Assembly: GCF_000378105.1 (NCBI RefSeq)
Contig: NZ_KB899248.1
Location: 124,001-188,000, forward strand
Reading direction: 5' to 3'
Length of the DNA: 64,000 nucleotides
From: Rubritalea marina DSM 17716
Lineage (GTDB): Bacteria; Verrucomicrobiota; Verrucomicrobiia; Verrucomicrobiales; Akkermansiaceae
The first letter of the stretch is position 1. The number at the start of each line of letters is the position of its first letter. Positions 1 to 64,000 of the stretch are shown piece by piece. The translations under genes and the position numbers were made by a program. Below the pieces are notes generated by a model. It ran no database searches and had not been told where the DNA came from. It worked only from the letters and a program-made list of their open reading frames with translations.

Positions 1-666
1 ATCGTACGTAAAGAGATGCCGATCTTGGTGGTGGTGAGCCTGCTGTTTATCGGGATGTTGCACAATGGGATGGTATCGCGTTTCGAGGGGGGCATACTCT
101 TTCTCGGGGTGGTCGCTTATACGGTGGTGAGCATCATACAATCGCGCAAGGAGGAGAGTGAGGATGATTTCGGTGAACTCGCAGAGGAAGACATTGTTGC
201 GGCTAAGACTGGCGGCGCGAAAGAGGTGTGGACCAACATCTTTTTTATTCTTCTTGGCCTCGCTGTCCTTAAGTTTGGCTCTGATTTTTTGGTGCGAGGC
301 GGGGATTATGTGGCGCGATATTTCGGAGTGGATGATGCCATCATCGCCTTGTTTCTTTTCGCTTTCGGAACATCGCTTCCGGAGTTAGCCACTTCGATCG
401 TTGCAGTGCGTAAGGGTGAGGGAGACTTGATTGTCGGCAATGCCATTGGTTCCTGCATCTTCAACTTGCTGGCCGTGATTGGAATCACCGCGATGGTCAA
501 GCCGATCGCTGAAGGGGAAATCGAGATGCTAGACAAATTAGTTATGTTGGGTTTCACCGTAGGCATTTTCGCTTTCATGTGGTCCAGTATGAAGATCAAG
601 CGTTGGGAAGGCATTTTGCTCTGCCTCATCTACTTATGCTACTCCGTCGTTCGAGCACAGATGTAG
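1..666 (+). CDS. Na+/Ca2+ exchanger family protein, C-terminal part (5' end outside window)
   Basis: The reading frame is open from base 1, so this is the C-terminal ~220 residues of a longer membrane protein. It shows at least five hydrophobic segments and the conserved alpha-repeat signature of CaCA-family cation/calcium exchangers, GTSLPELATSIVA followed by GNAIGSCIFNLL, near window residues 120-155. In this family the two alpha repeats line the ion path and exchange Na+ (or K+/H+) for Ca2+ across the inner membrane. Only the second alpha repeat is visible; the first must lie upstream. An acidic cytoplasmic loop (EESEDDFGELAEED) precedes the second half, as is usual. A bidirectional terminator follows. 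Ion specificity cannot be told from this fragment. Confidence 0.88.
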   Translation: MVRKEMPILVVVSLLFIGMLHNGMVSRFEGGILFLGVVAYTVVSIIQSRKEESEDDFGELAEEDIVAAKTGGAKEVWTNIFFILLGLAVLKFGSDFLVRGGDYVARYFGVDDAIIALFLFAFGTSLPELATSIVAVRKGEGDLIVGNAIGSCIFNLLAVIGITAMVKPIAEGEIEMLDKLVMLGFTVGIFAFMWSSMKIKRWEGILLCLIYLCYSVVRAQM

Positions 667-685
667 AGTGCTTGGCCTAAAAAGT

Positions 686-723
686 AAAAGCCACCCAAAG
701 GTTGTAATCCTTGAGTGGCTTTT
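686..723. terminator. Bidirectional intrinsic terminator between exchanger and AP2-like gene
   Basis: A 12-bp imperfect stem (AAAAGCCACCCA pairing with TGAGTGGCTTTT) with A-run on the left and T-run on the right lies between two convergent genes, so it can end transcripts from both sides. Confidence 0.75.
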
Positions 724-756
724 GAGGTGTCTTGTTATCCTTGGGGGGAAAACAGC

Positions 757-1017
757 TTATGCTGCATCCGTGATTTTCTTTGCTTTTTTCAAAGTAGCTT
801 GGCTCAACTTGCCGTTGACGCGGCGTGAGTTGTCTACCAAGTCTTTGAGTTCAGAAAGGCATTCTTCGGCTGCTTTCAATGCTTTACGTGGACCGCCGTA
901 CTTCTTATCAGAGAAATACTTGGTGAATGTAGAGCCTGAACGACTTAGGCATAATCTCCAGCCCTGGAAGGCTGTGGTTTCGTATGTGAATCGAGTTAAG
1001 TTCTTTTTTGATTTCAT
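757..1017 (-). CDS. Small basic protein with AP2/ERF-like DNA-binding fold
   Basis: An 86-residue basic protein. Residues ~15-55 read like a bacterial AP2-type domain: an aromatic/basic beta-sheet part (GWRLCLSRSGSTFTKYFSDK) then KYGGPRKALKAAEECLSEL, matching the usual 'F.D.KYGG...AL.AA' transition into the helix. AP2 domains in bacteria occur alone or in integrases and HNH endonucleases and bind DNA; no nuclease or recombinase part is present here. The C-terminal tail is lysine-rich and helical. A good sigma70-like promoter lies upstream (1051-1079). The role is unknown; a small DNA-binding protein is the simplest reading. The longer plus-strand frame over the same bases is taken as a shadow. 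Confidence 0.6.
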   Translation of the reverse strand: MKSKKNLTRFTYETTAFQGWRLCLSRSGSTFTKYFSDKKYGGPRKALKAAEECLSELKDLVDNSRRVNGKLSQATLKKAKKITDAA

Positions 1018-1050
1018 AATATTTCGTGGGGTGGTTGTTGTTGACCTAAC

Positions 1051-1079
1051 ATTAGACCACTATATGACAAAATTGTCAA
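1051..1079 (-). promoter_or_regulatory. Promoter of the AP2-like gene with overlapping palindrome
   Basis: On the minus strand TTGACA (1074-1079) and TCTAAT (1051-1056) are separated by 17 bp. The -35 box overlaps the inverted repeat TGACAA-AA-TTGTCA (1065-1078), which could be an operator. Confidence 0.55.
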
Positions 1080-1330
1080 ATTAGAGGCTGTTGTACGAAC
1101 GTTTGAAAATAAGCGTGTTATAGAAATTTGAATACCCTTATATGTTAGATGTGTTCTATTTGTCCTGATTTATCAGGGGTTTACACGTGTTGGGTAGATT
1201 TTTTGCGACAGCCTAATGAATTCTATCAAGTATAAAAAAATGAAAAAAATTCTACTGATAGGTGAATTAAGTAGATTGTTGGGTTGAAAAAGTGTAGGTT
1301 TTATGATTATACGCAAAAGTGAGGGAGTAG

Positions 1331-1360
1331 TTGACTGGAGATCAATGAGCTGTGTATAGC
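1331..1360 (+). promoter_or_regulatory. Candidate promoter for the permease pair
   Basis: TTGACT (1331-1336), an 18-bp spacer and TATAGC (1355-1360) lie about 20 bp upstream of the ATG at 1382. No strong Shine-Dalgarno sequence follows, so the leader would be very short. Confidence 0.4.
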
Positions 1361-1381
1361 TGTGTTTGAATTTGATTGGTA

Positions 1382-2443
1382 ATGGAGGGATATTCTGAGA
1401 GCACGTTTGCCTATTTCTTTTTGAGTCTCTTTATTGAAGGCTTACCATATATATTGTTGGGCACCGTACTGAGTGGGTTCATAGATGTGTATGTGCCTGC
1501 CCGGAGTTTTGAGCGTTTTCTGCCGAGGAACCGGGTATTAGCGGTATTGGTGAGTGGTTTACTTGGTGTGATTCTACCAGTTTGTGAGTGTGCGGTTGTT
1601 CCGGTTATTCGTCGATTATTGGGCAAGGGATTGCCTTTGGGCTGTGCGTTCACCTACATGTTGGCGGCTCCTATAGTGAATGGCATCACGATGTTCAGCA
1701 CATGGACTGCATTTCAGGGGCAGGGAGCATGGATGATCATGTGGTCGCGCATGGGCTTAGGCTATCTGGTGGCGATCATCGTGGGCTTGCTCATGCTGCG
1801 TCTGCCGGCGCATTGGGTGTTGAAGCGTGGAGTCCTACGAGGTGAGCATGATGGTGATGCTGCTGGGCACGGGGGAGATGGGCAGCATGAGCACGGCTGT
1901 GATCACGAACATCAAGATGGTTGTGGCCATGTTCACGGTCACGGGGATGAGCATCATGCATGTGGACACGATCACCACGAGGATGAAGTGCCTAGGGTGT
2001 TGAAGGCCCTGCGCTATGGGATGAAGGATTTTATTGAGGTGGCAGTGTATTTCTCTGTGGGAGTGATTCTTACTACCTTGTTCAATTTAGCGTATGTTGA
2101 TTTCCATGATGAGTTACAGGCTTACGCAGCATCTGAGATCAAAGGTACCTTGTTGTTGATGGGTCTGGCGTTTTTATTGAGTGTGTGCAGTACATCTGAT
2201 GCCTTTTTGGCTGCCTCCTTGGGTGGTTTTGCGTATGTTTCGAAGATGGCGTTCATGGTGTTTGGGCCGATGTTGGATGTGAAGTTGCTCTTCTTGTATC
2301 AGACTCTGATGAATCGTCGGTTTTTGTTGGTTTTTTCCATCGCTTTGTTTCTTTTGGTAGCGCTGCTTTGTTTGTTATGGGGGCAGATGGATACAAGCTT
2401 ATCTTATGAGGCTTTTGATCAGGGTAAGGAGGGGCTATGCTAG
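1382..2443 (+). CDS. Putative permease of the UPF0718/ArsP-like (DUF318) family with His-rich loop
   Basis: A ~353-residue inner-membrane protein with about eight hydrophobic segments in two halves. The halves carry the family's paired signatures, VCECAVVPVIRRLL near residue 60 and VCSTSDAFLAASL near residue 275, as in B. subtilis YcgR-type permeases and ArsP. Between the halves is a cytosolic loop (~residues 155-200) very rich in His, Asp and Cys (for example HEHGCDHEHQDGCGHVHGHG), which suggests binding of a divalent metal. It overlaps the next gene by 7 bp and is almost certainly co-translated with it. The ATG at 1382 is preferred over a TTG two codons earlier. Substrate is unknown; metal or metalloid efflux is inference. 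Confidence 0.8.
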   Translation: MEGYSESTFAYFFLSLFIEGLPYILLGTVLSGFIDVYVPARSFERFLPRNRVLAVLVSGLLGVILPVCECAVVPVIRRLLGKGLPLGCAFTYMLAAPIVNGITMFSTWTAFQGQGAWMIMWSRMGLGYLVAIIVGLLMLRLPAHWVLKRGVLRGEHDGDAAGHGGDGQHEHGCDHEHQDGCGHVHGHGDEHHACGHDHHEDEVPRVLKALRYGMKDFIEVAVYFSVGVILTTLFNLAYVDFHDELQAYAASEIKGTLLLMGLAFLLSVCSTSDAFLAASLGGFAYVSKMAFMVFGPMLDVKLLFLYQTLMNRRFLLVFSIALFLLVALLCLLWGQMDTSLSYEAFDQGKEGLC

Positions 2444-3225
2444 TGTTGCAACGTGCTGTTTATGCGATGTGTACCATCGTGCTTGGTGGGTTTCTTCTGT
2501 ATTTTTATCAAGCTGACTTCTTGATCGCTTATGTGAAGGAGTCGTTTCATCTGGCGATTCTGCTGGGAGGACTGGTAGCCACCGTCTTGGGAGTCTTCAA
2601 TTTAGTATGCTGTCGACAGGGGGGGAATGAGGATGGCTGTGGGCACAACCATGAGGAAGCGGGAGTGAGCCCATTTTCGGCCCTATTCTTTATCGTGGTG
2701 CCCTTGGTGTTGTGTTTGATTTTCACCAAGCATGAGGTGGCGGCAAGCCACTTGGAGAAGCAGGCGGATATTGACGCCGATCCTTCAAAGATGAAATTTT
2801 TGGTAGACCTCCCCCCATTCACTAAAGAGACTTTAGAGCAAACGCGTCAGAAGTCGGTGGATGGGTACTTTGAGATGAACCTTCTAGAGTTGTTTTATTC
2901 GGCGGGAGATCCTGAGCTTGAGAGGGTGTTCAGCGGGCTTGATTTTGAAACAAGTGGTCAGATCAAGGCTGAAACGAAGCATCAAGGTGATGGCAAGCGC
3001 ATGCGCTTGTTCCGGATGTTTATGACATGCTGTGCTGCTGATATGAAAGCAGTGCCAATGGGTCTTGAATTCAGTGGTGAGCTCCCACAGTTCGAGGCCG
3101 GAGCTTGGGTGGAAGTGGCAGGCTCTTTAAGCTACGAGATGGTAGGGGGGCTCAAGCGTCCATTACTTCATGTCGATAGAATCGAGCAAATTGAAGCCCC
3201 TAGCTTGGAGGAACGCTACCAATAG
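2437..3225 (+). CDS. TIGR03943/DUF1980-type permease partner protein (YcgQ-like)
   Basis: 262 residues: two N-terminal membrane helices (residues ~5-60), a short Cys/His loop (CRQGGNEDGCGHNHEE), a third helix (~78-100), then a soluble C-terminal half. The pairing with the preceding UPF0718 permease and the topology match the two-gene YcgQ/YcgR arrangement of Firmicutes. The C-terminal part (RMFMTCCAADMKAVPMGLEF and following) matches the usual end of this family, a beta-rich domain ending in a partner-binding or substrate-binding fold. The ATG lies inside the end of the upstream gene with a strong AAGGAGG ribosome site 10 bp upstream. Both partners carry His/Cys-rich stretches, which supports a metal-linked role for the complex. 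Confidence 0.75.
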   Translation: MLVLQRAVYAMCTIVLGGFLLYFYQADFLIAYVKESFHLAILLGGLVATVLGVFNLVCCRQGGNEDGCGHNHEEAGVSPFSALFFIVVPLVLCLIFTKHEVAASHLEKQADIDADPSKMKFLVDLPPFTKETLEQTRQKSVDGYFEMNLLELFYSAGDPELERVFSGLDFETSGQIKAETKHQGDGKRMRLFRMFMTCCAADMKAVPMGLEFSGELPQFEAGAWVEVAGSLSYEMVGGLKRPLLHVDRIEQIEAPSLEERYQ

Positions 3226-3264
3226 GCAAAGTGTTCGAAGCCACATCGTGAGCTTGGTGTGGAT

Positions 3265-3552
3265 CTAGTCCTGTTGCGCATGCCTTGGCATCAAAAATAT
3301 CTTTGCCTTACTCATCTCTGGCTTCCCATCGACCATGCCCGCTGTGGATGGGTCATAGGCATGGTGGCCAGGCTTGAGGCCTCGGACATCAATGAGATTG
3401 TGAGGGGCGTAAGGGCTGACGACTTGTGAGTTACTAGAACCGTGCCACGAGGCTTGCGGGTATTTGCTATTGGAGCCATATGGGTGACTCACAGTTTGTG
3501 TGCAGGAGGCGAGGCTGAGGATGGCGAGTGATACTGGGAGGTATGTCTTCAT
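3265..3552 (-). CDS. Small lipoprotein with C-terminal 'SPY...DVRG...DP' motif
   Basis: 95 residues with an N-terminal signal and lipobox LASC (Cys17), so probably a lipid-anchored envelope protein. The rest is low in hydrophobic residues. The segment SPYAPHNLIDVRGLKPGHH followed by AYDP and ending near FLMP matches the tail of another lipoprotein in this window (56593-56994: FNPYTQNQVDVRGIPSGT, LDP, FRVP). The shared tail looks like a short conserved module of unknown function. It lies 12 bp downstream of the Fe-S carrier gene, so the two are probably co-transcribed. Confidence 0.7.
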   Translation of the reverse strand: MKTYLPVSLAILSLASCTQTVSHPYGSNSKYPQASWHGSSNSQVVSPYAPHNLIDVRGLKPGHHAYDPSTAGMVDGKPEMSKAKIFLMPRHAQQD

Positions 3553-3564
3553 GGTTCTGATGGT

Positions 3565-3933
3565 TTATGCGGCAAAGCTTTCTCCACAGGAGCAGGTGAC
3601 TTGGGCGTTCGGGTTGGTTACCTTGAATCCACCTTGTTGGAGGTCGCTGGAGTAGTCTAGTTCACTCCCAGCAACAAAGAGTGCGCTCTTGGGGTCGATC
3701 ACGACATTGACTGAATTGCTGGCGATTAGGATGTCTCGATCGCGTGGTCCGTCGACGAGGTCCATTTTGTACTGGAGGCCTGAGCAGCCACCTCCGACGA
3801 CGGCGATACGGAGCGCGCCGTCTGGTCTTCCTTGCTTTTCAAGCAGTCCGCAGAGGTGCTCGGATGCACCATCTAAAATCTTGAGTAGCTTTTCGTTACC
3901 GCGCTTGAACTTGATGCCTGACATGGGATTCAT
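3565..3933 (-). CDS. A-type iron-sulfur carrier/assembly protein (HesB/IscA/ErpA family)
   Basis: 122 residues. The three invariant cysteines of the family are present: GGGCSGLQYKM in the middle and TCSCGESF at the C-terminus. These cysteines bind iron or a 2Fe-2S cluster, which is passed to apo-proteins in the cytosol. Length is normal for the family. The start may be Met1 or Met4 (MSGIKFKRG). No isc or suf genes are adjacent, so which pathway it serves (IscA, SufA or ErpA role) cannot be decided here. Confidence 0.85.
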   Translation of the reverse strand: MNPMSGIKFKRGNEKLLKILDGASEHLCGLLEKQGRPDGALRIAVVGGGCSGLQYKMDLVDGPRDRDILIASNSVNVVIDPKSALFVAGSELDYSSDLQQGGFKVTNPNAQVTCSCGESFAA

Positions 3934-4037
3934 CTATGTCAGATCCTCTTGGTCATTTGAAGCGTAATATCAGGCATCACGTCTAATTTATGCTCACGAA
4001 GTATGTGGATCCACAGTGAATCTTTGGGTGACAAGTG

Positions 4038-5087
4038 ATGATCTGGGTGCATACTGGCTGGGTGGAACTAAAATTAGCCGAAATTATTGAGAAGACAGGC
4101 GCTCGATTGGTGTCTAAAGGGAGTGCTGAGGTGTTTAGTGGGGTGGCCTCACTGGATGAAGCAAGTGCTGAGGATGTTTCATTTTTGGGGAACGAAAAAT
4201 ACTACCAAGATTATCTCGATACGAAGGCTGGTTTGGTTTTTGTGCCACAGATTGTTGAGCAATACCCAGAGGGTGTGGCCATTCTTGAAATCGAAAACCC
4301 TTCTTTTGCTTTCGGCCAAATCGTGAAGATGGTGAACCAACTGACACGAACATTCGCGCCTGGTGTGCACCCAGCGGCATGGGTGGCAGATGATGTGCAG
4401 TTCAACCCCGAAAAGGTATCGATCAAGGCAGGTGCCATTGTGGAGAGTGGCGCGATTTTAGGAGATGGTGTGGAACTCAATGCGGGCGTGAGTGTCGGTG
4501 TGGGCGTGAAGATTGGAGCTCATTCTACCGTGCATGCCAATGTGACGATCCGCGAATATTGTGAGCTCGGTGAACGGGTGATTTTGCAGCCAGGGTGTGT
4601 GATCGGATCTGATGGATACGGCTATGAGTTTGTCGATGGCAAGCACGAGAAAGTGGATCAGGTCGGTATTGTGGTCTTGGAAGACGATGTAGAGATAGGA
4701 GCAAATACGACAATTGATCGCGCACGGTTTGGGAAAACAGTGGTCGGTGAGGGAAGTAAAGTGGATAACTTAGTACAGATTGCCCACAACGTGAAAATCG
4801 GGAAACATAGTTTGGTTGTGGCTCAGACTGGGATTGCAGGTAGTGCAGAAATTGGCAACTACGTAACCATTGCAGCGCAATCTGGTGTGGCTGGCCACAT
4901 CAAGATTGGAGATAAAGCAATCTTGCTTGGTCGCACTGGAGCGACTAAGTCTCTTGACGGTGATGCCATGTACATGGGGATGCCTCCTCGACTGGCTAAA
5001 GATGAGCGCAAGTCTATGGTGATGGTGGCGCGGTTGCCGCAGATTTATCAGGACCTGAAAGTGATCAAGAAGAAGCTCGATCTCTGA
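4038..5087 (+). CDS. lpxD: UDP-3-O-acylglucosamine N-acyltransferase LpxD
   Basis: About 349 residues, close to the E. coli enzyme (341). The N-terminal uridine-binding domain (VASLDEASAEDVSFLGNEKY) is followed from residue ~115 by a long run of left-handed beta-helix hexapeptide repeats, and the conserved catalytic His sits in NLVQIAHNVKIG. LpxD transfers the second 3-hydroxyacyl chain onto glucosamine in lipid A synthesis, so the cell should make LPS. The start is uncertain: GTG 4035, ATG 4038 and GTG 4062 (giving VELKLAEI, closest to typical LpxD starts) are all possible. Its stop overlaps the start of the next gene by one base. Confidence 0.92.
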   Translation: MIWVHTGWVELKLAEIIEKTGARLVSKGSAEVFSGVASLDEASAEDVSFLGNEKYYQDYLDTKAGLVFVPQIVEQYPEGVAILEIENPSFAFGQIVKMVNQLTRTFAPGVHPAAWVADDVQFNPEKVSIKAGAIVESGAILGDGVELNAGVSVGVGVKIGAHSTVHANVTIREYCELGERVILQPGCVIGSDGYGYEFVDGKHEKVDQVGIVVLEDDVEIGANTTIDRARFGKTVVGEGSKVDNLVQIAHNVKIGKHSLVVAQTGIAGSAEIGNYVTIAAQSGVAGHIKIGDKAILLGRTGATKSLDGDAMYMGMPPRLAKDERKSMVMVARLPQIYQDLKVIKKKLDL

Positions 5088-5815
5088 TGCCTGGCGATTT
5101 AGCCGGCTTTGATTCTATGGTTGAGCCTATCGAGATTCTCTATCGAGATCCTTATTTGGTCGCTGTCAATAAGCCAGCTGGACATTTGGTGCATCCTGCG
5201 AGGGAGCCTGCTGCCGATGATTTGGTGACGATGAAAATCGTTAGAGACCAGATTGGTCAGCGAGTGTATACGATCCACAGGCTGGATCGCCCAACGTCTG
5301 GTGTGTTGCTTTTGGGGATTGATCGCTCGGTCGCGCGGAGTTTGCATTTGGCGCTTGAGGCGCATGACTTCGAGAAAAAGTATTGGGCGGTGGTACAGGG
5401 GCAGCCTGCTGCTGCTGAGTGGGAATGCCGTGCACCGATACAGAAAGAAGAGCTAGCCCCGCTGCGCGAAGCGCATACGAGCTTTCGCGTGTTGGCGAGC
5501 GAGCGAGTGGCGGCATTGGAGCCGATTTTTGGGGAGGCGGCTGGGGGATTGAGTTTGGTAGAAGCTGAACCACACACTGGCCGATTTCATCAAATACGTC
5601 GGCATCTATTGGATTGTGAGTTGCCTATTGTTGGAGATTATCGCTATGCAGGTATTGAACGATCAAATCAACTGAGTGACTTATTGGGCTTGCAGTCGCG
5701 CATGATGCTGCAAGCTAAGAGCCTGAAAATACAGCACCCAGTGACTGGTGAAGAGCTGATGATTGAAGCGCCGGCTGAGCCTTTATTTGAGCGTTGCGTG
5801 GCATCATTTTTTTAG
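5087..5815 (+). CDS. truC: tRNA pseudouridine synthase TruC-like (RluA family)
   Basis: 242 residues. HRLDRPTSGVLLLG contains the catalytic Asp and the 'RPTSG' variant typical of TruC, which modifies U65 in some tRNAs. Other family blocks are present: VAVNKPAGHLVHP near the start, DQIGQRVYTIHRLD, PHTGRFHQIRRHL and PIVGDYRYA. Length fits TruC (about 240-260). It overlaps lpxD by one base and ends one base from the convergent LRR gene, with no terminator visible between them. TruC rather than RluA/C/D is inferred from RPTSG and the RDQIGQ block. Confidence 0.82.
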   Translation: MPGDLAGFDSMVEPIEILYRDPYLVAVNKPAGHLVHPAREPAADDLVTMKIVRDQIGQRVYTIHRLDRPTSGVLLLGIDRSVARSLHLALEAHDFEKKYWAVVQGQPAAAEWECRAPIQKEELAPLREAHTSFRVLASERVAALEPIFGEAAGGLSLVEAEPHTGRFHQIRRHLLDCELPIVGDYRYAGIERSNQLSDLLGLQSRMMLQAKSLKIQHPVTGEELMIEAPAEPLFERCVASFF

Positions 5816-5816
5816 T

Positions 5817-8800
5817 TCATTCCTCGGAGATCGTGATTCTAAGATACTGTTTGGGGGTGCCGCCATCCTTGGCAGTGCTCGATGTACGCATTCCGTCAGA
5901 GTCTAGAGTCGAGTGAGTGATCGAGGTGCTGAACCAATGGATGAGGTCGGTACTGCGTTCTACGGTGTATGTCATGCCAGCTTGGGCTGCATAATAGGTG
6001 ATCGATAGGGTGTCGGCTTCGAGTCTTGCTTGAGGCATTGTTTGAGCCAGGAGGTCTGGGTGGATATTGAGTGCGTATGCCAGAAGCAGCGCCTTACCGT
6101 CATTATTTGGATCACTGCGGAGGTCGGAGTCGTAGGCTTGCTGGTGTTTCAGTAGCCATGGTGCATGGGGGTGGGTCAGGGCATCGATTGCTACTATGCT
6201 GAAGCTGCTGAAATTAGAGTGGTCGAAGCCGGTAGAGCCGGTATAGCGGTAGATGTTGAAGTCACTTGCGCTATTTCCAAAGGGTTGATTGCCCACTGTG
6301 CTGGGGGCGTTTCCTAGAAACAATGAGCTACTTAGAGCCTGGCAATAATAGAAGGCGTAGTCTCCGAGATCCACTAGGGAGCTGGGGAGTTCGATGTGTT
6401 TGATTGATGGACAGTTATAGAAGGCGGCATACTCAATGTCCTCGAGGGTCGCTGGGAAGGAAATCGATGCTAAGATTGGGCAATTCGATAGCGCAAATGA
6501 TTCGATGGCTTTCAATCCACTTGGGAAGGTGATAGAGCTCAGTAGTGGGGCATTTCTGAAGGCACTAGGGCCTATGTTTTGGGTGCCATCAGCAACGACA
6601 TAGTCTCCTGAGATCCCATGGGGGAATGTGAGGAGGGTTGCGCCATCTTTGGTGTAGAGTGCGCTATTGAGGCTGGAATATGTGGTGTTACTCGCGTCCA
6701 CGGAGATCGAAGTGAGTTTGTCACAGCGGTTCACAAAAAATTCGCCTATGCTACTGACTTGGCTACCCAGGCTGAGACTGGCGAGTTGTTGGCAATTGGC
6801 GAAGGCTGAGTCCCCTAAGCTCGTGGTGCTATCTGGAATGGTGAGACTTGTGATGGCATTACAGCTAGAAAATGCATTTACCCCGATACTCAGTAGGCCT
6901 TCATTGAGATGGATTGTATGAGCTTGTTGGCAATAGCTGAAAGCGTAGGGACCCACACTTTCAGTGCTGTCAGGCAAGGTGATTATCTCAATTGAGGCAC
7001 AGTTTCTGAATGCGGAATTACCAATCGAGTTGATCGAGTTGCCGAGAGATAATGTGAGGATCTCAGTGCAATCGTAGAATGCTTCTTCGCCGACACTGGT
7101 GACTCCATTCCCAATGGTCACTGCACTGAGAGCATCACATTGATAAAATGCTTGGTCTCCAATGCTGAGTGCTGAGTCGGGTATTGTGATGCTGGAGAGT
7201 TTTGCACATTGGTAGAACAATGCATCGGCGATGGCCACTAGCGAACTGCCGAGGTCAGCAGACACCAGTTTAGTGCATTCATAAAAAGCTTGAGAACCAA
7301 GAGATTCAAGCCCGTTTGGCAAGGCGATCGAGCCTAACTGATAGCATTGGTAAAATGCTTGATCTCCAATGACTTTGACGTCTCCATGAAAGCTCACTGT
7401 ACTCAGATTGCTGCAGCCTCGAAATGCACAGTCGCCAATCTGGTTGATGATAGCAGGAAGGGAGATGCTTGTCAGTAAATCGCAATCCCTGAACGCATTG
7501 GCTCCGAGGCTCGTGAGCCCACTAGGGAGTGTCACCGCCGTGAGTGCTTGTGCTTGATAGAATGCATTTTTTCCAATGCTTGTGACAGAAGTGGGGACAA
7601 TATAGTTACCGGCTTTGGCTCCCGGGTAACCGATGAGAGTGGAGCCTGAGAAGTCGAGTAGAATACCATCTTGGGTTTGGTAGTGTGTGTGCGCGCCTAA
7701 CAAGATAACTTCTTCGAGAGATTCGCACGGTGACACGGCTCCTAGGCCAATGGACGTGACACTGTCAGGTATCGAGATGCTTGTCAGTTCTGAACAATGA
7801 CTGAAGGCTTCTGCGGCTATGGTGGTAACGGGGAAGGTTTCGCCGCTGAGCGACAGAGATGACGGAATGATAAGGTCGCCGAGCGCATCATTGTTGCAGC
7901 TGGTGATGCTGATAGAGCTACCGTCATGGGTGAATTCGAGTCGGTGATTGGTGTTGATGATTGGCAAGGTGCTCTGGAGGTCGAGAGCGACGGTCTTGTA
8001 GTTGTCTGCCCACGCGTTGTCGAAACCCGTTGCATCATCAGCATAGTAAATGGCAAAACCGCTGGGTTTTGGATCGAGAAATTGGAAAATACTGCTGCCG
8101 GTGATCGAGCTTGGAGCGTTGCCTAGGAAATGTATAGAAACCAAGTTGGAGCACTCGCGAAAAACGCCAAATCCCAGAGTATCTAGGCTCGCGGGTAATG
8201 TGATACTGTGCAGTGCTGAGCACCCAAAGAACGAGGAGTCACTCAAGGTGAGTACCCCTTCTTCGAGAGTCACTCGAGTCAAAGACGAACAATTGGCAAA
8301 CGCACCAAGGCCGATACTCTCGACATTACCTGGGATCAGAATGCTACTCAGCTTCGTGCAGTCTTGGAAGGTGTACTGCTGAATCTGACTCAAGTCCGTG
8401 CCAAACTGTACGCTGAGTAATGAAGAGCATTGGTGGAACGCATATTCCCCTAGAGTCGAGAGTGAATCTGGTAAGATGATGGCACTCAGCTTCGAACATG
8501 ACTGAAATGCTGATGCTCCAATGCTAAGTAGCCCATCTGGTAGGATGATTCCATCGAGTGAAGTGCACGCTGCGAATACCTCGTTATCCATGGTCTCCAG
8601 CCCAGTACCTAGGTGGATTGATTCCAGCGATGTGCATGATATGAAGGCTCCTTGGTCAATCGATAGAACTGAATTAGGGAGTGTGATGGATTCTAGATCA
8701 GTGCATTGCCGAAAGGCGTATGCACCGATGCTTTCTAATTGGTTGCCAAAGCTAACGTTTTTGAGTGAAGGACAATATTGGAAGGTGCCGTAGTTGATCT

Positions 8801-9764
8801 GTTTGACACCGTTCCCGATCGTGACGGTTTCCAATTTGGAGCAGCCTTTCAGAGCTTCATCACCGATGCTGGTGACACTGTCGGGAATGGAAATGCTTGT
8901 GAGCTGGCTGCATTGAGAAATGGCATCCTCCACAATGGTAGTGACTGAGTTGGGTACGGTGTAGGTGCCGGGTTTTCCGGGGGGGAATTGTAATAGAGAG
9001 GAGGCGTCAGCATTCAGGAGGACGCCATCAATCACTTGGAAGTTGCTGTTACCAGCAGCGATACTAATGAAAGTTGCTGATGAGCAGCCAGAAAGGAGGC
9101 GATCTCCTATGCTGTTCACCTTTGTAGGAAGGTGTAGTGAGAGCAGTGCCGTGCAGGAACCGAAGGCCAAGTCTCCAATGCTAGTAAGAGAATCGGGTAA
9201 GGTAATAGATTCTAGTGAGGAACATTGATAGAAAACGTAATGATTGATGCTCAGTAGACCTTCGGGAATCGTGATAGAGCGCAAGTCGAAGCACTCGCCG
9301 AGTAGCCCCTGCTCGAGTGTTTTGAGCTCTGGCGGGAGCATTATAGTTTCTAGGGAGGAGCACCGGTAAAATGCGTAACGATCAATGCTTTCAAGGCTAT
9401 CAGGGAGGGTGAACGCTGTTATTCCTTCGCAGTTGTTGAAGGCGAATTCCCCAATGTGGATGAGGGTGTCAGGCAGAGTGACGCTCGAGAGTGAGGCGCA
9501 ATGACGGAAGGCTTCATTGCCGATGGCTGTTACGGGGTGCCCACTGGCTTCATCAGGAAGGTGGCTAGGGAGAACGAGGTCACCAGTGGCATCTTCATTG
9601 CAGTCTGTGATGGTGATCTCCCCTGAATCGATTTCGTAGCTTAAGCTGATATTGGTGTCGGGGATCACGAAAGATTCAGCCAATAGAGATAGGGAGCTGA
9701 TCAGGAATGAAACAAGCATCAAGGCGAGTGCCCGAACTTGTTTGGCGTGAAGGTGCTGAATCAT
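5817..9764 (-). CDS. Giant BspA-type (TpLRR/LRR_5) leucine-rich-repeat secreted protein
   Basis: 1315 residues. A signal peptide (ALALMLVSFLISSLSLLAES) is followed by about 38 repeats of ~23 residues with the BspA pattern 'F..C..L.SI.LPDSL.SIG..A'. By my count they fall in two blocks of 19. Each block starts with a related header (ITITDCNEDATGDLVLPS; SISITSCNNDALGDLIIPS) and ends with FLGNAPS and a cap, so the gene probably arose by block duplication. Three repeats carry a longer insert (DGVLLN...FPPGKPGTYTVP type). The last ~100 residues (DPNNDGKALLLAYALN, TYTVERSTDLIHW, QYLRITI) form a separate tail module also seen at 50060-50400. BspA proteins are surface or secreted binding proteins; the target here is unknown. 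Confidence 0.88.
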   Translation of the reverse strand: MIQHLHAKQVRALALMLVSFLISSLSLLAESFVIPDTNISLSYEIDSGEITITDCNEDATGDLVLPSHLPDEASGHPVTAIGNEAFRHCASLSSVTLPDTLIHIGEFAFNNCEGITAFTLPDSLESIDRYAFYRCSSLETIMLPPELKTLEQGLLGECFDLRSITIPEGLLSINHYVFYQCSSLESITLPDSLTSIGDLAFGSCTALLSLHLPTKVNSIGDRLLSGCSSATFISIAAGNSNFQVIDGVLLNADASSLLQFPPGKPGTYTVPNSVTTIVEDAISQCSQLTSISIPDSVTSIGDEALKGCSKLETVTIGNGVKQINYGTFQYCPSLKNVSFGNQLESIGAYAFRQCTDLESITLPNSVLSIDQGAFISCTSLESIHLGTGLETMDNEVFAACTSLDGIILPDGLLSIGASAFQSCSKLSAIILPDSLSTLGEYAFHQCSSLLSVQFGTDLSQIQQYTFQDCTKLSSILIPGNVESIGLGAFANCSSLTRVTLEEGVLTLSDSSFFGCSALHSITLPASLDTLGFGVFRECSNLVSIHFLGNAPSSITGSSIFQFLDPKPSGFAIYYADDATGFDNAWADNYKTVALDLQSTLPIINTNHRLEFTHDGSSISITSCNNDALGDLIIPSSLSLSGETFPVTTIAAEAFSHCSELTSISIPDSVTSIGLGAVSPCESLEEVILLGAHTHYQTQDGILLDFSGSTLIGYPGAKAGNYIVPTSVTSIGKNAFYQAQALTAVTLPSGLTSLGANAFRDCDLLTSISLPAIINQIGDCAFRGCSNLSTVSFHGDVKVIGDQAFYQCYQLGSIALPNGLESLGSQAFYECTKLVSADLGSSLVAIADALFYQCAKLSSITIPDSALSIGDQAFYQCDALSAVTIGNGVTSVGEEAFYDCTEILTLSLGNSINSIGNSAFRNCASIEIITLPDSTESVGPYAFSYCQQAHTIHLNEGLLSIGVNAFSSCNAITSLTIPDSTTSLGDSAFANCQQLASLSLGSQVSSIGEFFVNRCDKLTSISVDASNTTYSSLNSALYTKDGATLLTFPHGISGDYVVADGTQNIGPSAFRNAPLLSSITFPSGLKAIESFALSNCPILASISFPATLEDIEYAAFYNCPSIKHIELPSSLVDLGDYAFYYCQALSSSLFLGNAPSTVGNQPFGNSASDFNIYRYTGSTGFDHSNFSSFSIVAIDALTHPHAPWLLKHQQAYDSDLRSDPNNDGKALLLAYALNIHPDLLAQTMPQARLEADTLSITYYAAQAGMTYTVERSTDLIHWFSTSITHSTLDSDGMRTSSTAKDGGTPKQYLRITISEE

Positions 9765-9917
9765 GAGTGGATCTTCCCGTGATACTGAAGCATTTCATTT
9801 CTATCAAGTATTAAGGTGTGGTGTATCTTAATGAGATATTAATGTTATCACATGCTGGATGTGACAATACCGAGCAATCCGAGAGCTTTCATGCATGTTC
9901 TGCTGATTCAAAGGCAT

Positions 9918-9947
9918 AAAAAATGCGTCTCTTGTACGAGACGCATT
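9918..9947 (-). terminator. Intrinsic terminator after the RidA-family gene
   Basis: A perfect 10-bp stem (AATGCGTCTC/GAGACGCATT, 6-nt loop) followed on the minus strand by six Ts lies about 40 bp past the RidA stop codon. Confidence 0.8.
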
Positions 9948-9988
9948 GAGGGAAGAATAGAGTGACAGTATGGATGGTGAGGAAGCAA

Positions 9989-10459
9989 TTATGCCTCGAC
10001 CTCGACGACCATGTTGATTTCAACTGAGACGTTAAGTGGCAGTGCTGCCACACCGCATGCGGTGCGTGAGTGCTTGCCTTTGTCTCCGAATATTTCAACC
10101 AATAGGTCAGAGCAGCCATTGATCACGCTTGGATGAGCGTAGAAATCTTGCTCAGAATTTACAAAGCCATTGACGGTAACAATTTGCCTTACCTTGTCGA
10201 GTGATCCCACGGCGTCCTTGACTACGGCGAGGCGATTCAGAGTCACCAATCGGGCCGCTTGCTGTGCGGTTTCAATCGAGGTGTCTGTGGGTACTTTCCC
10301 CATCCATTGGTCTTCGAGAGGGGGGATGCCCCCGGCTAGAAATAGAAGGTTGCCACTGCGGGTGTAATTGAGGTAGGAGCCAGCTGGTGCTGGTACGTCT
10401 GGAAGCTCATAACCGAGCTCTTGAATTTTTGCTTCGATACTCACGGGATAATGCGTCAT
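9989..10459 (-). CDS. RidA family protein (YjgF/YER057c/UK114 superfamily, long subgroup)
   Basis: 156 residues, somewhat longer than canonical RidA (~128). The family fold is visible in LLFLAGGIPPLEDQWMGKVP, VTLNRLAVVKDAVGSLDKV and the C-terminal RTACGVAALPLNVSVEINM. In RidA proper an Arg in that C-terminal block binds the carboxylate of imine substrates; an Arg is present here before TACGVAALP. RidA removes reactive 2-aminoacrylate, but this YyaP-like subgroup is less well understood, so the substrate is not certain. It is the last gene of a kdsB-pyrG-ridA run and is followed by a terminator. Confidence 0.82.
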   Translation of the reverse strand: MTHYPVSIEAKIQELGYELPDVPAPAGSYLNYTRSGNLLFLAGGIPPLEDQWMGKVPTDTSIETAQQAARLVTLNRLAVVKDAVGSLDKVRQIVTVNGFVNSEQDFYAHPSVINGCSDLLVEIFGDKGKHSRTACGVAALPLNVSVEINMVVEVEA

Positions 10460-10483
10460 TAATGATGAAAACGATCTTTGTGA

Positions 10484-12100
10484 CTAGCTATTCTTTTTAG
10501 CGAGTGCTGCTTCTACGAAACCAGCGAAGATCGGGTGTGGTTTGTTCGGCTTTGATTGAAATTCTGGGTGGAACTGGGCACCGATATAGAATGGGTGGTT
10601 TTGGATTTCCACGATTTCAACAAGTCCATGGTCTGCAGAAACGGAGCTGATTTTCAGGCCAGCAGATTCGATTTGTTCGCGGTAGGCTGGATTAAACTCA
10701 TAGCGATGGCGGTGGCGTTCCGTGATGCTTTCCTCACCGTAGAGTTCAAATGCCTTGGTGTCTTTGTAGACCACGGATTCGGATGAGCCGAGGCGCATCG
10801 AGGCTCCCATAGTGGTGACATTTTCTTGTTCCTCTTGGAGTGAGATTACAGGGTGAGGCGTGTTTTTGTCGAATTCCGTGGATGTTGCTCCGTCTAGTTT
10901 GCAGACGTTGCGCGCGAACTCAATGGTGGCGATTTGCATGCCGAGGCAGATGCCGAAGTATGGCACGCCATTCTCACGGGCAAATTGCGCCGAACGGATT
11001 TTCCCCTCGGTGCCTCGATCACCAAATCCACCAGGGATGAGTATGCCGTCGACATCTTTGAGTTGAGTAGCTGGCCCTTCTTCTTCGATCTGGCCGGCAT
11101 CCACGCGAATGACATTCACGCGGGTATCGTGCTTGGCCCCCGCATGCACGAGAGATTCGTAGATCGATTTGTAGGCGTCTTGAAGTTCAATGTACTTTCC
11201 AACCACGGCAATAGTGACCTCATGCGTTGGGTTGATGACGCGATCGACAAAGTGGCGCCATTGCTCGAGGTCTGGTGTCTCGGATTCGAGTCCCAGGCGG
11301 TCGCTTACGAGGCGGTCGAGCTTGTCGCGACGGAGGTCGAGTGGGCATTCGTAAATGGTGTGCTTCACATCGCGGAAGGCGACCACGTTTTTTGCCTCAA
11401 CGTTACAGAACATCGCGATTTTGGCGCGGTTGTCTTCATCAAGGTCGTGCTCGGTGCGGCAGACAATGATGTCTGGCACGATACCAATTTCACGGAGTTT
11501 GGCGACGGATTGCTGAGTTGGTTTGGTCTTAATTTCTCCCGCAGCAGCGATGTAAGGCAGTAAAGTAACGTGGATGAAGCAGACGTTGTCGCGGCCAACT
11601 TCGAGTGAGAACTGGCGCAGGGCTTCGAGGAAAAGGTGTCCTTCGATATCGCCGGTGGTACCGCCAATTTCGGTGATGATCACATCGGCGTCGCTCTTGA
11701 GGGTGACTTCGCGGATGCGGTCTTTGATGATGTCGGTACAATGCGGAATGAACTGCACGGTCTTACCAAGGTACTTGCCACTGCGCTCGTTCTTGATCAC
11801 ATTTTCAAATACTTGGCCAGAGGTGATATTGTTGAGGCTGGAGCACTCGCAGTTGGTGAAGCGTTCGTAGTGACCCAGGTCGAGGTCAGTCTCCGCGCCA
11901 TCAGCTAGAACGTAAACTTCGCCGTGTTGGTATGGCGACATGGTGCCTGGGTCAACATTGAGGTAGGGATCAAACTTTTGAATGAGAACGTCGAGGCCAC
12001 GGTGCTCGAGCAGGGTGCCCAAGGATGCTGCTGCTAGACCTTTACCGAGTGAGGATACTACCCCTCCGGTAACAAAAATATATTTAGTAGGATGCGCCAT
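10484..12100 (-). CDS. pyrG: CTP synthase
   Basis: 538 residues, the usual length. The N-terminal synthetase domain begins with [20 protein letters not shown] (nucleotide-binding loop). The C-terminal class I glutamine amidotransferase domain has GGFGDRG and the nucleophile motif GICLGMQ. The enzyme aminates UTP to CTP with glutamine nitrogen. It lies 17 bp downstream of kdsB; since KdsB uses CTP, the pairing links CTP supply to KDO activation for LPS. The downstream RidA-family gene is 24 bp away. Confidence 0.97.
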
Positions 12101-12117
12101 GTGAGATGGAATTGAGA

Positions 12118-12876
12118 TTATGAATTAGATTGTGATAGGAGTACGTGTTCAAGCTCTGCAGCTTGTTCAGGGGTATCAATGCCGCCAGAAAGGTCATCGG
12201 TAATAATGACTTTGATGCGGGCATTGTTTTCGAGCGCACGCAGCTGCTCGAGGGATTCAGCCAACTCTAGCGGCGATGGTGGCCACTGCACGAATTGGTT
12301 AAGAAAGTTTTTGTTGTATGCGTAGATGCCTTTGTGGCGGAAGCAAACAAGTTCAGGGCTACTGGAGCGTTTGTAGGGGAGTGGTGAGCGGGAGAAGTAG
12401 AGTGCCTCATGGTTCTGTTTGAGTACACATTTCACAACGTTGGGGTCCTGCATCAAATCTGCATCATCGATCGGGTTCGCCGCAGTTGCCATTTCCAGTG
12501 CTGGATCATCAACCATCGCCTGCGCTAGTTCATCGATGAGGCTTGGTGCAATCAATGGTTCGTCACCTTGGATATTGATGAGGTGGGTGGCTTGTGGGAA
12601 TTGTGCAGCAGCTTCTGCAATGCGGTCGGTACCAGTGGGGTGGTCAGCTGAGGTCATGACCACTTCAGCACCCATTTGCTGACAAAAAGCTAGAATACGC
12701 TCGTCATCAGTAGCGACGACAATTTTATCCAGCATGGAGCACTCGGCACAACGTTCCCAGACACGCTGAATCAACGCCTTGCCGGCGATTGGATGAAGCG
12801 GCTTTCCGGGGAAACGAGTGGAGGCCCATCGCGCTGGAATGATTCCTAAAATATAGTGATTCGAATCAGTATTCAC
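12118..12876 (-). CDS. kdsB: 3-deoxy-manno-octulosonate (KDO) cytidylyltransferase
   Basis: 252 residues. The N-terminal [17 protein letters not shown] is the family's CTP-binding signature, followed by [25 protein letters not shown] and NIQGDEPLI. KdsB makes CMP-KDO, the donor for the inner core of LPS. It is the probable first or second gene of a minus-strand operon with pyrG. Confidence 0.95.
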
Positions 12877-12970
12877 GGTGAAGCTGGTGCAGGTTACTGT
12901 TGGGTTCTTACTGGCGCAAGGCTCTTTTCAATCGATTTGAGGCGACGCTGGCGCCTCACTTGAACCAGAG

Positions 12971-13210
12971 CTAGAGCAAGCCTTCATCGCGCAAAAAGTC
13001 CAGCGCTTTCACCAAACTGTATTGCACGAGGTAATGCTGTAATTGCTTAGGGCATGATTTCAAATGCTGAGCCTTCCAAGTGTCAATGGCTTCACTCACC
13101 TGTTGGAGTTGCTTGAGTTGTTCTTCGGGTGACTCCGTACGCAGCTTTTCATCACCAATCACATCTAACCGCTGTTGGAGGAGTTTGGCTAAATCTTGGT
13201 ATGTCTTCAT
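12971..13210 (-). CDS. Small hypothetical helical protein
   Basis: 79 residues, rich in Gln, Leu and Lys, predicted to be mostly alpha-helical with possible coiled-coil character (EEQLKQLQQVSEAIDTW). No signal peptide, membrane segment or catalytic motif is visible. It begins with a normal ATG and lies 94 bp upstream of kdsB on the same strand. A 7-bp stem without a T-run (12938-12958) separates them, so co-transcription remains possible. I do not recognise the family. Confidence 0.6.
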   Translation of the reverse strand: MKTYQDLAKLLQQRLDVIGDEKLRTESPEEQLKQLQQVSEAIDTWKAQHLKSCPKQLQHYLVQYSLVKALDFLRDEGLL

Positions 13211-13293
13211 GGTGTCGAAGGTGTTGTTGTGCTTAAGAAAAGTAAAGTATTCATGTCGACTTCGTCGATCTCACTTGGTAGTGCTATGCAGGT

Positions 13294-14865
13294 ATGGATG
13301 AGATTGCGAAGAACTTTGGCCTCATTGACTGGGGTGTGGTGTTTCTCTACATGGCTTTAACCACCTGGGTGGGGCACTTATTAAGAGGGCAACAAGCAAC
13401 CATCAAAGACTTTTTCCTAGGTGGGAAGTCATTGCCGTGGTGGGCGGTGAGCGGATCAATCATTGCTACAGAGATTAGTGCTCTTACCTTTATTGGCGTG
13501 CCCGGAATGGTATTCGCATTGAAGGGCGACTGGACCTATCTGCAGTGGGGATTGGGCTCAATAATTGCTCGTTTCATTGTGGGGTATTACCTCGTGCCCA
13601 TCTATTACCAACGCGAAATTTTTAGCCCCTATGATTTTATGGGGCACAAACTAGGTGAGTCGGTGAAACGATTAGTGACTGGCTTGTTTAGCTTAGGGGC
13701 TATTCTTGGTCAGTCGGTTCGTGTTCTCGTGACAGCGATCATACTCAAAGCCGTCACTGGCATGGACATGAGTTATTGTATTTTGATCATTGGAGCTTTT
13801 GCCTTGGGGTGGACTTTAATGGGCGGCATGCGAACGGTGATTTGGACTGATGTGATGCAGTTTTGTGTCTTTATTGTGGGTGGCCTTTTCTCACTCTACT
13901 GGCTCTGGTCGGAGCTAGGCACACAGCAAATCATAGAGATGAATCGTTCCGTCATGGTGGACGGGGAAACGATTGATAAGATGCGTGTGTTCAACTTTAG
14001 CACGGATCCAGCCGTTAATTTTACCTTTTGGGTCGCGATCATCGCCATGCCTTTCCAGAATCTTGCGGCATTTGGGACTGACCAGCTCAATGCACAACGG
14101 ATCTTTTGTTGTGGAACTCCTGGAGACGCCCGTAAGGCGATGCTTTGGAGTAGCGTTTCTCAGTGCATCACCCTCATGATGTTGGCCGTGGGCTCTGGCT
14201 TATTCGCTTGGTATTTAATCCACGAAGCCACTCCTGCAGAGATGGCATTGATGGAGCAGGACAGTAGTAATGCTTTTCCAGTTTGGATCGTCACTGTTCT
14301 GCCTACGGGAATCAAAGGGCTTATTGTAGCAGGCGCTTTTGCTGCTGCTGTTTCTAGTTTAGACTCTATTTTAGCGGCCCTCTCTCAGACCACGCTCTCA
14401 GCTTATTACGGACAGAAGTACATTGATGAGCACGGAAGTGACGCAAGTATCGTTCGTAAGTCACGAGCCTTGGTGGTGATCTGGGCAGTGGTTTTATCAG
14501 GAACTAGTTTGCTCTTGAGCAGTAATTACTATGCAGAAGGAGGAGATCGTAGCCTGATCGGTTTGGCCTTCCGTATGGTGAGCTACACCTATGGTCCATT
14601 ATTAGCGATTCTGATCATCGCCTTGTTTTCTAATCGATTGCCATGGTCTCGCATTGGCCTTGTGATCGGCACTGTTGCCTCTGTCATGCTGAGTGCATAC
14701 ATGCAGGTAGATATATACAACCTTGCAGACGCTTTAGGCTGGGATTGTTTTCAACAAATCAAAGAGTCACGGCCTGAAGTGAGTTTCGCATGGTTCTACC
14801 CGATTACCACGGTGTTAACGGTACTTGTGACTGTCGTGTTTGGTGTTTTTAAACCTTCTAAATGA
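13294..14865 (+). CDS. Sodium:solute symporter (SSS family)
   Basis: 523 residues with about 13 transmembrane helices. The family hallmark EISALTFIGVPG near residues 60-72 forms part of the Na+/substrate path, and GGKSLPWWAVSGSIIATE precedes it as in SGLT-like members. Later blocks (GLIVAGAFAAAVSSLDSILAA) are also typical and include the Na2-site serines. Likely substrates are sugars, sialic acid or other organic solutes; the sequence does not decide. It stands alone, divergent from the 79-aa gene and upstream of the origin-like region. Confidence 0.88.
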   Translation: MDEIAKNFGLIDWGVVFLYMALTTWVGHLLRGQQATIKDFFLGGKSLPWWAVSGSIIATEISALTFIGVPGMVFALKGDWTYLQWGLGSIIARFIVGYYLVPIYYQREIFSPYDFMGHKLGESVKRLVTGLFSLGAILGQSVRVLVTAIILKAVTGMDMSYCILIIGAFALGWTLMGGMRTVIWTDVMQFCVFIVGGLFSLYWLWSELGTQQIIEMNRSVMVDGETIDKMRVFNFSTDPAVNFTFWVAIIAMPFQNLAAFGTDQLNAQRIFCCGTPGDARKAMLWSSVSQCITLMMLAVGSGLFAWYLIHEATPAEMALMEQDSSNAFPVWIVTVLPTGIKGLIVAGAFAAAVSSLDSILAALSQTTLSAYYGQKYIDEHGSDASIVRKSRALVVIWAVVLSGTSLLLSSNYYAEGGDRSLIGLAFRMVSYTYGPLLAILIIALFSNRLPWSRIGLVIGTVASVMLSAYMQVDIYNLADALGWDCFQQIKESRPEVSFAWFYPITTVLTVLVTVVFGVFKPSK

Positions 14866-15439
14866 CTGATGCTGAAACACTCTTCGCTCAGGAGGAGGTG
14901 ATTTTCATGAGTTCCATCTATTTGACTCATATTGCATAACGCTGCGATGCTTCAAATTGAGTGAATTGCAAAAAAAATAGTCGATGGCAAATTCCCTGTT
15001 AGTGGTTTTGTGAATTGAATTTGATAACGAGCTATAGATCACTTCGTTTTCTCGCTAGGGACTTTATTTTTCATGGGCTTACAGACGTTTAACTAGTGGC
15101 TAATAGGTCATAAGTAGAAGTTTGGTTTAGATTGGTTGTTTTGGTTGTTGTCTATTGAATTATAGTGACTTGCGGTAGAATGTTAGATGTCTAACAGGTG
15201 ATTTGGAGATAGTTAACCAATCTTAACTTTATGTAGAGTCAAGTCAGTATTTTTTGATCGCCGTGGAACTCTTGTGGAAACGTAAAATTTTATTTATCTG
15301 GTTGATAAATTATAAAAAGTTTTGGCCAGAGCTTTAAAAATTAGAGTAAAACCCTCTTCACCCCCGAGGGGCAGATATGTGACGAAAATTGCACATTCTG
15401 GTTCCCAATAAAAAACCTTGATATTGGAGCTACACACAC
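14866..15439. other. Non-coding region upstream of dnaA; candidate replication origin
   Basis: 574 bp without a credible gene, AT-rich, immediately upstream of dnaA. It contains: the perfect palindrome TGTTAGA-TG-TCTAACA (15181-15196); AGTTAA-N6-TTAACT (15211-15228); a 9-bp inverted pair AGATTGGTT (15129-15137) and AACCAATCT (15215-15223); an AT-rich stretch with a 7-bp stem (15292-15310); and one DnaA-box-like 9-mer on the minus strand (GTTTCCACA, 15273-15281). No cluster of good DnaA boxes is seen, so oriC is a proposal from position and structure only. Confidence 0.4.
15181..15196. repeat. Perfect 16-bp palindrome upstream of dnaA
   Basis: TGTTAGA and TCTAACA are exact inverted repeats separated by TG. 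The site lies 244 bp before the dnaA start, so it could be an operator or part of an origin. Confidence 0.6.
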
Positions 15440-16840
15440 ATGAATAAAACGAATACTGCTGAGGATAGAGAGAGCGCGAACACGCATGAGGATAAAGTAT
15501 GGAATGCAGTATCAATTCATTTGCAAAAACTTTTAAGCGCGGATGCTTATGAGCGTTGGTTTAGCGGCGCACGATGCGTCGAGCTCAGTGAGAACGAAGT
15601 TTGTGTGGAGGTACCTAGTGACATCCACCAGGTGTGGGTTGAGACTAACTTTATGCCTGAGCTTCAATCAGCAGTTTCTCAGGTGTTGGACGCCTCAGTG
15701 GTGGCACGCGTGACAGTTGAGGGAATGGAGGAGGAACGCGTGGAGAGCCCGAATGCCGCAGCGCCTCACTCAGTGAAGACGCAGAAAGCGGACCCAGCCA
15801 TGGACAAGAAACTGAAGAGCATTGGGCTCAACCCGCTGTTCAATTTCATGCGTTTTGTGGTGGGGCAGAATAGCGAGTTTGCTCACGCTGCGTGTACTGC
15901 GATTGCCACAGGTTCTGGAGTCACCTACAATCCTCTGTTCATTCACGGTAGTTCCGGCTTGGGGAAGACTCACTTGATGCAGGCTGTAGGCAACCGTATC
16001 GTGAGGGAGAACCCCGAAGCTAAGGTTGTGTACCGCACATCGGAAAAGTTCACCAACGAGTTCATTGACTCGGTAAAGAAGGGGGATCTCGAGAAGTTTC
16101 GTAATCGTTACCGCAAGGCCGATGTTTTATTGATCGACGATATACAATTTCTGGCTGGTAAGGAGCGTTCTCAAGAAGAGTTCTTCCATACTTTTAATAC
16201 CTTGTTGGATCTGCAGAGCCAAATCGTTCTCACTAGTGATCGTCCAGCTTGCGAAATTAAGAAATTTGAGCCGCGCTTGATTTCTCGTTTTGAAAGTGGC
16301 CTAACTGTTGAAATGCAGCCACCAACTATGGAGACTCGCGTTGCGATTCTGCAGAAGAAAATGGATGACTGGGACGTGAAACTCTCAGATGAAGTAGTCC
16401 GTTTCGTGGCTGAGCGCATTCGCAGTAATGTGCGCCGCTTGGAGGGGGCCTTGGTGCGATTGGCAACCTTTGCATCGCTTGGGAGTTCATCGATCGATGT
16501 TGATCGTGCGGAGAGTCTTTTGCGTGATATCCTGCGTGAAGAGGGATCCAAGCAGGTTAGTATAGATGCCATCCAGAAAGCGGTCTCTGAGCATTTTGAT
16601 ATTCGTCTCGCTGACATGAGTAGCAGACGCCGCCCTGCAAATATTGCATTTGCTAGACAAGTGGCAATGTACCTCAGTCGCAAAATGACTCAATCATCCT
16701 TAATGGAAATTGGTGACGCCTTTGGTGGTCGTGATCACGGCACTGTGATTCATGCGGTGAAGAAGGTAGAGCAGCGCATTCAAAAGGAGTCCTTGGTTCG
16801 TGATACTGTGGATTTATTGGACGCAATGCTTCAGCGTTAA
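15440..16840 (+). CDS. dnaA: Chromosomal replication initiator protein DnaA
   Basis: 466 residues with the four-domain layout: an N-terminal DnaB-interaction domain (WNAVSIHLQKLLSADAYERW), a variable linker (~residues 95-115), the AAA+ domain with Walker A GSSGLGKTHL and Walker B VLLIDDIQFL, and a C-terminal DNA-binding domain with the signature GDAFGGRDHGTVIHAVKKV. It binds DnaA boxes at oriC and opens the duplex. GGAG about 11 bp before the ATG serves as ribosome site. dnaN follows 213 bp downstream of the stop, a common arrangement near the origin, but recF and gyrB are absent. Confidence 0.98.
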   Translation: MNKTNTAEDRESANTHEDKVWNAVSIHLQKLLSADAYERWFSGARCVELSENEVCVEVPSDIHQVWVETNFMPELQSAVSQVLDASVVARVTVEGMEEERVESPNAAAPHSVKTQKADPAMDKKLKSIGLNPLFNFMRFVVGQNSEFAHAACTAIATGSGVTYNPLFIHGSSGLGKTHLMQAVGNRIVRENPEAKVVYRTSEKFTNEFIDSVKKGDLEKFRNRYRKADVLLIDDIQFLAGKERSQEEFFHTFNTLLDLQSQIVLTSDRPACEIKKFEPRLISRFESGLTVEMQPPTMETRVAILQKKMDDWDVKLSDEVVRFVAERIRSNVRRLEGALVRLATFASLGSSSIDVDRAESLLRDILREEGSKQVSIDAIQKAVSEHFDIRLADMSSRRRPANIAFARQVAMYLSRKMTQSSLMEIGDAFGGRDHGTVIHAVKKVEQRIQKESLVRDTVDLLDAMLQR

Positions 16841-17053
16841 CGTGCATCGCGCAGCGTGCTGAGCGATTCAGTTGCTGCTGCCTAGGCACTATATGTAGTA
16901 TGTGGTAACCGATGTCGGTGCCACATGGGTATTTAGCCGTGATTTTTCGCAAATGAGACTTGCCTTTGTTTGAGGAGAGTTCAATTTATCAATGTGATCA
17001 TTGACTGCGCAGATTCAAGCGCAGGCCGAACCAACTCAAGCTCAGTCGAACTC

Positions 17054-18157
17054 ATGAAATTTACTATTTCCAAACTCTCATTCCTCGATGCACTGCAGCA
17101 AGTGCAGCACGTAGTGAGTAGCCGAACCACCCTGCCGATTTTATCTAACGTACTCATTGAGGCAAAGGGCAGCCAGCTTACTTTAACCACGACCGACCTC
17201 GATGTGGGTGTCAGCGGAACTGTGATGGCAGACATTGAGAAAGAGGGAGCCACAACGCTACCAGCGAAACGCCTAGTGTCTATCATTCGTGAGCTTCCAG
17301 CGGAAGATGTAGAAATCTCAATTGACAGCAAGAACCACGCGAGCATCAAGTCCGGCCCATCATTTTTCAAAATCATCGGGCTCGGTGAGGACGAGTTCCC
17401 TCCACTTCCAAAGTTCGACGACTCAAAAGAGTACAAGATTTCACAAGAGATGCTTCTCGATTCCTTGAAGAAGACATCCTATGCGATTTCTACGGATGAA
17501 ACCCGTTATGTGTTGAATGGTATTTTTACTTCCTTCAAGGATGGAAAGATCACACTCGTTGCTACCGATGGTAGACGACTCGCAATGGTTGAAAATGACT
17601 TGGAGTTCCCAGCGAGCCATGAGGCTGATGTGATTATCCCTTCGAAGGCAGTGACTGAGCTTCAGCGCCTCTTGTCCAACAAAGGTGAGGTGGTGATTCG
17701 TCTCTCTGAGTCGCAGATTGCTTTCGAAATTAACGGTAGCTTTCTTGTATCGAAGTTGATTGAGGGCAATTACCCAAATTACCGTCAGGTGATTCCTAAT
17801 AACACTTCTGAGCGTATTCAAGTGAACCGCGAAGCCTTCCTTGAGACAGTACGTCGTGTTTCTTTGATTGCCTCGGATAAGTCGAATTCTGTGAAACTCA
17901 CCTTTGGTGCCAATTCTATTGATGTGATGGCGAATACTCAAGATGTGGGTGAGGCAACTGAGCGAGTCGACGTGACCTATTCGGGTGCTGAGTTTGCGAT
18001 CGCGTTCAATCCGGAATTCTTGATGGCACCACTCAAGAGTCTTGATGCAGATGATGTGTATCTAGATTTGATTGATGAGATGAGCCCAGGTGTGATTCGT
18101 ATTGAAGGTTCATTCCTCTATGTGATCATGCCGATGCGAGTGACTAACAACGGCTAG
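17054..18157 (+). CDS. dnaN: DNA polymerase III beta subunit (sliding clamp)
   Basis: 367 residues from the ATG at 17054 (MKFTISKLSFLDALQQVQ), matching E. coli DnaN (366). The open frame extends 28 codons further upstream, but that extension has no family similarity. Typical clamp blocks are present: RTTLPILSNVLIEA, TRYVLNGIFTSFKDG, VATDGRRLA, and the C-terminal YVIMPMRV that lines the protein-binding cleft. The ring tethers polymerase III to DNA. A strong terminator follows. Confidence 0.97.
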   Translation: MKFTISKLSFLDALQQVQHVVSSRTTLPILSNVLIEAKGSQLTLTTTDLDVGVSGTVMADIEKEGATTLPAKRLVSIIRELPAEDVEISIDSKNHASIKSGPSFFKIIGLGEDEFPPLPKFDDSKEYKISQEMLLDSLKKTSYAISTDETRYVLNGIFTSFKDGKITLVATDGRRLAMVENDLEFPASHEADVIIPSKAVTELQRLLSNKGEVVIRLSESQIAFEINGSFLVSKLIEGNYPNYRQVIPNNTSERIQVNREAFLETVRRVSLIASDKSNSVKLTFGANSIDVMANTQDVGEATERVDVTYSGAEFAIAFNPEFLMAPLKSLDADDVYLDLIDEMSPGVIRIEGSFLYVIMPMRVTNNG

Positions 18158-18183
18158 AATACGATTCTAAGCAACTTTCTGAA

Positions 18184-18209
18184 AGCGCCTCACTCGAGGC
18201 GCTTTTTTT
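18184..18209 (+). terminator. Intrinsic terminator after dnaN
   Basis: An 8-bp perfect stem (AGCGCCTC/GAGGCGCT, 4-nt loop) is followed by seven Ts, 26 bp past the dnaN stop codon. Confidence 0.88.
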
Positions 18210-18270
18210 GTGTCATAATGTTTGTGAATTCTCGCTTGTGTCGGCGCGTGGATCGGGCACTCTGTGATAC

Positions 18271-18672
18271 ATGATGACAACGATCAAACTAGGTTCACAG
18301 GACTACATGGATGTTGAGGAACTCCTCGGGGAAAACCCAGAAGATACTAACATCGAGATGGTGACAGGCATCGATTGTGATGATGAAGACATCGAGCGTC
18401 AAGAGGCTGATGGAGTTGAGGATCCTATGTCGACTATCGAGCTCATCGCTCAATGGAATCCGGATACTAAGGAGGGGATCCTCGATTGGTACTACACTTG
18501 TGTTTCTGCTGAAGCTGAAGAAGAGCCTGATATCCATCACGGTGGACCATTGATCGGCTTTCGCTATACCACTGAGGCTCCAGAATTTGATGAACTTCTG
18601 AATCCTGCTGTCGAGCAGTTGAATGAAGTGGTCGAGTGGGCAGAATTCCACCTCAACGAAGAAGAGGCTTAG
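18271..18672 (+). CDS. Acidic hypothetical protein
   Basis: 133 residues and strikingly acidic, with many Glu and Asp throughout and an acidic end (LNEEEA). No signal peptide or membrane segment is seen. A Trp/Tyr-containing core (AQWNPDTKEGILDWYYTCV) and GGPLIGFRYTTEAPEF suggest a small folded domain. Two ATG codons open the frame (18271, 18274). It sits between terminators of dnaN and bactofilin, so it may share a transcript with the bactofilin gene 77 bp downstream. I do not recognise the family. Confidence 0.65.
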   Translation: MMTTIKLGSQDYMDVEELLGENPEDTNIEMVTGIDCDDEDIERQEADGVEDPMSTIELIAQWNPDTKEGILDWYYTCVSAEAEEEPDIHHGGPLIGFRYTTEAPEFDELLNPAVEQLNEVVEWAEFHLNEEEA

Positions 18673-18749
18673 GCTGGATGAAAGGATGCATTGGTTTCAT
18701 AAATGGATCCTTGCCCTGAGAATCAAATTATGATGTTTTATCGGTAGTT

Positions 18750-19070
18750 ATGGCAAACGCAACAAATGTTCTCGCAAGTGGTATTGAAATCACAGGTTCT
18801 ATCAAGTTCTCAAACGACATGATTATCGACGGTAAAATCGATGGTGAAATCACCTCAGACAAAGGCAAGGTGACCATTGGTGAGAATGCGACAATCAAGG
18901 GCGATATCAAAGCTGGTGAAGTAAAGCTTTACGGTAAAGTTGAAGGCACAATCAGCTCAGAACGTTGTGAGCTAAAGTCAAACTCGAAACTCGAAGGTGA
19001 CATCAAAACCAAGATGCTCAGCATGGAAGAAGGCGCAGTGCTTTCTGGCCGTACTGAGATCGGCGGCTAA
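18750..19070 (+). CDS. Bactofilin (polymer-forming cytoskeletal protein)
   Basis: 106 residues that are almost entirely the bactofilin core: short beta-strand repeats with regular Gly turns (IDGKIDGEITSDKGKVTIGE, TIKGDIKAGEVKLYGKVEG). Bactofilins form nucleotide-free filaments by stacking of a right-handed beta-helix and organise cell-wall enzymes, shape or polarity. The flexible N- and C-terminal tails are very short here. A terminator follows, separating it from the glycosylation cassette downstream. Confidence 0.92.
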   Translation: MANATNVLASGIEITGSIKFSNDMIIDGKIDGEITSDKGKVTIGENATIKGDIKAGEVKLYGKVEGTISSERCELKSNSKLEGDIKTKMLSMEEGAVLSGRTEIGG

Positions 19071-19123
19071 TGCCTCGGGCTAGGTGGGCACGCGACACTG
19101 CCCGCCAGATAAACAACGAATGA

Positions 19124-19159
19124 GCGTAGCGTGGGGAGTCTCTCAGCTACGCTTTTTTT
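19124..19159 (+). terminator. Intrinsic terminator after bactofilin
   Basis: GCGTAGC/GCTACGC 7-bp stem with a 15-nt loop and seven Ts. It overlaps the open upstream extension of the GtrA frame, which supports the downstream ATG at 19182 as that gene's start. Confidence 0.75.
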
Positions 19160-19181
19160 GTATCAGAAGCACACATTGACG

Positions 19182-19688
19182 ATGCCTAACCCTGCAACGA
19201 ATGATGCTCCGAGCTTATGGTTCTGCCTGAGGCATCCCCGCACCATGTTACAGGTGCTGGCGCGTAAAGAAGCTCCTGTTTGGGCGCAATTTATTAAATA
19301 TAGCCTTTGTGGTGGAATTTCCACGGTTATTTTATTCGCTGTGGTGGTGGCATTTCACGTCTATGCTCCTGAATTCTTGTCTGAAGATCAAGCCACTGAA
19401 GTCCGGCAGCACAACCTGCGTATTGCATTATTCACGGCTTTTGTTCCTGCGAACCTTTTTGCCTACTTTGCGAACCGTTGGCTGGTCTTTCAAACAGGTC
19501 GCTACGGCTTCTGGGCTGAGATATCTGTGTTCACAGGTATTTCGTTTGTTAGTTTTGTCGGTGGGGAGCTTGGTAAGATGTACATTGTCGAATGCGGGTT
19601 TCCAAACTGGATGGCAGCTGGCACGTTTGCCGTGAGTTCTGCATTGGTCAATTTCGTTGCCAGAAAATTCTTGGTTTTCGCTAGCTAA
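19182..19688 (+). CDS. GtrA-like membrane protein
   Basis: About 168 residues with four transmembrane helices and the GtrA pattern: FIKYSLCGGISTVILFA in the first helix, FAYFANRWLVFQTGR at the middle boundary and SALVNFVARKFLVF at the end. GtrA-family proteins are proposed to flip or help use polyprenyl-phosphate sugars. The following GT2 and multi-pass glycosyltransferase genes fit this role: GT2 makes the lipid-linked sugar, GtrA moves it, the GT-C enzyme uses it. The start at 19182 is chosen because the extension runs through a terminator. Confidence 0.85.
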   Translation: MPNPATNDAPSLWFCLRHPRTMLQVLARKEAPVWAQFIKYSLCGGISTVILFAVVVAFHVYAPEFLSEDQATEVRQHNLRIALFTAFVPANLFAYFANRWLVFQTGRYGFWAEISVFTGISFVSFVGGELGKMYIVECGFPNWMAAGTFAVSSALVNFVARKFLVFAS

Positions 19689-19729
19689 CAACCTACTGCT
19701 GCACATTCTATCTATCAGCACAATTTCAT

Positions 19730-20500
19730 ATGAACTCTAACGATCCAATCGAACGCCCACTAAGTGTCATCATCCCATCATACAATGAAGAGAGCACGGT
19801 TGAGCAGGTCATTCGCTCTGTGTTTGCTGTGGATTTGGTGGGTGAGGTGATCGTGGTTGATGATTGCTCTGGCGATCGCACCGCGGAGGTTGTAGAGCGC
19901 TTGTGCTCTGAGTTTCCTCAGTTACAGCTTCTTCGACACGATGTGAATCAAGGTAAGGGAGCCGCCCTGCGCACTGGCTTCCAGGCGGCACGCCTCCCGT
20001 ATGCGATCGTGCAGGATGCTGATTTGGAGTACGACCCTCGAGAATTTGAATTAGTGGTTCGGCCTTTGATTGATGGCAGTTGTGATGTTTGTTACGGTTC
20101 ACGCTACTTAAAAGACAACCCACGACGTGTGCTCACCTTCTGGCATACCATGGGGAATCGCTTCCTCACGACCCTCTCGAATATGGTGACCAACATGTAT
20201 GTGACGGACATGGAGACATGCTACAAAGCATTTAGACGTGAAGTGATTCAAGGACTGACGATTGAAGAGAACCGTTTTGGTTTTGAGCCTGAGGTGACAG
20301 CAAAGATAGCAAGGCACGATTTTCGGGTGATGGAGGTAGCCATATCCTACTACCCACGAAGCTTCTCGGAAGGTAAGCACATCGGGTGGAAAGACGGAGT
20401 GCGCGCGATCTACTGCATTTTGAAGTACGGATTTTTCCGTCGTAAGTCTTCTCCGTTCATGTTGTGTGAGACCGACGACAATTCAATTCATGACAAATAA
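19730..20500 (+). CDS. Family 2 glycosyltransferase, polyprenyl-phosphate-sugar synthase type (DPM1-like)
   Basis: 256 residues. The GT-A fold begins with LSVIIPSYNEESTVEQVIRS, followed by VIVVDDCSGDRTAE, NQGKGAALRTGFQAA, and QDADLEYDP containing the DxD-like metal site. FGFEPEVTAKIARHDFRVME and VAISYYPRSFSEGKHIGWKD are hallmarks of DPM1/dolichyl-phosphate glucose synthase-like enzymes. It probably transfers a sugar from a nucleotide donor to undecaprenyl phosphate. No C-terminal membrane anchor is seen. The following membrane gene overlaps its end by 11 bp. Confidence 0.88.
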   Translation: MNSNDPIERPLSVIIPSYNEESTVEQVIRSVFAVDLVGEVIVVDDCSGDRTAEVVERLCSEFPQLQLLRHDVNQGKGAALRTGFQAARLPYAIVQDADLEYDPREFELVVRPLIDGSCDVCYGSRYLKDNPRRVLTFWHTMGNRFLTTLSNMVTNMYVTDMETCYKAFRREVIQGLTIEENRFGFEPEVTAKIARHDFRVMEVAISYYPRSFSEGKHIGWKDGVRAIYCILKYGFFRRKSSPFMLCETDDNSIHDK

Positions 20501-22127
20501 GATGATGTCGGGGAATTCGACTGCATCAGGACTGGCCACGAAGCCACAGAAGTCATGGTTTGCACTCATCTTCATCGTAGGCTTTTTTTGGCCACTGTAT
20601 CGACTTTTGATGAATGATGGTTGGATTTTGGATGATGAAATCAGCCATTATTATTTTTCTCGTTCAGTGTGGGAGAACCCAGAGCAATTGTTTAATCACT
20701 GGACTCGACCAGGTCGCAATTGGATACACTTGTTGGTCGCTCCATTAGGGTTTACTGCCACGCGTGTATTCACACTCATTCTATCGGCACTCGCTACCTG
20801 GATGAGCTATCGAGTGGCTGATAGGCTGGGCCTGAAGTATGCTTTTTTAATTCCTGCATTGCTGATGTTTCAGTCATGGTTCCCTGAGCTTTGCTATCCA
20901 GTATTGACTCAGGCTCCCTTCATGCTGGTGTGGATCTTGGGCATTGCGGCTGCCCTCAAGTCGCGATATCACTGGGCAGGCTTTTGCTTTGGCTATCTCT
21001 CATTAATACGCCATGAAGGAATTTTGCTTACTGCTCTCTGGGGGCTTTGGCTTAGCTTTCAACCTGGTGGGCTGATGCACAAGCTATTCGGCACGATCAC
21101 TCATGGGAGAGGTGAAGTGACTTTGGCCAAGGCGATATCTCGCGATACATTGTATGCACTTAGTACGGTTTCAGCGATATTGATCTACAACATTGCAGCC
21201 TTCCTGATGCTTGGACATTGGCCGTTTTCGATCTATTTTGAATCCAAGCCGACCACGATGTATGGCAGTGGTACGGTCTACCATTACGTGCCATTGCTTA
21301 TTTATGGAGCTGGCTTTGCTAGTAGTCTATTGGCAGCCATTGGCCTTTGTTTCTTGAGGGGGCGGGTGCATGCTTGGAGTTTGATTCTTGTGAGCTATGG
21401 ATTTTACTTTGTGGCGCATTCTTTGATCTACTGGAAAGGAGCGTTTGCTTCAGGCGGCTATTACCACTTTATCATGCCAATGGCACCAGCTCTGGCATTG
21501 CTTGCTGCACTGGGCTTGGAGGGCCTTTGCGAGATGGTCAAAAAGTGGCGCTGGGGATCGAGGATTCAGAAACCGTTGGTTTCATGCTGTGTTGCGTGTG
21601 TCATCTTCCAAGGGTTCAATATGTTTCATCATCAGATGAATTACCAGAATTGGGCAAAAATCATGCATGAAGGAGGGAGACCGGAATTCAAGCTCATCGC
21701 GCCACCATTGGAGCAGGGGGGCCATTCTCAAACTGTGATTGAGGCCTCCGATTGGGCGACAAATCAAGAAAATGGCAGGGTCTTTGCTAAGCATGTGGCG
21801 CATAACTTCCATCAAGGGATTTTAGCTACTCAAGAGCAAATCGAGGCTGAAAATGCTGCGCTCTACATGATGCCTACGGGATCCTACTACCTCTGGGATT
21901 CTCTCTATTGTGAGTTTGAAAACCGCATTCGCTACGCTTCTTTTGATGAGAGTCAGGACTGGGTTGCAGTGCGCGCTTGGCAGCAAGAGTACCCAGTGGA
22001 TGGGGCTGCAGATCCAGCCAAGATCTACCGGGTCGTGGTGTTTCAAAAAGTTTCTGCTAGAGACACCCAAGACAAGCATTATGACGTTCTCGGCGAGGCT
22101 GACAAAGTGGATCAAATCTACGAATAG
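20490..22127 (+). CDS. Multi-pass membrane glycosyltransferase-like protein (GT-C type)
   Basis: About 545 residues with roughly ten hydrophobic helices and a C-terminal soluble part. The early luminal loop WILDDEISHYYFSRSVWENP contains an acidic pair placed like the catalytic acidic motif of GT-C enzymes (PMT/ArnT-like), which use polyprenyl-phosphate sugars. Overlap with the GT2 gene and the neighbouring GtrA support that role. The ATG at 20490 is preferred; a GTG at 20466 is possible. The exact family is not recognised, so acceptor and sugar are unknown. Confidence 0.75.
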   Translation: MTNKMMSGNSTASGLATKPQKSWFALIFIVGFFWPLYRLLMNDGWILDDEISHYYFSRSVWENPEQLFNHWTRPGRNWIHLLVAPLGFTATRVFTLILSALATWMSYRVADRLGLKYAFLIPALLMFQSWFPELCYPVLTQAPFMLVWILGIAAALKSRYHWAGFCFGYLSLIRHEGILLTALWGLWLSFQPGGLMHKLFGTITHGRGEVTLAKAISRDTLYALSTVSAILIYNIAAFLMLGHWPFSIYFESKPTTMYGSGTVYHYVPLLIYGAGFASSLLAAIGLCFLRGRVHAWSLILVSYGFYFVAHSLIYWKGAFASGGYYHFIMPMAPALALLAALGLEGLCEMVKKWRWGSRIQKPLVSCCVACVIFQGFNMFHHQMNYQNWAKIMHEGGRPEFKLIAPPLEQGGHSQTVIEASDWATNQENGRVFAKHVAHNFHQGILATQEQIEAENAALYMMPTGSYYLWDSLYCEFENRIRYASFDESQDWVAVRAWQQEYPVDGAADPAKIYRVVVFQKVSARDTQDKHYDVLGEADKVDQIYE

Positions 22128-22230
22128 AGCAGGAATTTCCCACTAATCCCTCCCACCTCATTGATTGAGTTTCCTAGGGGACTAGCGTCTTCGAAAAATT
22201 ATCATTCTATTATTCTTTACTTGGATTTAT

Positions 22231-22250
22231 TTTTCAGTAAATACTGAAAA
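22231..22250. promoter_or_regulatory. Perfect 20-bp palindrome, probable operator of the GbsR-type regulator
   Basis: TTTTCAGTA and TACTGAAAA are exact inverted repeats around AA, ending one base before the ATG at 22252. The position suits autoregulation. A related copy lies at 22816-22835. Confidence 0.65.
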
Positions 22251-22251
22251 T

Positions 22252-22776
22252 ATGAAAGGTGATGAAGGAGTGAAGCAATCCAAAGAGGCATTTATTGCAC
22301 AGTGGGGGGCTTTGGGGAGTAGTTGGGGTATCAGTAGAACGATGGCGCAAGTGCATGCTTTACTCATGGTGAGCCCTGAACCGATGAGCACGGATCAGGT
22401 GATGGAAGAATTGGTGATCAGTCGTGGGAATGCGCATACCAACCTGAAAGAGTTAGTTGGTTGGGGATTACTTCGTATCGTTGTCCGCAAAGGTGAGCGC
22501 AAGGAGTTCTTTGAGGCTGAGAAGGATGTTTGGAAGATGTTTACATTAGTGTTAAAGGAGCGTCAGAGGCGCGAGATCGACCCGGCTTTATCTCTTCTCC
22601 AAGATTGTGCCGAGAACACCGAGGGTGCGAAGAGTGTCGAGGGGCTTGCATTTCACCAACAGATGAAGGAACTCGAAGAGTTTGCTCAGCTCGCGAGCAA
22701 TGTAGGAGATAAAGTAGGTCGGCTCAAGTATGGACCAGCACTCAAGCTTGCAGCCAAAATTTTGGGGGTAGCGTGA
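22252..22776 (+). CDS. GbsR/MarR-type winged-helix transcriptional regulator
   Basis: 174 residues. The N-terminal half reads as a winged helix: WGALGSSWGISRTMAQVHAL, LMVSPEPMSTDQVMEEL, then the recognition-helix region ISRGNAHTNLKELVGWGLL and a wing with VRKGERKEFFEAE. This order and the SRGN..TNLKEL block are typical of GbsR-family repressors. The C-terminal half is helical and probably dimerises. A perfect palindrome abuts the start, and a similar site precedes the next gene, so it likely controls itself and the following operon. The effector is unknown. Confidence 0.85.
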   Translation: MKGDEGVKQSKEAFIAQWGALGSSWGISRTMAQVHALLMVSPEPMSTDQVMEELVISRGNAHTNLKELVGWGLLRIVVRKGERKEFFEAEKDVWKMFTLVLKERQRREIDPALSLLQDCAENTEGAKSVEGLAFHQQMKELEEFAQLASNVGDKVGRLKYGPALKLAAKILGVA

Positions 22777-22815
22777 GTGGTGATTAGTGGCTCTGAGCAA
22801 AAGGCGTGGTGTAAA

Positions 22816-22835
22816 TTTTCAAAATTAACTGAAAG
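22816..22835. promoter_or_regulatory. Second, degenerate copy of the TTTTCA-N8-TGAAA site
   Basis: TTTTCA and TGAAAG flank an 8-bp spacer, the same half-site spacing as the palindrome at 22231-22250, with 14 of 20 positions identical. It lies 6 bp upstream of the ATG at 22842. Confidence 0.45.
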
Positions 22836-22841
22836 TACAAA

Positions 22842-23273
22842 ATGAACAATACTAGAGGTATTCAAGAGATGGAAGTGTACTTTGATGGGGAATGTGGAAT
22901 GTGTCGTCGTTTGATGCATTGGTATATGGCTCAACCTTTAGAGATTGAACCTCACTTTATTCCCTATCAGAAGGCGCTTGTAGATGTTGCGTTCCCTGAG
23001 TTGGAGGGCTACGATCCACAGGAACAGATGGTGCTTCGAATCAACCGTTTGGAGGTTCTTTATGGGGCAGATGCAGTCTTGGCTTTGATTCAATTGAGCA
23101 AGCGCTACCATCGCATTGGGCGCCTTATGTCTCACCCGAGCATGCTTGCCATGGCACGTAGTGGGTATCGATGGGTCGCTAGAAATAGACACAAGATTAG
23201 TCATATTTTATTTGGCCCCGCGGCGCAGTGTCAGCTTCCAGATCCAGCCAAAGAGAAAGGCGGTAAGCGATGA
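22842..23273 (+). CDS. DCC-family thiol-disulfide oxidoreductase (DUF393/YuxK-like)
   Basis: 143 residues (134 if the ATG at 22869 is used). The family signature YFDGECGMCRRLMHW contains the redox-type CxxC (D-G-E-C-G-M-C) of DCC1-like proteins. GADAVLALIQLSKRY and the Arg/His-rich C-terminal helices are also usual. The family is predicted to do thiol-disulfide exchange, but substrates are largely uncharacterised. Its stop overlaps the start of the TIGR01777 gene by four bases (ATGA), so the two are translationally coupled. Confidence 0.85.
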   Translation: MNNTRGIQEMEVYFDGECGMCRRLMHWYMAQPLEIEPHFIPYQKALVDVAFPELEGYDPQEQMVLRINRLEVLYGADAVLALIQLSKRYHRIGRLMSHPSMLAMARSGYRWVARNRHKISHILFGPAAQCQLPDPAKEKGGKR

Positions 23274-24172
23274 AGAGTATCGTTATCGTGGGAGCAAATG
23301 GTTTCTTGGGGAGAGTGCTTTCTAAGCACTTTTTAGGGAAGGGGTGGAAGGTGATTGGCATTGCTAGAACTCACAGTGGTTTGGTCGATGGTGTTGAATA
23401 TGTGCATTGGGACGCAAAGCAGTTAGGGCCTTGGGTCGAAGCTCTAGAATGGGTAGATGCTTTGGTGAACCTCAGTGGCCGAAGCGTCAATTGTCGCTAC
23501 CATCAGAGTAATCGAGAGCTCATTAGAGATTCACGGGTGCACACCACTGAATTGCTAGGTGAGGCAGTTAGTCTGTGCACACATGCTCCTAGAGTTTGGT
23601 TGAATGCGAGTACAGCAACGATATACAAGCACGCTCAGCACGCGCCGCAAGGTGATGATGGCGAAGTTGGAACCGGCTTTTCAGTTGAAGTGGCAAAAGC
23701 ATGGGAGAGTGCATTCTTTGATCAGCAGCGCGATGGTGTGAGGCAAGTGGCGATGCGCACGGCTATCGTTATGAGTCAGGAGGCGAAGACCGTCTGGCCA
23801 GTGATGCAGGGGCTTGCCAGGCGTGGTCTAGGCGGGACGATGGGAAGTGGTCAACAGATGGTGAGCTGGATTAGCGACCTTGACTTCGCTCGAGCTGTCG
23901 AGTGGTTGCTAGGAAACAAGCAAGCTTACGGGACCTATAATTTGAGTGCTCCTGAGCCCTTGCCGAACGCTCAACTTATGGGGGAAGTACGCGATAGTGT
24001 GAATCGGCCCTGTGGTTTGTCAGCGCGGGCTTGGATGCTAGAGATCGGTGCATTTTTCATGCGTACGGAAACGGAATTGGTATTAAAAAGTCGTTGGGTA
24101 CTTCCGAGTAGGTTGGTGGATGAGGGCTTCCGTTTCCAACATGAGAATTTACGTGAGTGGAGATCAAGCTAG
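23270..24172 (+). CDS. TIGR01777-family NAD(P)-binding epimerase-like protein (YfcH-like)
   Basis: 300 residues. The Rossmann glycine motif VGANGFLGRVLSKHF opens the protein, followed by VNLSGRSVNCRYH, RVHTTELLGEAV and WLNASTATIYKH, which mark the TIGR01777/SulA-like extended SDR group. The C-terminal DUF1731-like part (LPSRLVDEGFRFQHENLREW) is present. Family members resemble nucleotide-sugar epimerases but have no firmly known reaction. The tight coupling to a DCC oxidoreductase and a GbsR regulator suggests an envelope- or redox-related role, which is inference. Confidence 0.85.
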   Translation: MKSIVIVGANGFLGRVLSKHFLGKGWKVIGIARTHSGLVDGVEYVHWDAKQLGPWVEALEWVDALVNLSGRSVNCRYHQSNRELIRDSRVHTTELLGEAVSLCTHAPRVWLNASTATIYKHAQHAPQGDDGEVGTGFSVEVAKAWESAFFDQQRDGVRQVAMRTAIVMSQEAKTVWPVMQGLARRGLGGTMGSGQQMVSWISDLDFARAVEWLLGNKQAYGTYNLSAPEPLPNAQLMGEVRDSVNRPCGLSARAWMLEIGAFFMRTETELVLKSRWVLPSRLVDEGFRFQHENLREWRSS

Positions 24173-24221
24173 CGGAGGAGTAAGCTGCGTGCTATTCTAT
24201 GCTTCAACTTTTTCTGGAATC

Positions 24222-24611
24222 ATGAACACACGCAGTCAGCTTTCCCTCGCCTTCAATCATGTGGACAAAAACATCGTGGCCGCCACACTCAGTGTGGTCC
24301 CTGGTCTTGGGCACCTCTACAAGCAAAAGTTTGTGCATGGTTTAGCCTTGTTGGTTGTCGGCAATGCGACGACTTTGTGGCTTACCGAGTGGCTAGCATT
24401 TGATTATTTCGGAATGGCAGTATACATGATCCCACTTGGCTACGTGGTGGCTGTGATGTGTGATGCCTACTATGCCGAGCGTGGCGGTGGTAAGACCTTG
24501 TTCGTGCAACCATGGAAGAAGGTCGATCCCAAACTGGTTGCCGAAGAGTGTAAGATCCTCGACGGGTATGAAGAAAGTGAAGGAGAAGGGATGAATGGCG
24601 ATGGAGTCTAG
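24222..24611 (+). CDS. Small TM2-like membrane protein
   Basis: About 129 residues from the ATG at 24222 (MNTRSQLSLAFNHVDKN); the frame continues upstream but without protein-like character. Two or three hydrophobic segments are seen. AATLSVVPGLGHLYKQKFVHGLAL resembles the glycine-rich start of TM2 and related domains, which are found in many small envelope proteins. The C-terminus is acidic and cytosolic. It lies 50 bp downstream of the TIGR01777 gene and may be the last gene of that operon. Function unknown. Confidence 0.7.
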   Translation: MNTRSQLSLAFNHVDKNIVAATLSVVPGLGHLYKQKFVHGLALLVVGNATTLWLTEWLAFDYFGMAVYMIPLGYVVAVMCDAYYAERGGGKTLFVQPWKKVDPKLVAEECKILDGYEESEGEGMNGDGV

Positions 24612-24630
24612 CCGGAGAAATGGATGACCA

Positions 24631-25104
24631 TTACCAAATGTCGTCGATGAAGCCGTCTGAGCCATCTGGCATTTTCACATCGGCACCAATCACCTCGCCA
24701 AGAAGAGCTGAACCAATCGGTGAGTCAGGCGTGATTACAGTGAATACCATCCCTTGAAATTCGACTCTTAGGCCACCTCCAGCTGGTAGTAGCAGGTAGC
24801 CATATGCATCTGTATCTGTGCTGATAGTGCACATCGCGCCCGGTGCAATCGGCGCATCATCATCGAGGTCGAGTACGAGTCTTTCGATGATTCCGATCTG
24901 TTCCTCTAGCAGGTTGACTTTGGCAGCTTGGGCCTCTGCTAGATATGAGGCTTCCAGGCCGCGCGTGTCATATTTTCCTTCTTGTTGGCTTTGAGAGTCT
25001 GTTGAGTTTTCATGGGTCTCTAGTGCCGCTCGACGCAGTACATCAAGGTCAGATTGAAGTGTGTTGAGAATGGATTGGATGATGTCGCTTTTGCTCTGAC
25101 TCAT
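24631..25104 (-). CDS. GreA/GreB-family transcription factor-like protein
   Basis: 157 residues. The N-terminal ~75 residues are helical and resemble the Gre coiled coil, and the C-terminal domain ends with TPDSPIGSALLGEVIGADV, the Gre C-terminal block that binds RNA polymerase near the secondary channel. The tip region reads EGKYDTRGLEASYLAEAQ, where GreA has the catalytic acidic pair in GDLKENAEYHAA, so one or both acidic residues differ. It may therefore modulate RNA polymerase without stimulating cleavage. It is a single gene facing away from the SOUL gene. Confidence 0.75.
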   Translation of the reverse strand: MSQSKSDIIQSILNTLQSDLDVLRRAALETHENSTDSQSQQEGKYDTRGLEASYLAEAQAAKVNLLEEQIGIIERLVLDLDDDAPIAPGAMCTISTDTDAYGYLLLPAGGGLRVEFQGMVFTVITPDSPIGSALLGEVIGADVKMPDGSDGFIDDIW

Positions 25105-25200
25105 AGTTTAAGGAGTGAGGAATAATGCGCGATATTTGTTGGCAGGTCAACCATATCGAGCTACCTTTACTCTAGAAATTTATCACCGTCTATCAGGCCT

Positions 25201-25773
25201 ATGAAAATAACCTTCACTACCTTTTTATTATGTATTGCGATGCTTCTACCCGCCAGCGCTATTGAGAAACCAGAATTTGAATTGGTGCAGAATGAGGAAG
25301 GCGTGGAGTTACGCCGCTACAAGACCTTGCACATTGTCACCACAAAGATGGGTGACCATTCAGGACGAAATAATAGTTTTCGTAAGCTTGCTGGGTACAT
25401 TAGTAAACAAAATGACAAGGAGCAGAAAATTGCAATGACTGCGCCAGTGATCATGGCTCCTGGTGATGGTGGGGCTGCAGCGCAGCAACAGACGATGAGT
25501 TTCATTGTGCCGCAAGCAGTCGTCGATGCTGGAATTCCGAACCCTAGCAATGCGGAAGTATCGCTAGATAGTATTCCGGAAGGCCTGATCGTTGCGGCTC
25601 GCTACAAGGGATCGTATAAAAAAGAATCTCGTGAAGCTGCAATTGCGAAGCTGCGTGCTTTCATTGAGAAAAACGCACTGACCGCTGTGTCAGAGCCGAG
25701 CTTTGCCTTGTATAACCCACCGTGGATTCCCGAGTTTTTCCGCCGCAATGAAGTCTGGATCAGGGTCGAGTGA
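25201..25773 (+). CDS. SOUL/HBP-family haem-binding-like protein, exported
   Basis: 190 residues with a cleavable signal peptide (TTFLLCIAMLLPASA). The mature part is one SOUL domain: PEFELVQNEEGVELRRYKTL at the start, FRKLAGYISKQNDKEQKIAM and TAPVIM in the middle, PPWIPEFFRRNEVWIRVE at the end. Eukaryotic members bind haem or porphyrins; bacterial members are little studied. The signal peptide places it in the periplasm or outside. It converges with the moeB-like gene, 41 bp apart. Confidence 0.87.
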   Translation: MKITFTTFLLCIAMLLPASAIEKPEFELVQNEEGVELRRYKTLHIVTTKMGDHSGRNNSFRKLAGYISKQNDKEQKIAMTAPVIMAPGDGGAAAQQQTMSFIVPQAVVDAGIPNPSNAEVSLDSIPEGLIVAARYKGSYKKESREAAIAKLRAFIEKNALTAVSEPSFALYNPPWIPEFFRRNEVWIRVE

Positions 25774-25813
25774 AGGCGAGAGGGCTGGGTTGTTTCCCTC
25801 AGCCCACCTCGAT

Positions 25814-26941
25814 TCATGCCATTGGCAGCGTGGGGTCGATCAGGGTGCGCCAGGCGTCGATGCCACCTTTGACATTAGTTAGGTCGGAGTACCCTTGGGC
25901 TTCGAGAAATTGGCATGCCTTGGCGCTGCGGCCCCCGGCCTTGCAGTGGATGTAAATCTTTTGGTCGCTTGGGAGTTCGCTGTAGCGGTTAGGAAGCTCT
26001 TGAAGCGGAATGTGGATTGTTCCATCCAGTTTAGCAGCATCCCATTCTTCTGGGGTACGCACGTCTACCAGGATGCCATCGAGCCCTTGCTTGAGGGCTG
26101 TGGCGAGTTCTTGAACAGTGATTTCTTTCATAGATTCGGTATTGGGAACGCCACAGAAGCCATCGTAGTCGATGAGGTCAGTGACGCTTGGGTTTGGACC
26201 GCAGAGGATGCATTCAGGGTCTTTGCGGAGGGTGAAGTTGCGGAACGTGGTGTTGAGGGCGTCGTAGTGGACTAGCTTGCCAGTTGGTGGTGTGCCGATA
26301 CCGGCGATGAGCTTGATTGCTTCCATCGCCTGCAAGGAGCCGATGATGCCGGGAAGGACGCCGAGCACGCCAGCCTCTGCGCAGCTGGGCACCGTACCTG
26401 GGTCAGGAGGATTCGGGAGCATGCAGCGATAGCACGGGCCGCCGAGGTGCGGAGCGAAGACTGAAACCTGTCCTTCAAAGCGGAAGATCGAGCCGTAGAC
26501 ATTTGGTTTGCCAGTGAAGTAGGCGAGGTCGTTACTGAGGTAGCGGGTGGGGAAGTTGTCGGTACCATCGATGATGATGTCGTAGGGCTCGGCAATTTCA
26601 CGCGCATTTTTGGCAGTGAAGCGGGCGTCGTGAGTCACCACTTCGATGTGGGGGTTGATCTCAAGGAGGCGATGCTTCGCACTTTCTAGCTTCGGTTTGC
26701 CAATCCACGACTCGCCGTGGATGATCTGTCGCTGGAGGTTCGAGGGCTCGACATGGTCTGAGTCGACCAACCCTATCTTTCCGACGCCAGCGGCTGCGAG
26801 GTACATGGCGGCTGGAGACCCCAGACCGCCGGTGCCAATACAGAGAACTGAGCCAGCTTTGAGCTTTTCTTGGCCGGTTTCTCCGAGTTCAGGGAGAGTG
26901 AAGTGGCGCGCGTAGCGTTGCTTTTCCTCAGGTGTCAGCAT
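25814..26941 (-). CDS. moeB: MoeB/ThiF-type adenylyltransferase with C-terminal rhodanese domain (MoeBR/MoeZ-like)
   Basis: 375 residues from the ATG at 26941 (MLTPEEKQRYARHFTLPELG); the frame is open 118 codons further but that part runs through the aguA 3' end and looks non-coding. The N-terminal E1-like domain has the ATP site GTGGLGSPAAMYLAAAGVG, zinc CxxC pairs (CYRCMLPNP; CILCGP) and GTDNFPTRYL. The C-terminal rhodanese (~280-375) has the persulfide cysteine in HCKAGGRSAKA. Such proteins adenylate and then sulfurate a ubiquitin-like sulfur carrier (MoaD or ThiS). No moa or thi gene is in the window. It follows aguA by 73 bp. Confidence 0.92.
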   Translation of the reverse strand: MLTPEEKQRYARHFTLPELGETGQEKLKAGSVLCIGTGGLGSPAAMYLAAAGVGKIGLVDSDHVEPSNLQRQIIHGESWIGKPKLESAKHRLLEINPHIEVVTHDARFTAKNAREIAEPYDIIIDGTDNFPTRYLSNDLAYFTGKPNVYGSIFRFEGQVSVFAPHLGGPCYRCMLPNPPDPGTVPSCAEAGVLGVLPGIIGSLQAMEAIKLIAGIGTPPTGKLVHYDALNTTFRNFTLRKDPECILCGPNPSVTDLIDYDGFCGVPNTESMKEITVQELATALKQGLDGILVDVRTPEEWDAAKLDGTIHIPLQELPNRYSELPSDQKIYIHCKAGGRSAKACQFLEAQGYSDLTNVKGGIDAWRTLIDPTLPMA

Positions 26942-27014
26942 GGCGCGGAGTGTGCCCAAGATTGTTGAAGCTGCCAAGTGGATTTTGTGCCCACCAGAGC
27001 GTGAGGCTAGATTG

Positions 27015-28112
27015 CTAGGTGACGGATGGTTGTTGTTGGCTGAGACAATGGATGGCGCCGCCTTCCCAAAGGATTTCACTGCAATCGATCCCGACGACTT
27101 CGCGGCTGGGGAAGAGCTCCCTGAGCATGCCGCACGCTCGATCGTCGTTGCGGCTTTGATCAAAGGTAGGCACGAGAACCAATTGGTTGAGAATGAGAAA
27201 ATTGGCGTAGCTTGCAGGTAAGGTGTCGAGCCTCCACTGGTCGGCACGTAGGGGATCAGGCATGGGAAGTGGGATTGTTTCCACATTCGATCCACTGGCA
27301 GTTTTCAGGTCTTGGAGAAGCTCAAGGTTGGTTTGAAGCACTCGGTAATTCGGCGACTTTGGGTTGAGGTCTTCGATCGAGACAATCATGTCTTCGGCAA
27401 CGAATCTGGTGAGGTCGTCGATGTGGCCATCGGTATCATCTCCCTCGATTCCAGATGGCAGCCAGAAGATGGAGCTTGCACCTAGGCAGCGCTGCAGTTC
27501 TTGCTCGATATCTTGTTTACTGAGCTCAGGGTTGCGGTTGGGGTTGAGAGCTACGGCTTCAGTCGTGAGAACGACGCCTGCGCCATTGCCTTCGATAGCA
27601 CCACCTTCGAGAAAGATTGAAGAACGCGTGGTCTCAGCGCTGATAGCAGACGCCATCTTGGCGGCGACCTGGTCGTCTAGTTCCCATGGCGGAAACTTGC
27701 CACCCCATGCATTGAAATGCCAGTCGATGCCGTGGAGCTGCTTACTTGATTGGTCGACAACGAATGTGGCGCCATGATCGCGGCACCAGACATCATTGGA
27801 CGGATGGTCATGTAGGGTGATGTGATCGAGCTCGGCATGGGCGATCTTGAGTGCTTCTAGGACTGCGGAGTGGTGTGGCGCGGCGACATTGATTGACACC
27901 GGCTGCGTGCGTGAGATGAGAGCGATAAAATCTGCGAATTGTTTTTGAATGCTGCTGAGCTTCTTGGCCGGCCAGGTATCGCTGCGGTGGGGCCAGGTGA
28001 ACCAAACGGCGTCTTGGGGCTCCCACTCAGCGGGCCAGCGGAAGTCGCGTGGAGCGGCTTCAGCCGCTGGCTTCTGCGTGTGGCCCTCAATGTTGAGAAA
28101 ATCGAGATTCAT
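27015..28112 (-). CDS. aguA: Agmatine deiminase
   Basis: 365 residues, the family's length. Porphyromonas-type PAD-fold signatures are complete: WPAEWEPQDAVWFTWPH, SNDVWCRDHGATFV, FLEGGAIEGNG, GDDTDGHIDDLTRF and the catalytic cysteine block GGAIHCLSQQQP at the C-terminus. AguA hydrolyses agmatine to N-carbamoylputrescine and ammonia. It starts three bases after the stop of aguB, so the pair is one operon converting agmatine to putrescine. Arginine decarboxylase is not in the window. Confidence 0.95.
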   Translation of the reverse strand: MNLDFLNIEGHTQKPAAEAAPRDFRWPAEWEPQDAVWFTWPHRSDTWPAKKLSSIQKQFADFIALISRTQPVSINVAAPHHSAVLEALKIAHAELDHITLHDHPSNDVWCRDHGATFVVDQSSKQLHGIDWHFNAWGGKFPPWELDDQVAAKMASAISAETTRSSIFLEGGAIEGNGAGVVLTTEAVALNPNRNPELSKQDIEQELQRCLGASSIFWLPSGIEGDDTDGHIDDLTRFVAEDMIVSIEDLNPKSPNYRVLQTNLELLQDLKTASGSNVETIPLPMPDPLRADQWRLDTLPASYANFLILNQLVLVPTFDQSRNDDRACGMLRELFPSREVVGIDCSEILWEGGAIHCLSQQQPSVT

Positions 28113-28115
28113 GGA

Positions 28116-28973
28116 TCAATCGATGAAGCGTTGGGTAATGTCGCTGTATGAGTCAATACGGCGGTCGCGGAAGAAGGGCCAAATGCGGCGGTGTTCCTCG
28201 AGGGCTTGGAGGTCGAGTTCCGCGGTGAGGATTGTTTCATCACTGACGGGGGCCTCAGCGATGACTTGGCCGTAGTGGTTGGATACAAAGGATTGCCCCC
28301 AAAATTCGGAGTCTCCTTCGGTGCCAGTGCGATTGATCGCAACGACGTAGCAGGCATTGGCAACCGCGTGCCCGCATTGTACTGCGCGCCAGGCGTGGTG
28401 TTGGGCCTCGCCAAGTTCCTCTTTCTCCTCCGGAAGCCAGCCGATGGCGGTAGGGTAGATTAAAACCTCCGCGCCTAGCAGGGATGTCAGGCGTGCGGCC
28501 TCCGGGTACCATTGGTCCCAACAGATAAGCACGCCTAGCTTGCCGAATTGTGTGTCGAAGGCTTTGTAACCAAGGTCGCCTGGTGTGAAGTAGAATTTTT
28601 CCTCAAACCCAGGATCCTGAGGGATGTGCATCTTGCGGTAGTGCCCAAGGTAGGAACCATCGGCATCGCATACCCAAGCGGTGTTGTGATAGAGGCCAGT
28701 GGCGCGCTTCTCAAAGCCACTAGCCACGATGACCACGCTTAGCTCTGCGGCGAGCGCACAGTGCGCCTCGGTGATTGGCCCAGGAATTGGATCGGCGAGA
28801 TCAAAGTTCTCGGTGTCTTGCGTGGTGCAAAAGTACTCAGTCGTGAAGAGCTCCTGGGTGCAGATGATTTGGGCACCCTTAGCTGCAGCTTCACGAATCG
28901 CAGCTTCGGTTTTGCTCAGGTTCTCAGCTGGAGTGGTATGAGCCGTCAGCTGCAGTAAAGCGATCTTGGGCAT
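28116..28973 (-). CDS. aguB: N-carbamoylputrescine amidase
   Basis: 285 residues of the nitrilase superfamily. The Glu-Lys-Cys triad is visible in CTQELF (Glu), HYRKMHIPQDPG (Lys) and LICWDQWYPEAARL (Cys). The YFTPGD and AVVGVNR-like blocks match AguB rather than general nitrilases. It hydrolyses N-carbamoylputrescine to putrescine, CO2 and ammonia, the step after AguA, encoded immediately downstream. Confidence 0.94.
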   Translation of the reverse strand: MPKIALLQLTAHTTPAENLSKTEAAIREAAAKGAQIICTQELFTTEYFCTTQDTENFDLADPIPGPITEAHCALAAELSVVIVASGFEKRATGLYHNTAWVCDADGSYLGHYRKMHIPQDPGFEEKFYFTPGDLGYKAFDTQFGKLGVLICWDQWYPEAARLTSLLGAEVLIYPTAIGWLPEEKEELGEAQHHAWRAVQCGHAVANACYVVAINRTGTEGDSEFWGQSFVSNHYGQVIAEAPVSDETILTAELDLQALEEHRRIWPFFRDRRIDSYSDITQRFID

Positions 28974-29008
28974 GTCCGTTGGAAAGAGGTGAGTGCCTTA
29001 GCGTAACA

Positions 29009-29806
29009 CTATATTTTGAAGTTCGGGCATTGCTCGAGGAATCTCTTTGGATTCTCATAGACGATGCGCTCGATTGTTTGCTTGTCATACTTGCGCTTGC
29101 CCATTTCGAGGGCGGTCTTGGCAACAGCGAGCGGGTCGGAGATGCCCCAGTCACAGGCTGAGTTCATCCAGATGTTTTCCATGCCGTAGTTTTCTAGGAT
29201 ATCGATAGCGCGTGCTGGGGTGCACTTCGATTCTGGGTACAGGGTCATGCCAGCCCAGAATCCTTCATCGAGGACGAGGCCTGCGGTGTGCTCTTCCACG
29301 TGGTCAATGACGACGCGGCTTGGGTCGACATTGGCATTTTTCAGCGCATCAATGATGAGCTTCGTGCCCTTCAGCTTGTCTTCCAGGTGAGGGGTGTGGA
29401 TGAGAATTGGTTGATCGTACCTTTTTGCGATGTCGACGTGTTCTTCGAAGATGGCGAGTTCATTTTTGGTGTTCTTATTGAGACCAATTTCGCCGATACC
29501 GAGTACGCTGGGTTTGTCGATGAATTCAGGAATGAGGCTCAATACTTCACGAGCGAAGCCTGCATCTTCTGATTCTTTTGGGTTGATACAGAGCCAACAA
29601 AAGTGGGCGATACCGAATTTGGCGGCGCGTGCGGGCTCGTACTCGGTGAGCTGGCTGAAGTAATCGTAGAAGCCATCGACGGAGGCGCGGTCGTAGCCAG
29701 CCCAGAAGGCTGGCTCGCAGATCGCTTCGCAGCCGGCCATCGCCATCTTTTGGTAGTCGTCGGTGGTACGGCTCACCATGTGGCCGTGTGGTTCGATGTA
29801 TTTCAT
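29009..29806 (-). CDS. TatD-family metal-dependent hydrolase-like protein
   Basis: 265 residues with a TIM-barrel amidohydrolase pattern: EPHGHMVSRTTDDY carries an H.H metal motif at the N-terminus, GIGEIGLNKN gives the metal-binding Glu, LIHTPHLEDKL and IDHVEEHT give further His ligands, and NSACDWGISDPL holds the final Asp. The sequence resembles the TatD-like proteins found in ebo-type clusters of cyanobacteria and others more than nuclease TatD itself, but no other ebo gene is adjacent, so this is only a suggestion. It lies 35 bp upstream of aguB on the same strand. Confidence 0.8.
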   Translation of the reverse strand: MKYIEPHGHMVSRTTDDYQKMAMAGCEAICEPAFWAGYDRASVDGFYDYFSQLTEYEPARAAKFGIAHFCWLCINPKESEDAGFAREVLSLIPEFIDKPSVLGIGEIGLNKNTKNELAIFEEHVDIAKRYDQPILIHTPHLEDKLKGTKLIIDALKNANVDPSRVVIDHVEEHTAGLVLDEGFWAGMTLYPESKCTPARAIDILENYGMENIWMNSACDWGISDPLAVAKTALEMGKRKYDKQTIERIVYENPKRFLEQCPNFKI

Positions 29807-29859
29807 TGAGAAAGGATGAATCGTAGTGGTGAATGAATGCGCTGGGCTTGGAGTGCCGC

Positions 29860-30126
29860 CTAGTCTCTAGGTGCGCCAAATGCTCCTTGGATGGTGGCCG
29901 CAGGGATGGGTGTTTCGCTGTGGTCAGAGAGGGCGAGGAGGACCGCTTCGGCTCGGCGTTTGTCGCCAGGATTGAGCATCGCTTCGAGAGCTCGGTGCAA
30001 GGCTGGCTCGCGGAAGTCTGATTCCCCGTCGTGGCGATCTAGGCGGTCGAGGTATGCTGCTATTTCTATCAAGTCACGGCGGGCTGCCATGAAGTAAAGG
30101 TCCAGGATTTCTTGCTTGGTTGGCAT
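29860..30126 (-). CDS. Small hypothetical protein
   Basis: 88 residues, soluble, mostly helical, rich in Arg, Ala, Glu and Asp (EILDLYFMAARRDLIEIAAY; EPALHRALEAMLNPGDKRRA). No signal, membrane segment or catalytic motif. It is the first gene of a probable minus-strand run with the TatD-like gene (53 bp away), aguB, aguA and moeB. A conserved partner of the TatD-like protein is possible. I do not recognise the family. Confidence 0.6.
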   Translation of the reverse strand: MPTKQEILDLYFMAARRDLIEIAAYLDRLDRHDGESDFREPALHRALEAMLNPGDKRRAEAVLLALSDHSETPIPAATIQGAFGAPRD

Positions 30127-30254
30127 AAAGATAAAGGTAGTCTAAATCTACGATTTGGCACGGAAAAATTTATACGATTGATTCGAGGGGGAGGAGCTTT
30201 TTGGTATTACCTTTGCGGCAGACGAAGGGTCTCGCGTGAGTCGTATCGGGAGAT

Positions 30255-30292
30255 AAAAAAAGCCCACTCGCATGGAGCGAGTGAGCTTTTTT
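30255..30292 (-). terminator. Intrinsic terminator after rpsI
   Basis: A 10-bp stem with one mismatch-type wobble (GCTCACTCGC/GCGAGTGGGC on the minus strand) followed by seven Ts lies 35 bp past the rpsI stop. A T-run on the plus side makes it potentially bidirectional. Confidence 0.85.
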
Positions 30293-30326
30293 GTAAGTGA
30301 TTCGTAGTGAATCCTGTTCTGGCGGA

Positions 30327-30722
30327 TTAACGCTTGGAGAACTGGAAACGCTTACGTGCACCTGGCTGACCAGCTTTCTTACGCTCTTTCATACGTGGGT
30401 CACGACGAAGGAGGAGAGCAGCTTTGAGCGCTGGGCGAAGTTCTGGGTCGTGCTGGATAAGTGCACGAGCGATAGCGAGGCGCATTGCGCCAACCTGACC
30501 GTTGAGACCACCGCCGTTTGTTGCGATGCGTACGTCAAACTTGTTCATGAGGTTTGCTACCTGGAACGGTGCAAGCACTGCGTTCTGGAGAGTGATGGTT
30601 GGAAGGTAGTCTTCGAAAGCACGCTTGTTGACAGTGATTTCGCCAGTACCTTCTACGATCCATGCGTGTGCAATTGCGTTTTTACGACGGCCAGTTGCGG
30701 AGAATGTTTTTGATTCGCTCAT
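30327..30722 (-). CDS. rpsI: 30S ribosomal protein S9
   Basis: 131 residues. TGRRKNAIAHAWIVEGTGEI at the N-terminus and the basic C-terminal tail RKRFQFSKR, which reaches the P-site tRNA in the small subunit, are typical. The last residue is Arg, as expected for S9. It follows rplM by 26 bp, the universal bacterial pair, and ends at a terminator. Confidence 0.97.
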   Translation of the reverse strand: MSESKTFSATGRRKNAIAHAWIVEGTGEITVNKRAFEDYLPTITLQNAVLAPFQVANLMNKFDVRIATNGGGLNGQVGAMRLAIARALIQHDPELRPALKAALLLRRDPRMKERKKAGQPGARKRFQFSKR

Positions 30723-30748
30723 AATAGGAAAGTGATAAAATTGAACAA

Positions 30749-31180
30749 TTAAGCAACTTCGAATGCTTCAGGATTCTGTGCTTCGTGTGCGTGTTCTGCG
30801 CCTGCGTATACGTGGAGTTTCTTGTAGATTGCGCTACCGAGCTTGTTGTGTGGGATCATGCCCTTCACTGCGCGCTCGACGAGGAGTTCTGGATGACGCT
30901 CACGAACCTTCTTTGGGTTCTCAATTTTCTGGTTACCAACGTAGCCAGTGTAAGCTGTGTAGATCTTCTGCACTTCCTTGTTGCCAGTAAGGCGAACTTT
31001 TTCAGCGTTGATGATGATGACGTTGTCACCTGTGTCAACGTGAGGAGTGAAGATTGGCTTGTGCTTGCCGCGCAAGAGAACTGCGGCTTCACGAGCAACT
31101 TGGCCGAGTACCTTATCGGCAGCGTCGATCACATACCATTTGCGCTCAACGTCCTGAGCTTTGGCGGAGAATGTTTTCAT
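30749..31180 (-). CDS. rplM: 50S ribosomal protein L13
   Basis: 143 residues from the ATG at 31180 ([20 protein letters not shown]). The open frame extends 47 codons upstream without family similarity. Signature [18 protein letters not shown] and the block [19 protein letters not shown] are canonical for L13. The ribosome-binding site AGGA lies before a poly-A/T spacer. It leads the rplM-rpsI operon and faces away from the fusion gene at 31368. Confidence 0.97.
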
Positions 31181-31367
31181 CTTATATATTTTTTCCTGGT
31201 TGTCCTTATGTCGAAGCTCAACCGAATTGGTCGGAGTGAGTCTCGGGGAAGGGGCGGGCAACGTAGGAGCCGCTCTGCCTGATGTCAATCGAAATCTCTG
31301 CGGCTCGTGTTGAATATTCACATTTTATTGTTTTTGCTGTGTCTGAGTGACTTGGCTGTGTTAGGTG

Positions 31368-34247
31368 ATGACTTGTATGAATGAAGTGCCGTGGAGAGAG
31401 ATCGTTCCGAATGGTGGTCGTGTGTTTGTGGGTGGTGGTGCGATGGTGCCCTTTGCCTTGATGCAGAGTTTGCTCGAGCAACGTGAGTATTTTCAGGATG
31501 TGGAATTTATCCACATCCACACGCTGGGTGAGCTGCCGTGGCTTGACAAACAATACGATGGGCACTTCCGAACCAATAGTTTCTTTCTCTCACGAACGAT
31601 GAGTGAGGCGGTGAACCAAGGTAGGGCAGACTACACTCCATGTCCTACTTTTGAGGTGCCAAACTTATTTCGCCAAGGGGTACTTGCTTTGGATGTGGCG
31701 TTGATTCAGGTGAGTCCGCCTGATGCTGATGGTTATGTTTCTACTGGCCTCAGTGCCGACGTGATCTTTGCGGCTGTTCATTCTGCGACAGTTGTGGTGG
31801 CTCAAATTAATCGTAAGGTACCACTGACCTTTGGAGACACCCGTCTTGCCGTCTCGGATATTGATCACTTTATCGAGCAAGACGCGGAGCTGCCGCAGAC
31901 TGAACCGTGGGCGTACTTGCCTCATCATGAAAAGATCGGTCGCTATGCTGCGCAGCTTATTGATGATGGGTCGACGATCCAGGTGAGTATGGGGAATAGT
32001 CCTCAGGCGGTGCTGCGTGCATTGGATGGTCATGAAAATCTGGGGATTCATACTGGTTGCTTTACCGATACGATGATGGAGCTGGTGAAGAATGGTGTGG
32101 TTGACAATTCTAACAAGGCTTACCAACGTGGCATTAGTGTGGCTAGTCATTGTCTGGGCTCGCAGGAGCTTTATGATTTCATGCATAACAACCATGCGAT
32201 TGAGCTACATAAAAGCGAGTGGGCGAATGACCCTCACCGCATTGGCAAGCACAAGCAGATGGTATCGATTAATGGTGCGCGCGAAATTGATCTGACTGGC
32301 CAGGTTGTGCGCGATTCGCGTGGGCATCATTTCTACGGTGGGATTGGTGCGACTCAGGACTTCATTCGAGGTGCTGCGATGAGTGAAGGTGGGCGCCCGA
32401 TCATTGCGTTGAGTTCATTGGATTCAAGCGGCAGGAGCCGCATTGTCACGGGCTTAGCCTCTGGCAGTGGTGTCTGTAGTTCGCGTGGGGATGTGCATTA
32501 TGTGGTCACGGAATATGGGATTGCGAATTTGGTGGGGCAGACGATCCGCCAGCGCGTGCTTCGATTAGTCGAAATCGCGCATCCAGATGTGCGTGAGTCT
32601 CTCCTAGAGGGAGCAAGGATGCAGGGATGGATTCCGGAGATTTATGGATTCAATCCACGAGGGATCCATGATTCTGGTTCTGCTGAAATTGATAGCGGGC
32701 GCGTTAAGTTTTCCGGGATTACCTACACGATGCGTGCGATGCATCCGAGTGATGTGCGTACCTTGCAGCAATTTTTCTATGCTCAAGATGAGGAAACGAT
32801 TCGTCTGCGTTATGGGCATGCGATGCCGAACCTGGATGAAGGTGCGGCATACCGAATGGCGTCGGTGGATCAATCTAGTGATCTCGCGATCGGGGTATTT
32901 TACAGAGATGGGCATCGCGAGGTCTTGCGTGCGGTTGGTCGATTCTATTTGGATCAATCAGGGGAGTCCGCCGAGGTCGCTTTTCTGGTGCATGAGAAGG
33001 CGCGCCGTCTTGGTATGGCGAATCTTTTATTATCTGAGATTGCGAAAATTGCGAAAAAACGTGGGGTGAAAACCTTCTGGGCCTCGGTGCAGAAGCGCAA
33101 TGAAGCGATGATCCAGCTATTCATGAACCGTGGGGCTGAGCGTGAGCGCCAGTTTGGTGAAGATAGTGATGAGTTCTTCATGGAGGTCGACCAGTTGGTT
33201 GTGCAGGCCGAGCAATGGGAAAAAAAGCAAGAGGCGAAACGCCAGGCGAGTCGAGAAGGTGCAGGGAAGGATCACCATGTCGATGCCCCTGAAGTTCAGA
33301 GTGGCCGCAGTGTTCAAAACGCTTCAGTTGCCTTGTGGTATTCTACCGAGCCACTCCGGCATGATACTGGTGATGGTCACCCAGAGTCTGTGGAGCGCTA
33401 CCAAGCGATATTGGATTTGATCGAAAAGAAGTATGCTGATTGGCCAGCCATTGATGATCGTTTTGCTACTGTTTCTGAGATCACCATGGTGCATTCGCCA
33501 CACTACCACGATATGGTGCGTATGGATGTGGATAATTTTGCTGAACAACTACGTACTGGTGACACGGCAATCTGCGAGCACTCGTATGATGCTGCAGTGC
33601 TATCTACTGGCGGGGTGCTCAATGCCGTCGATGAAGTGATGGCAGGGGAGGTGAACAAGGTGTTCTGCGCCACACGCCCTCCAGGGCACCATGCATCTGA
33701 AGACTTGGGCATGGGGTTCTGTGTGTTTAACCATGTGGCTGTGGCTGCTCGTTATGCCCAACAACGATATGGCCTGACGCGTGTGGCAATCCTAGATTGG
33801 GATGTGCATGCTGGGAATGGCACCCAATCCATCTTTTATGAAGACCCGAGTGTCTTGTTCTTTTCAAGCCATCAACATGGTTTGTTTCATGCCTTTGGCA
33901 GCAAGGAAGAACGTGGTGCCGGGGAAGGCGAGGGTACGACCATTAATGTGCCATTACCGGAAAAGGCTGGCGATCGAGAATTACTGGCAGCCTGGGGGGA
34001 GCCACTGGCCGCTGCATTGGATGAATTTCAGCCCGATATGATCATTCTCTCTGCTGGATTTGACGCTGTGGATGGTGATCCTTTAGCTGATTTATGTGTC
34101 ACTCCTGAGGGCTTTGGCCAACTCACCAAGATCGTGGTGGCTTATGCTGAGAAGTTCTGTGACGGTCGTCTGATTTCCGTGCTCGAGGGTGGCTATGATC
34201 CGCTGCTTTTAGCCGATTGTGTCGAGGCTCATCTGGATGCGATGTGA
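31368..34247 (+). CDS. Three-domain fusion: acetyl-CoA hydrolase/CoA-transferase + GNAT acetyltransferase + histone-deacetylase-like deacylase
   Basis: About 959 residues without interruption. Numbers below count from a GTG at 31365; ATG 31368 or 31377 are the likelier starts. Residues ~1-445 are an acetyl-CoA hydrolase/4-hydroxybutyrate CoA-transferase fold (VFVGGGAMVPFALMQSLLEQ, GNSPQAVLRAL, GSGVCSSRGDVHYVVTEYG). In LGIHTGCFTD the position where CoA-transferases usually have the thioester-forming Glu (GIHTE) is Gly231. Residues ~453-610 are a GNAT domain (TMRAMHPSDVRTLQQFFYAQ; VHEKARRLGMANLLLSEI is the acetyl-CoA loop). A Lys/Glu/Gln-rich linker (~610-655) leads to a class II-like HDAC domain with all motifs intact: RPPGHHA (His775, His776), DWDVHAGNGT (Asp813, His815), GFDAVDGDPL (Asp900) and EGGY (Tyr944). 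CoA-transferase-GNAT fusions are known; the added deacylase is unusual. Likely role: acyl-CoA-sensing protein acylation/deacylation. Confidence 0.88.
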   Translation: MTCMNEVPWREIVPNGGRVFVGGGAMVPFALMQSLLEQREYFQDVEFIHIHTLGELPWLDKQYDGHFRTNSFFLSRTMSEAVNQGRADYTPCPTFEVPNLFRQGVLALDVALIQVSPPDADGYVSTGLSADVIFAAVHSATVVVAQINRKVPLTFGDTRLAVSDIDHFIEQDAELPQTEPWAYLPHHEKIGRYAAQLIDDGSTIQVSMGNSPQAVLRALDGHENLGIHTGCFTDTMMELVKNGVVDNSNKAYQRGISVASHCLGSQELYDFMHNNHAIELHKSEWANDPHRIGKHKQMVSINGAREIDLTGQVVRDSRGHHFYGGIGATQDFIRGAAMSEGGRPIIALSSLDSSGRSRIVTGLASGSGVCSSRGDVHYVVTEYGIANLVGQTIRQRVLRLVEIAHPDVRESLLEGARMQGWIPEIYGFNPRGIHDSGSAEIDSGRVKFSGITYTMRAMHPSDVRTLQQFFYAQDEETIRLRYGHAMPNLDEGAAYRMASVDQSSDLAIGVFYRDGHREVLRAVGRFYLDQSGESAEVAFLVHEKARRLGMANLLLSEIAKIAKKRGVKTFWASVQKRNEAMIQLFMNRGAERERQFGEDSDEFFMEVDQLVVQAEQWEKKQEAKRQASREGAGKDHHVDAPEVQSGRSVQNASVALWYSTEPLRHDTGDGHPESVERYQAILDLIEKKYADWPAIDDRFATVSEITMVHSPHYHDMVRMDVDNFAEQLRTGDTAICEHSYDAAVLSTGGVLNAVDEVMAGEVNKVFCATRPPGHHASEDLGMGFCVFNHVAVAARYAQQRYGLTRVAILDWDVHAGNGTQSIFYEDPSVLFFSSHQHGLFHAFGSKEERGAGEGEGTTINVPLPEKAGDRELLAAWGEPLAAALDEFQPDMIILSAGFDAVDGDPLADLCVTPEGFGQLTKIVVAYAEKFCDGRLISVLEGGYDPLLLADCVEAHLDAM

Positions 34248-34309
34248 TTTTGAGCTTTGGCGTTGCCATGCTGGTAGCTCAGTTTCATAGTCTGGGCATG
34301 GCAGTCTTC

Positions 34310-34717
34310 ATGAAGGAACTTGAATTTGACTCACGCAGCAAGGGTACCTACGAGATTACCGAGAATGTGGCTGCGGTGGTGCGAGAATCAGGAATACAGA
34401 GCGGCACGGTTAGCGTGTTTAACAAGCATACGAGCTCAAGTCTCGTGCTGATGGAGAATGCGGACCCGAGCGCGCGTCGTGACTTGGAAATGTACTTCGA
34501 CAAGTTGGTGCCAGAAGACACACCGTATTTTATTCACACCTACGAGGGGCCAGACGACATGCCATCGCATATTCGTATGGCGCTGACACGCAGCAGCGAG
34601 ACGATTCCCGTCTTTGCCAATCAAATGATGTTGGGCACCTGGCAGGGCATCTTTGTATTCGAGCACCGTAGGGCTCCGCATCGCCGCCGCATTGTGGTGA
34701 CTGTGATGGGAGAGTGA
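34310..34717 (+). CDS. YjbQ/UPF0047-family protein
   Basis: About 135 residues from ATG 34310 (MKELEFDSRSKGTYEITENV); an ATG at 34298 is also possible and the frame runs further upstream into the fusion gene. The family signature is clear: VFNKHTSSSLVLMENADPSA, HIRMALTRSSETIPV and the C-terminal GTWQGIFVFEHRRAPHRRR. UPF0047 proteins are small trimeric beta proteins with reported thiamine-phosphate synthase-like activity, physiological role unsettled. It lies 62 bp after the fusion gene and 7 bp before the next. Confidence 0.88.
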   Translation: MKELEFDSRSKGTYEITENVAAVVRESGIQSGTVSVFNKHTSSSLVLMENADPSARRDLEMYFDKLVPEDTPYFIHTYEGPDDMPSHIRMALTRSSETIPVFANQMMLGTWQGIFVFEHRRAPHRRRIVVTVMGE

Positions 34718-34724
34718 AAATAGT

Positions 34725-35489
34725 ATGATCGGGGGAGGTGACAGAGACTGTAACTTTGCGGTAGTCGATGAATCAGATGATTGGATTGTGGTCGATAAGG
34801 CTGCTCCTTTGATTGTGCATCCGACGAATAATAAGCGAGAAGCCACCTTGCTCTGTGGTCTTCAAGAATTGCTTGTTTACGAACTAGCTAATGGAGCGGC
34901 GCTATCCTTGATGAACCGGCTTGACCGCGAGACTAGCGGCTTGGTCTTGGTGGCTAAGAACAAGTCAGCGGCTCGCCAATTTGGGCGAGCGATGGAGCGC
35001 CGACAGATTCACAAAGAGTACGAAGCTCTCGTGTTTGGTTGGCCCGAATGGGATGATTTTACTGTGGAGGAACCAATCCTACGCAAAGGGGAAGTCATGG
35101 AGTCACCTATCTGGCTGAAGCAATCGGTGCATCCAGCGGGTAAGGCATGCCGTACCGAGTTTCAGGTATTCGAGCGACGAATCGTGCATGGCGAGAAGGT
35201 ATCTTGGCTGCATGTGCTGCCGCATACTGGTAGAATGCATCAGATCCGTGTGCATGCTGAATATGCTGGCTTTCCGTTGATTGGTGATAAAATTTACGGC
35301 CCAGATGAGCACCATTATTTAGAGCATATTGAGCGGGGATGGACTGAGGAAATGCAGCGCGCATTGTACCTGAAGAGGCATGCTCTTCACGCCAGTCACC
35401 TGCACGTTCGTACGGATGATCTCGAGCTTCGCTGGTCTTGTCCGATGGCAGATGATCTGAAGCGCTGGTTCCAGAGCGGAATTTATTAG
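34725..35489 (+). CDS. RluA-family RNA pseudouridine synthase
   Basis: 254 residues. The catalytic Asp lies in MNRLDRETSGLVLVAKN. VDKAAPLIVHPTNN at the start, GRAMERRQIHKEYEALVFG, LPHTGRMHQIRVHAEYAGFP and IGDKIYG complete the RluA fold. No N-terminal S4 domain is present. It isomerises specific uridines in rRNA or tRNA; which site cannot be told from the sequence. It follows the UPF0047 gene by 7 bp, so the two share a transcript. Confidence 0.88.
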   Translation: MIGGGDRDCNFAVVDESDDWIVVDKAAPLIVHPTNNKREATLLCGLQELLVYELANGAALSLMNRLDRETSGLVLVAKNKSAARQFGRAMERRQIHKEYEALVFGWPEWDDFTVEEPILRKGEVMESPIWLKQSVHPAGKACRTEFQVFERRIVHGEKVSWLHVLPHTGRMHQIRVHAEYAGFPLIGDKIYGPDEHHYLEHIERGWTEEMQRALYLKRHALHASHLHVRTDDLELRWSCPMADDLKRWFQSGIY

Positions 35490-35648
35490 CTAAAATTGAA
35501 TGAATGCATCCGACGAATCTGAAAAAACTAGTAGAAATGCGAAAGATCTGATCAGTTAAGCACAAAAATGGCGCAAGTTCCTGTTGCCATGCACTTTGAA
35601 GTGGTCTAAACGCCGGAAGTAACTTTTCACTGAAAAAAGGTAAAAAAT

Positions 35649-37082
35649 ATGAGCAAGAGTGATTTCGGCCTAATTGGCCTAGCCGTAATGGGCCAGAACT
35701 TGGTTCTCAATGTAGAGAGCCGTGGTTTCCAAGTTTCCGTGTACAACCGTACGACTTCTGTAACTGACGAATTTATCGCAGCAAACCCAGGCAAGCAGCT
35801 TGTGGGGGCACACACACTAGAAGACTTTGTCGAGAGCCTCGCGTCTCCTCGTAAGATTCAGATTATGGTGAAGGCTGGTGGCCCAGTCGACGCAGTGATC
35901 GATTCTCTGGTGCCACTTCTCGACGAAGGTGACATCATCATCGACGGTGGTAACACTCTCTACACAGATACTGAGCGCCGTGAAAAAGCTCTCTCTGAGA
36001 AAGGGTTCCGTTTCATTGGAGCTGGTGTTTCAGGTGGTGAAGAAGGAGCCCTCAAAGGCCCATCCATCATGCCTGGTGGTCCAACATCCACTTGGGATGT
36101 GATGAAGCCAATCTTCGAGTCCATCTCCGCCAAGGTAGATGGTACTCCATGTGTCACTCACATCGGCGAAGGCGGCGCAGGTCACTTCGTAAAGATGGTG
36201 CACAATGGCATCGAATACGGTGACATGCAGCTCATTTGTGAAGCATACAACATTTTCAAAGCAGCTGGCTTCTCCAACGAAGAGCTCGCTGAGATTTTTG
36301 CTGACTGGAATGCAGGCGACCTCGAGTCATACCTCATCGAAATCACGGCAAACATCTTCAAACAAAAGGACCAAGAGACTGGCAAAGACATCGTCGACCT
36401 CATCGTCGACAAAGCTGGCCAAAAAGGTACTGGTCGCTGGACCGTGATGGGCTCAGTTGAACAAGCAGTTCCATTCTCAACCATCGCTGGCTCCGTAGAA
36501 GCACGTATCCTTTCTTCCATGCGTGACCAACGTAAGGTGGCTTCTGGCATCCTTCAGGGTCCAGACAACTGGAACTTCGAGCTCAAAGGCATGAGCAAGG
36601 AGGAGCTTGTTTCTAAAGTGCGCAACGCACTCTACGCATCCAAGATCGTATCCTACGCACAGGGTCTCGACCTCATCGCTAAGGTGGGTCGTGAAAAGAA
36701 CTGGGGTCTCGACCTTGGCGCAATCGCACGCATCTGGCGTGGTGGTTGTATCATCCGTGCTCAGTTCCTCAACCGCATCACTGAAGCGTACGAAGAGAGC
36801 CCAGACCTCACCAACCTCATGCTTGCCCCATTCTTCACCGAAATCCTCAACAAGGGTCAGCAGGACTGGCGCGAGGTGGTGGGTCTCGCTGCTGTGAACG
36901 GCATCCCAGTACCATCCTTCGGTGGTTCACTTTCCTACTTCGATGCCTACCGTGCAGAGCGCGTTCCTGCGAACCTTCTGCAGGCGCAACGTGACTTCTT
37001 CGGTGCTCATACCTACGAGCGTATCGACAAGCCAGAAGGCGAGTTCTTCCACACCGAAGACTGGCCAGAGCTCATCGACTAA
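35649..37082 (+). CDS. gnd: 6-phosphogluconate dehydrogenase (decarboxylating)
   Basis: 477 residues, the usual long form. The N-terminal NADP site is GLIGLAVMGQNLVLNVESRG; GAGVSGGEEGALKGPSIMPG and GHFVKMVHNGIEYGDMQLI are substrate and catalytic blocks (Lys and Glu). It oxidises 6-phosphogluconate to ribulose 5-phosphate with NADPH formation in the pentose phosphate pathway. Codon use is strongly biased (many AAC, CTC, GGT), as in highly expressed genes. AAAAGG lies 9 bp before the ATG, and a strong terminator follows. Confidence 0.97.
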   Translation: MSKSDFGLIGLAVMGQNLVLNVESRGFQVSVYNRTTSVTDEFIAANPGKQLVGAHTLEDFVESLASPRKIQIMVKAGGPVDAVIDSLVPLLDEGDIIIDGGNTLYTDTERREKALSEKGFRFIGAGVSGGEEGALKGPSIMPGGPTSTWDVMKPIFESISAKVDGTPCVTHIGEGGAGHFVKMVHNGIEYGDMQLICEAYNIFKAAGFSNEELAEIFADWNAGDLESYLIEITANIFKQKDQETGKDIVDLIVDKAGQKGTGRWTVMGSVEQAVPFSTIAGSVEARILSSMRDQRKVASGILQGPDNWNFELKGMSKEELVSKVRNALYASKIVSYAQGLDLIAKVGREKNWGLDLGAIARIWRGGCIIRAQFLNRITEAYEESPDLTNLMLAPFFTEILNKGQQDWREVVGLAAVNGIPVPSFGGSLSYFDAYRAERVPANLLQAQRDFFGAHTYERIDKPEGEFFHTEDWPELID

Positions 37083-37115
37083 ACGAGTCGAATCAGTTCA
37101 CTGATTTTTAAATGA

Positions 37116-37148
37116 CGCAACTCGACTGGTTCGAGTTGCGTTTTTTTT
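37116..37148 (+). terminator. Intrinsic terminator after gnd
   Basis: A perfect 10-bp stem (CGCAACTCGA/TCGAGTTGCG, 5-nt loop) followed by eight Ts. Confidence 0.92.
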
Positions 37149-37311
37149 GTGTGAAGCCGCTGGAGTAGCGGTGATGGAGCAGCTCTTGTTTAGTTTTCAG
37201 ATCTCACAGCCTTCGCTTGGGATGGCTCAATGATGTCGAGCCAGAGTGAGTCGCATTGATACTTTGGAGTATGCAGGAGAGTGGATTTACGTTACTCCCA
37301 TTGGTGTGACA

Positions 37312-38265
37312 ATGGATATGGAAGTATCATTTGAGGAGTTTGATCTGGCGGCTACGTGGCTTGTAGGAGTTTCTGGCGGTAGAGACTCGATGTGTCTTCT
37401 TGAGTTGATGTTCCAAGCTGGCTTTCAGAAGCTGATCGTGGTCCATGTGAACCATGGCTTGCGTGGTGCTGAGGCTGACGAGGATGCATCGTGTGTGCAA
37501 CAACGCGCCTCTGAGCTAGGGCTACCATGCGAGCTTGTGCATGCCGATGTGCGCAGCACGATGCTGAACCAGCATTGGGGGTTAGAAAAGGCAGCCAGAG
37601 AAGTAAGGCATCTTGCGTTTGCTGAGTTATTCTCCCGACACCAAGCGAATGGAGTATTCTTGGCGCACCACGCCGATGACCAGATAGAAACAGCCTTGTT
37701 CAATTTGCTGCGCGGTTCACATGGACTCAAAGCCATGCAGTCTGAATCCCGTATCTTGACTGCTCGCGGAGCTCTAAAGATCCATCGCCCTATGCTGAAG
37801 GTGCGCCGTTGGCAAATCACACAATTCATGCAGCAACGGGGACTAGCGTTTAGAGAAGATGCTAGTAATGCTGAGCCGATCACGGCGCGTAACAGGTTGC
37901 GCAATGAAGCGCTTCCTCTGCTCGAGTCGATCATGGGGAGGGAGGTGGTCCCCGCTCTGATCGCCGCTGTTGAGGCGCAGGAGAGAATGGATCTCGCGCT
38001 GGAGGAACTAACGCCATCATTGGATGAGCTTCTTGACCCTCAGGAGAGGATCCACTTGCCCAGTTTTGTGAGACTTCCACTGGCTTCACAAAGTGCGTTA
38101 CTGCACGCCTACTTGAAAAAGTACTCCGTGCCCGATATTGGAAGAGCTACCATTGACGCCTGCATGGCGCTGTTGGAACCTGGCGGGAGTGCCAAGTGTA
38201 ATCTCCCCGGTGGTGCTTGGATGCGCCGCAGGGAACAACGGTTGTTTATTGAGTTTCCTCGATAA
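37312..38265 (+). CDS. tilS: tRNA(Ile)-lysidine synthase
   Basis: About 317 residues from ATG 37312. The frame is open from 37246 but that part lacks family similarity. The PP-loop ATP motif is VGVSGGRDSMCLLEL, followed by VVHVNHGLRGAEADED and FLAHHADDQIETALFNLLRG, all canonical for TilS. The enzyme attaches lysine to C34 of tRNA-Ile(CAU), changing codon reading from AUG to AUA. It is shorter than E. coli TilS (432), lacking most of the C-terminal domains, as in many non-proteobacterial versions. Confidence 0.92.
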   Translation: MDMEVSFEEFDLAATWLVGVSGGRDSMCLLELMFQAGFQKLIVVHVNHGLRGAEADEDASCVQQRASELGLPCELVHADVRSTMLNQHWGLEKAAREVRHLAFAELFSRHQANGVFLAHHADDQIETALFNLLRGSHGLKAMQSESRILTARGALKIHRPMLKVRRWQITQFMQQRGLAFREDASNAEPITARNRLRNEALPLLESIMGREVVPALIAAVEAQERMDLALEELTPSLDELLDPQERIHLPSFVRLPLASQSALLHAYLKKYSVPDIGRATIDACMALLEPGGSAKCNLPGGAWMRRREQRLFIEFPR

Positions 38266-38363
38266 TCTCGCTGCCTCGCGTTTTCTACACTTGAATAATA
38301 GTGGGGAACCAGCCAGCAATAGCTCAGAGACAATTCATCCACTTACAATATTGATTTAGTACC

Positions 38364-39074
38364 ATGGGACGCGCATTTGAATACCGTAGAGCATCGAAGG
38401 AAAAACGCTGGGACAAAATGTCCAAGCTCTTTCCAAAGTTAGGCAAGGCCATCACCGTTGCAGCAAAAGAAGGTGGCGAAGATCCGGAGGTGAATACCAA
38501 ACTCCGCGCCGCCATAGCCACGGCGAAGGCTGAGAATATGCCAAAGGACAACATCGACAAAGCGATTGCGCGAGCGACTGCTAAGGATGCTGTTTCCTAC
38601 ACCGAAGTGAATTACGAAGGTAAGGGGCCACATGGCGTGCTCATTTGGGTGGAATGTGCCACTGATAACAATACACGCACCTTCACCAACGTGCGGACCA
38701 TTTTCAATAAGTCAGGTGGTAGTTTGATGCCATCTGGCGGGCTCGAATTCATGTTCACTCGTAAGGCTGTAGTGAAATTCAAAAAGCCTGAGGGCCAAGA
38801 GCTCGAGGAGGTCGAATTGGAACTGATTGATCACGGGCTTGAAGAATTGGAAGACTTGGGTGAAGAAGCTGTGGCGTACGGCGAGTTTACGAGCTTTGGT
38901 TCGCTCTCAAAAGGGGTCGAAGAACTCGGGCTAGAGATCACCAAGGCCGCACCCGAGCGTATTGCCAATAATAGTAATGAATTCACAGAAGAGCAGCTCG
39001 AAGAAATCGAGGCCTTTCTCGATAAGTTGGAAGATGACGACGATGTACAGAACGTCTTCACCAACATTGCGTGA
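38364..39074 (+). CDS. YebC/PmpR/TACO1-family protein
   Basis: 236 residues. The N-terminus [20 protein letters not shown] and the block [20 protein letters not shown] are family hallmarks; [20 protein letters not shown] and [18 protein letters not shown] follow. The acidic C-terminal end ([20 protein letters not shown]) is typical. Members were described as transcription factors and more recently as ribosome-associated factors that help translate proline-rich stretches. It stands alone and ends at a bidirectional terminator. Confidence 0.92.
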
Positions 39075-39113
39075 TTCCCACATCGTTGACATGGTTCAGC
39101 GATAGATCTCTCT

Positions 39114-39151
39114 AAAAAAAGCTCAGAACCTAGATGGTTCTGAGCATTTTT
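39114..39151. terminator. Bidirectional terminator between yebC-like gene and hemN
   Basis: A perfect 10-bp stem (GCTCAGAACC/GGTTCTGAGC, 5-nt loop) with seven As on the left and ATTTTT on the right, between convergent genes. Confidence 0.85.
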
Positions 39152-39334
39152 GTTTGCCTGAGTGGGGAGGGCACCGAGGCGCTTGGGAGGTTGTTTGGGA
39201 GGAGTGATTGGTAGCTTGAGTAGACAGTTTCAGCCCGTGTCGTTGGGAGGAAAATGATGCACTGGTCTAGCTTGGTCCGAGCAGGGGCTGATTCTATCAA
39301 CTTGCTACTACCAACCAAAATGGGTGATGTTTGT

Positions 39335-40684
39335 TCAGACAGTCTTTGAGTGTCGCGCCTTGGATTGAGCCAAGTGGGCATCGAAGATCATCGCGATGTT
39401 TCGAATAAAAAGTGACCCTTGTGGGGTGACTTTGAGGTAATCAGAGTTCAGCTCGACGAGCTCGTCTGCTATGAAGCTTTTTAGCTGATTGAGTTCTGAG
39501 GCGAAGTAGTCTTTGAAAGGGATGCCGAGCTCTTTGGAGAGTGTTTGGAAATGGAGCGTGTGATCGCACATGAGGCGCATGATCGTGAGCCTGCGCATGC
39601 GGTCGTCTTGGTTGAGCACGTATCCTTTGTCGAGCGGCAGCTTACCATCGTTGAGCATACTTTCGTAGGTGTTGAGGTCTTTGACATTTTGTCTATACGT
39701 ATTGTTGGTTTGTGAGATTGATGAGATGCCGAAACCACAGATTTCCACATCATGGAAGGTTGAGTAACCTTGAAAGTTGCGCTGCATCGTCTTATTGCGT
39801 TGCGCCACAGCGAGCGGGTCACTGACCTTTGCGAAGTGGTCCATACCGATGTATTGGTAGCCTCGAGAGGTGAGCTCACGGATGATGACTCCGAGCATTT
39901 TTATTTTTTCTTCACCACTAGGAAGTCCATGGCGCTCAAGAATCTTCTGAGCGGGAGCAATCCAGGGAACGTGCGCGTATGAGAAGACTGCCAGACGGTC
40001 GGGGTCGTAGCTGAGCACTTGGTTGAGTGTTTCATGGATCGAGTCTGGCGTCTGATAGGGTAGGCCATAGATTAGATCAATGTTGAGCGAGCACATACCA
40101 GCTTCCTTTGCCCAGCGAATGGCGTCACGATTCTGCTCATCACTTTGCACACGGTTGACGGCCTTTTGGGTCTTTTCTTGGATGTCTTGCACACCAAATG
40201 AAACGCGATTGACGCCGAGTCGGGCAAAGGCTTTGATGTGGTCCTGAGTGAGTCTACGTGGATCTAGCTCAGCGCTGATCTCAGCATCCTCTGCGAAGTG
40301 GAAGCGAGAATGAATGGCCCTAGCCAGGGTGTCGATCTGCTCGGGGGTGAAATGGTTTGGGGTGCCGCCTCCAAAATGCAGTTGCTGTACTGGGCGTTGT
40401 TGACCCAGGTGTGGGAGCATCAAATCCATTTCTTGTTCAAGCAATTCGATGTACTGCTCTGCCGGCGCTGTCTTGCTGGTGATCATTTTGGTGCATCCGC
40501 AGAACCAGCACAGAGAGGCGCAAAAAGGGAGGTGGAAATACAGTGAAAGTGGTGATTTCCCCATGTCTGCGACCAAGGCTTCGGCCGCGACATTCTCGGT
40601 GAATTGCGGTGCCGTAGGGTACGAGGTGTAGCGTGGCCCAGGCTGGTTGTACTTTTCGACCAGCTTTAAATCAGGGGTGATCAT
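39335..40684 (-). CDS. hemN: Oxygen-independent coproporphyrinogen III oxidase
   Basis: 449 residues, the length of true HemN. The N-terminal block QPGPRYTSYPTAPQF and the radical-SAM cysteine motif FCASLCWFCGC (CxxxCxxCxC type) identify HemN rather than HemW. GGGTPNHFTPEQ, ELDPRRLTQDHIKAF and RVSFGVQDI follow. It decarboxylates coproporphyrinogen III to protoporphyrinogen IX in haem synthesis without oxygen. It is a single gene; no other hem gene is close. Confidence 0.95.
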   Translation of the reverse strand: MITPDLKLVEKYNQPGPRYTSYPTAPQFTENVAAEALVADMGKSPLSLYFHLPFCASLCWFCGCTKMITSKTAPAEQYIELLEQEMDLMLPHLGQQRPVQQLHFGGGTPNHFTPEQIDTLARAIHSRFHFAEDAEISAELDPRRLTQDHIKAFARLGVNRVSFGVQDIQEKTQKAVNRVQSDEQNRDAIRWAKEAGMCSLNIDLIYGLPYQTPDSIHETLNQVLSYDPDRLAVFSYAHVPWIAPAQKILERHGLPSGEEKIKMLGVIIRELTSRGYQYIGMDHFAKVSDPLAVAQRNKTMQRNFQGYSTFHDVEICGFGISSISQTNNTYRQNVKDLNTYESMLNDGKLPLDKGYVLNQDDRMRRLTIMRLMCDHTLHFQTLSKELGIPFKDYFASELNQLKSFIADELVELNSDYLKVTPQGSLFIRNIAMIFDAHLAQSKARHSKTV

Positions 40685-40847
40685 ATATTCAGAATACGCT
40701 TAGTAATTGCCGATTTCTGTGCAGATGCTGACCTCGTGCGGATAAAATATGCGTGGCTGGCACATTTCATGCGAGGCAACTCAGTTCTCTTTGATCCAGC
40801 GTAGAAATCTTCTTGTTTTCAAGGGTACGCTGGTTAGAGTGTTAGCC

Positions 40848-41399
40848 ATGACTAAATTACGTCTCTTGCTCGCAGGTCTCTGTGCGTTTGCTATGGCATC
40901 GTGCTCGAACTCCATCGACATGCCGAAGGGTAGTAGTAGCGGCTACAGCTCAGCGCGCATCGTCAAGCGTGCGCCTAACAGCCAACCGATCACGGATCCT
41001 GTCGAAAAGAAAGTGCACCGTTTGATTCATAGCAATATTCAGAATCAATTCACCTCACGTGGCATGGGCTTCAATTCTTCCAATTCGGATCTCGTGGTTG
41101 CCTACATGGTGATCTACCAAGACAGCTCGACCACCACCTCATATGATGAATACTTTGGATACCACCGCGATAGCACCGAGATTCTCGACCGCGCGCATGA
41201 AATTGGCGTCATCAAGGAGAAGAATCCAGACTACTTTGAGCGTGCTGGTCTACTTGTAGACATCATCGACTCCAAGACAAACAAGCTCGTTTACCGCAAC
41301 ATTGGTGTGGTGGATGTGGTTAATAGCCCAACTGAAAAAGAAAGAGCAAATCGTGTTTCCACAGCTGTGAATGAGGCGATTTCACCATTCTTCAAGTAA
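40848..41399 (+). CDS. Lipoprotein of DUF4136-like type
   Basis: 183 residues from ATG 40848 (MTKLRLLLAGLCAFAMASCS); the frame is open 33 codons upstream without signal-peptide character. The lipobox is MASC. The mature part has KKVHRLIHSNIQNQFTSRGM, SDLVVAYMVIYQDSS and a conserved end DIIDSKTNKLVYRNIGVV, resembling DUF4136 proteins ('G......DLLV.Y....' and 'D..T..L.W.G...'). These are envelope lipoproteins of unknown role. It ends at a strong terminator. Confidence 0.78.
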   Translation: MTKLRLLLAGLCAFAMASCSNSIDMPKGSSSGYSSARIVKRAPNSQPITDPVEKKVHRLIHSNIQNQFTSRGMGFNSSNSDLVVAYMVIYQDSSTTTSYDEYFGYHRDSTEILDRAHEIGVIKEKNPDYFERAGLLVDIIDSKTNKLVYRNIGVVDVVNSPTEKERANRVSTAVNEAISPFFK

Positions 41400-41428
41400 G
41401 CATTCAGCGTTTTCAAACTCTCTTTACG

Positions 41429-41462
41429 AACTCACCGCGCCACAGTGCACGGTGAGTTTTTT
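41429..41462 (+). terminator. Intrinsic terminator after the DUF4136-like gene
   Basis: A 9-bp stem (AACTCACCG/CGGTGAGTT) with a 12-nt loop followed by six Ts. Confidence 0.8.
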
Positions 41463-41474
41463 AGTATTTAGGCT

Positions 41475-42950
41475 TTAGTCTCTAGCGGGCAGGGATTGTA
41501 GAGCTTCTGGGAGGAATTCGATCACTGAGCTTGCTGTCAGTGTCTCGGTTGATTCCTGACTGAGGGCGAGCTGAGCCGCTTCGCCGGCGAGCCAGACTGC
41601 AAGTTTGCTAGATTCTAGAGAGGTGTATCCTTGGGCGCAGAGGCCAGCAATGAGGCCAGAGAGCACATCACCTTGTCCGGCCGAAGCCATAGCTGGGGTG
41701 CCAGTGCTATTGATCCATTGTGGGGAATCGGCTGAGCAAACGATCGTGCGGGACCCTTTATAGACAAGTGTGGCGGGTGATTCTGATTGAACCAAGCGAG
41801 CTTTGTCCTCGCGGCTGCCGGAGTGGGGGAAGAGACGCTGGAATTCGCCTGGGTGTGGGGTGATGATGGATAGATGATTGAGCACCTCGTGTCGCTGTTC
41901 TGATGCAATGAGGTTGAGTGCGTCTGCATCGATCACTGTGGGAACATTACTTTGTTCGATGACCTGAAGCAGGCGCTCGGCCAGTGAGGGGACTGGAGTG
42001 CCGATGCCAGGCCCGATGATGAGCGAGTCGAATTCCATGTCGAGCATGATGCGGGGGTCGATGGCCGGCTGCACCATGACTTCTAAAGGTACCATGGTGG
42101 CGAGTACTGGATAGAGCGTGGGGGGAATGAATACCGTGATCAAGCCAGCTCCGGACTTGAGGCATGCAGTAGCTGCTAGCGCAGCGGCTCCCAGCATCCC
42201 TTCAGAGCCAGCCCAGATTCCGACTCTGCCAGACATGCCTTTGTGCTGGCCATACGGACGTCGCATGCGAGTCAGTGACGCTGGGCATATGAGTTGAGGA
42301 GCATCCGCTACATCGCCGATGAGTTGTTGGGCAGCTGAGGCACATAGATCAAGGGCTGTGAGTGGGACGTGGCTGATAGCGCCGACCTTGTCGGTGTGCT
42401 GCGAATCTAGGGTGAAGTCTTTGGGCAGGCCTATCTGAATGCAATGGTCAGAGATCACGGGGGAAGCATCTTGAGATAGACCACTGGGGACGTCTAGGCT
42501 GACCGTGACGGCTCCGCTCAGGGCACGCGTTTTGTTGATTTCTTGAACTAGCGTTATTAGGGGAGCTCGAAGTTCTCCCTGAGTACCAGTACCTAGCATG
42601 GCGTCTATAAGTATGCTCTGGTGATGGGCTGAAGTTTGCTCCTTGAGCGCTGGTTTGCCCAGTTCGGTGTATGCCATTTTGGGGAGTTCTCCCCAAGAAT
42701 CTAGTGGATAAGCGGCGCGTAATTCGATTTGCCAACCAGCTTCTTTGAGGTGCTTGAGAGCTACCAATGCGTCACCAGCATTGTTGCCTTTGCCTAGGTA
42801 GGCGATCACGTGATGCGCGTGAGGGTAGTAATGCAGGATGGTTTCTGCAATGCCGCGGCCGGCTTCGAGCATCAATGACCATGGAGAATGCCCCTGGTCA
42901 AAGGCGAGTTGTTCGATGGAGCGCATGGTGCTGGAGCTGACGGCGATCAT
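41475..42950 (-). CDS. nnr: Bifunctional NAD(P)H-hydrate epimerase / ADP-dependent NAD(P)H-hydrate dehydratase
   Basis: 491 residues from the ATG at 42950 (MIAVSSSTMRSIEQLAFDQG); the further upstream frame lacks similarity. The N-terminal ~215 residues are the YjeF epimerase domain (YLGKGNNAGDALVALKHL; DAMLGTGTQGELRAP; VSLDVPSGLSQD). The C-terminal ~275 are the ribokinase-like dehydratase (GRVGIWAGSEGMLGAAALAA; IIGPGIGT; ITPHPGEFQRLF; ASAGQGDVLSGLIAGL). It repairs damaged hydrated NADH and NADPH. Length and order match the E. coli-type fusion. Confidence 0.94.
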   Translation of the reverse strand: MIAVSSSTMRSIEQLAFDQGHSPWSLMLEAGRGIAETILHYYPHAHHVIAYLGKGNNAGDALVALKHLKEAGWQIELRAAYPLDSWGELPKMAYTELGKPALKEQTSAHHQSILIDAMLGTGTQGELRAPLITLVQEINKTRALSGAVTVSLDVPSGLSQDASPVISDHCIQIGLPKDFTLDSQHTDKVGAISHVPLTALDLCASAAQQLIGDVADAPQLICPASLTRMRRPYGQHKGMSGRVGIWAGSEGMLGAAALAATACLKSGAGLITVFIPPTLYPVLATMVPLEVMVQPAIDPRIMLDMEFDSLIIGPGIGTPVPSLAERLLQVIEQSNVPTVIDADALNLIASEQRHEVLNHLSIITPHPGEFQRLFPHSGSREDKARLVQSESPATLVYKGSRTIVCSADSPQWINSTGTPAMASAGQGDVLSGLIAGLCAQGYTSLESSKLAVWLAGEAAQLALSQESTETLTASSVIEFLPEALQSLPARD

Positions 42951-43155
42951 ACTGACCCTATAGCAAGTAGCAGGCGATTGATCTACTCTTAGATAGCACT
43001 TGCTAGTATTTATTTCTTTGAAGGAGTGCACGACGGCAGAGAATAGCAATGGTGCTGCGATGCCTGAGCGATCAAGCCATACCTGCGAGGTGAATTCATT
43101 GTTTCCCTAGCTTTGCATTTTCAATAAGTCGTGCTATGGGTGGGGCAGATTCGAC

Positions 43156-43869
43156 ATGAAGCATTACATCAAACTCGCTGAAACCACGACACCTGAAGGA
43201 GAACCACTTGAACTATATCAACATGATAACGAGTTCTTCATTAGTTCGCATGGTGAACGTTTGATGACGAGTATTGCCTACGGTTCCGAAGAGGAACTTG
43301 CGCGCATGGCGTGCCAGCCACTACGTCCAGCAAGGCAACCACGCGTTTTGATCGGGGGGCTAGGCATGTGTTACACCTTGTCTGCTGCGGTTGAGACTCT
43401 ACCTCAGCTAGGAGCTGAATTTGTAGTTGCCGAGCTGACGCAAGGAATTGTTGATTGGAATAAAACCTACCTCAAAGACCTGCATCCAGGCTTGTTGAGT
43501 GATCCACGTATTCAAATTAAAGTCTCACCGGTGCAGAAGCTTATCGCTCAGGCAAGTCAGGAATATTCAGCAATCATGCTAGATGTGGATAATGGTCCGA
43601 GTGCCTTCCATGGCGAAGAGAACGAGAGTCTTTATACTATGGAAGGGTTATTGGCTGCCAAGGCGGCTCTGAAGGATGGAGGTATCCTTGCTGTTTGGTC
43701 GGCCTATCCAGATAAAAAATTTACCAAGCTTCTGCGTAAAGCTCAGTTCGATGTATCAGAAGTCGAGGTCCCTGCATCCCATCGTGGTCGCAAGCGCAGG
43801 ATGCACACGATTTGGCTCGCCCGGAATGGCGATTATGTTTCTCAGAATGAAACGAAGCGAAAGCGCTAG
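43156..43869 (+). CDS. Spermidine synthase-like methyltransferase-fold protein
   Basis: 237 residues. A Rossmann-type glycine motif VLIGGLGMCYTLSAAVE and acidic VVAELTQGIVDWN match the nucleotide/SAM-binding core of spermidine synthase-like proteins; AIMLDVDNGP holds the position of the catalytic Asp region. Unlike true SpeE, the N-terminal domain is short (~50 residues) and the C-terminus is very basic (HRGRKRRMHTI). The pattern fits the widespread 'spermidine synthase-like' group rather than a proven aminopropyltransferase. An aguAB pathway elsewhere in the window would supply putrescine, but a link is speculative. Confidence 0.75.
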   Translation: MKHYIKLAETTTPEGEPLELYQHDNEFFISSHGERLMTSIAYGSEEELARMACQPLRPARQPRVLIGGLGMCYTLSAAVETLPQLGAEFVVAELTQGIVDWNKTYLKDLHPGLLSDPRIQIKVSPVQKLIAQASQEYSAIMLDVDNGPSAFHGEENESLYTMEGLLAAKAALKDGGILAVWSAYPDKKFTKLLRKAQFDVSEVEVPASHRGRKRRMHTIWLARNGDYVSQNETKRKR

Positions 43870-44116
43870 CGCGCGGAGCACGCGTAGTCCCACTTATATA
43901 GGGGTCACACGTGTGTCTGCATGGTGAATATTACATGAGTTTTCGTTAAAAATACAGTTTTTCTGTGCACTAGGTAAGAATTGTATAGTAGTCGATGTAT
44001 ATTTGTTAGCGGCTGCTTTTTACCTGTGTGTCATGGGTAGATGAGCAGCTAAATCAAGTGTTGATCAAGGTCTCACCCGGAGCCTCTATGCTTGCTTAAA
44101 ACCACAACAACTCTAT

Positions 44117-45631
44117 ATGAAACACAACTACATTGTATCGGCTCTGCTAGGCTTGACAGCTATTTCACATGCAGAAGTAACCCTCCCACAAGTGATCAAC
44201 AGCAAGATGGTGCTCCAGCGCGGTGTGCCGGCACCTATCTGGGGGTGGGCGGATCAGGGAGAGAAGGTCACAGTCCAATTTGCAGGCCAGACCAAGACCA
44301 CCTTACCTGACGCCAATGGTAAGTGGATGGTCAAACTGGACCCACTCACCGCCTCATCAGAGTCCCGCGTGATGACGATCAGCGGTAAGAATGAACACAA
44401 GCTCGAAGATGTGCTTGTCGGAGAGGTTTGGCTCGCCTCTGGCCAATCAAACATGGAGTGGACTTTTTCTCAAATTGTGGAAGCCGAGCGCACATTGGCG
44501 GTCAGCCACAAGGACAACAACCTTGTGCGTGCATTCCACGTCAACCAACACGTGCAGTCAGGTGTGCCACTTGATGACACCGTAGGCATGTGGAAGAATT
44601 GCAACGACATGGTGGGTGCTTCGCTGCACAGCGTGTCGGCGGTAGGTTTCTTTTTTGCGGTTGAGCTACAGAAGCAGCTCGACGTACCAGTGGCTATTCT
44701 TGATTCGAACTGGGGTGGTCAGCGCATTGATCTCTTCATTTCCAAGGAAGGCTATGAATCAGTAGGTTTGCCATATCGCGCTCACGCTGACAACGGCGAC
44801 AAGAAGGTTGTCGCTAGACGCCTAAACGCCATGGCTCATGAGTTGCAACAGGCTGCTAAGTCTGCGGATAAAGGAATCACTCGCCCAGTGGCGCTCAACA
44901 ATGTCTATGGCTGGGCCAATAATGGCATCTACAATGCCATGATTGCACCGCTTGCACCGTATGCGCTGAAGGGCGCCATCTGGTACCAAGGGGAGTCGAA
45001 CCGCAGTGATGGCCAGTACTTTGAGAAGGTGAAGGCTCTCTCGAATGGTTGGTCCAAGGCGTTTAACGTGAAAGATATTCCGCTCTATCAAGTTCAGATC
45101 GCACCATACGACTACACTCGCGGAGCAAACCCGAAGGACAGCACACTCTGTAACACCATTTGGAGTGCTCAGTACCGCGCGGCAAAAGAGATTCCAGGCG
45201 TGGGTGTGGTGGCGATTCACGACACCAACATCAACATTCAGGACATTCACCCAGCACACAAGTTGCCAGTCGCTCAGCGTTTAGCTGCACAAGCTCTCAA
45301 GAACGAATATGGTAAAGATGTGGTCACCACAGGTCCATCTGTAGCTTCTGCTCAGCGCACAGGTGACAAGGTGGTGGTATCCTTCACTGATATTGGTCAA
45401 GGATTGACTACGAACGATGGCGAGGCTCCGTCATGGTTTGAAATTTCTGCGGATGGAACAAACTTCGTGACTGCAGATGCGGCTCTCAAAGGCAACACGG
45501 TAGAGCTTAAGAGCTCGCAGGTGAAGAACCCACAGTTTGTGCGCATGGGGTGGGTAGAAACTGCCATTCCAAACCTCACGGATAAAAATGGCTGGCCTGT
45601 TTTCAGCTTTGCTCCGATTAAGGTGCAGTAG
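44117..45631 (+). CDS. Sialate O-acetylesterase-type carbohydrate esterase (SASA domain), exported
   Basis: 504 residues with a signal peptide (IVSALLGLTAISHA). After an N-terminal beta domain (INSKMVLQRGVPAPIWGWAD) comes VWLASGQSNMEW with the catalytic Ser in the GQSNM block of DUF303/SASA enzymes, then SVSAVGFFFAVELQ, WGGQRIDLF, GAIWYQGESN, and the Asp-His part DIHPAHKLPVAQRLA near residue 375. It removes O-acetyl groups from sialic acids or related sugars on glycans. No other carbohydrate-active gene is adjacent; a terminator follows. Confidence 0.9.
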   Translation: MKHNYIVSALLGLTAISHAEVTLPQVINSKMVLQRGVPAPIWGWADQGEKVTVQFAGQTKTTLPDANGKWMVKLDPLTASSESRVMTISGKNEHKLEDVLVGEVWLASGQSNMEWTFSQIVEAERTLAVSHKDNNLVRAFHVNQHVQSGVPLDDTVGMWKNCNDMVGASLHSVSAVGFFFAVELQKQLDVPVAILDSNWGGQRIDLFISKEGYESVGLPYRAHADNGDKKVVARRLNAMAHELQQAAKSADKGITRPVALNNVYGWANNGIYNAMIAPLAPYALKGAIWYQGESNRSDGQYFEKVKALSNGWSKAFNVKDIPLYQVQIAPYDYTRGANPKDSTLCNTIWSAQYRAAKEIPGVGVVAIHDTNINIQDIHPAHKLPVAQRLAAQALKNEYGKDVVTTGPSVASAQRTGDKVVVSFTDIGQGLTTNDGEAPSWFEISADGTNFVTADAALKGNTVELKSSQVKNPQFVRMGWVETAIPNLTDKNGWPVFSFAPIKVQ

Positions 45632-45654
45632 GCTGGTTCAATACTCTCAGATTA

Positions 45655-45693
45655 TTAGCGACTGGGCTCTGGCTCAGTCGCTAATTTTTTTTT
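45655..45693 (+). terminator. Intrinsic terminator after the SASA esterase gene
   Basis: A ~10-bp stem around AGCGACTG/CAGTCGCT followed by A and nine Ts. Confidence 0.88.
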
Positions 45694-45751
45694 AGAGAAA
45701 ATGCAGCTTGCTAGGTTGACCCATAGGGGACTGAGGCTATGTTAGGAGATT

Positions 45752-46813
45752 ATGAGTACATCCCCACTTCTATCGCCTGTCTCTTTTGGTGCCATTGAGC
45801 TTTCGAACCGCATGGTTATGGCGCCACTCACACGCTGTCGGGCGAGTGAAGGCAGGGTCCCCAACAAGATGATGGCTGAGTACTATTCTCAGAGAGCCTC
45901 CGCTGGATTGATTGTATCTGAGGCCACCTCGGTAGATCCCATGGGCGTGGGGTATCCGAACACTCCGGGTATCTGGTCTGCGGAGCAAGTCGAAGGGTGG
46001 AAGCTGGTGACGGATGCAGTCCGTGCGGCTGGCGGAAAAATAGTCCTGCAGTTGTGGCATGTGGGACGCGTTTCGGATCCCGTCTACCTTGGTGGTGAGC
46101 TACCTGTTGCTCCGAGTGCGATTGCCCCTGAGGGTCACGTTAGCTTAATCCGACCGATGAAAGAATTTGTGACACCCAGAGCGCTCGGGCTGGAGGAAAT
46201 TTCAGGTGTTATCGAAGCATTCCGACATGGCGCAGAAAACGCGAAAAAGGCGGGCTTTGATGGAGTTGAAATCCATGGTGCGAATGGCTACCTTTTGGAC
46301 CAATTCCTGCAAGATAGCACCAACAAGAGAGAGGATGCCTATGGCGGATCGGTCGAGAATCGAGCCCGTTTGATGCTTGAAGTAGTCGATGCTGTGGTTT
46401 CTGTTTGGGGAGCTGATCGCGTGGGTCTTCATCTGGCACCGCGTGGCGACGCGCATGATATGGGTGACTCGGATCTAAAAACCACATTCACCTACCTAGC
46501 TAGTGAGGTCGGTAAGCGCGGCTTGGCATTTTTGTTTGCTCGCGAAGGGCTCGGCGATCCTTATCTAGGGCCTCTGCTAAAAAAAGCATTTGGAGGGAAC
46601 TTTGTGGCCAATCAGCAGCTTAGCTTTGATGAGGCGATTGGGATCCTTCAACGGGGTGAGGCTGACGCCTGTGCTTGGGGGCAACAGTTCATTGCCAATC
46701 CTGATCTGGTGATGCGCCATGCACAAGGGGCCGAACTCAATGAACCTCACCCAGAGACATTCTATGGCGATGGCCCCGTGGGCTACACAGACTATCCCGC
46801 ATTGGATAGATGA
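45752..46813 (+). CDS. Old yellow enzyme-family NADH:flavin oxidoreductase (NemA-like)
   Basis: 353 residues. FMN-binding TIM-barrel blocks are clear: LSNRMVMAPLTRCRA, GGKIVLQLWHVGRVS, and the active-site block VEIHGANGYLLDQFLQD with the substrate-binding His and Asn, then YGGSVENRARLMLEVV. GLAFLFAREG and GDGPVGYTDYP resemble N-ethylmaleimide reductase. Such enzymes reduce activated C=C bonds of unsaturated aldehydes, maleimides and nitro-esters with NAD(P)H. It stands alone between a terminator and lspA. Confidence 0.92.
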   Translation: MSTSPLLSPVSFGAIELSNRMVMAPLTRCRASEGRVPNKMMAEYYSQRASAGLIVSEATSVDPMGVGYPNTPGIWSAEQVEGWKLVTDAVRAAGGKIVLQLWHVGRVSDPVYLGGELPVAPSAIAPEGHVSLIRPMKEFVTPRALGLEEISGVIEAFRHGAENAKKAGFDGVEIHGANGYLLDQFLQDSTNKREDAYGGSVENRARLMLEVVDAVVSVWGADRVGLHLAPRGDAHDMGDSDLKTTFTYLASEVGKRGLAFLFAREGLGDPYLGPLLKKAFGGNFVANQQLSFDEAIGILQRGEADACAWGQQFIANPDLVMRHAQGAELNEPHPETFYGDGPVGYTDYPALDR

Positions 46814-46904
46814 AGTGGTAAACCCTCCAGTGGGGGCTACTTAAATTTGCTAGAAGCATGACTGTTTCCTTTACCTTTTGGGATTCCTGTGCAGCGTGAA
46901 TGGC

Positions 46905-47543
46905 ATGCAGAAATTGTTACCCTTGTTGTTGAAGGTTTCACTTCCCTTGGTGGTCATTGACCAGATTACCAAGTGGCTTGTGGTGCTCAATTTCAAGCAA
47001 CCGTATCTGCCGCACAAGGAGTACCCGTACCTCGAACCGATTGGTGAATTTCAGGGGAAATATTGGTTGGCATCAAACCACGTGGATCAGATTCCTGTGA
47101 TTGAGGGCTTCTTCAATATTGTAAGAGTACACAATCAAGGTGTGGCATTCGGCATGGGCAATGGCTCGAGCTGGGCACCAGTAGTCTTTCTCATCGTTCC
47201 CTTTGTGGCGCTTTTCGTGGTGCGCATGCTATGGAAGAATGGGGTCTTTGTCGGCATCGCCAAGTGGTCCGCCCCTTTGTTGGTGGCTGGGGTGCTGGGC
47301 AACCTAATTGACCGATTACTACAAGGCTTCTTTCTCAAAGGCTACGAATCTTATAGTTTCTGGGGACGCCTTAGCGAAGGCTACGTGGTCGACTTTATCG
47401 ATGTGACGATTCCCTTCATCAACTACCGTTGGCCGTCGTTTAACGTGGCGGATAGCTGCATTTGTATTGCTGCCAGCTTGCTCTTTATCTCAGCCTTTCG
47501 CACCGAGCTGGATGATCGCAAAGTGAGGCGTGAGAGTGCATAG
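46905..47543 (+). CDS. lspA: Lipoprotein signal peptidase (signal peptidase II)
   Basis: 212 residues from ATG 46905 (MQKLLPLLLKVSLPLVVIDQ); a TTG nine codons upstream opens the frame. Four membrane helices are seen. The catalytic aspartates are in GVLGNLIDRLLQGF and FNVADSCI, and VVDFIDV and VHNQGVAFGM also match. A longer-than-usual periplasmic loop lies between helices 1 and 2 (~residues 30-65). It removes signal peptides from lipid-modified prolipoproteins, of which this window has at least three. Confidence 0.94.
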   Translation: MQKLLPLLLKVSLPLVVIDQITKWLVVLNFKQPYLPHKEYPYLEPIGEFQGKYWLASNHVDQIPVIEGFFNIVRVHNQGVAFGMGNGSSWAPVVFLIVPFVALFVVRMLWKNGVFVGIAKWSAPLLVAGVLGNLIDRLLQGFFLKGYESYSFWGRLSEGYVVDFIDVTIPFINYRWPSFNVADSCICIAASLLFISAFRTELDDRKVRRESA

Positions 47544-47681
47544 CTGGAAGCGTGAGCTTGGTTTCAGCTGACCTCGTAGATCGTTTGCTTATCTGGATTG
47601 GGCTGCTGCGCTTTCTTCTAGCTTGCCAGCCTGAATGGTTTCTACCATGTTAAAGACATCTCGAAGAAAAGGTAAGAATTC

Positions 47682-49529
47682 ATGGCAAGTTATACAGAAG
47701 ACGACATCAAGAGCTTAGACTGGAAAGAGCACATCCGCCTCAGACCGGGGATGTACATCGGCAAGCTAGCAGATGGTTCGAACCCTGAGGATGGTATCTA
47801 CATCCTGCTCAAAGAAGTCATGGACAACTCGATTGATGAGTTCGTCATGGGCCATGGCAACGAGATTCATGTGAATATCGATGATGAGGGGCGCGTTGAA
47901 GTCCGTGACTACGGCCGCGGTATCCCGCTTGGCAAGCTCATGGACTGCGCAGCCAAGATCAACACAGGCGCTAAATACGATTCAGAAGCCTTCAAGAAAT
48001 CTGTAGGCCTCAACGGTGTCGGCATCAAGGCGGTGAACGCACTGTCGATATTCTTCGAAATCCAAGCGTGGCGCGACGGTGAAACCAAGGCGATTGAATT
48101 TAGCCGTGGCGAGGTGGTTGAAGAAATGCAAAAAACAGCAAAGGATGAGGCTCCGAATGGTACCCGTATTTGCTTCGACATCGACCGCGAGATTTTCCCT
48201 AAGAAGACGAGATACCGTGAGCAGTACGTTGAGAAAATGTGCCGCTACTATGCCTACCTCAACCCCGGGCTCTGCGTCGTCTACAATGGCAAAAAGTTCA
48301 AGTCTAAGAATGGGATCTTGGACCTCCTGCGCGAGGAAATGGATGAAGAAGCGCTGTATGAACCAGTCATGCTCAGCGGTAAGGATCTCGATATTTGCTT
48401 CACCCACACACCGAGTAGTTCGGAGGATTATTACACCTTCGTCAATGGCCAACACACCACCCAAGGGGGGACGCATCTAGCCGCCTTCCGAGAGGCAGTG
48501 GTGAAGGTACTGAGAGACTTCTTTAAAAAGCAGTACGATCCATCGGATATCCGCGCAGGCATCGCAGTCGCGGTTTCGATCCGTGTCGAAGAGCCGGTCT
48601 TTGAATCCCAAACTAAGACCAAGCTAGGTTCCACCACTGTCTCACCAGATGGTGAGACGGTTCGTACCTTTGTGCTCAACTTCCTCAAAGAACACCTAGA
48701 CAACCACCTGCACAAACACTCCGCCGTAGCCGAGGCTATACAGAAGCGCATCCTTCTCTCGGAGAAAGAACGCAAGGAACTCTCCGGGGTGAAGAAGCTC
48801 GCTCGTGAGCGCGCCCGCAAGGCCAAGGTGCACAATAAAAAATTGCGGGATTGCCGCGCGCATCTCGACACCAAACACGCTCGCCGCGATGAAACCACGG
48901 TATTCCTCACCGAGGGTGACTCAGCCTCTGGTTCGATCACCAAGTGCCGCGATGTGGAAACGCAGGCGGTGTTCTCACTGCGCGGTAAGCCGCTCAATTC
49001 CTTCGGCCTCACCAAGAAGATCGTCTACGAAAACGAGGAATTCAACCTCCTCCAACACGCTTTGAATATTGAAGACGGTCTCGAGGGCCTGCGCTACCAG
49101 AAAATCGTCATCGCTACCGATGCCGATGTCGATGGGATGCACATCCGCCTCCTCTTACTGACCTTCTTCCTACAGTTCTTTCCTGAGGTTGTGCGCGAAG
49201 GCCACGTCTTTATCTTGCAGACGCCACTCTTCCGGGTGCGCAACAAGAAACACACATTCTATTGTTACGACGAGCAAGAACGCGAAGAAGCGATGCAAAA
49301 GTGTGGTAAAGCCGCCGAAATTACTCGATTCAAGGGGCTTGGTGAGATCTCACCAGACGAGTTCGCCTTCATGATCGGTGACGACATGCGCCTCGACCCC
49401 GTCACCATGGAAGAAGGTAAGAGCCTCAAAGAAATGCTCAACTTCTACATGGGCAAGAACACTCCAGACCGCCAACTCTACATCATCGACAACCTCCGTG
49501 AGGAAGTTGTTAGGGAAGAGATTGCTTAA
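47682..49529 (+). CDS. parE: DNA topoisomerase IV subunit B / GyrB-like ATPase subunit
   Basis: 615 residues. The GHKL ATPase site is seen in [13 protein letters not shown] and [15 protein letters not shown] with [22 protein letters not shown] marks the transducer domain; [10 protein letters not shown] and [17 protein letters not shown] form the TOPRIM domain. There is no GyrB-type insert, and the length and terminal [15 protein letters not shown] match ParE-like proteins of Bacteroidetes-type topo IV. parC does not follow; the next gene is an unrelated secreted protein. AAAAGG precedes the ATG. Confidence 0.92.
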
Positions 49530-49557
49530 TTAATATCTATCTGGTAGTGGTTTCTCA

Positions 49558-50410
49558 ATGAGAAATTTATGCCTGATCGTATATTCATTAGTTAATCTAA
49601 CGCTAGTTGGTCCACTTTGGTCGAACTCTCTTTCCTTAGAGGCTATCGATCATGTAATTACATTGGATCAGTCTGATGACATTTCGGTTCACTATGTGGA
49701 AAATGAGCATGGCTACTCAGATGTATACTGCGTTTTTAGTGATAAAGTCTACGTGTGCCGTGTTAATTCAGACGGACAATTATTAAGTAGAGAATTATAT
49801 GCAGCTTGTTTCGATCCTAATGATGAACTTGTAAGCTTACAATATCTATTTTGTAAATGGTGATGGCGATTTAGAAGAAGAGCCATTTGATATACTGTCC
49901 AGTTTTAGATCTCCCAACTCAGTGGGCGATATTGATGGCGATTACGATACTGACTTTATCTACTCTCAAAACGGTTTCACCTTTGTGGCTCGGAACCAAC
50001 TCGTTGATAGTTCGAAAGATGAAGTGAAGCATGCGCTGGAGAATGGTTTGCATGCGGAAGAAGCGGCTCCTGAAGCAGATCCCGATGGCGATGGTCTCAA
50101 TAATCTAGAAGAATATTTATTTGGTGGCAGCTTGGTACGTGGTGACTCGCGCGCTGATCTTTTGCCCACCTTATCCATTGATCGCACAGGAAAAACATTC
50201 AGCTTAGACGCTGCATTGCGTGACTCGATTGCCGATCGCTTTTGTGTGGAAGTGAGTGATGATCTCACGAATTGGCAAAAGGTCGACTGGAGCTCGGAGC
50301 CACTGACACCTATTGATAGTGATTTTAGTGCACTTGAAGTTGATGTGGATCCATCAGAGATCTTTCAAAGTAATGGTAAAGCTTTCATTCGATGGTGTAT
50401 CGAGGATTAA
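49558..50410 (+). pseudogene. Frameshifted secreted protein with acidic GDxD repeats and C-terminal 'VEVSDDLTNW' module
   Basis: Two frames belong together. 49558-49863 encodes a signal-like N-terminus and ~70 residues, ending LQYLFCKW-stop. The protein continues in the next frame from 49853 as VNGDGDLEEEPFDILSSF, then GDIDGDYDTDFIY, DPDGDGLNNLEEYLFG, and FCVEVSDDLTNWQKVDW. Removing one T from the TTTT run at 49849-49852 joins them as LFVNGDGDLEEE. The middle resembles Ca-binding FG-GAP/VCBS or thrombospondin-3-like acidic loops. The tail matches the tail of the LRR protein at 5817-6110. This is either a pseudogene, a phase-variable tract, or an assembly error. Confidence 0.7.
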
Positions 50411-51021
50411 GGTTTGTTAGTTTTTAGAACCTTATTGTGACTTAGGGTATCGAGTACCTCATTCCTGAGCCTCTCTAGCTTGTCTAGATAGTGATTGTGT
50501 GTCTTGATTAGTTCGGCGATGTGAGCTGCTGTGTTTGCTAACTTACCTTGGATCTCAGATTTTTTTGTGGCTTCGCGCTGGATCTCTGCGCTTTGGATGG
50601 CGTGGGCGAGCTCGGCGTCACTCTTCTTCCTGTCGACATCGATAATCGATTGTTCGAGCTCCTGGACTATCGATTTCCATTGTTCGATTTGCTTCTCTGG
50701 AGCAACCCTTGTGGGTAGATCGTCGAGAATCTGCAGCATCCGAATGCGTGCTGTGGTGTGAGCGCATCCGAGCCGCTTGGATCGTATCGCATTGGAGCAG
50801 TATTGGAATCTCTTAAAACCCTCACCGGATAATGAACAGGGGAGGGGATCGATGCCGTTGTTAGAACGCTGCACCTTCTCATGTTTCATTTCACAGCGGG
50901 TGATGTCAAAGGCTCTGAGTTGTGAGTCTAACTCTGCGAAATACTCAGATGCTGTCGGGGAGTGATTTGATGCCTCGCCCTTAACGGTTATGGAGAAATC
51001 AGTGGAATCAAGCATAAGCAT
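50407..51021 (-). CDS. Hypothetical coiled-coil protein
   Basis: 204 residues. The C-terminal ~115 residues form a long predicted coiled coil with heptad pattern (EKQIEQWKSIVQELEQSI; LDKLERLRNEVLDTL). The N-terminal ~85 residues contain several Cys and basic residues (RCEMKHEKVQ, YCSNAIRSKRLGCAHTTARI). No signal peptide or transmembrane segment. Its stop overlaps the stop of the convergent frameshifted gene by four bases. I do not recognise the family; base composition is slightly more AT-rich than the neighbouring housekeeping genes, as is the frameshifted gene. Confidence 0.6.
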   Translation of the reverse strand: MLMLDSTDFSITVKGEASNHSPTASEYFAELDSQLRAFDITRCEMKHEKVQRSNNGIDPLPCSLSGEGFKRFQYCSNAIRSKRLGCAHTTARIRMLQILDDLPTRVAPEKQIEQWKSIVQELEQSIIDVDRKKSDAELAHAIQSAEIQREATKKSEIQGKLANTAAHIAELIKTHNHYLDKLERLRNEVLDTLSHNKVLKTNKP

Positions 51022-51189
51022 AGAACTATGCGATTCATTGTGAGAGCGGTAGTAAATAGTTTCAAACTCAGAAGATTTTAGTATCTATTATGATGACTAT
51101 CAGAAAGTTCTCGCCATACGACACGCATTAGGTATTGTGTTAGGTGATCTATCAATTTTTGTAAATTGTTAGAAAATCCTCATAAAGTT

Positions 51190-52188
51190 ATGAAATTACG
51201 ACAAGTACCCCTACAATGTGTTAGTCTAGTTGCAAGTATCGGGATGGCAGTGGCCGCGCCGTCTGTAGAGCAACTCCAAAAAGTGGCGGAAGCTGCCCAT
51301 GCTAAATTCAAGGACCTCGATGAGGGCAAGAATGCAGATTACATTCCAGCATTGGCTGAGGTGCCGAGTGAGCTCTTCGGCATTGCGATTGTGACGAATA
51401 ATGGTGATGTGATTAAGGTGGGGGACACGGATGCTGTGTATTCTATCCAGTCATGCTCCAAGGTGTTTACGATGTGTTTGGTGATGAATGAATCGGGTGC
51501 GAACTCAGTACTGACGAAGATCAACGTAGAGCCTACAGGCGAGGCTTTCAACTCAGTGCGAGCGATCGAAGAGGGGGACGGCCGAGCGGACAACCCTTTT
51601 GTGAATGCAGGAGCAATTGCCACAGTCAGCATGATCAAGGCAAAGGATGCTGAGGAGCGCTGGCAGAAGATTATTGATACTTATGAGGCGTTTGCTGGAA
51701 GCAAGCTCACGGTGTTGCCAGATATCTACAAGTCAGAGGCTGAGACCAATTTCCGCAACCGCGGGATTGCACACATTCTTTACAACTCAGGCAATTTGTT
51801 TTGTGACCCGCTCGAGGCGACAGAAGTTTACACCAAACAATGTTCGGTTGGGGTGAATACGGAACAGCTAGCCGTGATGGGGGGAACTCTGGCCAATGGC
51901 GGTGTCAATCCTGTTACGAAGAAGCGTTGTTTGCCTGAAGAGATGGTTCCTCAGGTGCTCGCGGTGATGACAATGAATGGATTTTACGATGGCTCTGGCC
52001 AGTGGGCTTGGAAGGCTGGTCTTCCAGCGAAGACTGGTGTGGGCGGCGGCATCGTTGCTGTGGTGCCAGGGGAGATGGCCATTGTTGGATTTTCTCCACC
52101 GCTCGATGAGTACGGCAATAGCATCCGTGCGCAGAAAGCGATTGAATACATCTCACAGGAGCTCGGTGTGAGCATCTTTGAAGATTAA
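51190..52188 (+). CDS. glsA: Glutaminase (GlsA family) with signal peptide
   Basis: 332 residues from ATG 51190. An N-terminal signal (VPLQCVSLVASIGMAVA) ends near AAPSVEQ, so export is predicted, whereas most GlsA-type glutaminases are cytosolic. The beta-lactamase-like fold has the catalytic S-x-x-K in SIQSCSKVFTM, and DGRADNPFVNAGAIATVSMI, NFRNRGIAHIL and LPAKTGVGGGIVAVVPG match GlsA. It hydrolyses glutamine to glutamate and ammonia. It is followed 24 bp later by an outer-membrane channel gene, suggesting periplasmic use of imported glutamine. Confidence 0.93.
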   Translation: MKLRQVPLQCVSLVASIGMAVAAPSVEQLQKVAEAAHAKFKDLDEGKNADYIPALAEVPSELFGIAIVTNNGDVIKVGDTDAVYSIQSCSKVFTMCLVMNESGANSVLTKINVEPTGEAFNSVRAIEEGDGRADNPFVNAGAIATVSMIKAKDAEERWQKIIDTYEAFAGSKLTVLPDIYKSEAETNFRNRGIAHILYNSGNLFCDPLEATEVYTKQCSVGVNTEQLAVMGGTLANGGVNPVTKKRCLPEEMVPQVLAVMTMNGFYDGSGQWAWKAGLPAKTGVGGGIVAVVPGEMAIVGFSPPLDEYGNSIRAQKAIEYISQELGVSIFED

Positions 52189-52212
52189 TAGTCAAGCCTA
52201 CGGAGAATATAC

Positions 52213-53715
52213 ATGAATAAATTACTACCGATCCCAATCAAACATGCTGCGATGCCTTTGGTATTGTCGGCGGCCCTTTTACCTGCCGTGGTGCGAGCAG
52301 ACGATGCTGCGGAAATTGCCGACTTACGCCAGTCCGCCGCGCAGATGCAGGAGATGATGAAGCAAATGCAGGCACGCATTGCCGAGCTAGAGCGCAAGCA
52401 AAGCCAGACCGCCTCGATGGCGGCCACTGCGGCAGCTGCCTCATCATCGATAAAGCCTAAGACGGTGACCCGTATGGAGCCTAATGTGATCCCTCCCAGC
52501 AACTTGGCTGAAGCCATGCGGGCGCCGCGTCTTAGTGGTAAGAGGAGTCCAGTCACTTACCGTAAGACGATGAACGATAGACAGGCTCCGGTGGCGCGTC
52601 CATTGGACTTTACCGTTGATCCAGACTACCGAGGTTTCTTTGCGATTCCGAACACTCCGGCAATCATTAAGTTGAATGCCAAGGCGCGCATTGATGCGAC
52701 CTACGACAACAAGAATGCCGGCTCCAAGGCACGCTTCATTCCAGCCAAGTTTCCACTGGCTGGTGACCCTAGTGCTGGAGGAGGTGGGCAGTTCAATTTG
52801 AATGCCAATGGCACGACCTTGATGGCAGATGTGCGTGCTCCAGATCAACCAGGCAACTTCCGGTTTTACTACCAGAATGACTTTTTTGGCAGTGAGGAAC
52901 GTATGGCCTACCGGATCAACCACATCTATGGTCATTACTTTGGCTTGAAGATTGGTTACACCACGAGTGCGTGGGAGAATGCCGATATCTGGCCGGATAC
53001 TGTAGATTTTGAGGGTCCAAACTCGGTGATTTATGCTCGTCGTGCAGTGGCACACTATACCCATTCGTACAATGAGAACTGGAACTCTACTTTTGGTATT
53101 GAGCAACCAGATTTCTATGTCGACCTACCATCCTCAGATGGCTCGTTGAAGCAGACCCGCATGCCGGACTTTACCTTCAATACCCGATGGGAGAATGCAA
53201 AGTGGGGGCACGTGCAAGCCAGTACCATCCTACGTGATATCGGTGCGCGCCGCGATGGTGGCGAAGACCAACACGTCTTTGGTTGGGGGCTCAACCTAGG
53301 CTTCAACCTCAACCTCAGCGAGAACGATACCTTCCAGTTCCTCGGAGTTTATGGTGAGGGTGTGGGCGGTACTGGTAATGATACCAGCTTCCTCTCGAGT
53401 GATGCAGGTTACAATGCCAATGGCAGCCTCGAAGCGCTACCGTATTGGAGTTTGATGGGAGCCTATACCCACCGTTGGAACGAGAAGTACCGTTCGAGCC
53501 TTGTCTTTGGCCACGCCGACCTCTCGCCAAGCAATGGTATGGATGCTGATTTCTTCTCCTACAGTAATTACGGAGCTGTGAATACAATATGGCAAATTCG
53601 TGACCGTTGGTCCCTTGGTGCCGAGCTACTCTACGGATACAAGGAGGCTCAAAGTGGTAGGGATAGTGGCGACATTTTCCGATTCCAAGTCGGGATGGTC
53701 TATTCACTATTCTAG
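52213..53715 (+). CDS. DcaP-like trimeric outer-membrane porin
   Basis: 500 residues. A signal peptide (MPLVLSAALLPAVVRA) is followed by a coiled coil (IADLRQSAAQMQEMMKQMQA) at residues ~35-65, a linker, and from ~125 a beta-barrel with alternating strands, ending in aromatic VGMVYSLF with terminal Phe. The N-terminal coiled coil plus FAIPNTPAIIKLNAKARIDA and GHYFGLKIGYTTSAWENAD matches DcaP-type channels, which take up dicarboxylates and similar anions. Co-transcription with the exported glutaminase suggests glutamine/glutamate uptake, which is inference. A strong terminator follows. Confidence 0.85.
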   Translation: MNKLLPIPIKHAAMPLVLSAALLPAVVRADDAAEIADLRQSAAQMQEMMKQMQARIAELERKQSQTASMAATAAAASSSIKPKTVTRMEPNVIPPSNLAEAMRAPRLSGKRSPVTYRKTMNDRQAPVARPLDFTVDPDYRGFFAIPNTPAIIKLNAKARIDATYDNKNAGSKARFIPAKFPLAGDPSAGGGGQFNLNANGTTLMADVRAPDQPGNFRFYYQNDFFGSEERMAYRINHIYGHYFGLKIGYTTSAWENADIWPDTVDFEGPNSVIYARRAVAHYTHSYNENWNSTFGIEQPDFYVDLPSSDGSLKQTRMPDFTFNTRWENAKWGHVQASTILRDIGARRDGGEDQHVFGWGLNLGFNLNLSENDTFQFLGVYGEGVGGTGNDTSFLSSDAGYNANGSLEALPYWSLMGAYTHRWNEKYRSSLVFGHADLSPSNGMDADFFSYSNYGAVNTIWQIRDRWSLGAELLYGYKEAQSGRDSGDIFRFQVGMVYSLF

Positions 53716-53743
53716 TTTTATAGCAACATTCTTGGTAATGTGT

Positions 53744-53776
53744 GCGGTCACCCAGTCGATGGGTGACCGCTTTTTT
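53744..53776 (+). terminator. Intrinsic terminator after the glsA-porin pair
   Basis: A perfect 11-bp stem (GCGGTCACCCA/TGGGTGACCGC, 5-nt loop) followed by six Ts. Confidence 0.92.
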
Positions 53777-53885
53777 ATAGTGAGTTCTTGAGCTCTCATC
53801 CAGCGACTGGCTGGCGGACTCTATGAGCAGCGCATGATCAATATGTAGGGTTGAATCTCTAGCATATGATGCTTCAATACCGTCA

Positions 53886-54704
53886 ATGAGCGATACGACC
53901 ATAGGGATCATTGCGGGAAACGGGATTTACCCAGAAACATTCATCGAGGCTGCTAGAAAAAAGGTCCCGGGCGCGAAGCTCGTGGTGGCAGGGTTCCATG
54001 ATGAAACCAAAGCAGAGGTTGCTGATATTGCTGATGCGATGGAATGGTTCCGCGTTGGTCAGCTCGGTGGATTGATCAAATTTTTTAATAAACAGGGGGT
54101 GAATCAGGCCATCATGGTGGGGCAAATCGCACCGCGAAATCTGTTTGATCTTCGTCCAGATATGCGCACCTTGATGATGTTGTCTAAGGTCAAAGAACGT
54201 AATGCGGAGAGCCTGTTCGGTGCCGTCGCGAATGAACTTTCCAAAGATGGTATCGAGCTGATCGATGCCACCACCCACCTCGAAGAATTGCTGCCCGAGC
54301 CAGGTCATGTCTGCGGTCCGAAACTCAAGAAGCGCGCTGTGGAAGATGCCGAGTTCGGCTTCCGCACGGCCAAGGCCACCAGTGCCATGGATATTGGACA
54401 GAGCGTGGTAGTGCGTCACGGCACGGTGCTCGCAGTGGAGGCCTTTGAAGGAACCAATGCCTGTATCAAGCGCGGCGGAGAACTAGGTAGGGGTAAAAGC
54501 TGTACCCTCGCGAAGGTTTCCAAACCGAATCAAGATTTCCGTTTTGACGTTCCTTGCTTGGGGGCACTCACGATCGAGGCCTGTCTCGAGGCGGGCGTGA
54601 CGGTGATCGTTTGTGAAGCTCGCAAGACATTGATGTTAGGGCGTGCGGATGTAGAGCGCCTTTGCGAAGAACAAGGAATCACGATTTATGCCTTGGAGGC
54701 TTAA
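53886..54704 (+). CDS. lpxI: UDP-2,3-diacylglucosamine pyrophosphatase LpxI
   Basis: 272 residues of the DUF1009/LpxI family: GIIAGNGIYPETFIEAARKK at the start, VGQLGGLIKFFNKQGVNQAI, GQIAPRNLFDLRPD, and the active-site block AVEAFEGTNACIKRGGEL. It cleaves UDP-2,3-diacylglucosamine to lipid X in lipid A synthesis, the job LpxH does in enterics. lpxD is far away in this window (4 kb), so the lipid A genes are dispersed. A Gfo/Idh/MocA gene follows 79 bp downstream. Confidence 0.93.
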   Translation: MSDTTIGIIAGNGIYPETFIEAARKKVPGAKLVVAGFHDETKAEVADIADAMEWFRVGQLGGLIKFFNKQGVNQAIMVGQIAPRNLFDLRPDMRTLMMLSKVKERNAESLFGAVANELSKDGIELIDATTHLEELLPEPGHVCGPKLKKRAVEDAEFGFRTAKATSAMDIGQSVVVRHGTVLAVEAFEGTNACIKRGGELGRGKSCTLAKVSKPNQDFRFDVPCLGALTIEACLEAGVTVIVCEARKTLMLGRADVERLCEEQGITIYALEA

Positions 54705-54783
54705 ATTGATACGCGGGAGCATCGGGTGATATTCGCAATCATCGAGCTTGCTTCGCTCCAGATCCTCACCTATCACTGAGCCC

Positions 54784-55707
54784 ATGAAAATTAAGGCAGG
54801 CGTTGCTGGTACTGGATCGATGGGGCGCAATCACGCGCGAGTTTACTCAATGCTCGAAGATGTCGAGCTGACTGCTATTTATGATCAGGATCTTAGCCGA
54901 GCCGAAAAAGTGGCTGCTGAATATGGATGCAAGGCGGTGTCCTCACTCGAGGAATTGGCCGAACATGCCCAAGCGATCTCTGTCGCTGTCCCAACGGTAG
55001 TGCACCGCGAGGTGGGGTGCAAGTTGATGCAACTTGGCTGCGATGTGCTCATGGAGAAGCCAATCGCCAATAGCCTCGATGATGCCAAGGCCTTGATTGA
55101 GACTTCAGTGTCCGAAGACCGCATCCTACAAGTGGGACATATTGAACGCTTCAACCCAGTGATGCGCTCGCTCGAACAACGCCTGAATAAGCCTAAATTT
55201 ATCGAAGCTCACCGTCTATCACCATTCCCGAACCGCAGCATGGATATTGGTGTGGTTCTCGATGTGATGATCCACGACCTAGAAATCATCCTCCACTTGG
55301 TGAAGAGCCCAGTGAGTAGTATTGATGCCGTGGGGGTCAATGTTCTCACACACCGTGAAGACATCGCCAATGCGCGTATTCGCTTTGAAAACGGCTGCGT
55401 GGCGAATGTCACTGCGAGCCGAATTTCGCCTGAAAAGATGCGCAAACTTCGGGTGTTTCAAGACGATTGTTACCTCTCGCTCGATTACCAAGAACAATCC
55501 GGCGAGATGTACTGGAAGGAAGGAATGCAGATCATGAAGAACGAGGTAGAAATCGAAAAAGACGAGCCTCTCAAGCTTGAACTCGCATCTTTCGTTGACT
55601 GTGCAGCCAAGGGGGAGACTCCTGCTGTCACTGGTCAGCACGGGGCCGAGGCTCTCAGTGTCGCTCTCGAAATTACCAACCTCATCGCTCAGGCAAACCA
55701 AGCCTAA
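54784..55707 (+). CDS. Gfo/Idh/MocA-family oxidoreductase, lpx-linked type
   Basis: 307 residues from ATG 54784 (MKIKAGVAGTGSMGRNHARV). The NAD(P) Rossmann motif GVAGTGSMGRNHARV, VLMEKPIANSLDDAKAL with the EKP catalytic Lys, and MIHDLEIILHLV with the active-site His/Asp region are present. HIERFNPVM, FIEAHRLSPFPNRS and ENGCVANVTASRIS match the group that commonly sits with lpxI/lpxB. Some relatives (GnnA) oxidise UDP-GlcNAc to prepare 2,3-diamino lipid A; no partner GnnB aminotransferase is visible here, so that is only a possibility. Confidence 0.87.
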   Translation: MKIKAGVAGTGSMGRNHARVYSMLEDVELTAIYDQDLSRAEKVAAEYGCKAVSSLEELAEHAQAISVAVPTVVHREVGCKLMQLGCDVLMEKPIANSLDDAKALIETSVSEDRILQVGHIERFNPVMRSLEQRLNKPKFIEAHRLSPFPNRSMDIGVVLDVMIHDLEIILHLVKSPVSSIDAVGVNVLTHREDIANARIRFENGCVANVTASRISPEKMRKLRVFQDDCYLSLDYQEQSGEMYWKEGMQIMKNEVEIEKDEPLKLELASFVDCAAKGETPAVTGQHGAEALSVALEITNLIAQANQA

Positions 55708-55743
55708 GCTGGTTCTACTCATAACTCCCAACGATCAAACTCA

Positions 55744-56367
55744 GTGGATAGAATCGAGATCCCGCGTAAGGCCATCTACCGTATTTCCATCTACAGCCGT
55801 TGTTTACGCCGGCTGCAAGAGAAGGGAATCGAAACGATCAGCTCGACCGCGCTGGCTGCCGCCGCAGGGGTGAAGCCTGCCCAACTACGCAAGGACCTTG
55901 GCTATTTTGGTCAGTTAGGAACACGTGGGCTAGGGTACTCAGTGGAGTTGTTGCTCACCACGATCAGCAGCGTGCTAGGGGGCGCACGGTTGCACCCAGT
56001 GATTCTAGTGGGTGCGGGAAACCTCGGACGCGCCTTGCTACGCTACACTGGCTTTATGAAGGAAGGCTTTGAACTCATCGCAGCCTTCGATAAGTTCCCG
56101 GAGTCTATCGATACCTCACGCGTGCCCGTGCCATTGCACGGCGAAGAGGGGATGGTTGAGTTCATTGAAAAGCATCAGGTGCGCATGGCGGTAGTCTGTG
56201 TACCAGCTGAGCAAGCTCAACAAGTTGCTAACACCTTGGTAGAGGCTGGAGTGCAGGGGATCTTAAATTTCTCGCCTACCATCCTACAGACACCAGAGCA
56301 TGTGGTGGTTACCCGCGTTGATCTGGCCATGGAGCTTGAGAACTTGAGCTTCTTCATCGATCAATAG
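55744..56367 (+). CDS. rex: Redox-sensing transcriptional repressor Rex
   Basis: 207 residues from a GTG. The N-terminal winged helix reads IPRKAIYRISIYSRCLRRL and AGVKPAQLRKDLGYFGQLGT (the invariant Rex recognition region). The C-terminal Rossmann domain has VILVGAGNLGRALLRYTGF and a domain-swapping C-terminal helix (LAMELENLSFFIDQ). Rex represses fermentation and respiration genes when NAD+/NADH is high. It is separate from its expected targets; the preceding oxidoreductase gene is 36 bp upstream, so they may be co-transcribed. Confidence 0.95.
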   Translation: MDRIEIPRKAIYRISIYSRCLRRLQEKGIETISSTALAAAAGVKPAQLRKDLGYFGQLGTRGLGYSVELLLTTISSVLGGARLHPVILVGAGNLGRALLRYTGFMKEGFELIAAFDKFPESIDTSRVPVPLHGEEGMVEFIEKHQVRMAVVCVPAEQAQQVANTLVEAGVQGILNFSPTILQTPEHVVVTRVDLAMELENLSFFIDQ

Positions 56368-56592
56368 ATCGTTTCAGTTCATCAATTCAATTTTTGAATA
56401 ATTCATCTAGCACAATCTATCTGCAATTAACTTAGCGTTAGGTTAGTGATGCTTCATTCCGATAGAATATCGATGTTAGTATTACATACTTTTGTACCGC
56501 GACTGCTTGACTTTATGTTCGGTTGTGTAAAAATTCCTATGTCGTTGCTTAGATCGACGAAATAACTACCCTTGTAAATTAGCCTAGCCACT

Positions 56593-56994
56593 ATGAAAAT
56601 TTCTGTTTTCGCCCTGCTGACAGCTGTATCTTGTGCACTGGTGACATCATGTTACCCGCCTGCACCACCGACACCGTCTTCTGCTCCTGTAACCTCTGCT
56701 CCTAACGAGCAACAAGTGATAAATGATGAAGGTCAGCGTCAGCTAGAAGCAGCACGCCAAAACATGGGCCTCGAATCTCAGTTTCCTGATTACCAGCAGC
56801 CTGCGCCAAATCAACCTACAGTCAACCGTGGTGGCACTGTGACATACCCATATGCGACTAAGGTACCTAACCGACCAGGCTTCGTCTTTAACCCATACAC
56901 ACAGAACCAAGTAGACGTACGTGGTATCCCATCCGGCACCTTGGTTCTTGATCCAAACGACAACAACACAGCGAACAAGTTCCGTGTGCCGTAA
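56593..56994 (+). CDS. Lipoprotein with C-terminal 'NPY...DVRG...DP' motif
   Basis: 133 residues. Signal peptide with lipobox VTSC (Cys20), a Pro/Ser/Thr/Gln-rich linker (YPPAPPTPSSAPVTSAPNEQ), then the short tail module FNPYTQNQVDVRGIPSGT, LDP and KFRVP. The tail is shared with the lipoprotein at 3265-3552. The spacing suggests a flexible tether holding a conserved peptide away from the membrane. Single gene, 225 bp after rex, ending at a terminator. Function unknown. Confidence 0.78.
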   Translation: MKISVFALLTAVSCALVTSCYPPAPPTPSSAPVTSAPNEQQVINDEGQRQLEAARQNMGLESQFPDYQQPAPNQPTVNRGGTVTYPYATKVPNRPGFVFNPYTQNQVDVRGIPSGTLVLDPNDNNTANKFRVP

Positions 56995-57025
56995 GTCAAG
57001 GATCTCGTAAAAAACGAAATTTCCT

Positions 57026-57060
57026 GCGCCAAGCCTTGCAAAATGGGCTTGGCGCTTTTT
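57026..57060 (+). terminator. Intrinsic terminator after the DVRG-motif lipoprotein
   Basis: A perfect 10-bp stem (GCGCCAAGCC/GGCTTGGCGC, 10-nt loop) followed by five Ts, placed 13 bp before the tyrA ATG. Confidence 0.85.
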
Positions 57061-57072
57061 ATATCGGTGCAG

Positions 57073-57915
57073 ATGATCAACAAGCTTGCGATATTAGGAC
57101 CAGGACTACTGGGGGGCTCCATCGCTCTGGCGGTGCAGCAGCAATGCCCAGAGCTTGAGCTCTCGCTCTGGGGGCGACGTGAGCAACCGATCGCGCTGGC
57201 GAAGTCGCTAGGCATCGCAGGTGCAACAAGCTCTCTGCAAGAAGCACTCGAAGGGTGTGACTTGGTGATTCTGGCGACTCCGGTAGGTGTGATGGCTCAG
57301 ATGGTAGAGCAGATCAAATCTATCGTGGGGGATCGCCGCGTTCTTCTGACAGATGTCGGTAGCGTGAAGCGTTTGCCGCATGCATCGATAGCGCCGATTA
57401 TAGAAGGTTCTCAAATAGAGTTTATTGGTAGCCATCCGATGGCCGGCTCTGAGAAGGCTGGAATGGAAGCCGCCACTGTGGGGCTGATCCAGGGGGCCAC
57501 CTGTCTTCTAACGAATGACAACAAAGTGGCTGAGGAAAAGGTTGCAGCCTTGGAACAATTTTGGCGAAAGCTTGGCTGTAGCACTCGGCGCATGACAGCG
57601 GAAGACCATGATTACGCAGTGGCGCGAGTGAGTCACTTCCCGCACGTGCTAGCTTCTGTTGGGGCCTCAGTCGGGCTTTCTTTTGAAGATATCACTCCAT
57701 TGTGCGGAGGGGGGATGCGTGACACGACACGCGTGGCTGCTGGTGATCCAGATCTCTGGACTGAGATTCTAATGGAGAACCGCGACGCCCTTCAGCGTTC
57801 GATGCGCGAGAGTATTGCTGACTTGTTGCGCTTGATGGACTGCCTGGAAAAGGAAGACCGTGAACAGCTCTATGAATACCTTGAGACTGCGAAGAAGAGG
57901 CGCGCGCTCATCTAA
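57073..57915 (+). CDS. tyrA: Prephenate dehydrogenase
   Basis: 280 residues from ATG 57073 (MINKLAILGPGLLGGSIALA); the ten-codon extension overlaps the terminator stem. The NAD(P) motif is GPGLLGGSIALAV, followed by LTDVGSVKR and FIGSHPMAGSEKAG (catalytic His region), typical of TyrA. It oxidatively decarboxylates prephenate (or arogenate) in tyrosine synthesis. There is no fused chorismate mutase or ACT domain. It leads an operon with aroA, cmk and plsC. Confidence 0.93.
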   Translation: MINKLAILGPGLLGGSIALAVQQQCPELELSLWGRREQPIALAKSLGIAGATSSLQEALEGCDLVILATPVGVMAQMVEQIKSIVGDRRVLLTDVGSVKRLPHASIAPIIEGSQIEFIGSHPMAGSEKAGMEAATVGLIQGATCLLTNDNKVAEEKVAALEQFWRKLGCSTRRMTAEDHDYAVARVSHFPHVLASVGASVGLSFEDITPLCGGGMRDTTRVAAGDPDLWTEILMENRDALQRSMRESIADLLRLMDCLEKEDREQLYEYLETAKKRRALI

Positions 57916-57941
57916 GACACATTTACTGAAACATTTTTTAT

Positions 57942-59225
57942 ATGGAATCTATCACATTGGAACCAATTACTCGCATCGATGGCGAGGTGAATATGCCGGG
58001 CTCAAAGAGCCTCTCTAACCGTGCTCTGTTATTAGCAGCGCTAGCCGAAGGCACTACAGAGATCACCAATTTGTTGCATAGCGATGACGTGGAGCGCATG
58101 CTCGAGGCACTTGCTGCCCTCGGTGTGAAATACGAACTTTCTGACGATGGCACGCGTTGCGTGATGCAGGGTCTGGGGCGTCCACTTGGTGCAGGTGAAA
58201 AGCTTGAGCTTTTCCTAGGTAATGCTGGCACCGCCATGCGTTCGCTAGCTGGCGCGATGACTTTGGGGCAGGGTGAATTCACCCTAACCGGTATTGAACG
58301 CATGGAAGAGCGTCCGATCGACGCATTGGTCGAAGCGCTGCGTTCGATGGGCTGTGACATCACATGTTTGAAGAATGAAGGCTACCCTCCGCTATTGATT
58401 AAAGCCAATGGTCTTAAAGGTGGTAAGGTTCGGGTTGATGGTACAATTTCTAGCCAGTTCCTCACTGCCCTGCTATTAGCTGCGCCCTATGCACAAGAGG
58501 ATATGGAGATTGAGATTGTGGGGGAGTTGGTATCTAAACCTTACATCGACATCACCACCGACATCATGCAGAAGTTTGGTGTCGAAGTAGAGAATGACAA
58601 TTACCAGCGCTTTGTGGTGAAGTCTGGTCAGGTGTATCAATCACCGGGCAAATTTATGGTAGAGGGAGATGCTTCATCGGCTTCCTACTTCCTCGCAGCA
58701 GGGGCGATCAAAGGCGGTCGCATCAAGGTGACTGGTATTGGTAAGAAAAGCATCCAGGGGGATGTGGCCTTTGCCAAAGTGCTCGAAGACATGGGCGCTA
58801 AGGTGGAATGGTATGATGAATACCTCATCGTGGAGGGCGCTGAACTCACAGCTGTGGATCAAGACATGAACCACATTCCTGACGCTGCCATGACCATTGC
58901 CACTACCGCGCTCTTCGCCAAGGGCACCACGGCGATTCGCAATATTTATAATTGGCGGGTTAAGGAGACTGACCGCCTCTTCGCCATGGCGACTGAGTTA
59001 CGCAAGGTGGGGGCAGAGGTCGTGGAGGGTGAAGACTTTATCGAAATCACACCTCCTCAAAGAATTCAGCACGCTGCGATCGATACCTATGACGACCACC
59101 GCATTGCCATGTGTTTTTCACTGGTAGCTCTCGACCCAGAGTGTGGTGTCACTATCAATGACCCTGGTTGTACAGCCAAGACATTCCCAGATTATTTCGA
59201 GCGACTTGCCTCAGTTAGTAAGTAA
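57942..59225 (+). CDS. aroA: 3-phosphoshikimate 1-carboxyvinyltransferase (EPSP synthase)
   Basis: 427 residues. [20 protein letters not shown] (shikimate-3-phosphate and PEP binding), [14 protein letters not shown], and [14 protein letters not shown] are canonical AroA blocks. It joins PEP to shikimate 3-phosphate in chorismate synthesis. It starts 26 bp after tyrA and is followed 27 bp later by cmk, a common bacterial order. Confidence 0.97.
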
Positions 59226-59252
59226 CATTAGAATCCAACAAAGAGCCCTATC

Positions 59253-59924
59253 ATGAGCAATCATCACATCGCCGTCGCTATCGACGGACCAGCAGCCTCC
59301 GGTAAAAGTACAGTCGCCAAGCGATTGGCAAAGCAACTCGGACTTATCATGGTCAACACTGGAGCCATGTATCGCGCGGTGGCCTGGGCTACCATTCAGA
59401 AGGGTGTGGATCCATCTGATACGGCCGCTGTAGTAGCCATGCTATCGAGTGTGGAGTTCCGCTGTGGGGTGACTGAGATGCTGTCGACGGTGCTCGTTGA
59501 TGGTGCCGACCCTGGCGAGGAATTGAGGCAAGATGCGGTGAATGGCCGTGTGTCCAAAGTAGCTGCAATTCCCGAAGTGCGAGCCTTATTGGTGAAGATG
59601 CAACGTGACTACCTTGAGCTCGGTTCGGTGGTGATGGAGGGGCGCGATATTGGCTCGGTAGTTTTTCCGGATACGCCATTCAAGATGTATATTGATGCTT
59701 CAGAATCGGTGCGTCGTATGCGCCGCGCTGCCGAGGGTATTATCGATGATCCAACGGCTCGTGATAAGGAAGATAGTGAGCGCAAGAGCTCACCCTTAGT
59801 GATTGCTGAGGGCGCGGTGGTGATTGATTCCAGCGAGCTGACCATTGAGGAAGTGGTGGAGCAAGCCGTCGGCGTTTTGGCTGAACGTGGTGCTCCTCAA
59901 GAAATTCTCGACCGCGTGCGTTAA
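59253..59924 (+). CDS. cmk: Cytidylate kinase
   Basis: 223 residues. The P-loop AIDGPAASGKSTVAKRLAKQ and NTGAMYRAVAWATI (CMP-binding) open the protein; VMEGRDIGSVVFPD and DKEDSERKSSPL are the usual later blocks. It phosphorylates CMP and dCMP. Position between aroA and an acyltransferase gene is a common arrangement. Confidence 0.96.
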   Translation: MSNHHIAVAIDGPAASGKSTVAKRLAKQLGLIMVNTGAMYRAVAWATIQKGVDPSDTAAVVAMLSSVEFRCGVTEMLSTVLVDGADPGEELRQDAVNGRVSKVAAIPEVRALLVKMQRDYLELGSVVMEGRDIGSVVFPDTPFKMYIDASESVRRMRRAAEGIIDDPTARDKEDSERKSSPLVIAEGAVVIDSSELTIEEVVEQAVGVLAERGAPQEILDRVR

Positions 59925-59941
59925 AACGAAGTTTCAAGACA

Positions 59942-60559
59942 ATGAAGACAGTTTACTGGGTAGGATACACATTTTTTCGCGCTGCGGGCAAAGCCTTCTT
60001 TAACCGCCGCATCGTCAACGAGCACAAGCTTGTTCAAGATGGAGGTGTCTTAATGTGCGCGAATCACGAGAGTTTTCTAGATCCTCCATTGATCGGGATT
60101 TCTTACCCAATGAATGTCACTTATCTTGCACGCAAGACGCTATTCAAGGGGTTTTTCAAGTGGCTTTACACGCAATGGGACGCGATCCCGATTGATCAGG
60201 AGAACCCGGATATGACTGGGCTCAAGAACATCATCAAGGCGGTCAAGTCAGGCAAGAAAGTGGTGATGTTTCCCGAAGGTGAACGCACCCTTCACGGTGG
60301 GCTCAACCCAGGCTTACCAGGTGTCGGGCTCATCGTTGCTAAGGCTCAGGCAACAGTTCAACCGATGCGGATTTTTGGGGCATTCGAAGCATTGCCTCGA
60401 GGGTCAGGTAAGATGAAATGCAATCAGATTGATATCGTTGTTGGTGATCCGATCCATTTCACCAAAGAAGAGCTCAAGGAATACCGTGGCAAGGACGGTT
60501 ACCAAAAGATCTCTGATCGCATCATGCAAGCGATCAGTGAGCTCACTCCTGAGGGATAG
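59942..60559 (+). CDS. plsC: 1-acylglycerol-3-phosphate acyltransferase (PlsC-like)
   Basis: 205 residues. The HX4D motif is in CANHESFLDPPLIG and the lipid-binding FPEGERT motif in VVMFPEGERTLHGG, with WDAIPIDQE between them. It acylates lysophosphatidic acid to phosphatidic acid at the inner membrane. It lies 17 bp after cmk and is the last gene of the operon. Being small and next to cmk, PlsC is likely, but another lysophospholipid acyltransferase role cannot be excluded. Confidence 0.9.
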   Translation: MKTVYWVGYTFFRAAGKAFFNRRIVNEHKLVQDGGVLMCANHESFLDPPLIGISYPMNVTYLARKTLFKGFFKWLYTQWDAIPIDQENPDMTGLKNIIKAVKSGKKVVMFPEGERTLHGGLNPGLPGVGLIVAKAQATVQPMRIFGAFEALPRGSGKMKCNQIDIVVGDPIHFTKEELKEYRGKDGYQKISDRIMQAISELTPEG

Positions 60560-60600
60560 GTTGTACCCTTGAGGAGGCGGTGCGTTCAAGCATGGTGCGG

Positions 60601-61218
60601 CTAGACATCAATAAAGGGTTCATTGTCGAAGCGTTTTTCTTTCTCGCCCATGTTCTGAGGCATCTCCTTGAGTTGCTTGAATTGTTTCCTCAAGTTGAGG
60701 GCAAGAGCGGTGAGTGAGAAGCCGATGATGATGGCGAAGATGGAGAACAGGCGTAGCATGGTAGCTGCAGCCGCTGCTGGATGGCTGATGATCCAGTAGC
60801 CGAAGAAGAAGCTCGCGATTGCGGCGAAAAAGAGAAACAGGCCACCGCGGTTTTTGAAGCCAATGTTGAGCCCAATGGAGCCGAAGACGAAGCCTTTAAA
60901 GATAAGAATCCAGCCGAGCATCATGATGATGAACTGGGCGATGAGTTGTGGGTTCAGCAGGAATAAGAGACCGATGCCGATGGAGAGGATGCCGGTGCCT
61001 TTAGTGATACCTCGTCCAGGGCTAGGCTTGCCACTCAGCGTGCTGGCTAGGCTGATGCCGCCATCGAATAAGAGGTAGATTGCCCAGTAGGTGATGAGGA
61101 AGCCAATGGTGAGCAAGGGCGTGGTGAAGGCGAGCAGTCCAAAGGCTAAAAATGCTAGACCTCGTATGAGGATAAGCCACCAGGTACTGGCGAGTAGGGT
61201 AAAGATCATCGATTGCAT
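60601..61218 (-). CDS. HdeD-family (DUF308) membrane protein
   Basis: About 205 residues from the ATG at 61218 (MQSMIFTLLASTWWLILIRG); the frame opens 12 codons earlier. Six hydrophobic helices in three pairs are visible: WLILIRGLAFLAFGLLAF, TYWAIYLLFDGGISLA, GILSIGIGLLFLLNP and others. The RG.....FG..A pattern and 'P..T....' loops match HdeD-type acid-resistance membrane proteins. The C-terminal tail is charged (MGEKEKRFDNEPF). Role outside enterics is unknown. Confidence 0.82.
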   Translation of the reverse strand: MQSMIFTLLASTWWLILIRGLAFLAFGLLAFTTPLLTIGFLITYWAIYLLFDGGISLASTLSGKPSPGRGITKGTGILSIGIGLLFLLNPQLIAQFIIMMLGWILIFKGFVFGSIGLNIGFKNRGGLFLFFAAIASFFFGYWIISHPAAAAATMLRLFSIFAIIIGFSLTALALNLRKQFKQLKEMPQNMGEKEKRFDNEPFIDV

Positions 61219-61298
61219 GGTTGTCAAAAGTAGTCGGTTAGTGGGCAATGCCAATCAGGGCGCTTGAGTTTCAGGCTGGCATGGGCTAGTAGCATGGC

Positions 61299-61736
61299 AT
61301 GACTCAAGCACAACTAGGAATCCTCATTGGTGGGCTCTTGCCAGCAGTATTCTTCGGTATTTCTGGGATTTGTCAAAAGATCAGTAGCCAGTACGGCGTG
61401 GGGCCGGGTGCATTCTTAATCGGCACTGGTGTTGGTGTGATACTTGTTGGGGTTGGGGTGACTGTAGTGCAAGCTAGGCAAACGATCAACCTTGCATCTG
61501 GGTTGGCAGCGGGAAGCATGGGGGTGTTTTGGGGGCTTGGTGTGATGTGCGTGGTCACAGCGCTCAATCAATACAAGGCGCCATTGGCGGTTTTGGCTCC
61601 GCTGTACAACATGAATACTGTGGTGACGGTCCTGGGCTCGTTGATTCTCTTTTCTGAGTGGGATCAAGTGCATCCATGGAAGTTGGGAATGGGGGTGTTG
61701 ATGATCATTGCTGGCGGGGTCTTGGTGTCGAATTGA
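61299..61736 (+). CDS. Half-size EamA/DMT-like membrane protein
   Basis: 145 residues with about five hydrophobic helices, roughly half of a ten-helix DMT transporter. GILIGGLLPAVFFGISGI at the start, CVVTALNQYKAPLAVLAPLY and the last-helix pattern KLGMGVLMIIAGGVLVSN resemble EamA repeats, where 'P' and 'G.....GV.L' are conserved. Small members of the superfamily act as dimers. Substrate unknown. It is divergent from the HdeD-like gene. Confidence 0.72.
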   Translation: MTQAQLGILIGGLLPAVFFGISGICQKISSQYGVGPGAFLIGTGVGVILVGVGVTVVQARQTINLASGLAAGSMGVFWGLGVMCVVTALNQYKAPLAVLAPLYNMNTVVTVLGSLILFSEWDQVHPWKLGMGVLMIIAGGVLVSN

Positions 61737-61841
61737 TTCCTCACTCTGATCTTGAGTGACTTAGCTTTGTTACGGTGAAGGGGTCATTTGATGAGCAATT
61801 CCATAGCAGAAAAAAATCTCACATTCCTCACAAAAAAGATC

Positions 61842-61869
61842 TTGCGTCGTGGGTAAATTTCAACATACT
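61842..61869 (+). promoter_or_regulatory. Candidate promoter of the tRNA-Thr pair
   Basis: TTGCGT (61842-61847) and CATACT (61864-61869) are 16 bp apart, 32 bp before the first tRNA. The match to consensus is moderate. Confidence 0.35.
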
Positions 61870-61880
61870 CCGCCCGCAGC

Positions 61881-61896
61881 GACAAGGTGCCTTGTC
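61881..61896. repeat. Perfect 16-bp palindrome just upstream of the tRNA pair
   Basis: GACAAGG and CCTTGTC are exact inverted repeats around TG, five bases before the first tRNA. It may fold in the tRNA leader and guide processing, or be an operator. Confidence 0.5.
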
Positions 61897-61901
61897 AAGT
61901 G

Positions 61902-61977
<76 letters not shown>

Positions 61978-62035
61978 TTTTTCATTCACCACGTTGCATA
62001 TGATCAGGTTCACCATCACGGTGGCACCACGATCG

Positions 62036-62111
<76 letters not shown>

Positions 62112-62129
62112 TTTTTTAATCAATGAAGG

Positions 62130-62161
62130 TCAGTAAGCTCCCACGCTTGCTGATTTTTTTT
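62130..62161 (+). terminator. Intrinsic terminator after the tRNA pair
   Basis: A 9-bp stem with one wobble pair (TCAGTAAGC/GCTTGCTGA, 6-nt loop) followed by eight Ts. Confidence 0.8.
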
Positions 62162-62187
62162 GGTCTCTTGCCAGGCCTTTTGGCTCA

Positions 62188-63876
62188 TCACTCATGCACG
62201 ATGAAGTCGCGGATCCAAGACCTTGAGATGGATTGCATCTGCTTGAGGAGTGGGTCGCGTGGCTTGACGGATCGCGCCTTATCATAGCCTACCCAGAGCA
62301 CAAAGGTGATGCTTTCGTTAGAGCCAAACGACCATAGTGCGCGCCCTCCAAAGGCGTGGGTGGTGATGCTGAAGTCGCTACGCTTTTTCTTTTTGCGCAG
62401 TAGCTTTAGTGATTGTTTGGCAGTTCCAGCTTGTAGCACCTCGTTGAGCTGCGGCGTGTGTTCATAGCCTTTGCTGTGATCGGAATAGCTGATGCTATCG
62501 ATGGTGAATGGCTTGGCGAGTTGGCCGTCATTGGAGAGAGTGGCAAGTGCTGAGGCGAATTGTAGCGGGCTGGCTGTCAGTGAGCCTGAGAAGAAATCGC
62601 GTTTGTTGATGCTGGTGCCGAGGCCTAAGTGCTTGGTGAGCTCGATGCAGGCATCGGTATTGAGTTGCTTGCTTGTGAGCTGGGGCTTGCCGAGGATTGG
62701 GTGTTTTCCGTGCTCGAGTGCGATGGTGTAGATGAATGGGTAAAAGGCTGCTCCGAGATCCATGCGGCCATCGATGGCGCGGTTGAATTCTGAGGTGTCG
62801 GCATTGATCCCGCCGATGATGGAGCGGATCGCACCTGTGTTGTTATCGAGCACGACGCATGCAGCTTGGAGGTCTGGTAGTTTGGATTGTTCGATGAGAG
62901 ATTGAATGTCTTGGTCACAGCGATCGAGGATGGCGAGGTCGAGGCTGCTGTGGATGGTGAGCTCGCCTGAGGTGATTGCGTTGTCGCGGAGAATGCTTGG
63001 GAGTTCTCGATCGATAGCCTGGATAGCGTATCCATTGGTGAAGGCGATCATGGCGCGTTTCTTCTGACCATCTTTGGCGAGGCCTAGAGGTTTAGACTTC
63101 TCGGCATCTGCGGTGCTGGCATTGATCATGCTTTCGTTGAGCATACGATCGATCACTTGATTGCGTTGTTCGACGGCGCCCACTGGGTTGCGCAATGGCG
63201 AATAGAGGTGTGGGCCGCGCACAATTCCTACTAGGGTGGCAGATTCAGCGAGGTCTAGCTGGCTGGCTGGCTTGTTAAAGTATTTGTGTGCTGCGGCATT
63301 GATCCCGTAGCAGCCAGAGCCGAAGTAGATTTTGTTGAGGTAGAAGAGGAGGATTTCTTTCTTGGTGTATTGTTCTTCGATGCGCAGGGTAAGCGCGATT
63401 TCGAGTAGTTTTCTGTGGATCGATTTGGCGCGAATGTCGTAGGTGTTGCGCGCTAGCTGCATGCTGATGGTGGAGGCACCTTGGGTGAAGGATAGGTCTT
63501 TGACGTTGCGCAGGGTGGCGCGTGCGAGTCCCAGGAGGTCGACGCCTGGGTGCTCGTAGAAGGACTGGTCTTCACGAGCTGTGAGTGCATCGAGCAGGTG
63601 CTGAGGTAGCTCGTCAGGGTTAGACACCAAGCGGGTGTTGTTGGTGTTGCCGATGAGTGGGATGCCGTGGCGGTCGACCAGCTTGGCTTTATGTTGCACT
63701 TGCTCCACCTTGTGGATGTCGTAACTTTGTGCCAGTTGGCGGTAGTAATATGCAGCACCGGCAATGGCAAGGCCCGCGACAACCGCCAAGACGAGGCTGA
63801 GCTTGATCAAGAGACTGAGGAACTCTGAGCGATGGCCACGGCGTGAGTCACGCCTGTTGAGGTGTTTGTTCGGCAT
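62188..63876 (-). CDS. GT51 peptidoglycan glycosyltransferase with degenerate transpeptidase domain (PBP1-like)
   Basis: 562 residues. A short basic cytosolic tail and one membrane anchor (residues ~20-45) precede the GT51 domain, with the catalytic Glu102 in AREDQSFYEHPGVD, GASTISMQLARN and KKEILLFYLNKIYFG. It should polymerise lipid II. The penicillin-binding fold follows (~300-555) but its active site is lost: the SxxK motif GSxxKP reads GAAFYP (Ser to Ala376, Lys to Tyr379), and the KTGT position in THAFGGRALWSF is also changed, although ASPLQFASALATLSNDG and LWVGYD structural blocks remain. It is thus probably a glycosyltransferase with a non-catalytic partner-binding domain. Confidence 0.9.
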   Translation of the reverse strand: MPNKHLNRRDSRRGHRSEFLSLLIKLSLVLAVVAGLAIAGAAYYYRQLAQSYDIHKVEQVQHKAKLVDRHGIPLIGNTNNTRLVSNPDELPQHLLDALTAREDQSFYEHPGVDLLGLARATLRNVKDLSFTQGASTISMQLARNTYDIRAKSIHRKLLEIALTLRIEEQYTKKEILLFYLNKIYFGSGCYGINAAAHKYFNKPASQLDLAESATLVGIVRGPHLYSPLRNPVGAVEQRNQVIDRMLNESMINASTADAEKSKPLGLAKDGQKKRAMIAFTNGYAIQAIDRELPSILRDNAITSGELTIHSSLDLAILDRCDQDIQSLIEQSKLPDLQAACVVLDNNTGAIRSIIGGINADTSEFNRAIDGRMDLGAAFYPFIYTIALEHGKHPILGKPQLTSKQLNTDACIELTKHLGLGTSINKRDFFSGSLTASPLQFASALATLSNDGQLAKPFTIDSISYSDHSKGYEHTPQLNEVLQAGTAKQSLKLLRKKKKRSDFSITTHAFGGRALWSFGSNESITFVLWVGYDKARSVKPRDPLLKQMQSISRSWIRDFIVHE

Positions 63877-63896
63877 CTGGTGGGTAGACGGGGGAA

Positions 63897-64000
63897 TTAG
63901 CGGACAGGGACGGCGCGTGCGGGTGCTGGAGGTGTGTCTTCGACGACCGTGGCTCTTACTGGATGGTTGTCACAGGTGTGGCGTGGCACGAGATCGAGTG
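63897..64000 (-). CDS. C-terminal fragment of an unidentified protein (continues past window end)
   Basis: The last 104 bases read open on the minus strand and end with a stop 20 bp upstream of the GT51 gene, giving ~33 residues ending VRATVVEDTPPAPARAVPVR. The tail is Pro/Ala/Arg-rich. It may be the upstream gene of an operon with the GT51 protein. Too short to identify. Confidence 0.4.
   Translation of the reverse strand, partial: LDLVPRHTCDNHPVRATVVEDTPPAPARAVPVR

Follow-up and report, generated by a model that had tools for sequence, protein, structure and literature searches.

Rubritalea marina DSM 17716 encodes, in a single uninterrupted reading frame, a CoA-transferase fold of family I whose catalytic glutamate is missing, a Pat-like GNAT domain and an HDAC-like deacylase that keeps all of its zinc-binding and catalytic residues. 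On balance we favor reading this protein as a single-chain switch for reversible lysine acylation that combines a sensor, a writer and an eraser; the sensing, the two activities, their shared substrate and the target are what we infer. The gene lies in the 64,000-nucleotide stretch of DNA that was analyzed (the window), and its features are as follows.

31365..34247, plus strand: CoA-transferase-like/GNAT/HDAC-like fusion gene, 960 codons, start GTG at 31365
31404..32672, plus strand: family I CoA-transferase fold, predicted pseudoenzyme and acyl-CoA sensor, residues 14-436 (Pfam, PDB), with AcetylCoA_hydro (PF02550; residues 14-175, Pfam 1e-20) and AcetylCoA_hyd_C (PF13336; residues 265-416, Pfam 8e-54)
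32055..32057, plus strand: codon 231, Gly replacing the catalytic Glu, aligned to Glu238 of 3gk7
32334..32363, plus strand: remodelled active-site loop YGGIGATQDF, residues 324-333 (SGxGGQxDF in Glu-bearing relatives)
32727..33134, plus strand: GNAT domain, residues 455-590 (Pfam 2.5e-6; a second GNAT model 5e-7 at 512-587)
33162..33344, plus strand: charged variable linker, about residues 600-660
33378..34241, plus strand: Hist_deacetyl domain, residues 672-959 (Pfam 5e-89)

The frame is open throughout its 960 codons (ATG 31368 and ATG 31377 are alternative in-frame starts) and all of its Pfam domains lie above the gathering score, which bears out the description in an earlier note of three domains joined in one polypeptide by a charged linker. 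This linker is poorly conserved and measures 31-63 amino acids in relatives; mean identity among the fusions is 58% for the CoA-transferase fold, 56% for GNAT, 53% for HDAC and 19% for the linker. The gene is present as one copy in the host genome (3.0 Mb, 95.5% complete), and its nearest named relative is that of Rubritalea profundi (71% identical). In the R. profundi copy (L002:6001-8873, the same gene as L003) the frame shifts near codon 58, which is a sequencing error or else places the start inside the frame. A structure prediction made from two sequences was unusable (pLDDT 39.5), and PADLOC gave no match that would associate the fusion with phage defence. A YjbQ-family gene (UPF0047; 34217-34717, plus strand) lies 3' of the fusion on the same strand and is not conserved as a neighbor in relatives. 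Elsewhere in the window, a 1315-amino acid protein (5817-9764, minus strand) consists mostly of BspA-type leucine-rich repeats (PF13306, ten stretches), and a 553-amino acid open frame (20466-22127, plus strand) has no Pfam match at 1e-4.

The earlier note could not say how far the triple fusion is spread. Among 388 genomes sampled across Verrucomicrobiota, it was seen in one class only. It is patchy there, occurring in 17 genomes of four families, and this number indicates that it is neither a sequencing artefact nor a product of chance. A frameshift, or the HDAC part being a separate and non-adjacent gene in all homologues, had been named as findings that would speak against it. No frameshift was found, and a frameshift or annotation artefact is ruled out by the same fusion in 17 genomes. 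In most clade members that are not fused, the next gene downstream is the HDAC: in 18 further genomes a CoA-transferase-GNAT (CoAT-GNAT) gene is directly followed by a separate gene of this HDAC subfamily, the stop of one often overlapping the start of the other, and in one such pair (L009) a stop codon separates the two parts. Another four genomes carry the HDAC gene away from the CoAT-GNAT gene, and three Rubritalea-group genomes without the fusion are also without the HDAC. At least two changes between the fused and the split state are needed within the clade on the CoAT-GNAT tree. No full-length match to the fusion protein was found on plasmids, and a contig scan with short peptide patterns, which catch close relatives only, returned R. 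profundi alone.

The N-terminal domain has the fold of a 4-hydroxybutyrate CoA-transferase (family I), with both the N and the C domains of AcetylCoA_hydro present and PDB entries 9vag, 3d3u, 3eh7, 2oas and 3gk7 as its closest structures. In family I CoA-transferases, an active-site glutamate forms a covalent CoA thioester and is essential to the ping-pong mechanism (PMC3180442). The window protein lacks this mark of an active family member: Glu238 of 3gk7, a Clostridium 4-hydroxybutyrate CoA-transferase, aligns with Gly231. Among 84 sequences, the position is Gly in all 39 members of the HDAC-paired clade and Glu in all 45 others, the latter being 10 stand-alone enzymes and 35 two-domain CoAT-GNAT proteins. 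The replacement is a single change on a CoAT-GNAT tree built with the trait columns removed, and on the same branch the loop SGxGGQxDF became GGxGAxxDF. The TIGR03948 score of the window protein is 207 bits, against a cut-off of 675. Since the residue that carries the covalent intermediate is Gly, the fold should no longer be capable of ping-pong CoA transfer.

It could be argued that the domain has remained an active acyl-CoA hydrolase or CoA-transferase that works through another residue and makes or drains the acyl-CoA used by GNAT, given that its overall fold and Pfam scores are intact and that its close solved relatives are enzymes. We consider this improbable, because the thioester-forming Glu (PMC3180442) is Gly in 39 of 39 sequences, the SGxGGQ loop is also lost, and no conserved acidic substitute next to Gly231 was found in the 39-member clade, where the residue beside it is Cys in a Rubritalea-like subset only and Met, Leu or Ile elsewhere. 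The CoA-transferase part is the most conserved part of the fusion despite the loss of Glu, which argues that it has been selected for something other than CoA transfer. A domain that lost its chemistry once and yet stayed conserved is most readily understood as a pseudoenzyme that binds or regulates, and the N-terminal domain is probably retained as an acyl-CoA sensor. The earlier suggestion that it reads or makes the acyl-CoA pool thus survives in its first half, reading being the likelier, and is disfavored in its second by the missing Glu.

A pseudoenzyme could also serve only as a structural scaffold or oligomerisation platform that senses no ligand, as the lost catalytic residue would permit. 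Family I CoA-transferases form oligomers. The activity of Pat is itself controlled by oligomerisation (PMC8556138), and yet we find this reading unlikely, as the conservation of the CoA-transferase domain slightly exceeds that of GNAT and of HDAC, beyond what one would expect a mere scaffold to need. For the acyl-CoA sensor that we prefer, the loss of Glu is one evolutionary event, so its tie to HDAC coupling is a single data point. At five other loci (L033, L035, L053, L080 and L081), CoAT-GNAT proteins keep the Glu although their genes adjoin a second, distant type of HDAC (about 31% identical to that of the window); the linkage with an HDAC therefore seems to have arisen more than once.

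The GNAT domain has the P-loop RRLGMA and Glu537, and Glu537 (present in 100%), Arg547 and Gly550 do not vary within the clade. The solved structures nearest to it are PDB 4nxy/4u5y (4nxy, E=2e-10), which represent the GNAT domain of Streptomyces PatA, an enzyme that acetylates acyl-CoA synthetases, followed by the Pat-type entries 9it0/9isq. GNATs of the Pat/PatA type are known for acetylating acyl-CoA synthetases. With an R/Q-x-x-G-x-G/A P-loop, a conserved Glu and similarity to Pat, the domain carries the sequence features of GNAT lysine acetyltransferases (KATs) and resembles those of the Pat type, to which we assign it as a prediction. The fusion protein has no Pfam match to ATP-grasp_5, Succ_CoA_lig or CoA_binding. 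An N-terminal domain followed by GNAT is the order of a type III (class I-beta) KAT, here with an N-terminal domain that lacks its catalytic residue and whose ligand binding is only predicted. The regulatory domains described for type III KATs are only ACT, cAMP-binding and NADP-binding ones (PMC6456759).

The HDAC domain is complete, as the earlier note had it. H775, H776, D813, H815, D900 and Y944 are all present in the alignment and supply the tandem His, the Asp/His/Asp zinc ligands and the catalytic Tyr of classical zinc-dependent deacylases. The second His of the HDAC DxHH motif, a position that does not bind zinc in HDACs, is replaced by Ala in the window protein (33807-33812, reading DVHAGNG), by Cys in R. 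profundi and by Phe in L014/L015. The HDAC parts match no NCBIfam model, and the closest structures in the PDB are HDAC6 and HdaH. Bacterial enzymes of the HDAC fold include polyamine deacetylases, according to a survey of bacterial classical deacylases (PMC11532494), and the domain might be a small-molecule amidohydrolase of this type, with the fusion serving small-molecule metabolism. We give this little credence, since the GNAT partner is Pat-like and the gatekeeper motif is PLA at 906-908 (Leu907) and PLA, PLG or PIG in the alignment, instead of the PEG, with its gatekeeper Glu, that the same survey gives for HDAC10-type polyamine deacetylases (PMC11532494). Bacterial polyamine deacetylases carry PIS, however, so the gatekeeper by itself is insufficient to decide the matter. 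As judged from its residues, the deacylase resembles HDAC6, with a gatekeeper of the lysine type.

That GNAT and HDAC form an opposing pair of writer and eraser, as first proposed, is still the best reading of the sequences. The HDAC tree mirrors the CoAT-GNAT tree, pairwise distances within the clade being correlated at r = 0.92, a value to which shared species history contributes. The four unlinked HDAC genes are still placed where the CoAT-GNAT of their own genome predicts, and that these genomes kept both parts once unlinked is an argument for their acting jointly, covalently joined or not. It is conceivable, if unlikely in our estimation, that the two act on different substrates or on the protein itself, at lysines of the linker, and owe their fusion to co-expression, localisation or assembly. 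In the window protein this linker is rich in lysine, and four genomes encode the HDAC at a distance; in addition, tested cluster 1b bacterial HDACs left Bacillus subtilis AcsA acetylated, as stated in the survey (PMC11532494), which means that the substrate of the eraser may differ from acetyl-CoA synthetase (Acs). Against this, neither the linker lysines nor the linker length are conserved, the tight co-evolution persists in unlinked genes, and two different HDAC subfamilies became neighbors of CoAT-GNAT, which favors opposing roles.

The substrate of such a writer-eraser switch is probably acetyl-CoA synthetase, as far as gene content and motifs can indicate. The host genome encodes one AMP-forming acetyl-CoA synthetase, AcsA (978 bits), with the motif PKTRSGK, whose lysine is the site that is acetylated in the Acs enzymes of other bacteria. 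Neither a sirtuin (SIR2), a second HDAC domain nor a second GNAT of the same type was found in this genome. No conserved neighbors, including a linked acs, were found around the fusion in relatives; in deeper relatives, a Glu-bearing CoAT-GNAT gene is preceded by one that encodes an NDP-forming acyl-CoA synthetase. The AcsA motif, the absence of a sirtuin and of another HDAC, and these synthetase neighbors point to acetyl-CoA metabolism and leave the target itself unproven. Within the order sample, Acs accompanies the protein in all 53 genomes that have it and is found in 299 of 387 overall; this co-occurrence is weak evidence, as Acs is widespread, also in genomes without the fusion, and the listed negatives belong to one genus. 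The idea that the fusion replaces sirtuins as a rule is unsupported, for in a sample of 80 genomes some that have the fusion and some that lack it encode sirtuins. The synthetase arrangement is seen at L097:2994-6984 and L099:5512-10794, where the two-domain gene is directly behind that of the synthetase; at L099 the gene after these two encodes a distant HDAC (32%), which gives a cluster of three genes for acetyl-CoA and acetylation.

A cycle can be proposed from these parts. The dead CoA-transferase domain would be kept as a binding module for acyl-CoA (acetyl-CoA) that tunes or assembles the enzyme, in the manner of the inactive acyl-CoA synthetase domain of Pat, and acyl-CoA bound there could raise GNAT activity or lower HDAC activity. 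The Pat-like GNAT would acetylate a lysine, most probably the catalytic one of AMP-forming acetyl-CoA synthetase, so that Acs would be acetylated and silenced when acetyl-CoA is plentiful. Once acyl-CoA falls, the HDAC-like domain would strip the mark with no need for NAD+.

Several known systems share features with this proposal. First, Pat/PatZ (YfiQ) and Streptomyces PatA (type I/II, class I-alpha) likewise join a Pat-like GNAT to a large CoA-metabolising domain without its catalytic residue, and are likened to the fusion in that they target acyl-CoA synthetases and are thought to sense acetyl-CoA; type I/II KATs contain dead acetyl-CoA-binding domains (PMC8556138). Their dead domain is an NDP-forming acyl-CoA synthetase, whereas that of the fusion is a CoA-transferase, with a deacylase built in. 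Second, Bacillus controls its acetyl-CoA synthetase AcsA through the writer AcuA, the sensor AcuB and the eraser AcuC (PMC13121692), which are also a GNAT, a sensor and a zinc-dependent HDAC. These are three separate proteins and AcuB senses adenine nucleotides, while the fusion is one chain with another sensor fold; being one fused gene with no conserved linked acs, the locus falls outside the Acu system proper, and by analogy it would work like an Acu circuit packed into one chain. Finally, each part has relatives from which the fusion departs. It shares its fold and whole-domain sequence similarity with the CoA-transferases AbfT (3gk7), RipA and TIGR03948 (4-hydroxybutyrate/butyryl-CoA:acetate) but has Gly for the catalytic Glu and a remodelled SGxGGQ loop. 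As in HDAC6 and bacterial HdaH-type deacylases, all zinc and catalytic residues and a non-Glu gatekeeper are present, here joined to an acetyltransferase and a CoA-transferase fold. The two-domain CoAT-GNAT proteins of Verrucomicrobiota have the same first two domains, but keep the catalytic Glu and do not have the HDAC subfamily of the fusion next door.

Schemes of bacterial KATs recognise five types, and in none of them is the regulatory domain a CoA-transferase or a deacylase built in (PMC8556138, PMC6456759). No description of a CoAT-GNAT-HDAC fusion was found in the open-access papers searched, nor is one mentioned in the consulted part of the survey of bacterial classical deacylases (PMC11532494), and an all-in-one fusion of sensor, writer and eraser is apparently undescribed. 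It is plausible, though we would stop short of calling it probable, that these proteins form a class of lysine acetyltransferase not described before, with a CoA-transferase pseudoenzyme that senses acyl-CoA and switches writer and eraser alike, one molecule fixing the set-point of acetylation.

If this is true, two unrelated folds of CoA metabolism, the acyl-CoA synthetase of Pat and the CoA-transferase of the fusion, would have been independently disabled and attached to GNAT. The 45 Glu-bearing and 39 Gly-bearing relatives offer a ready evolutionary series, and a protein with a fixed 1:1 ratio of writer to eraser would bring within reach of a test the long-standing question of how cells set direction when opposing activities always coexist.
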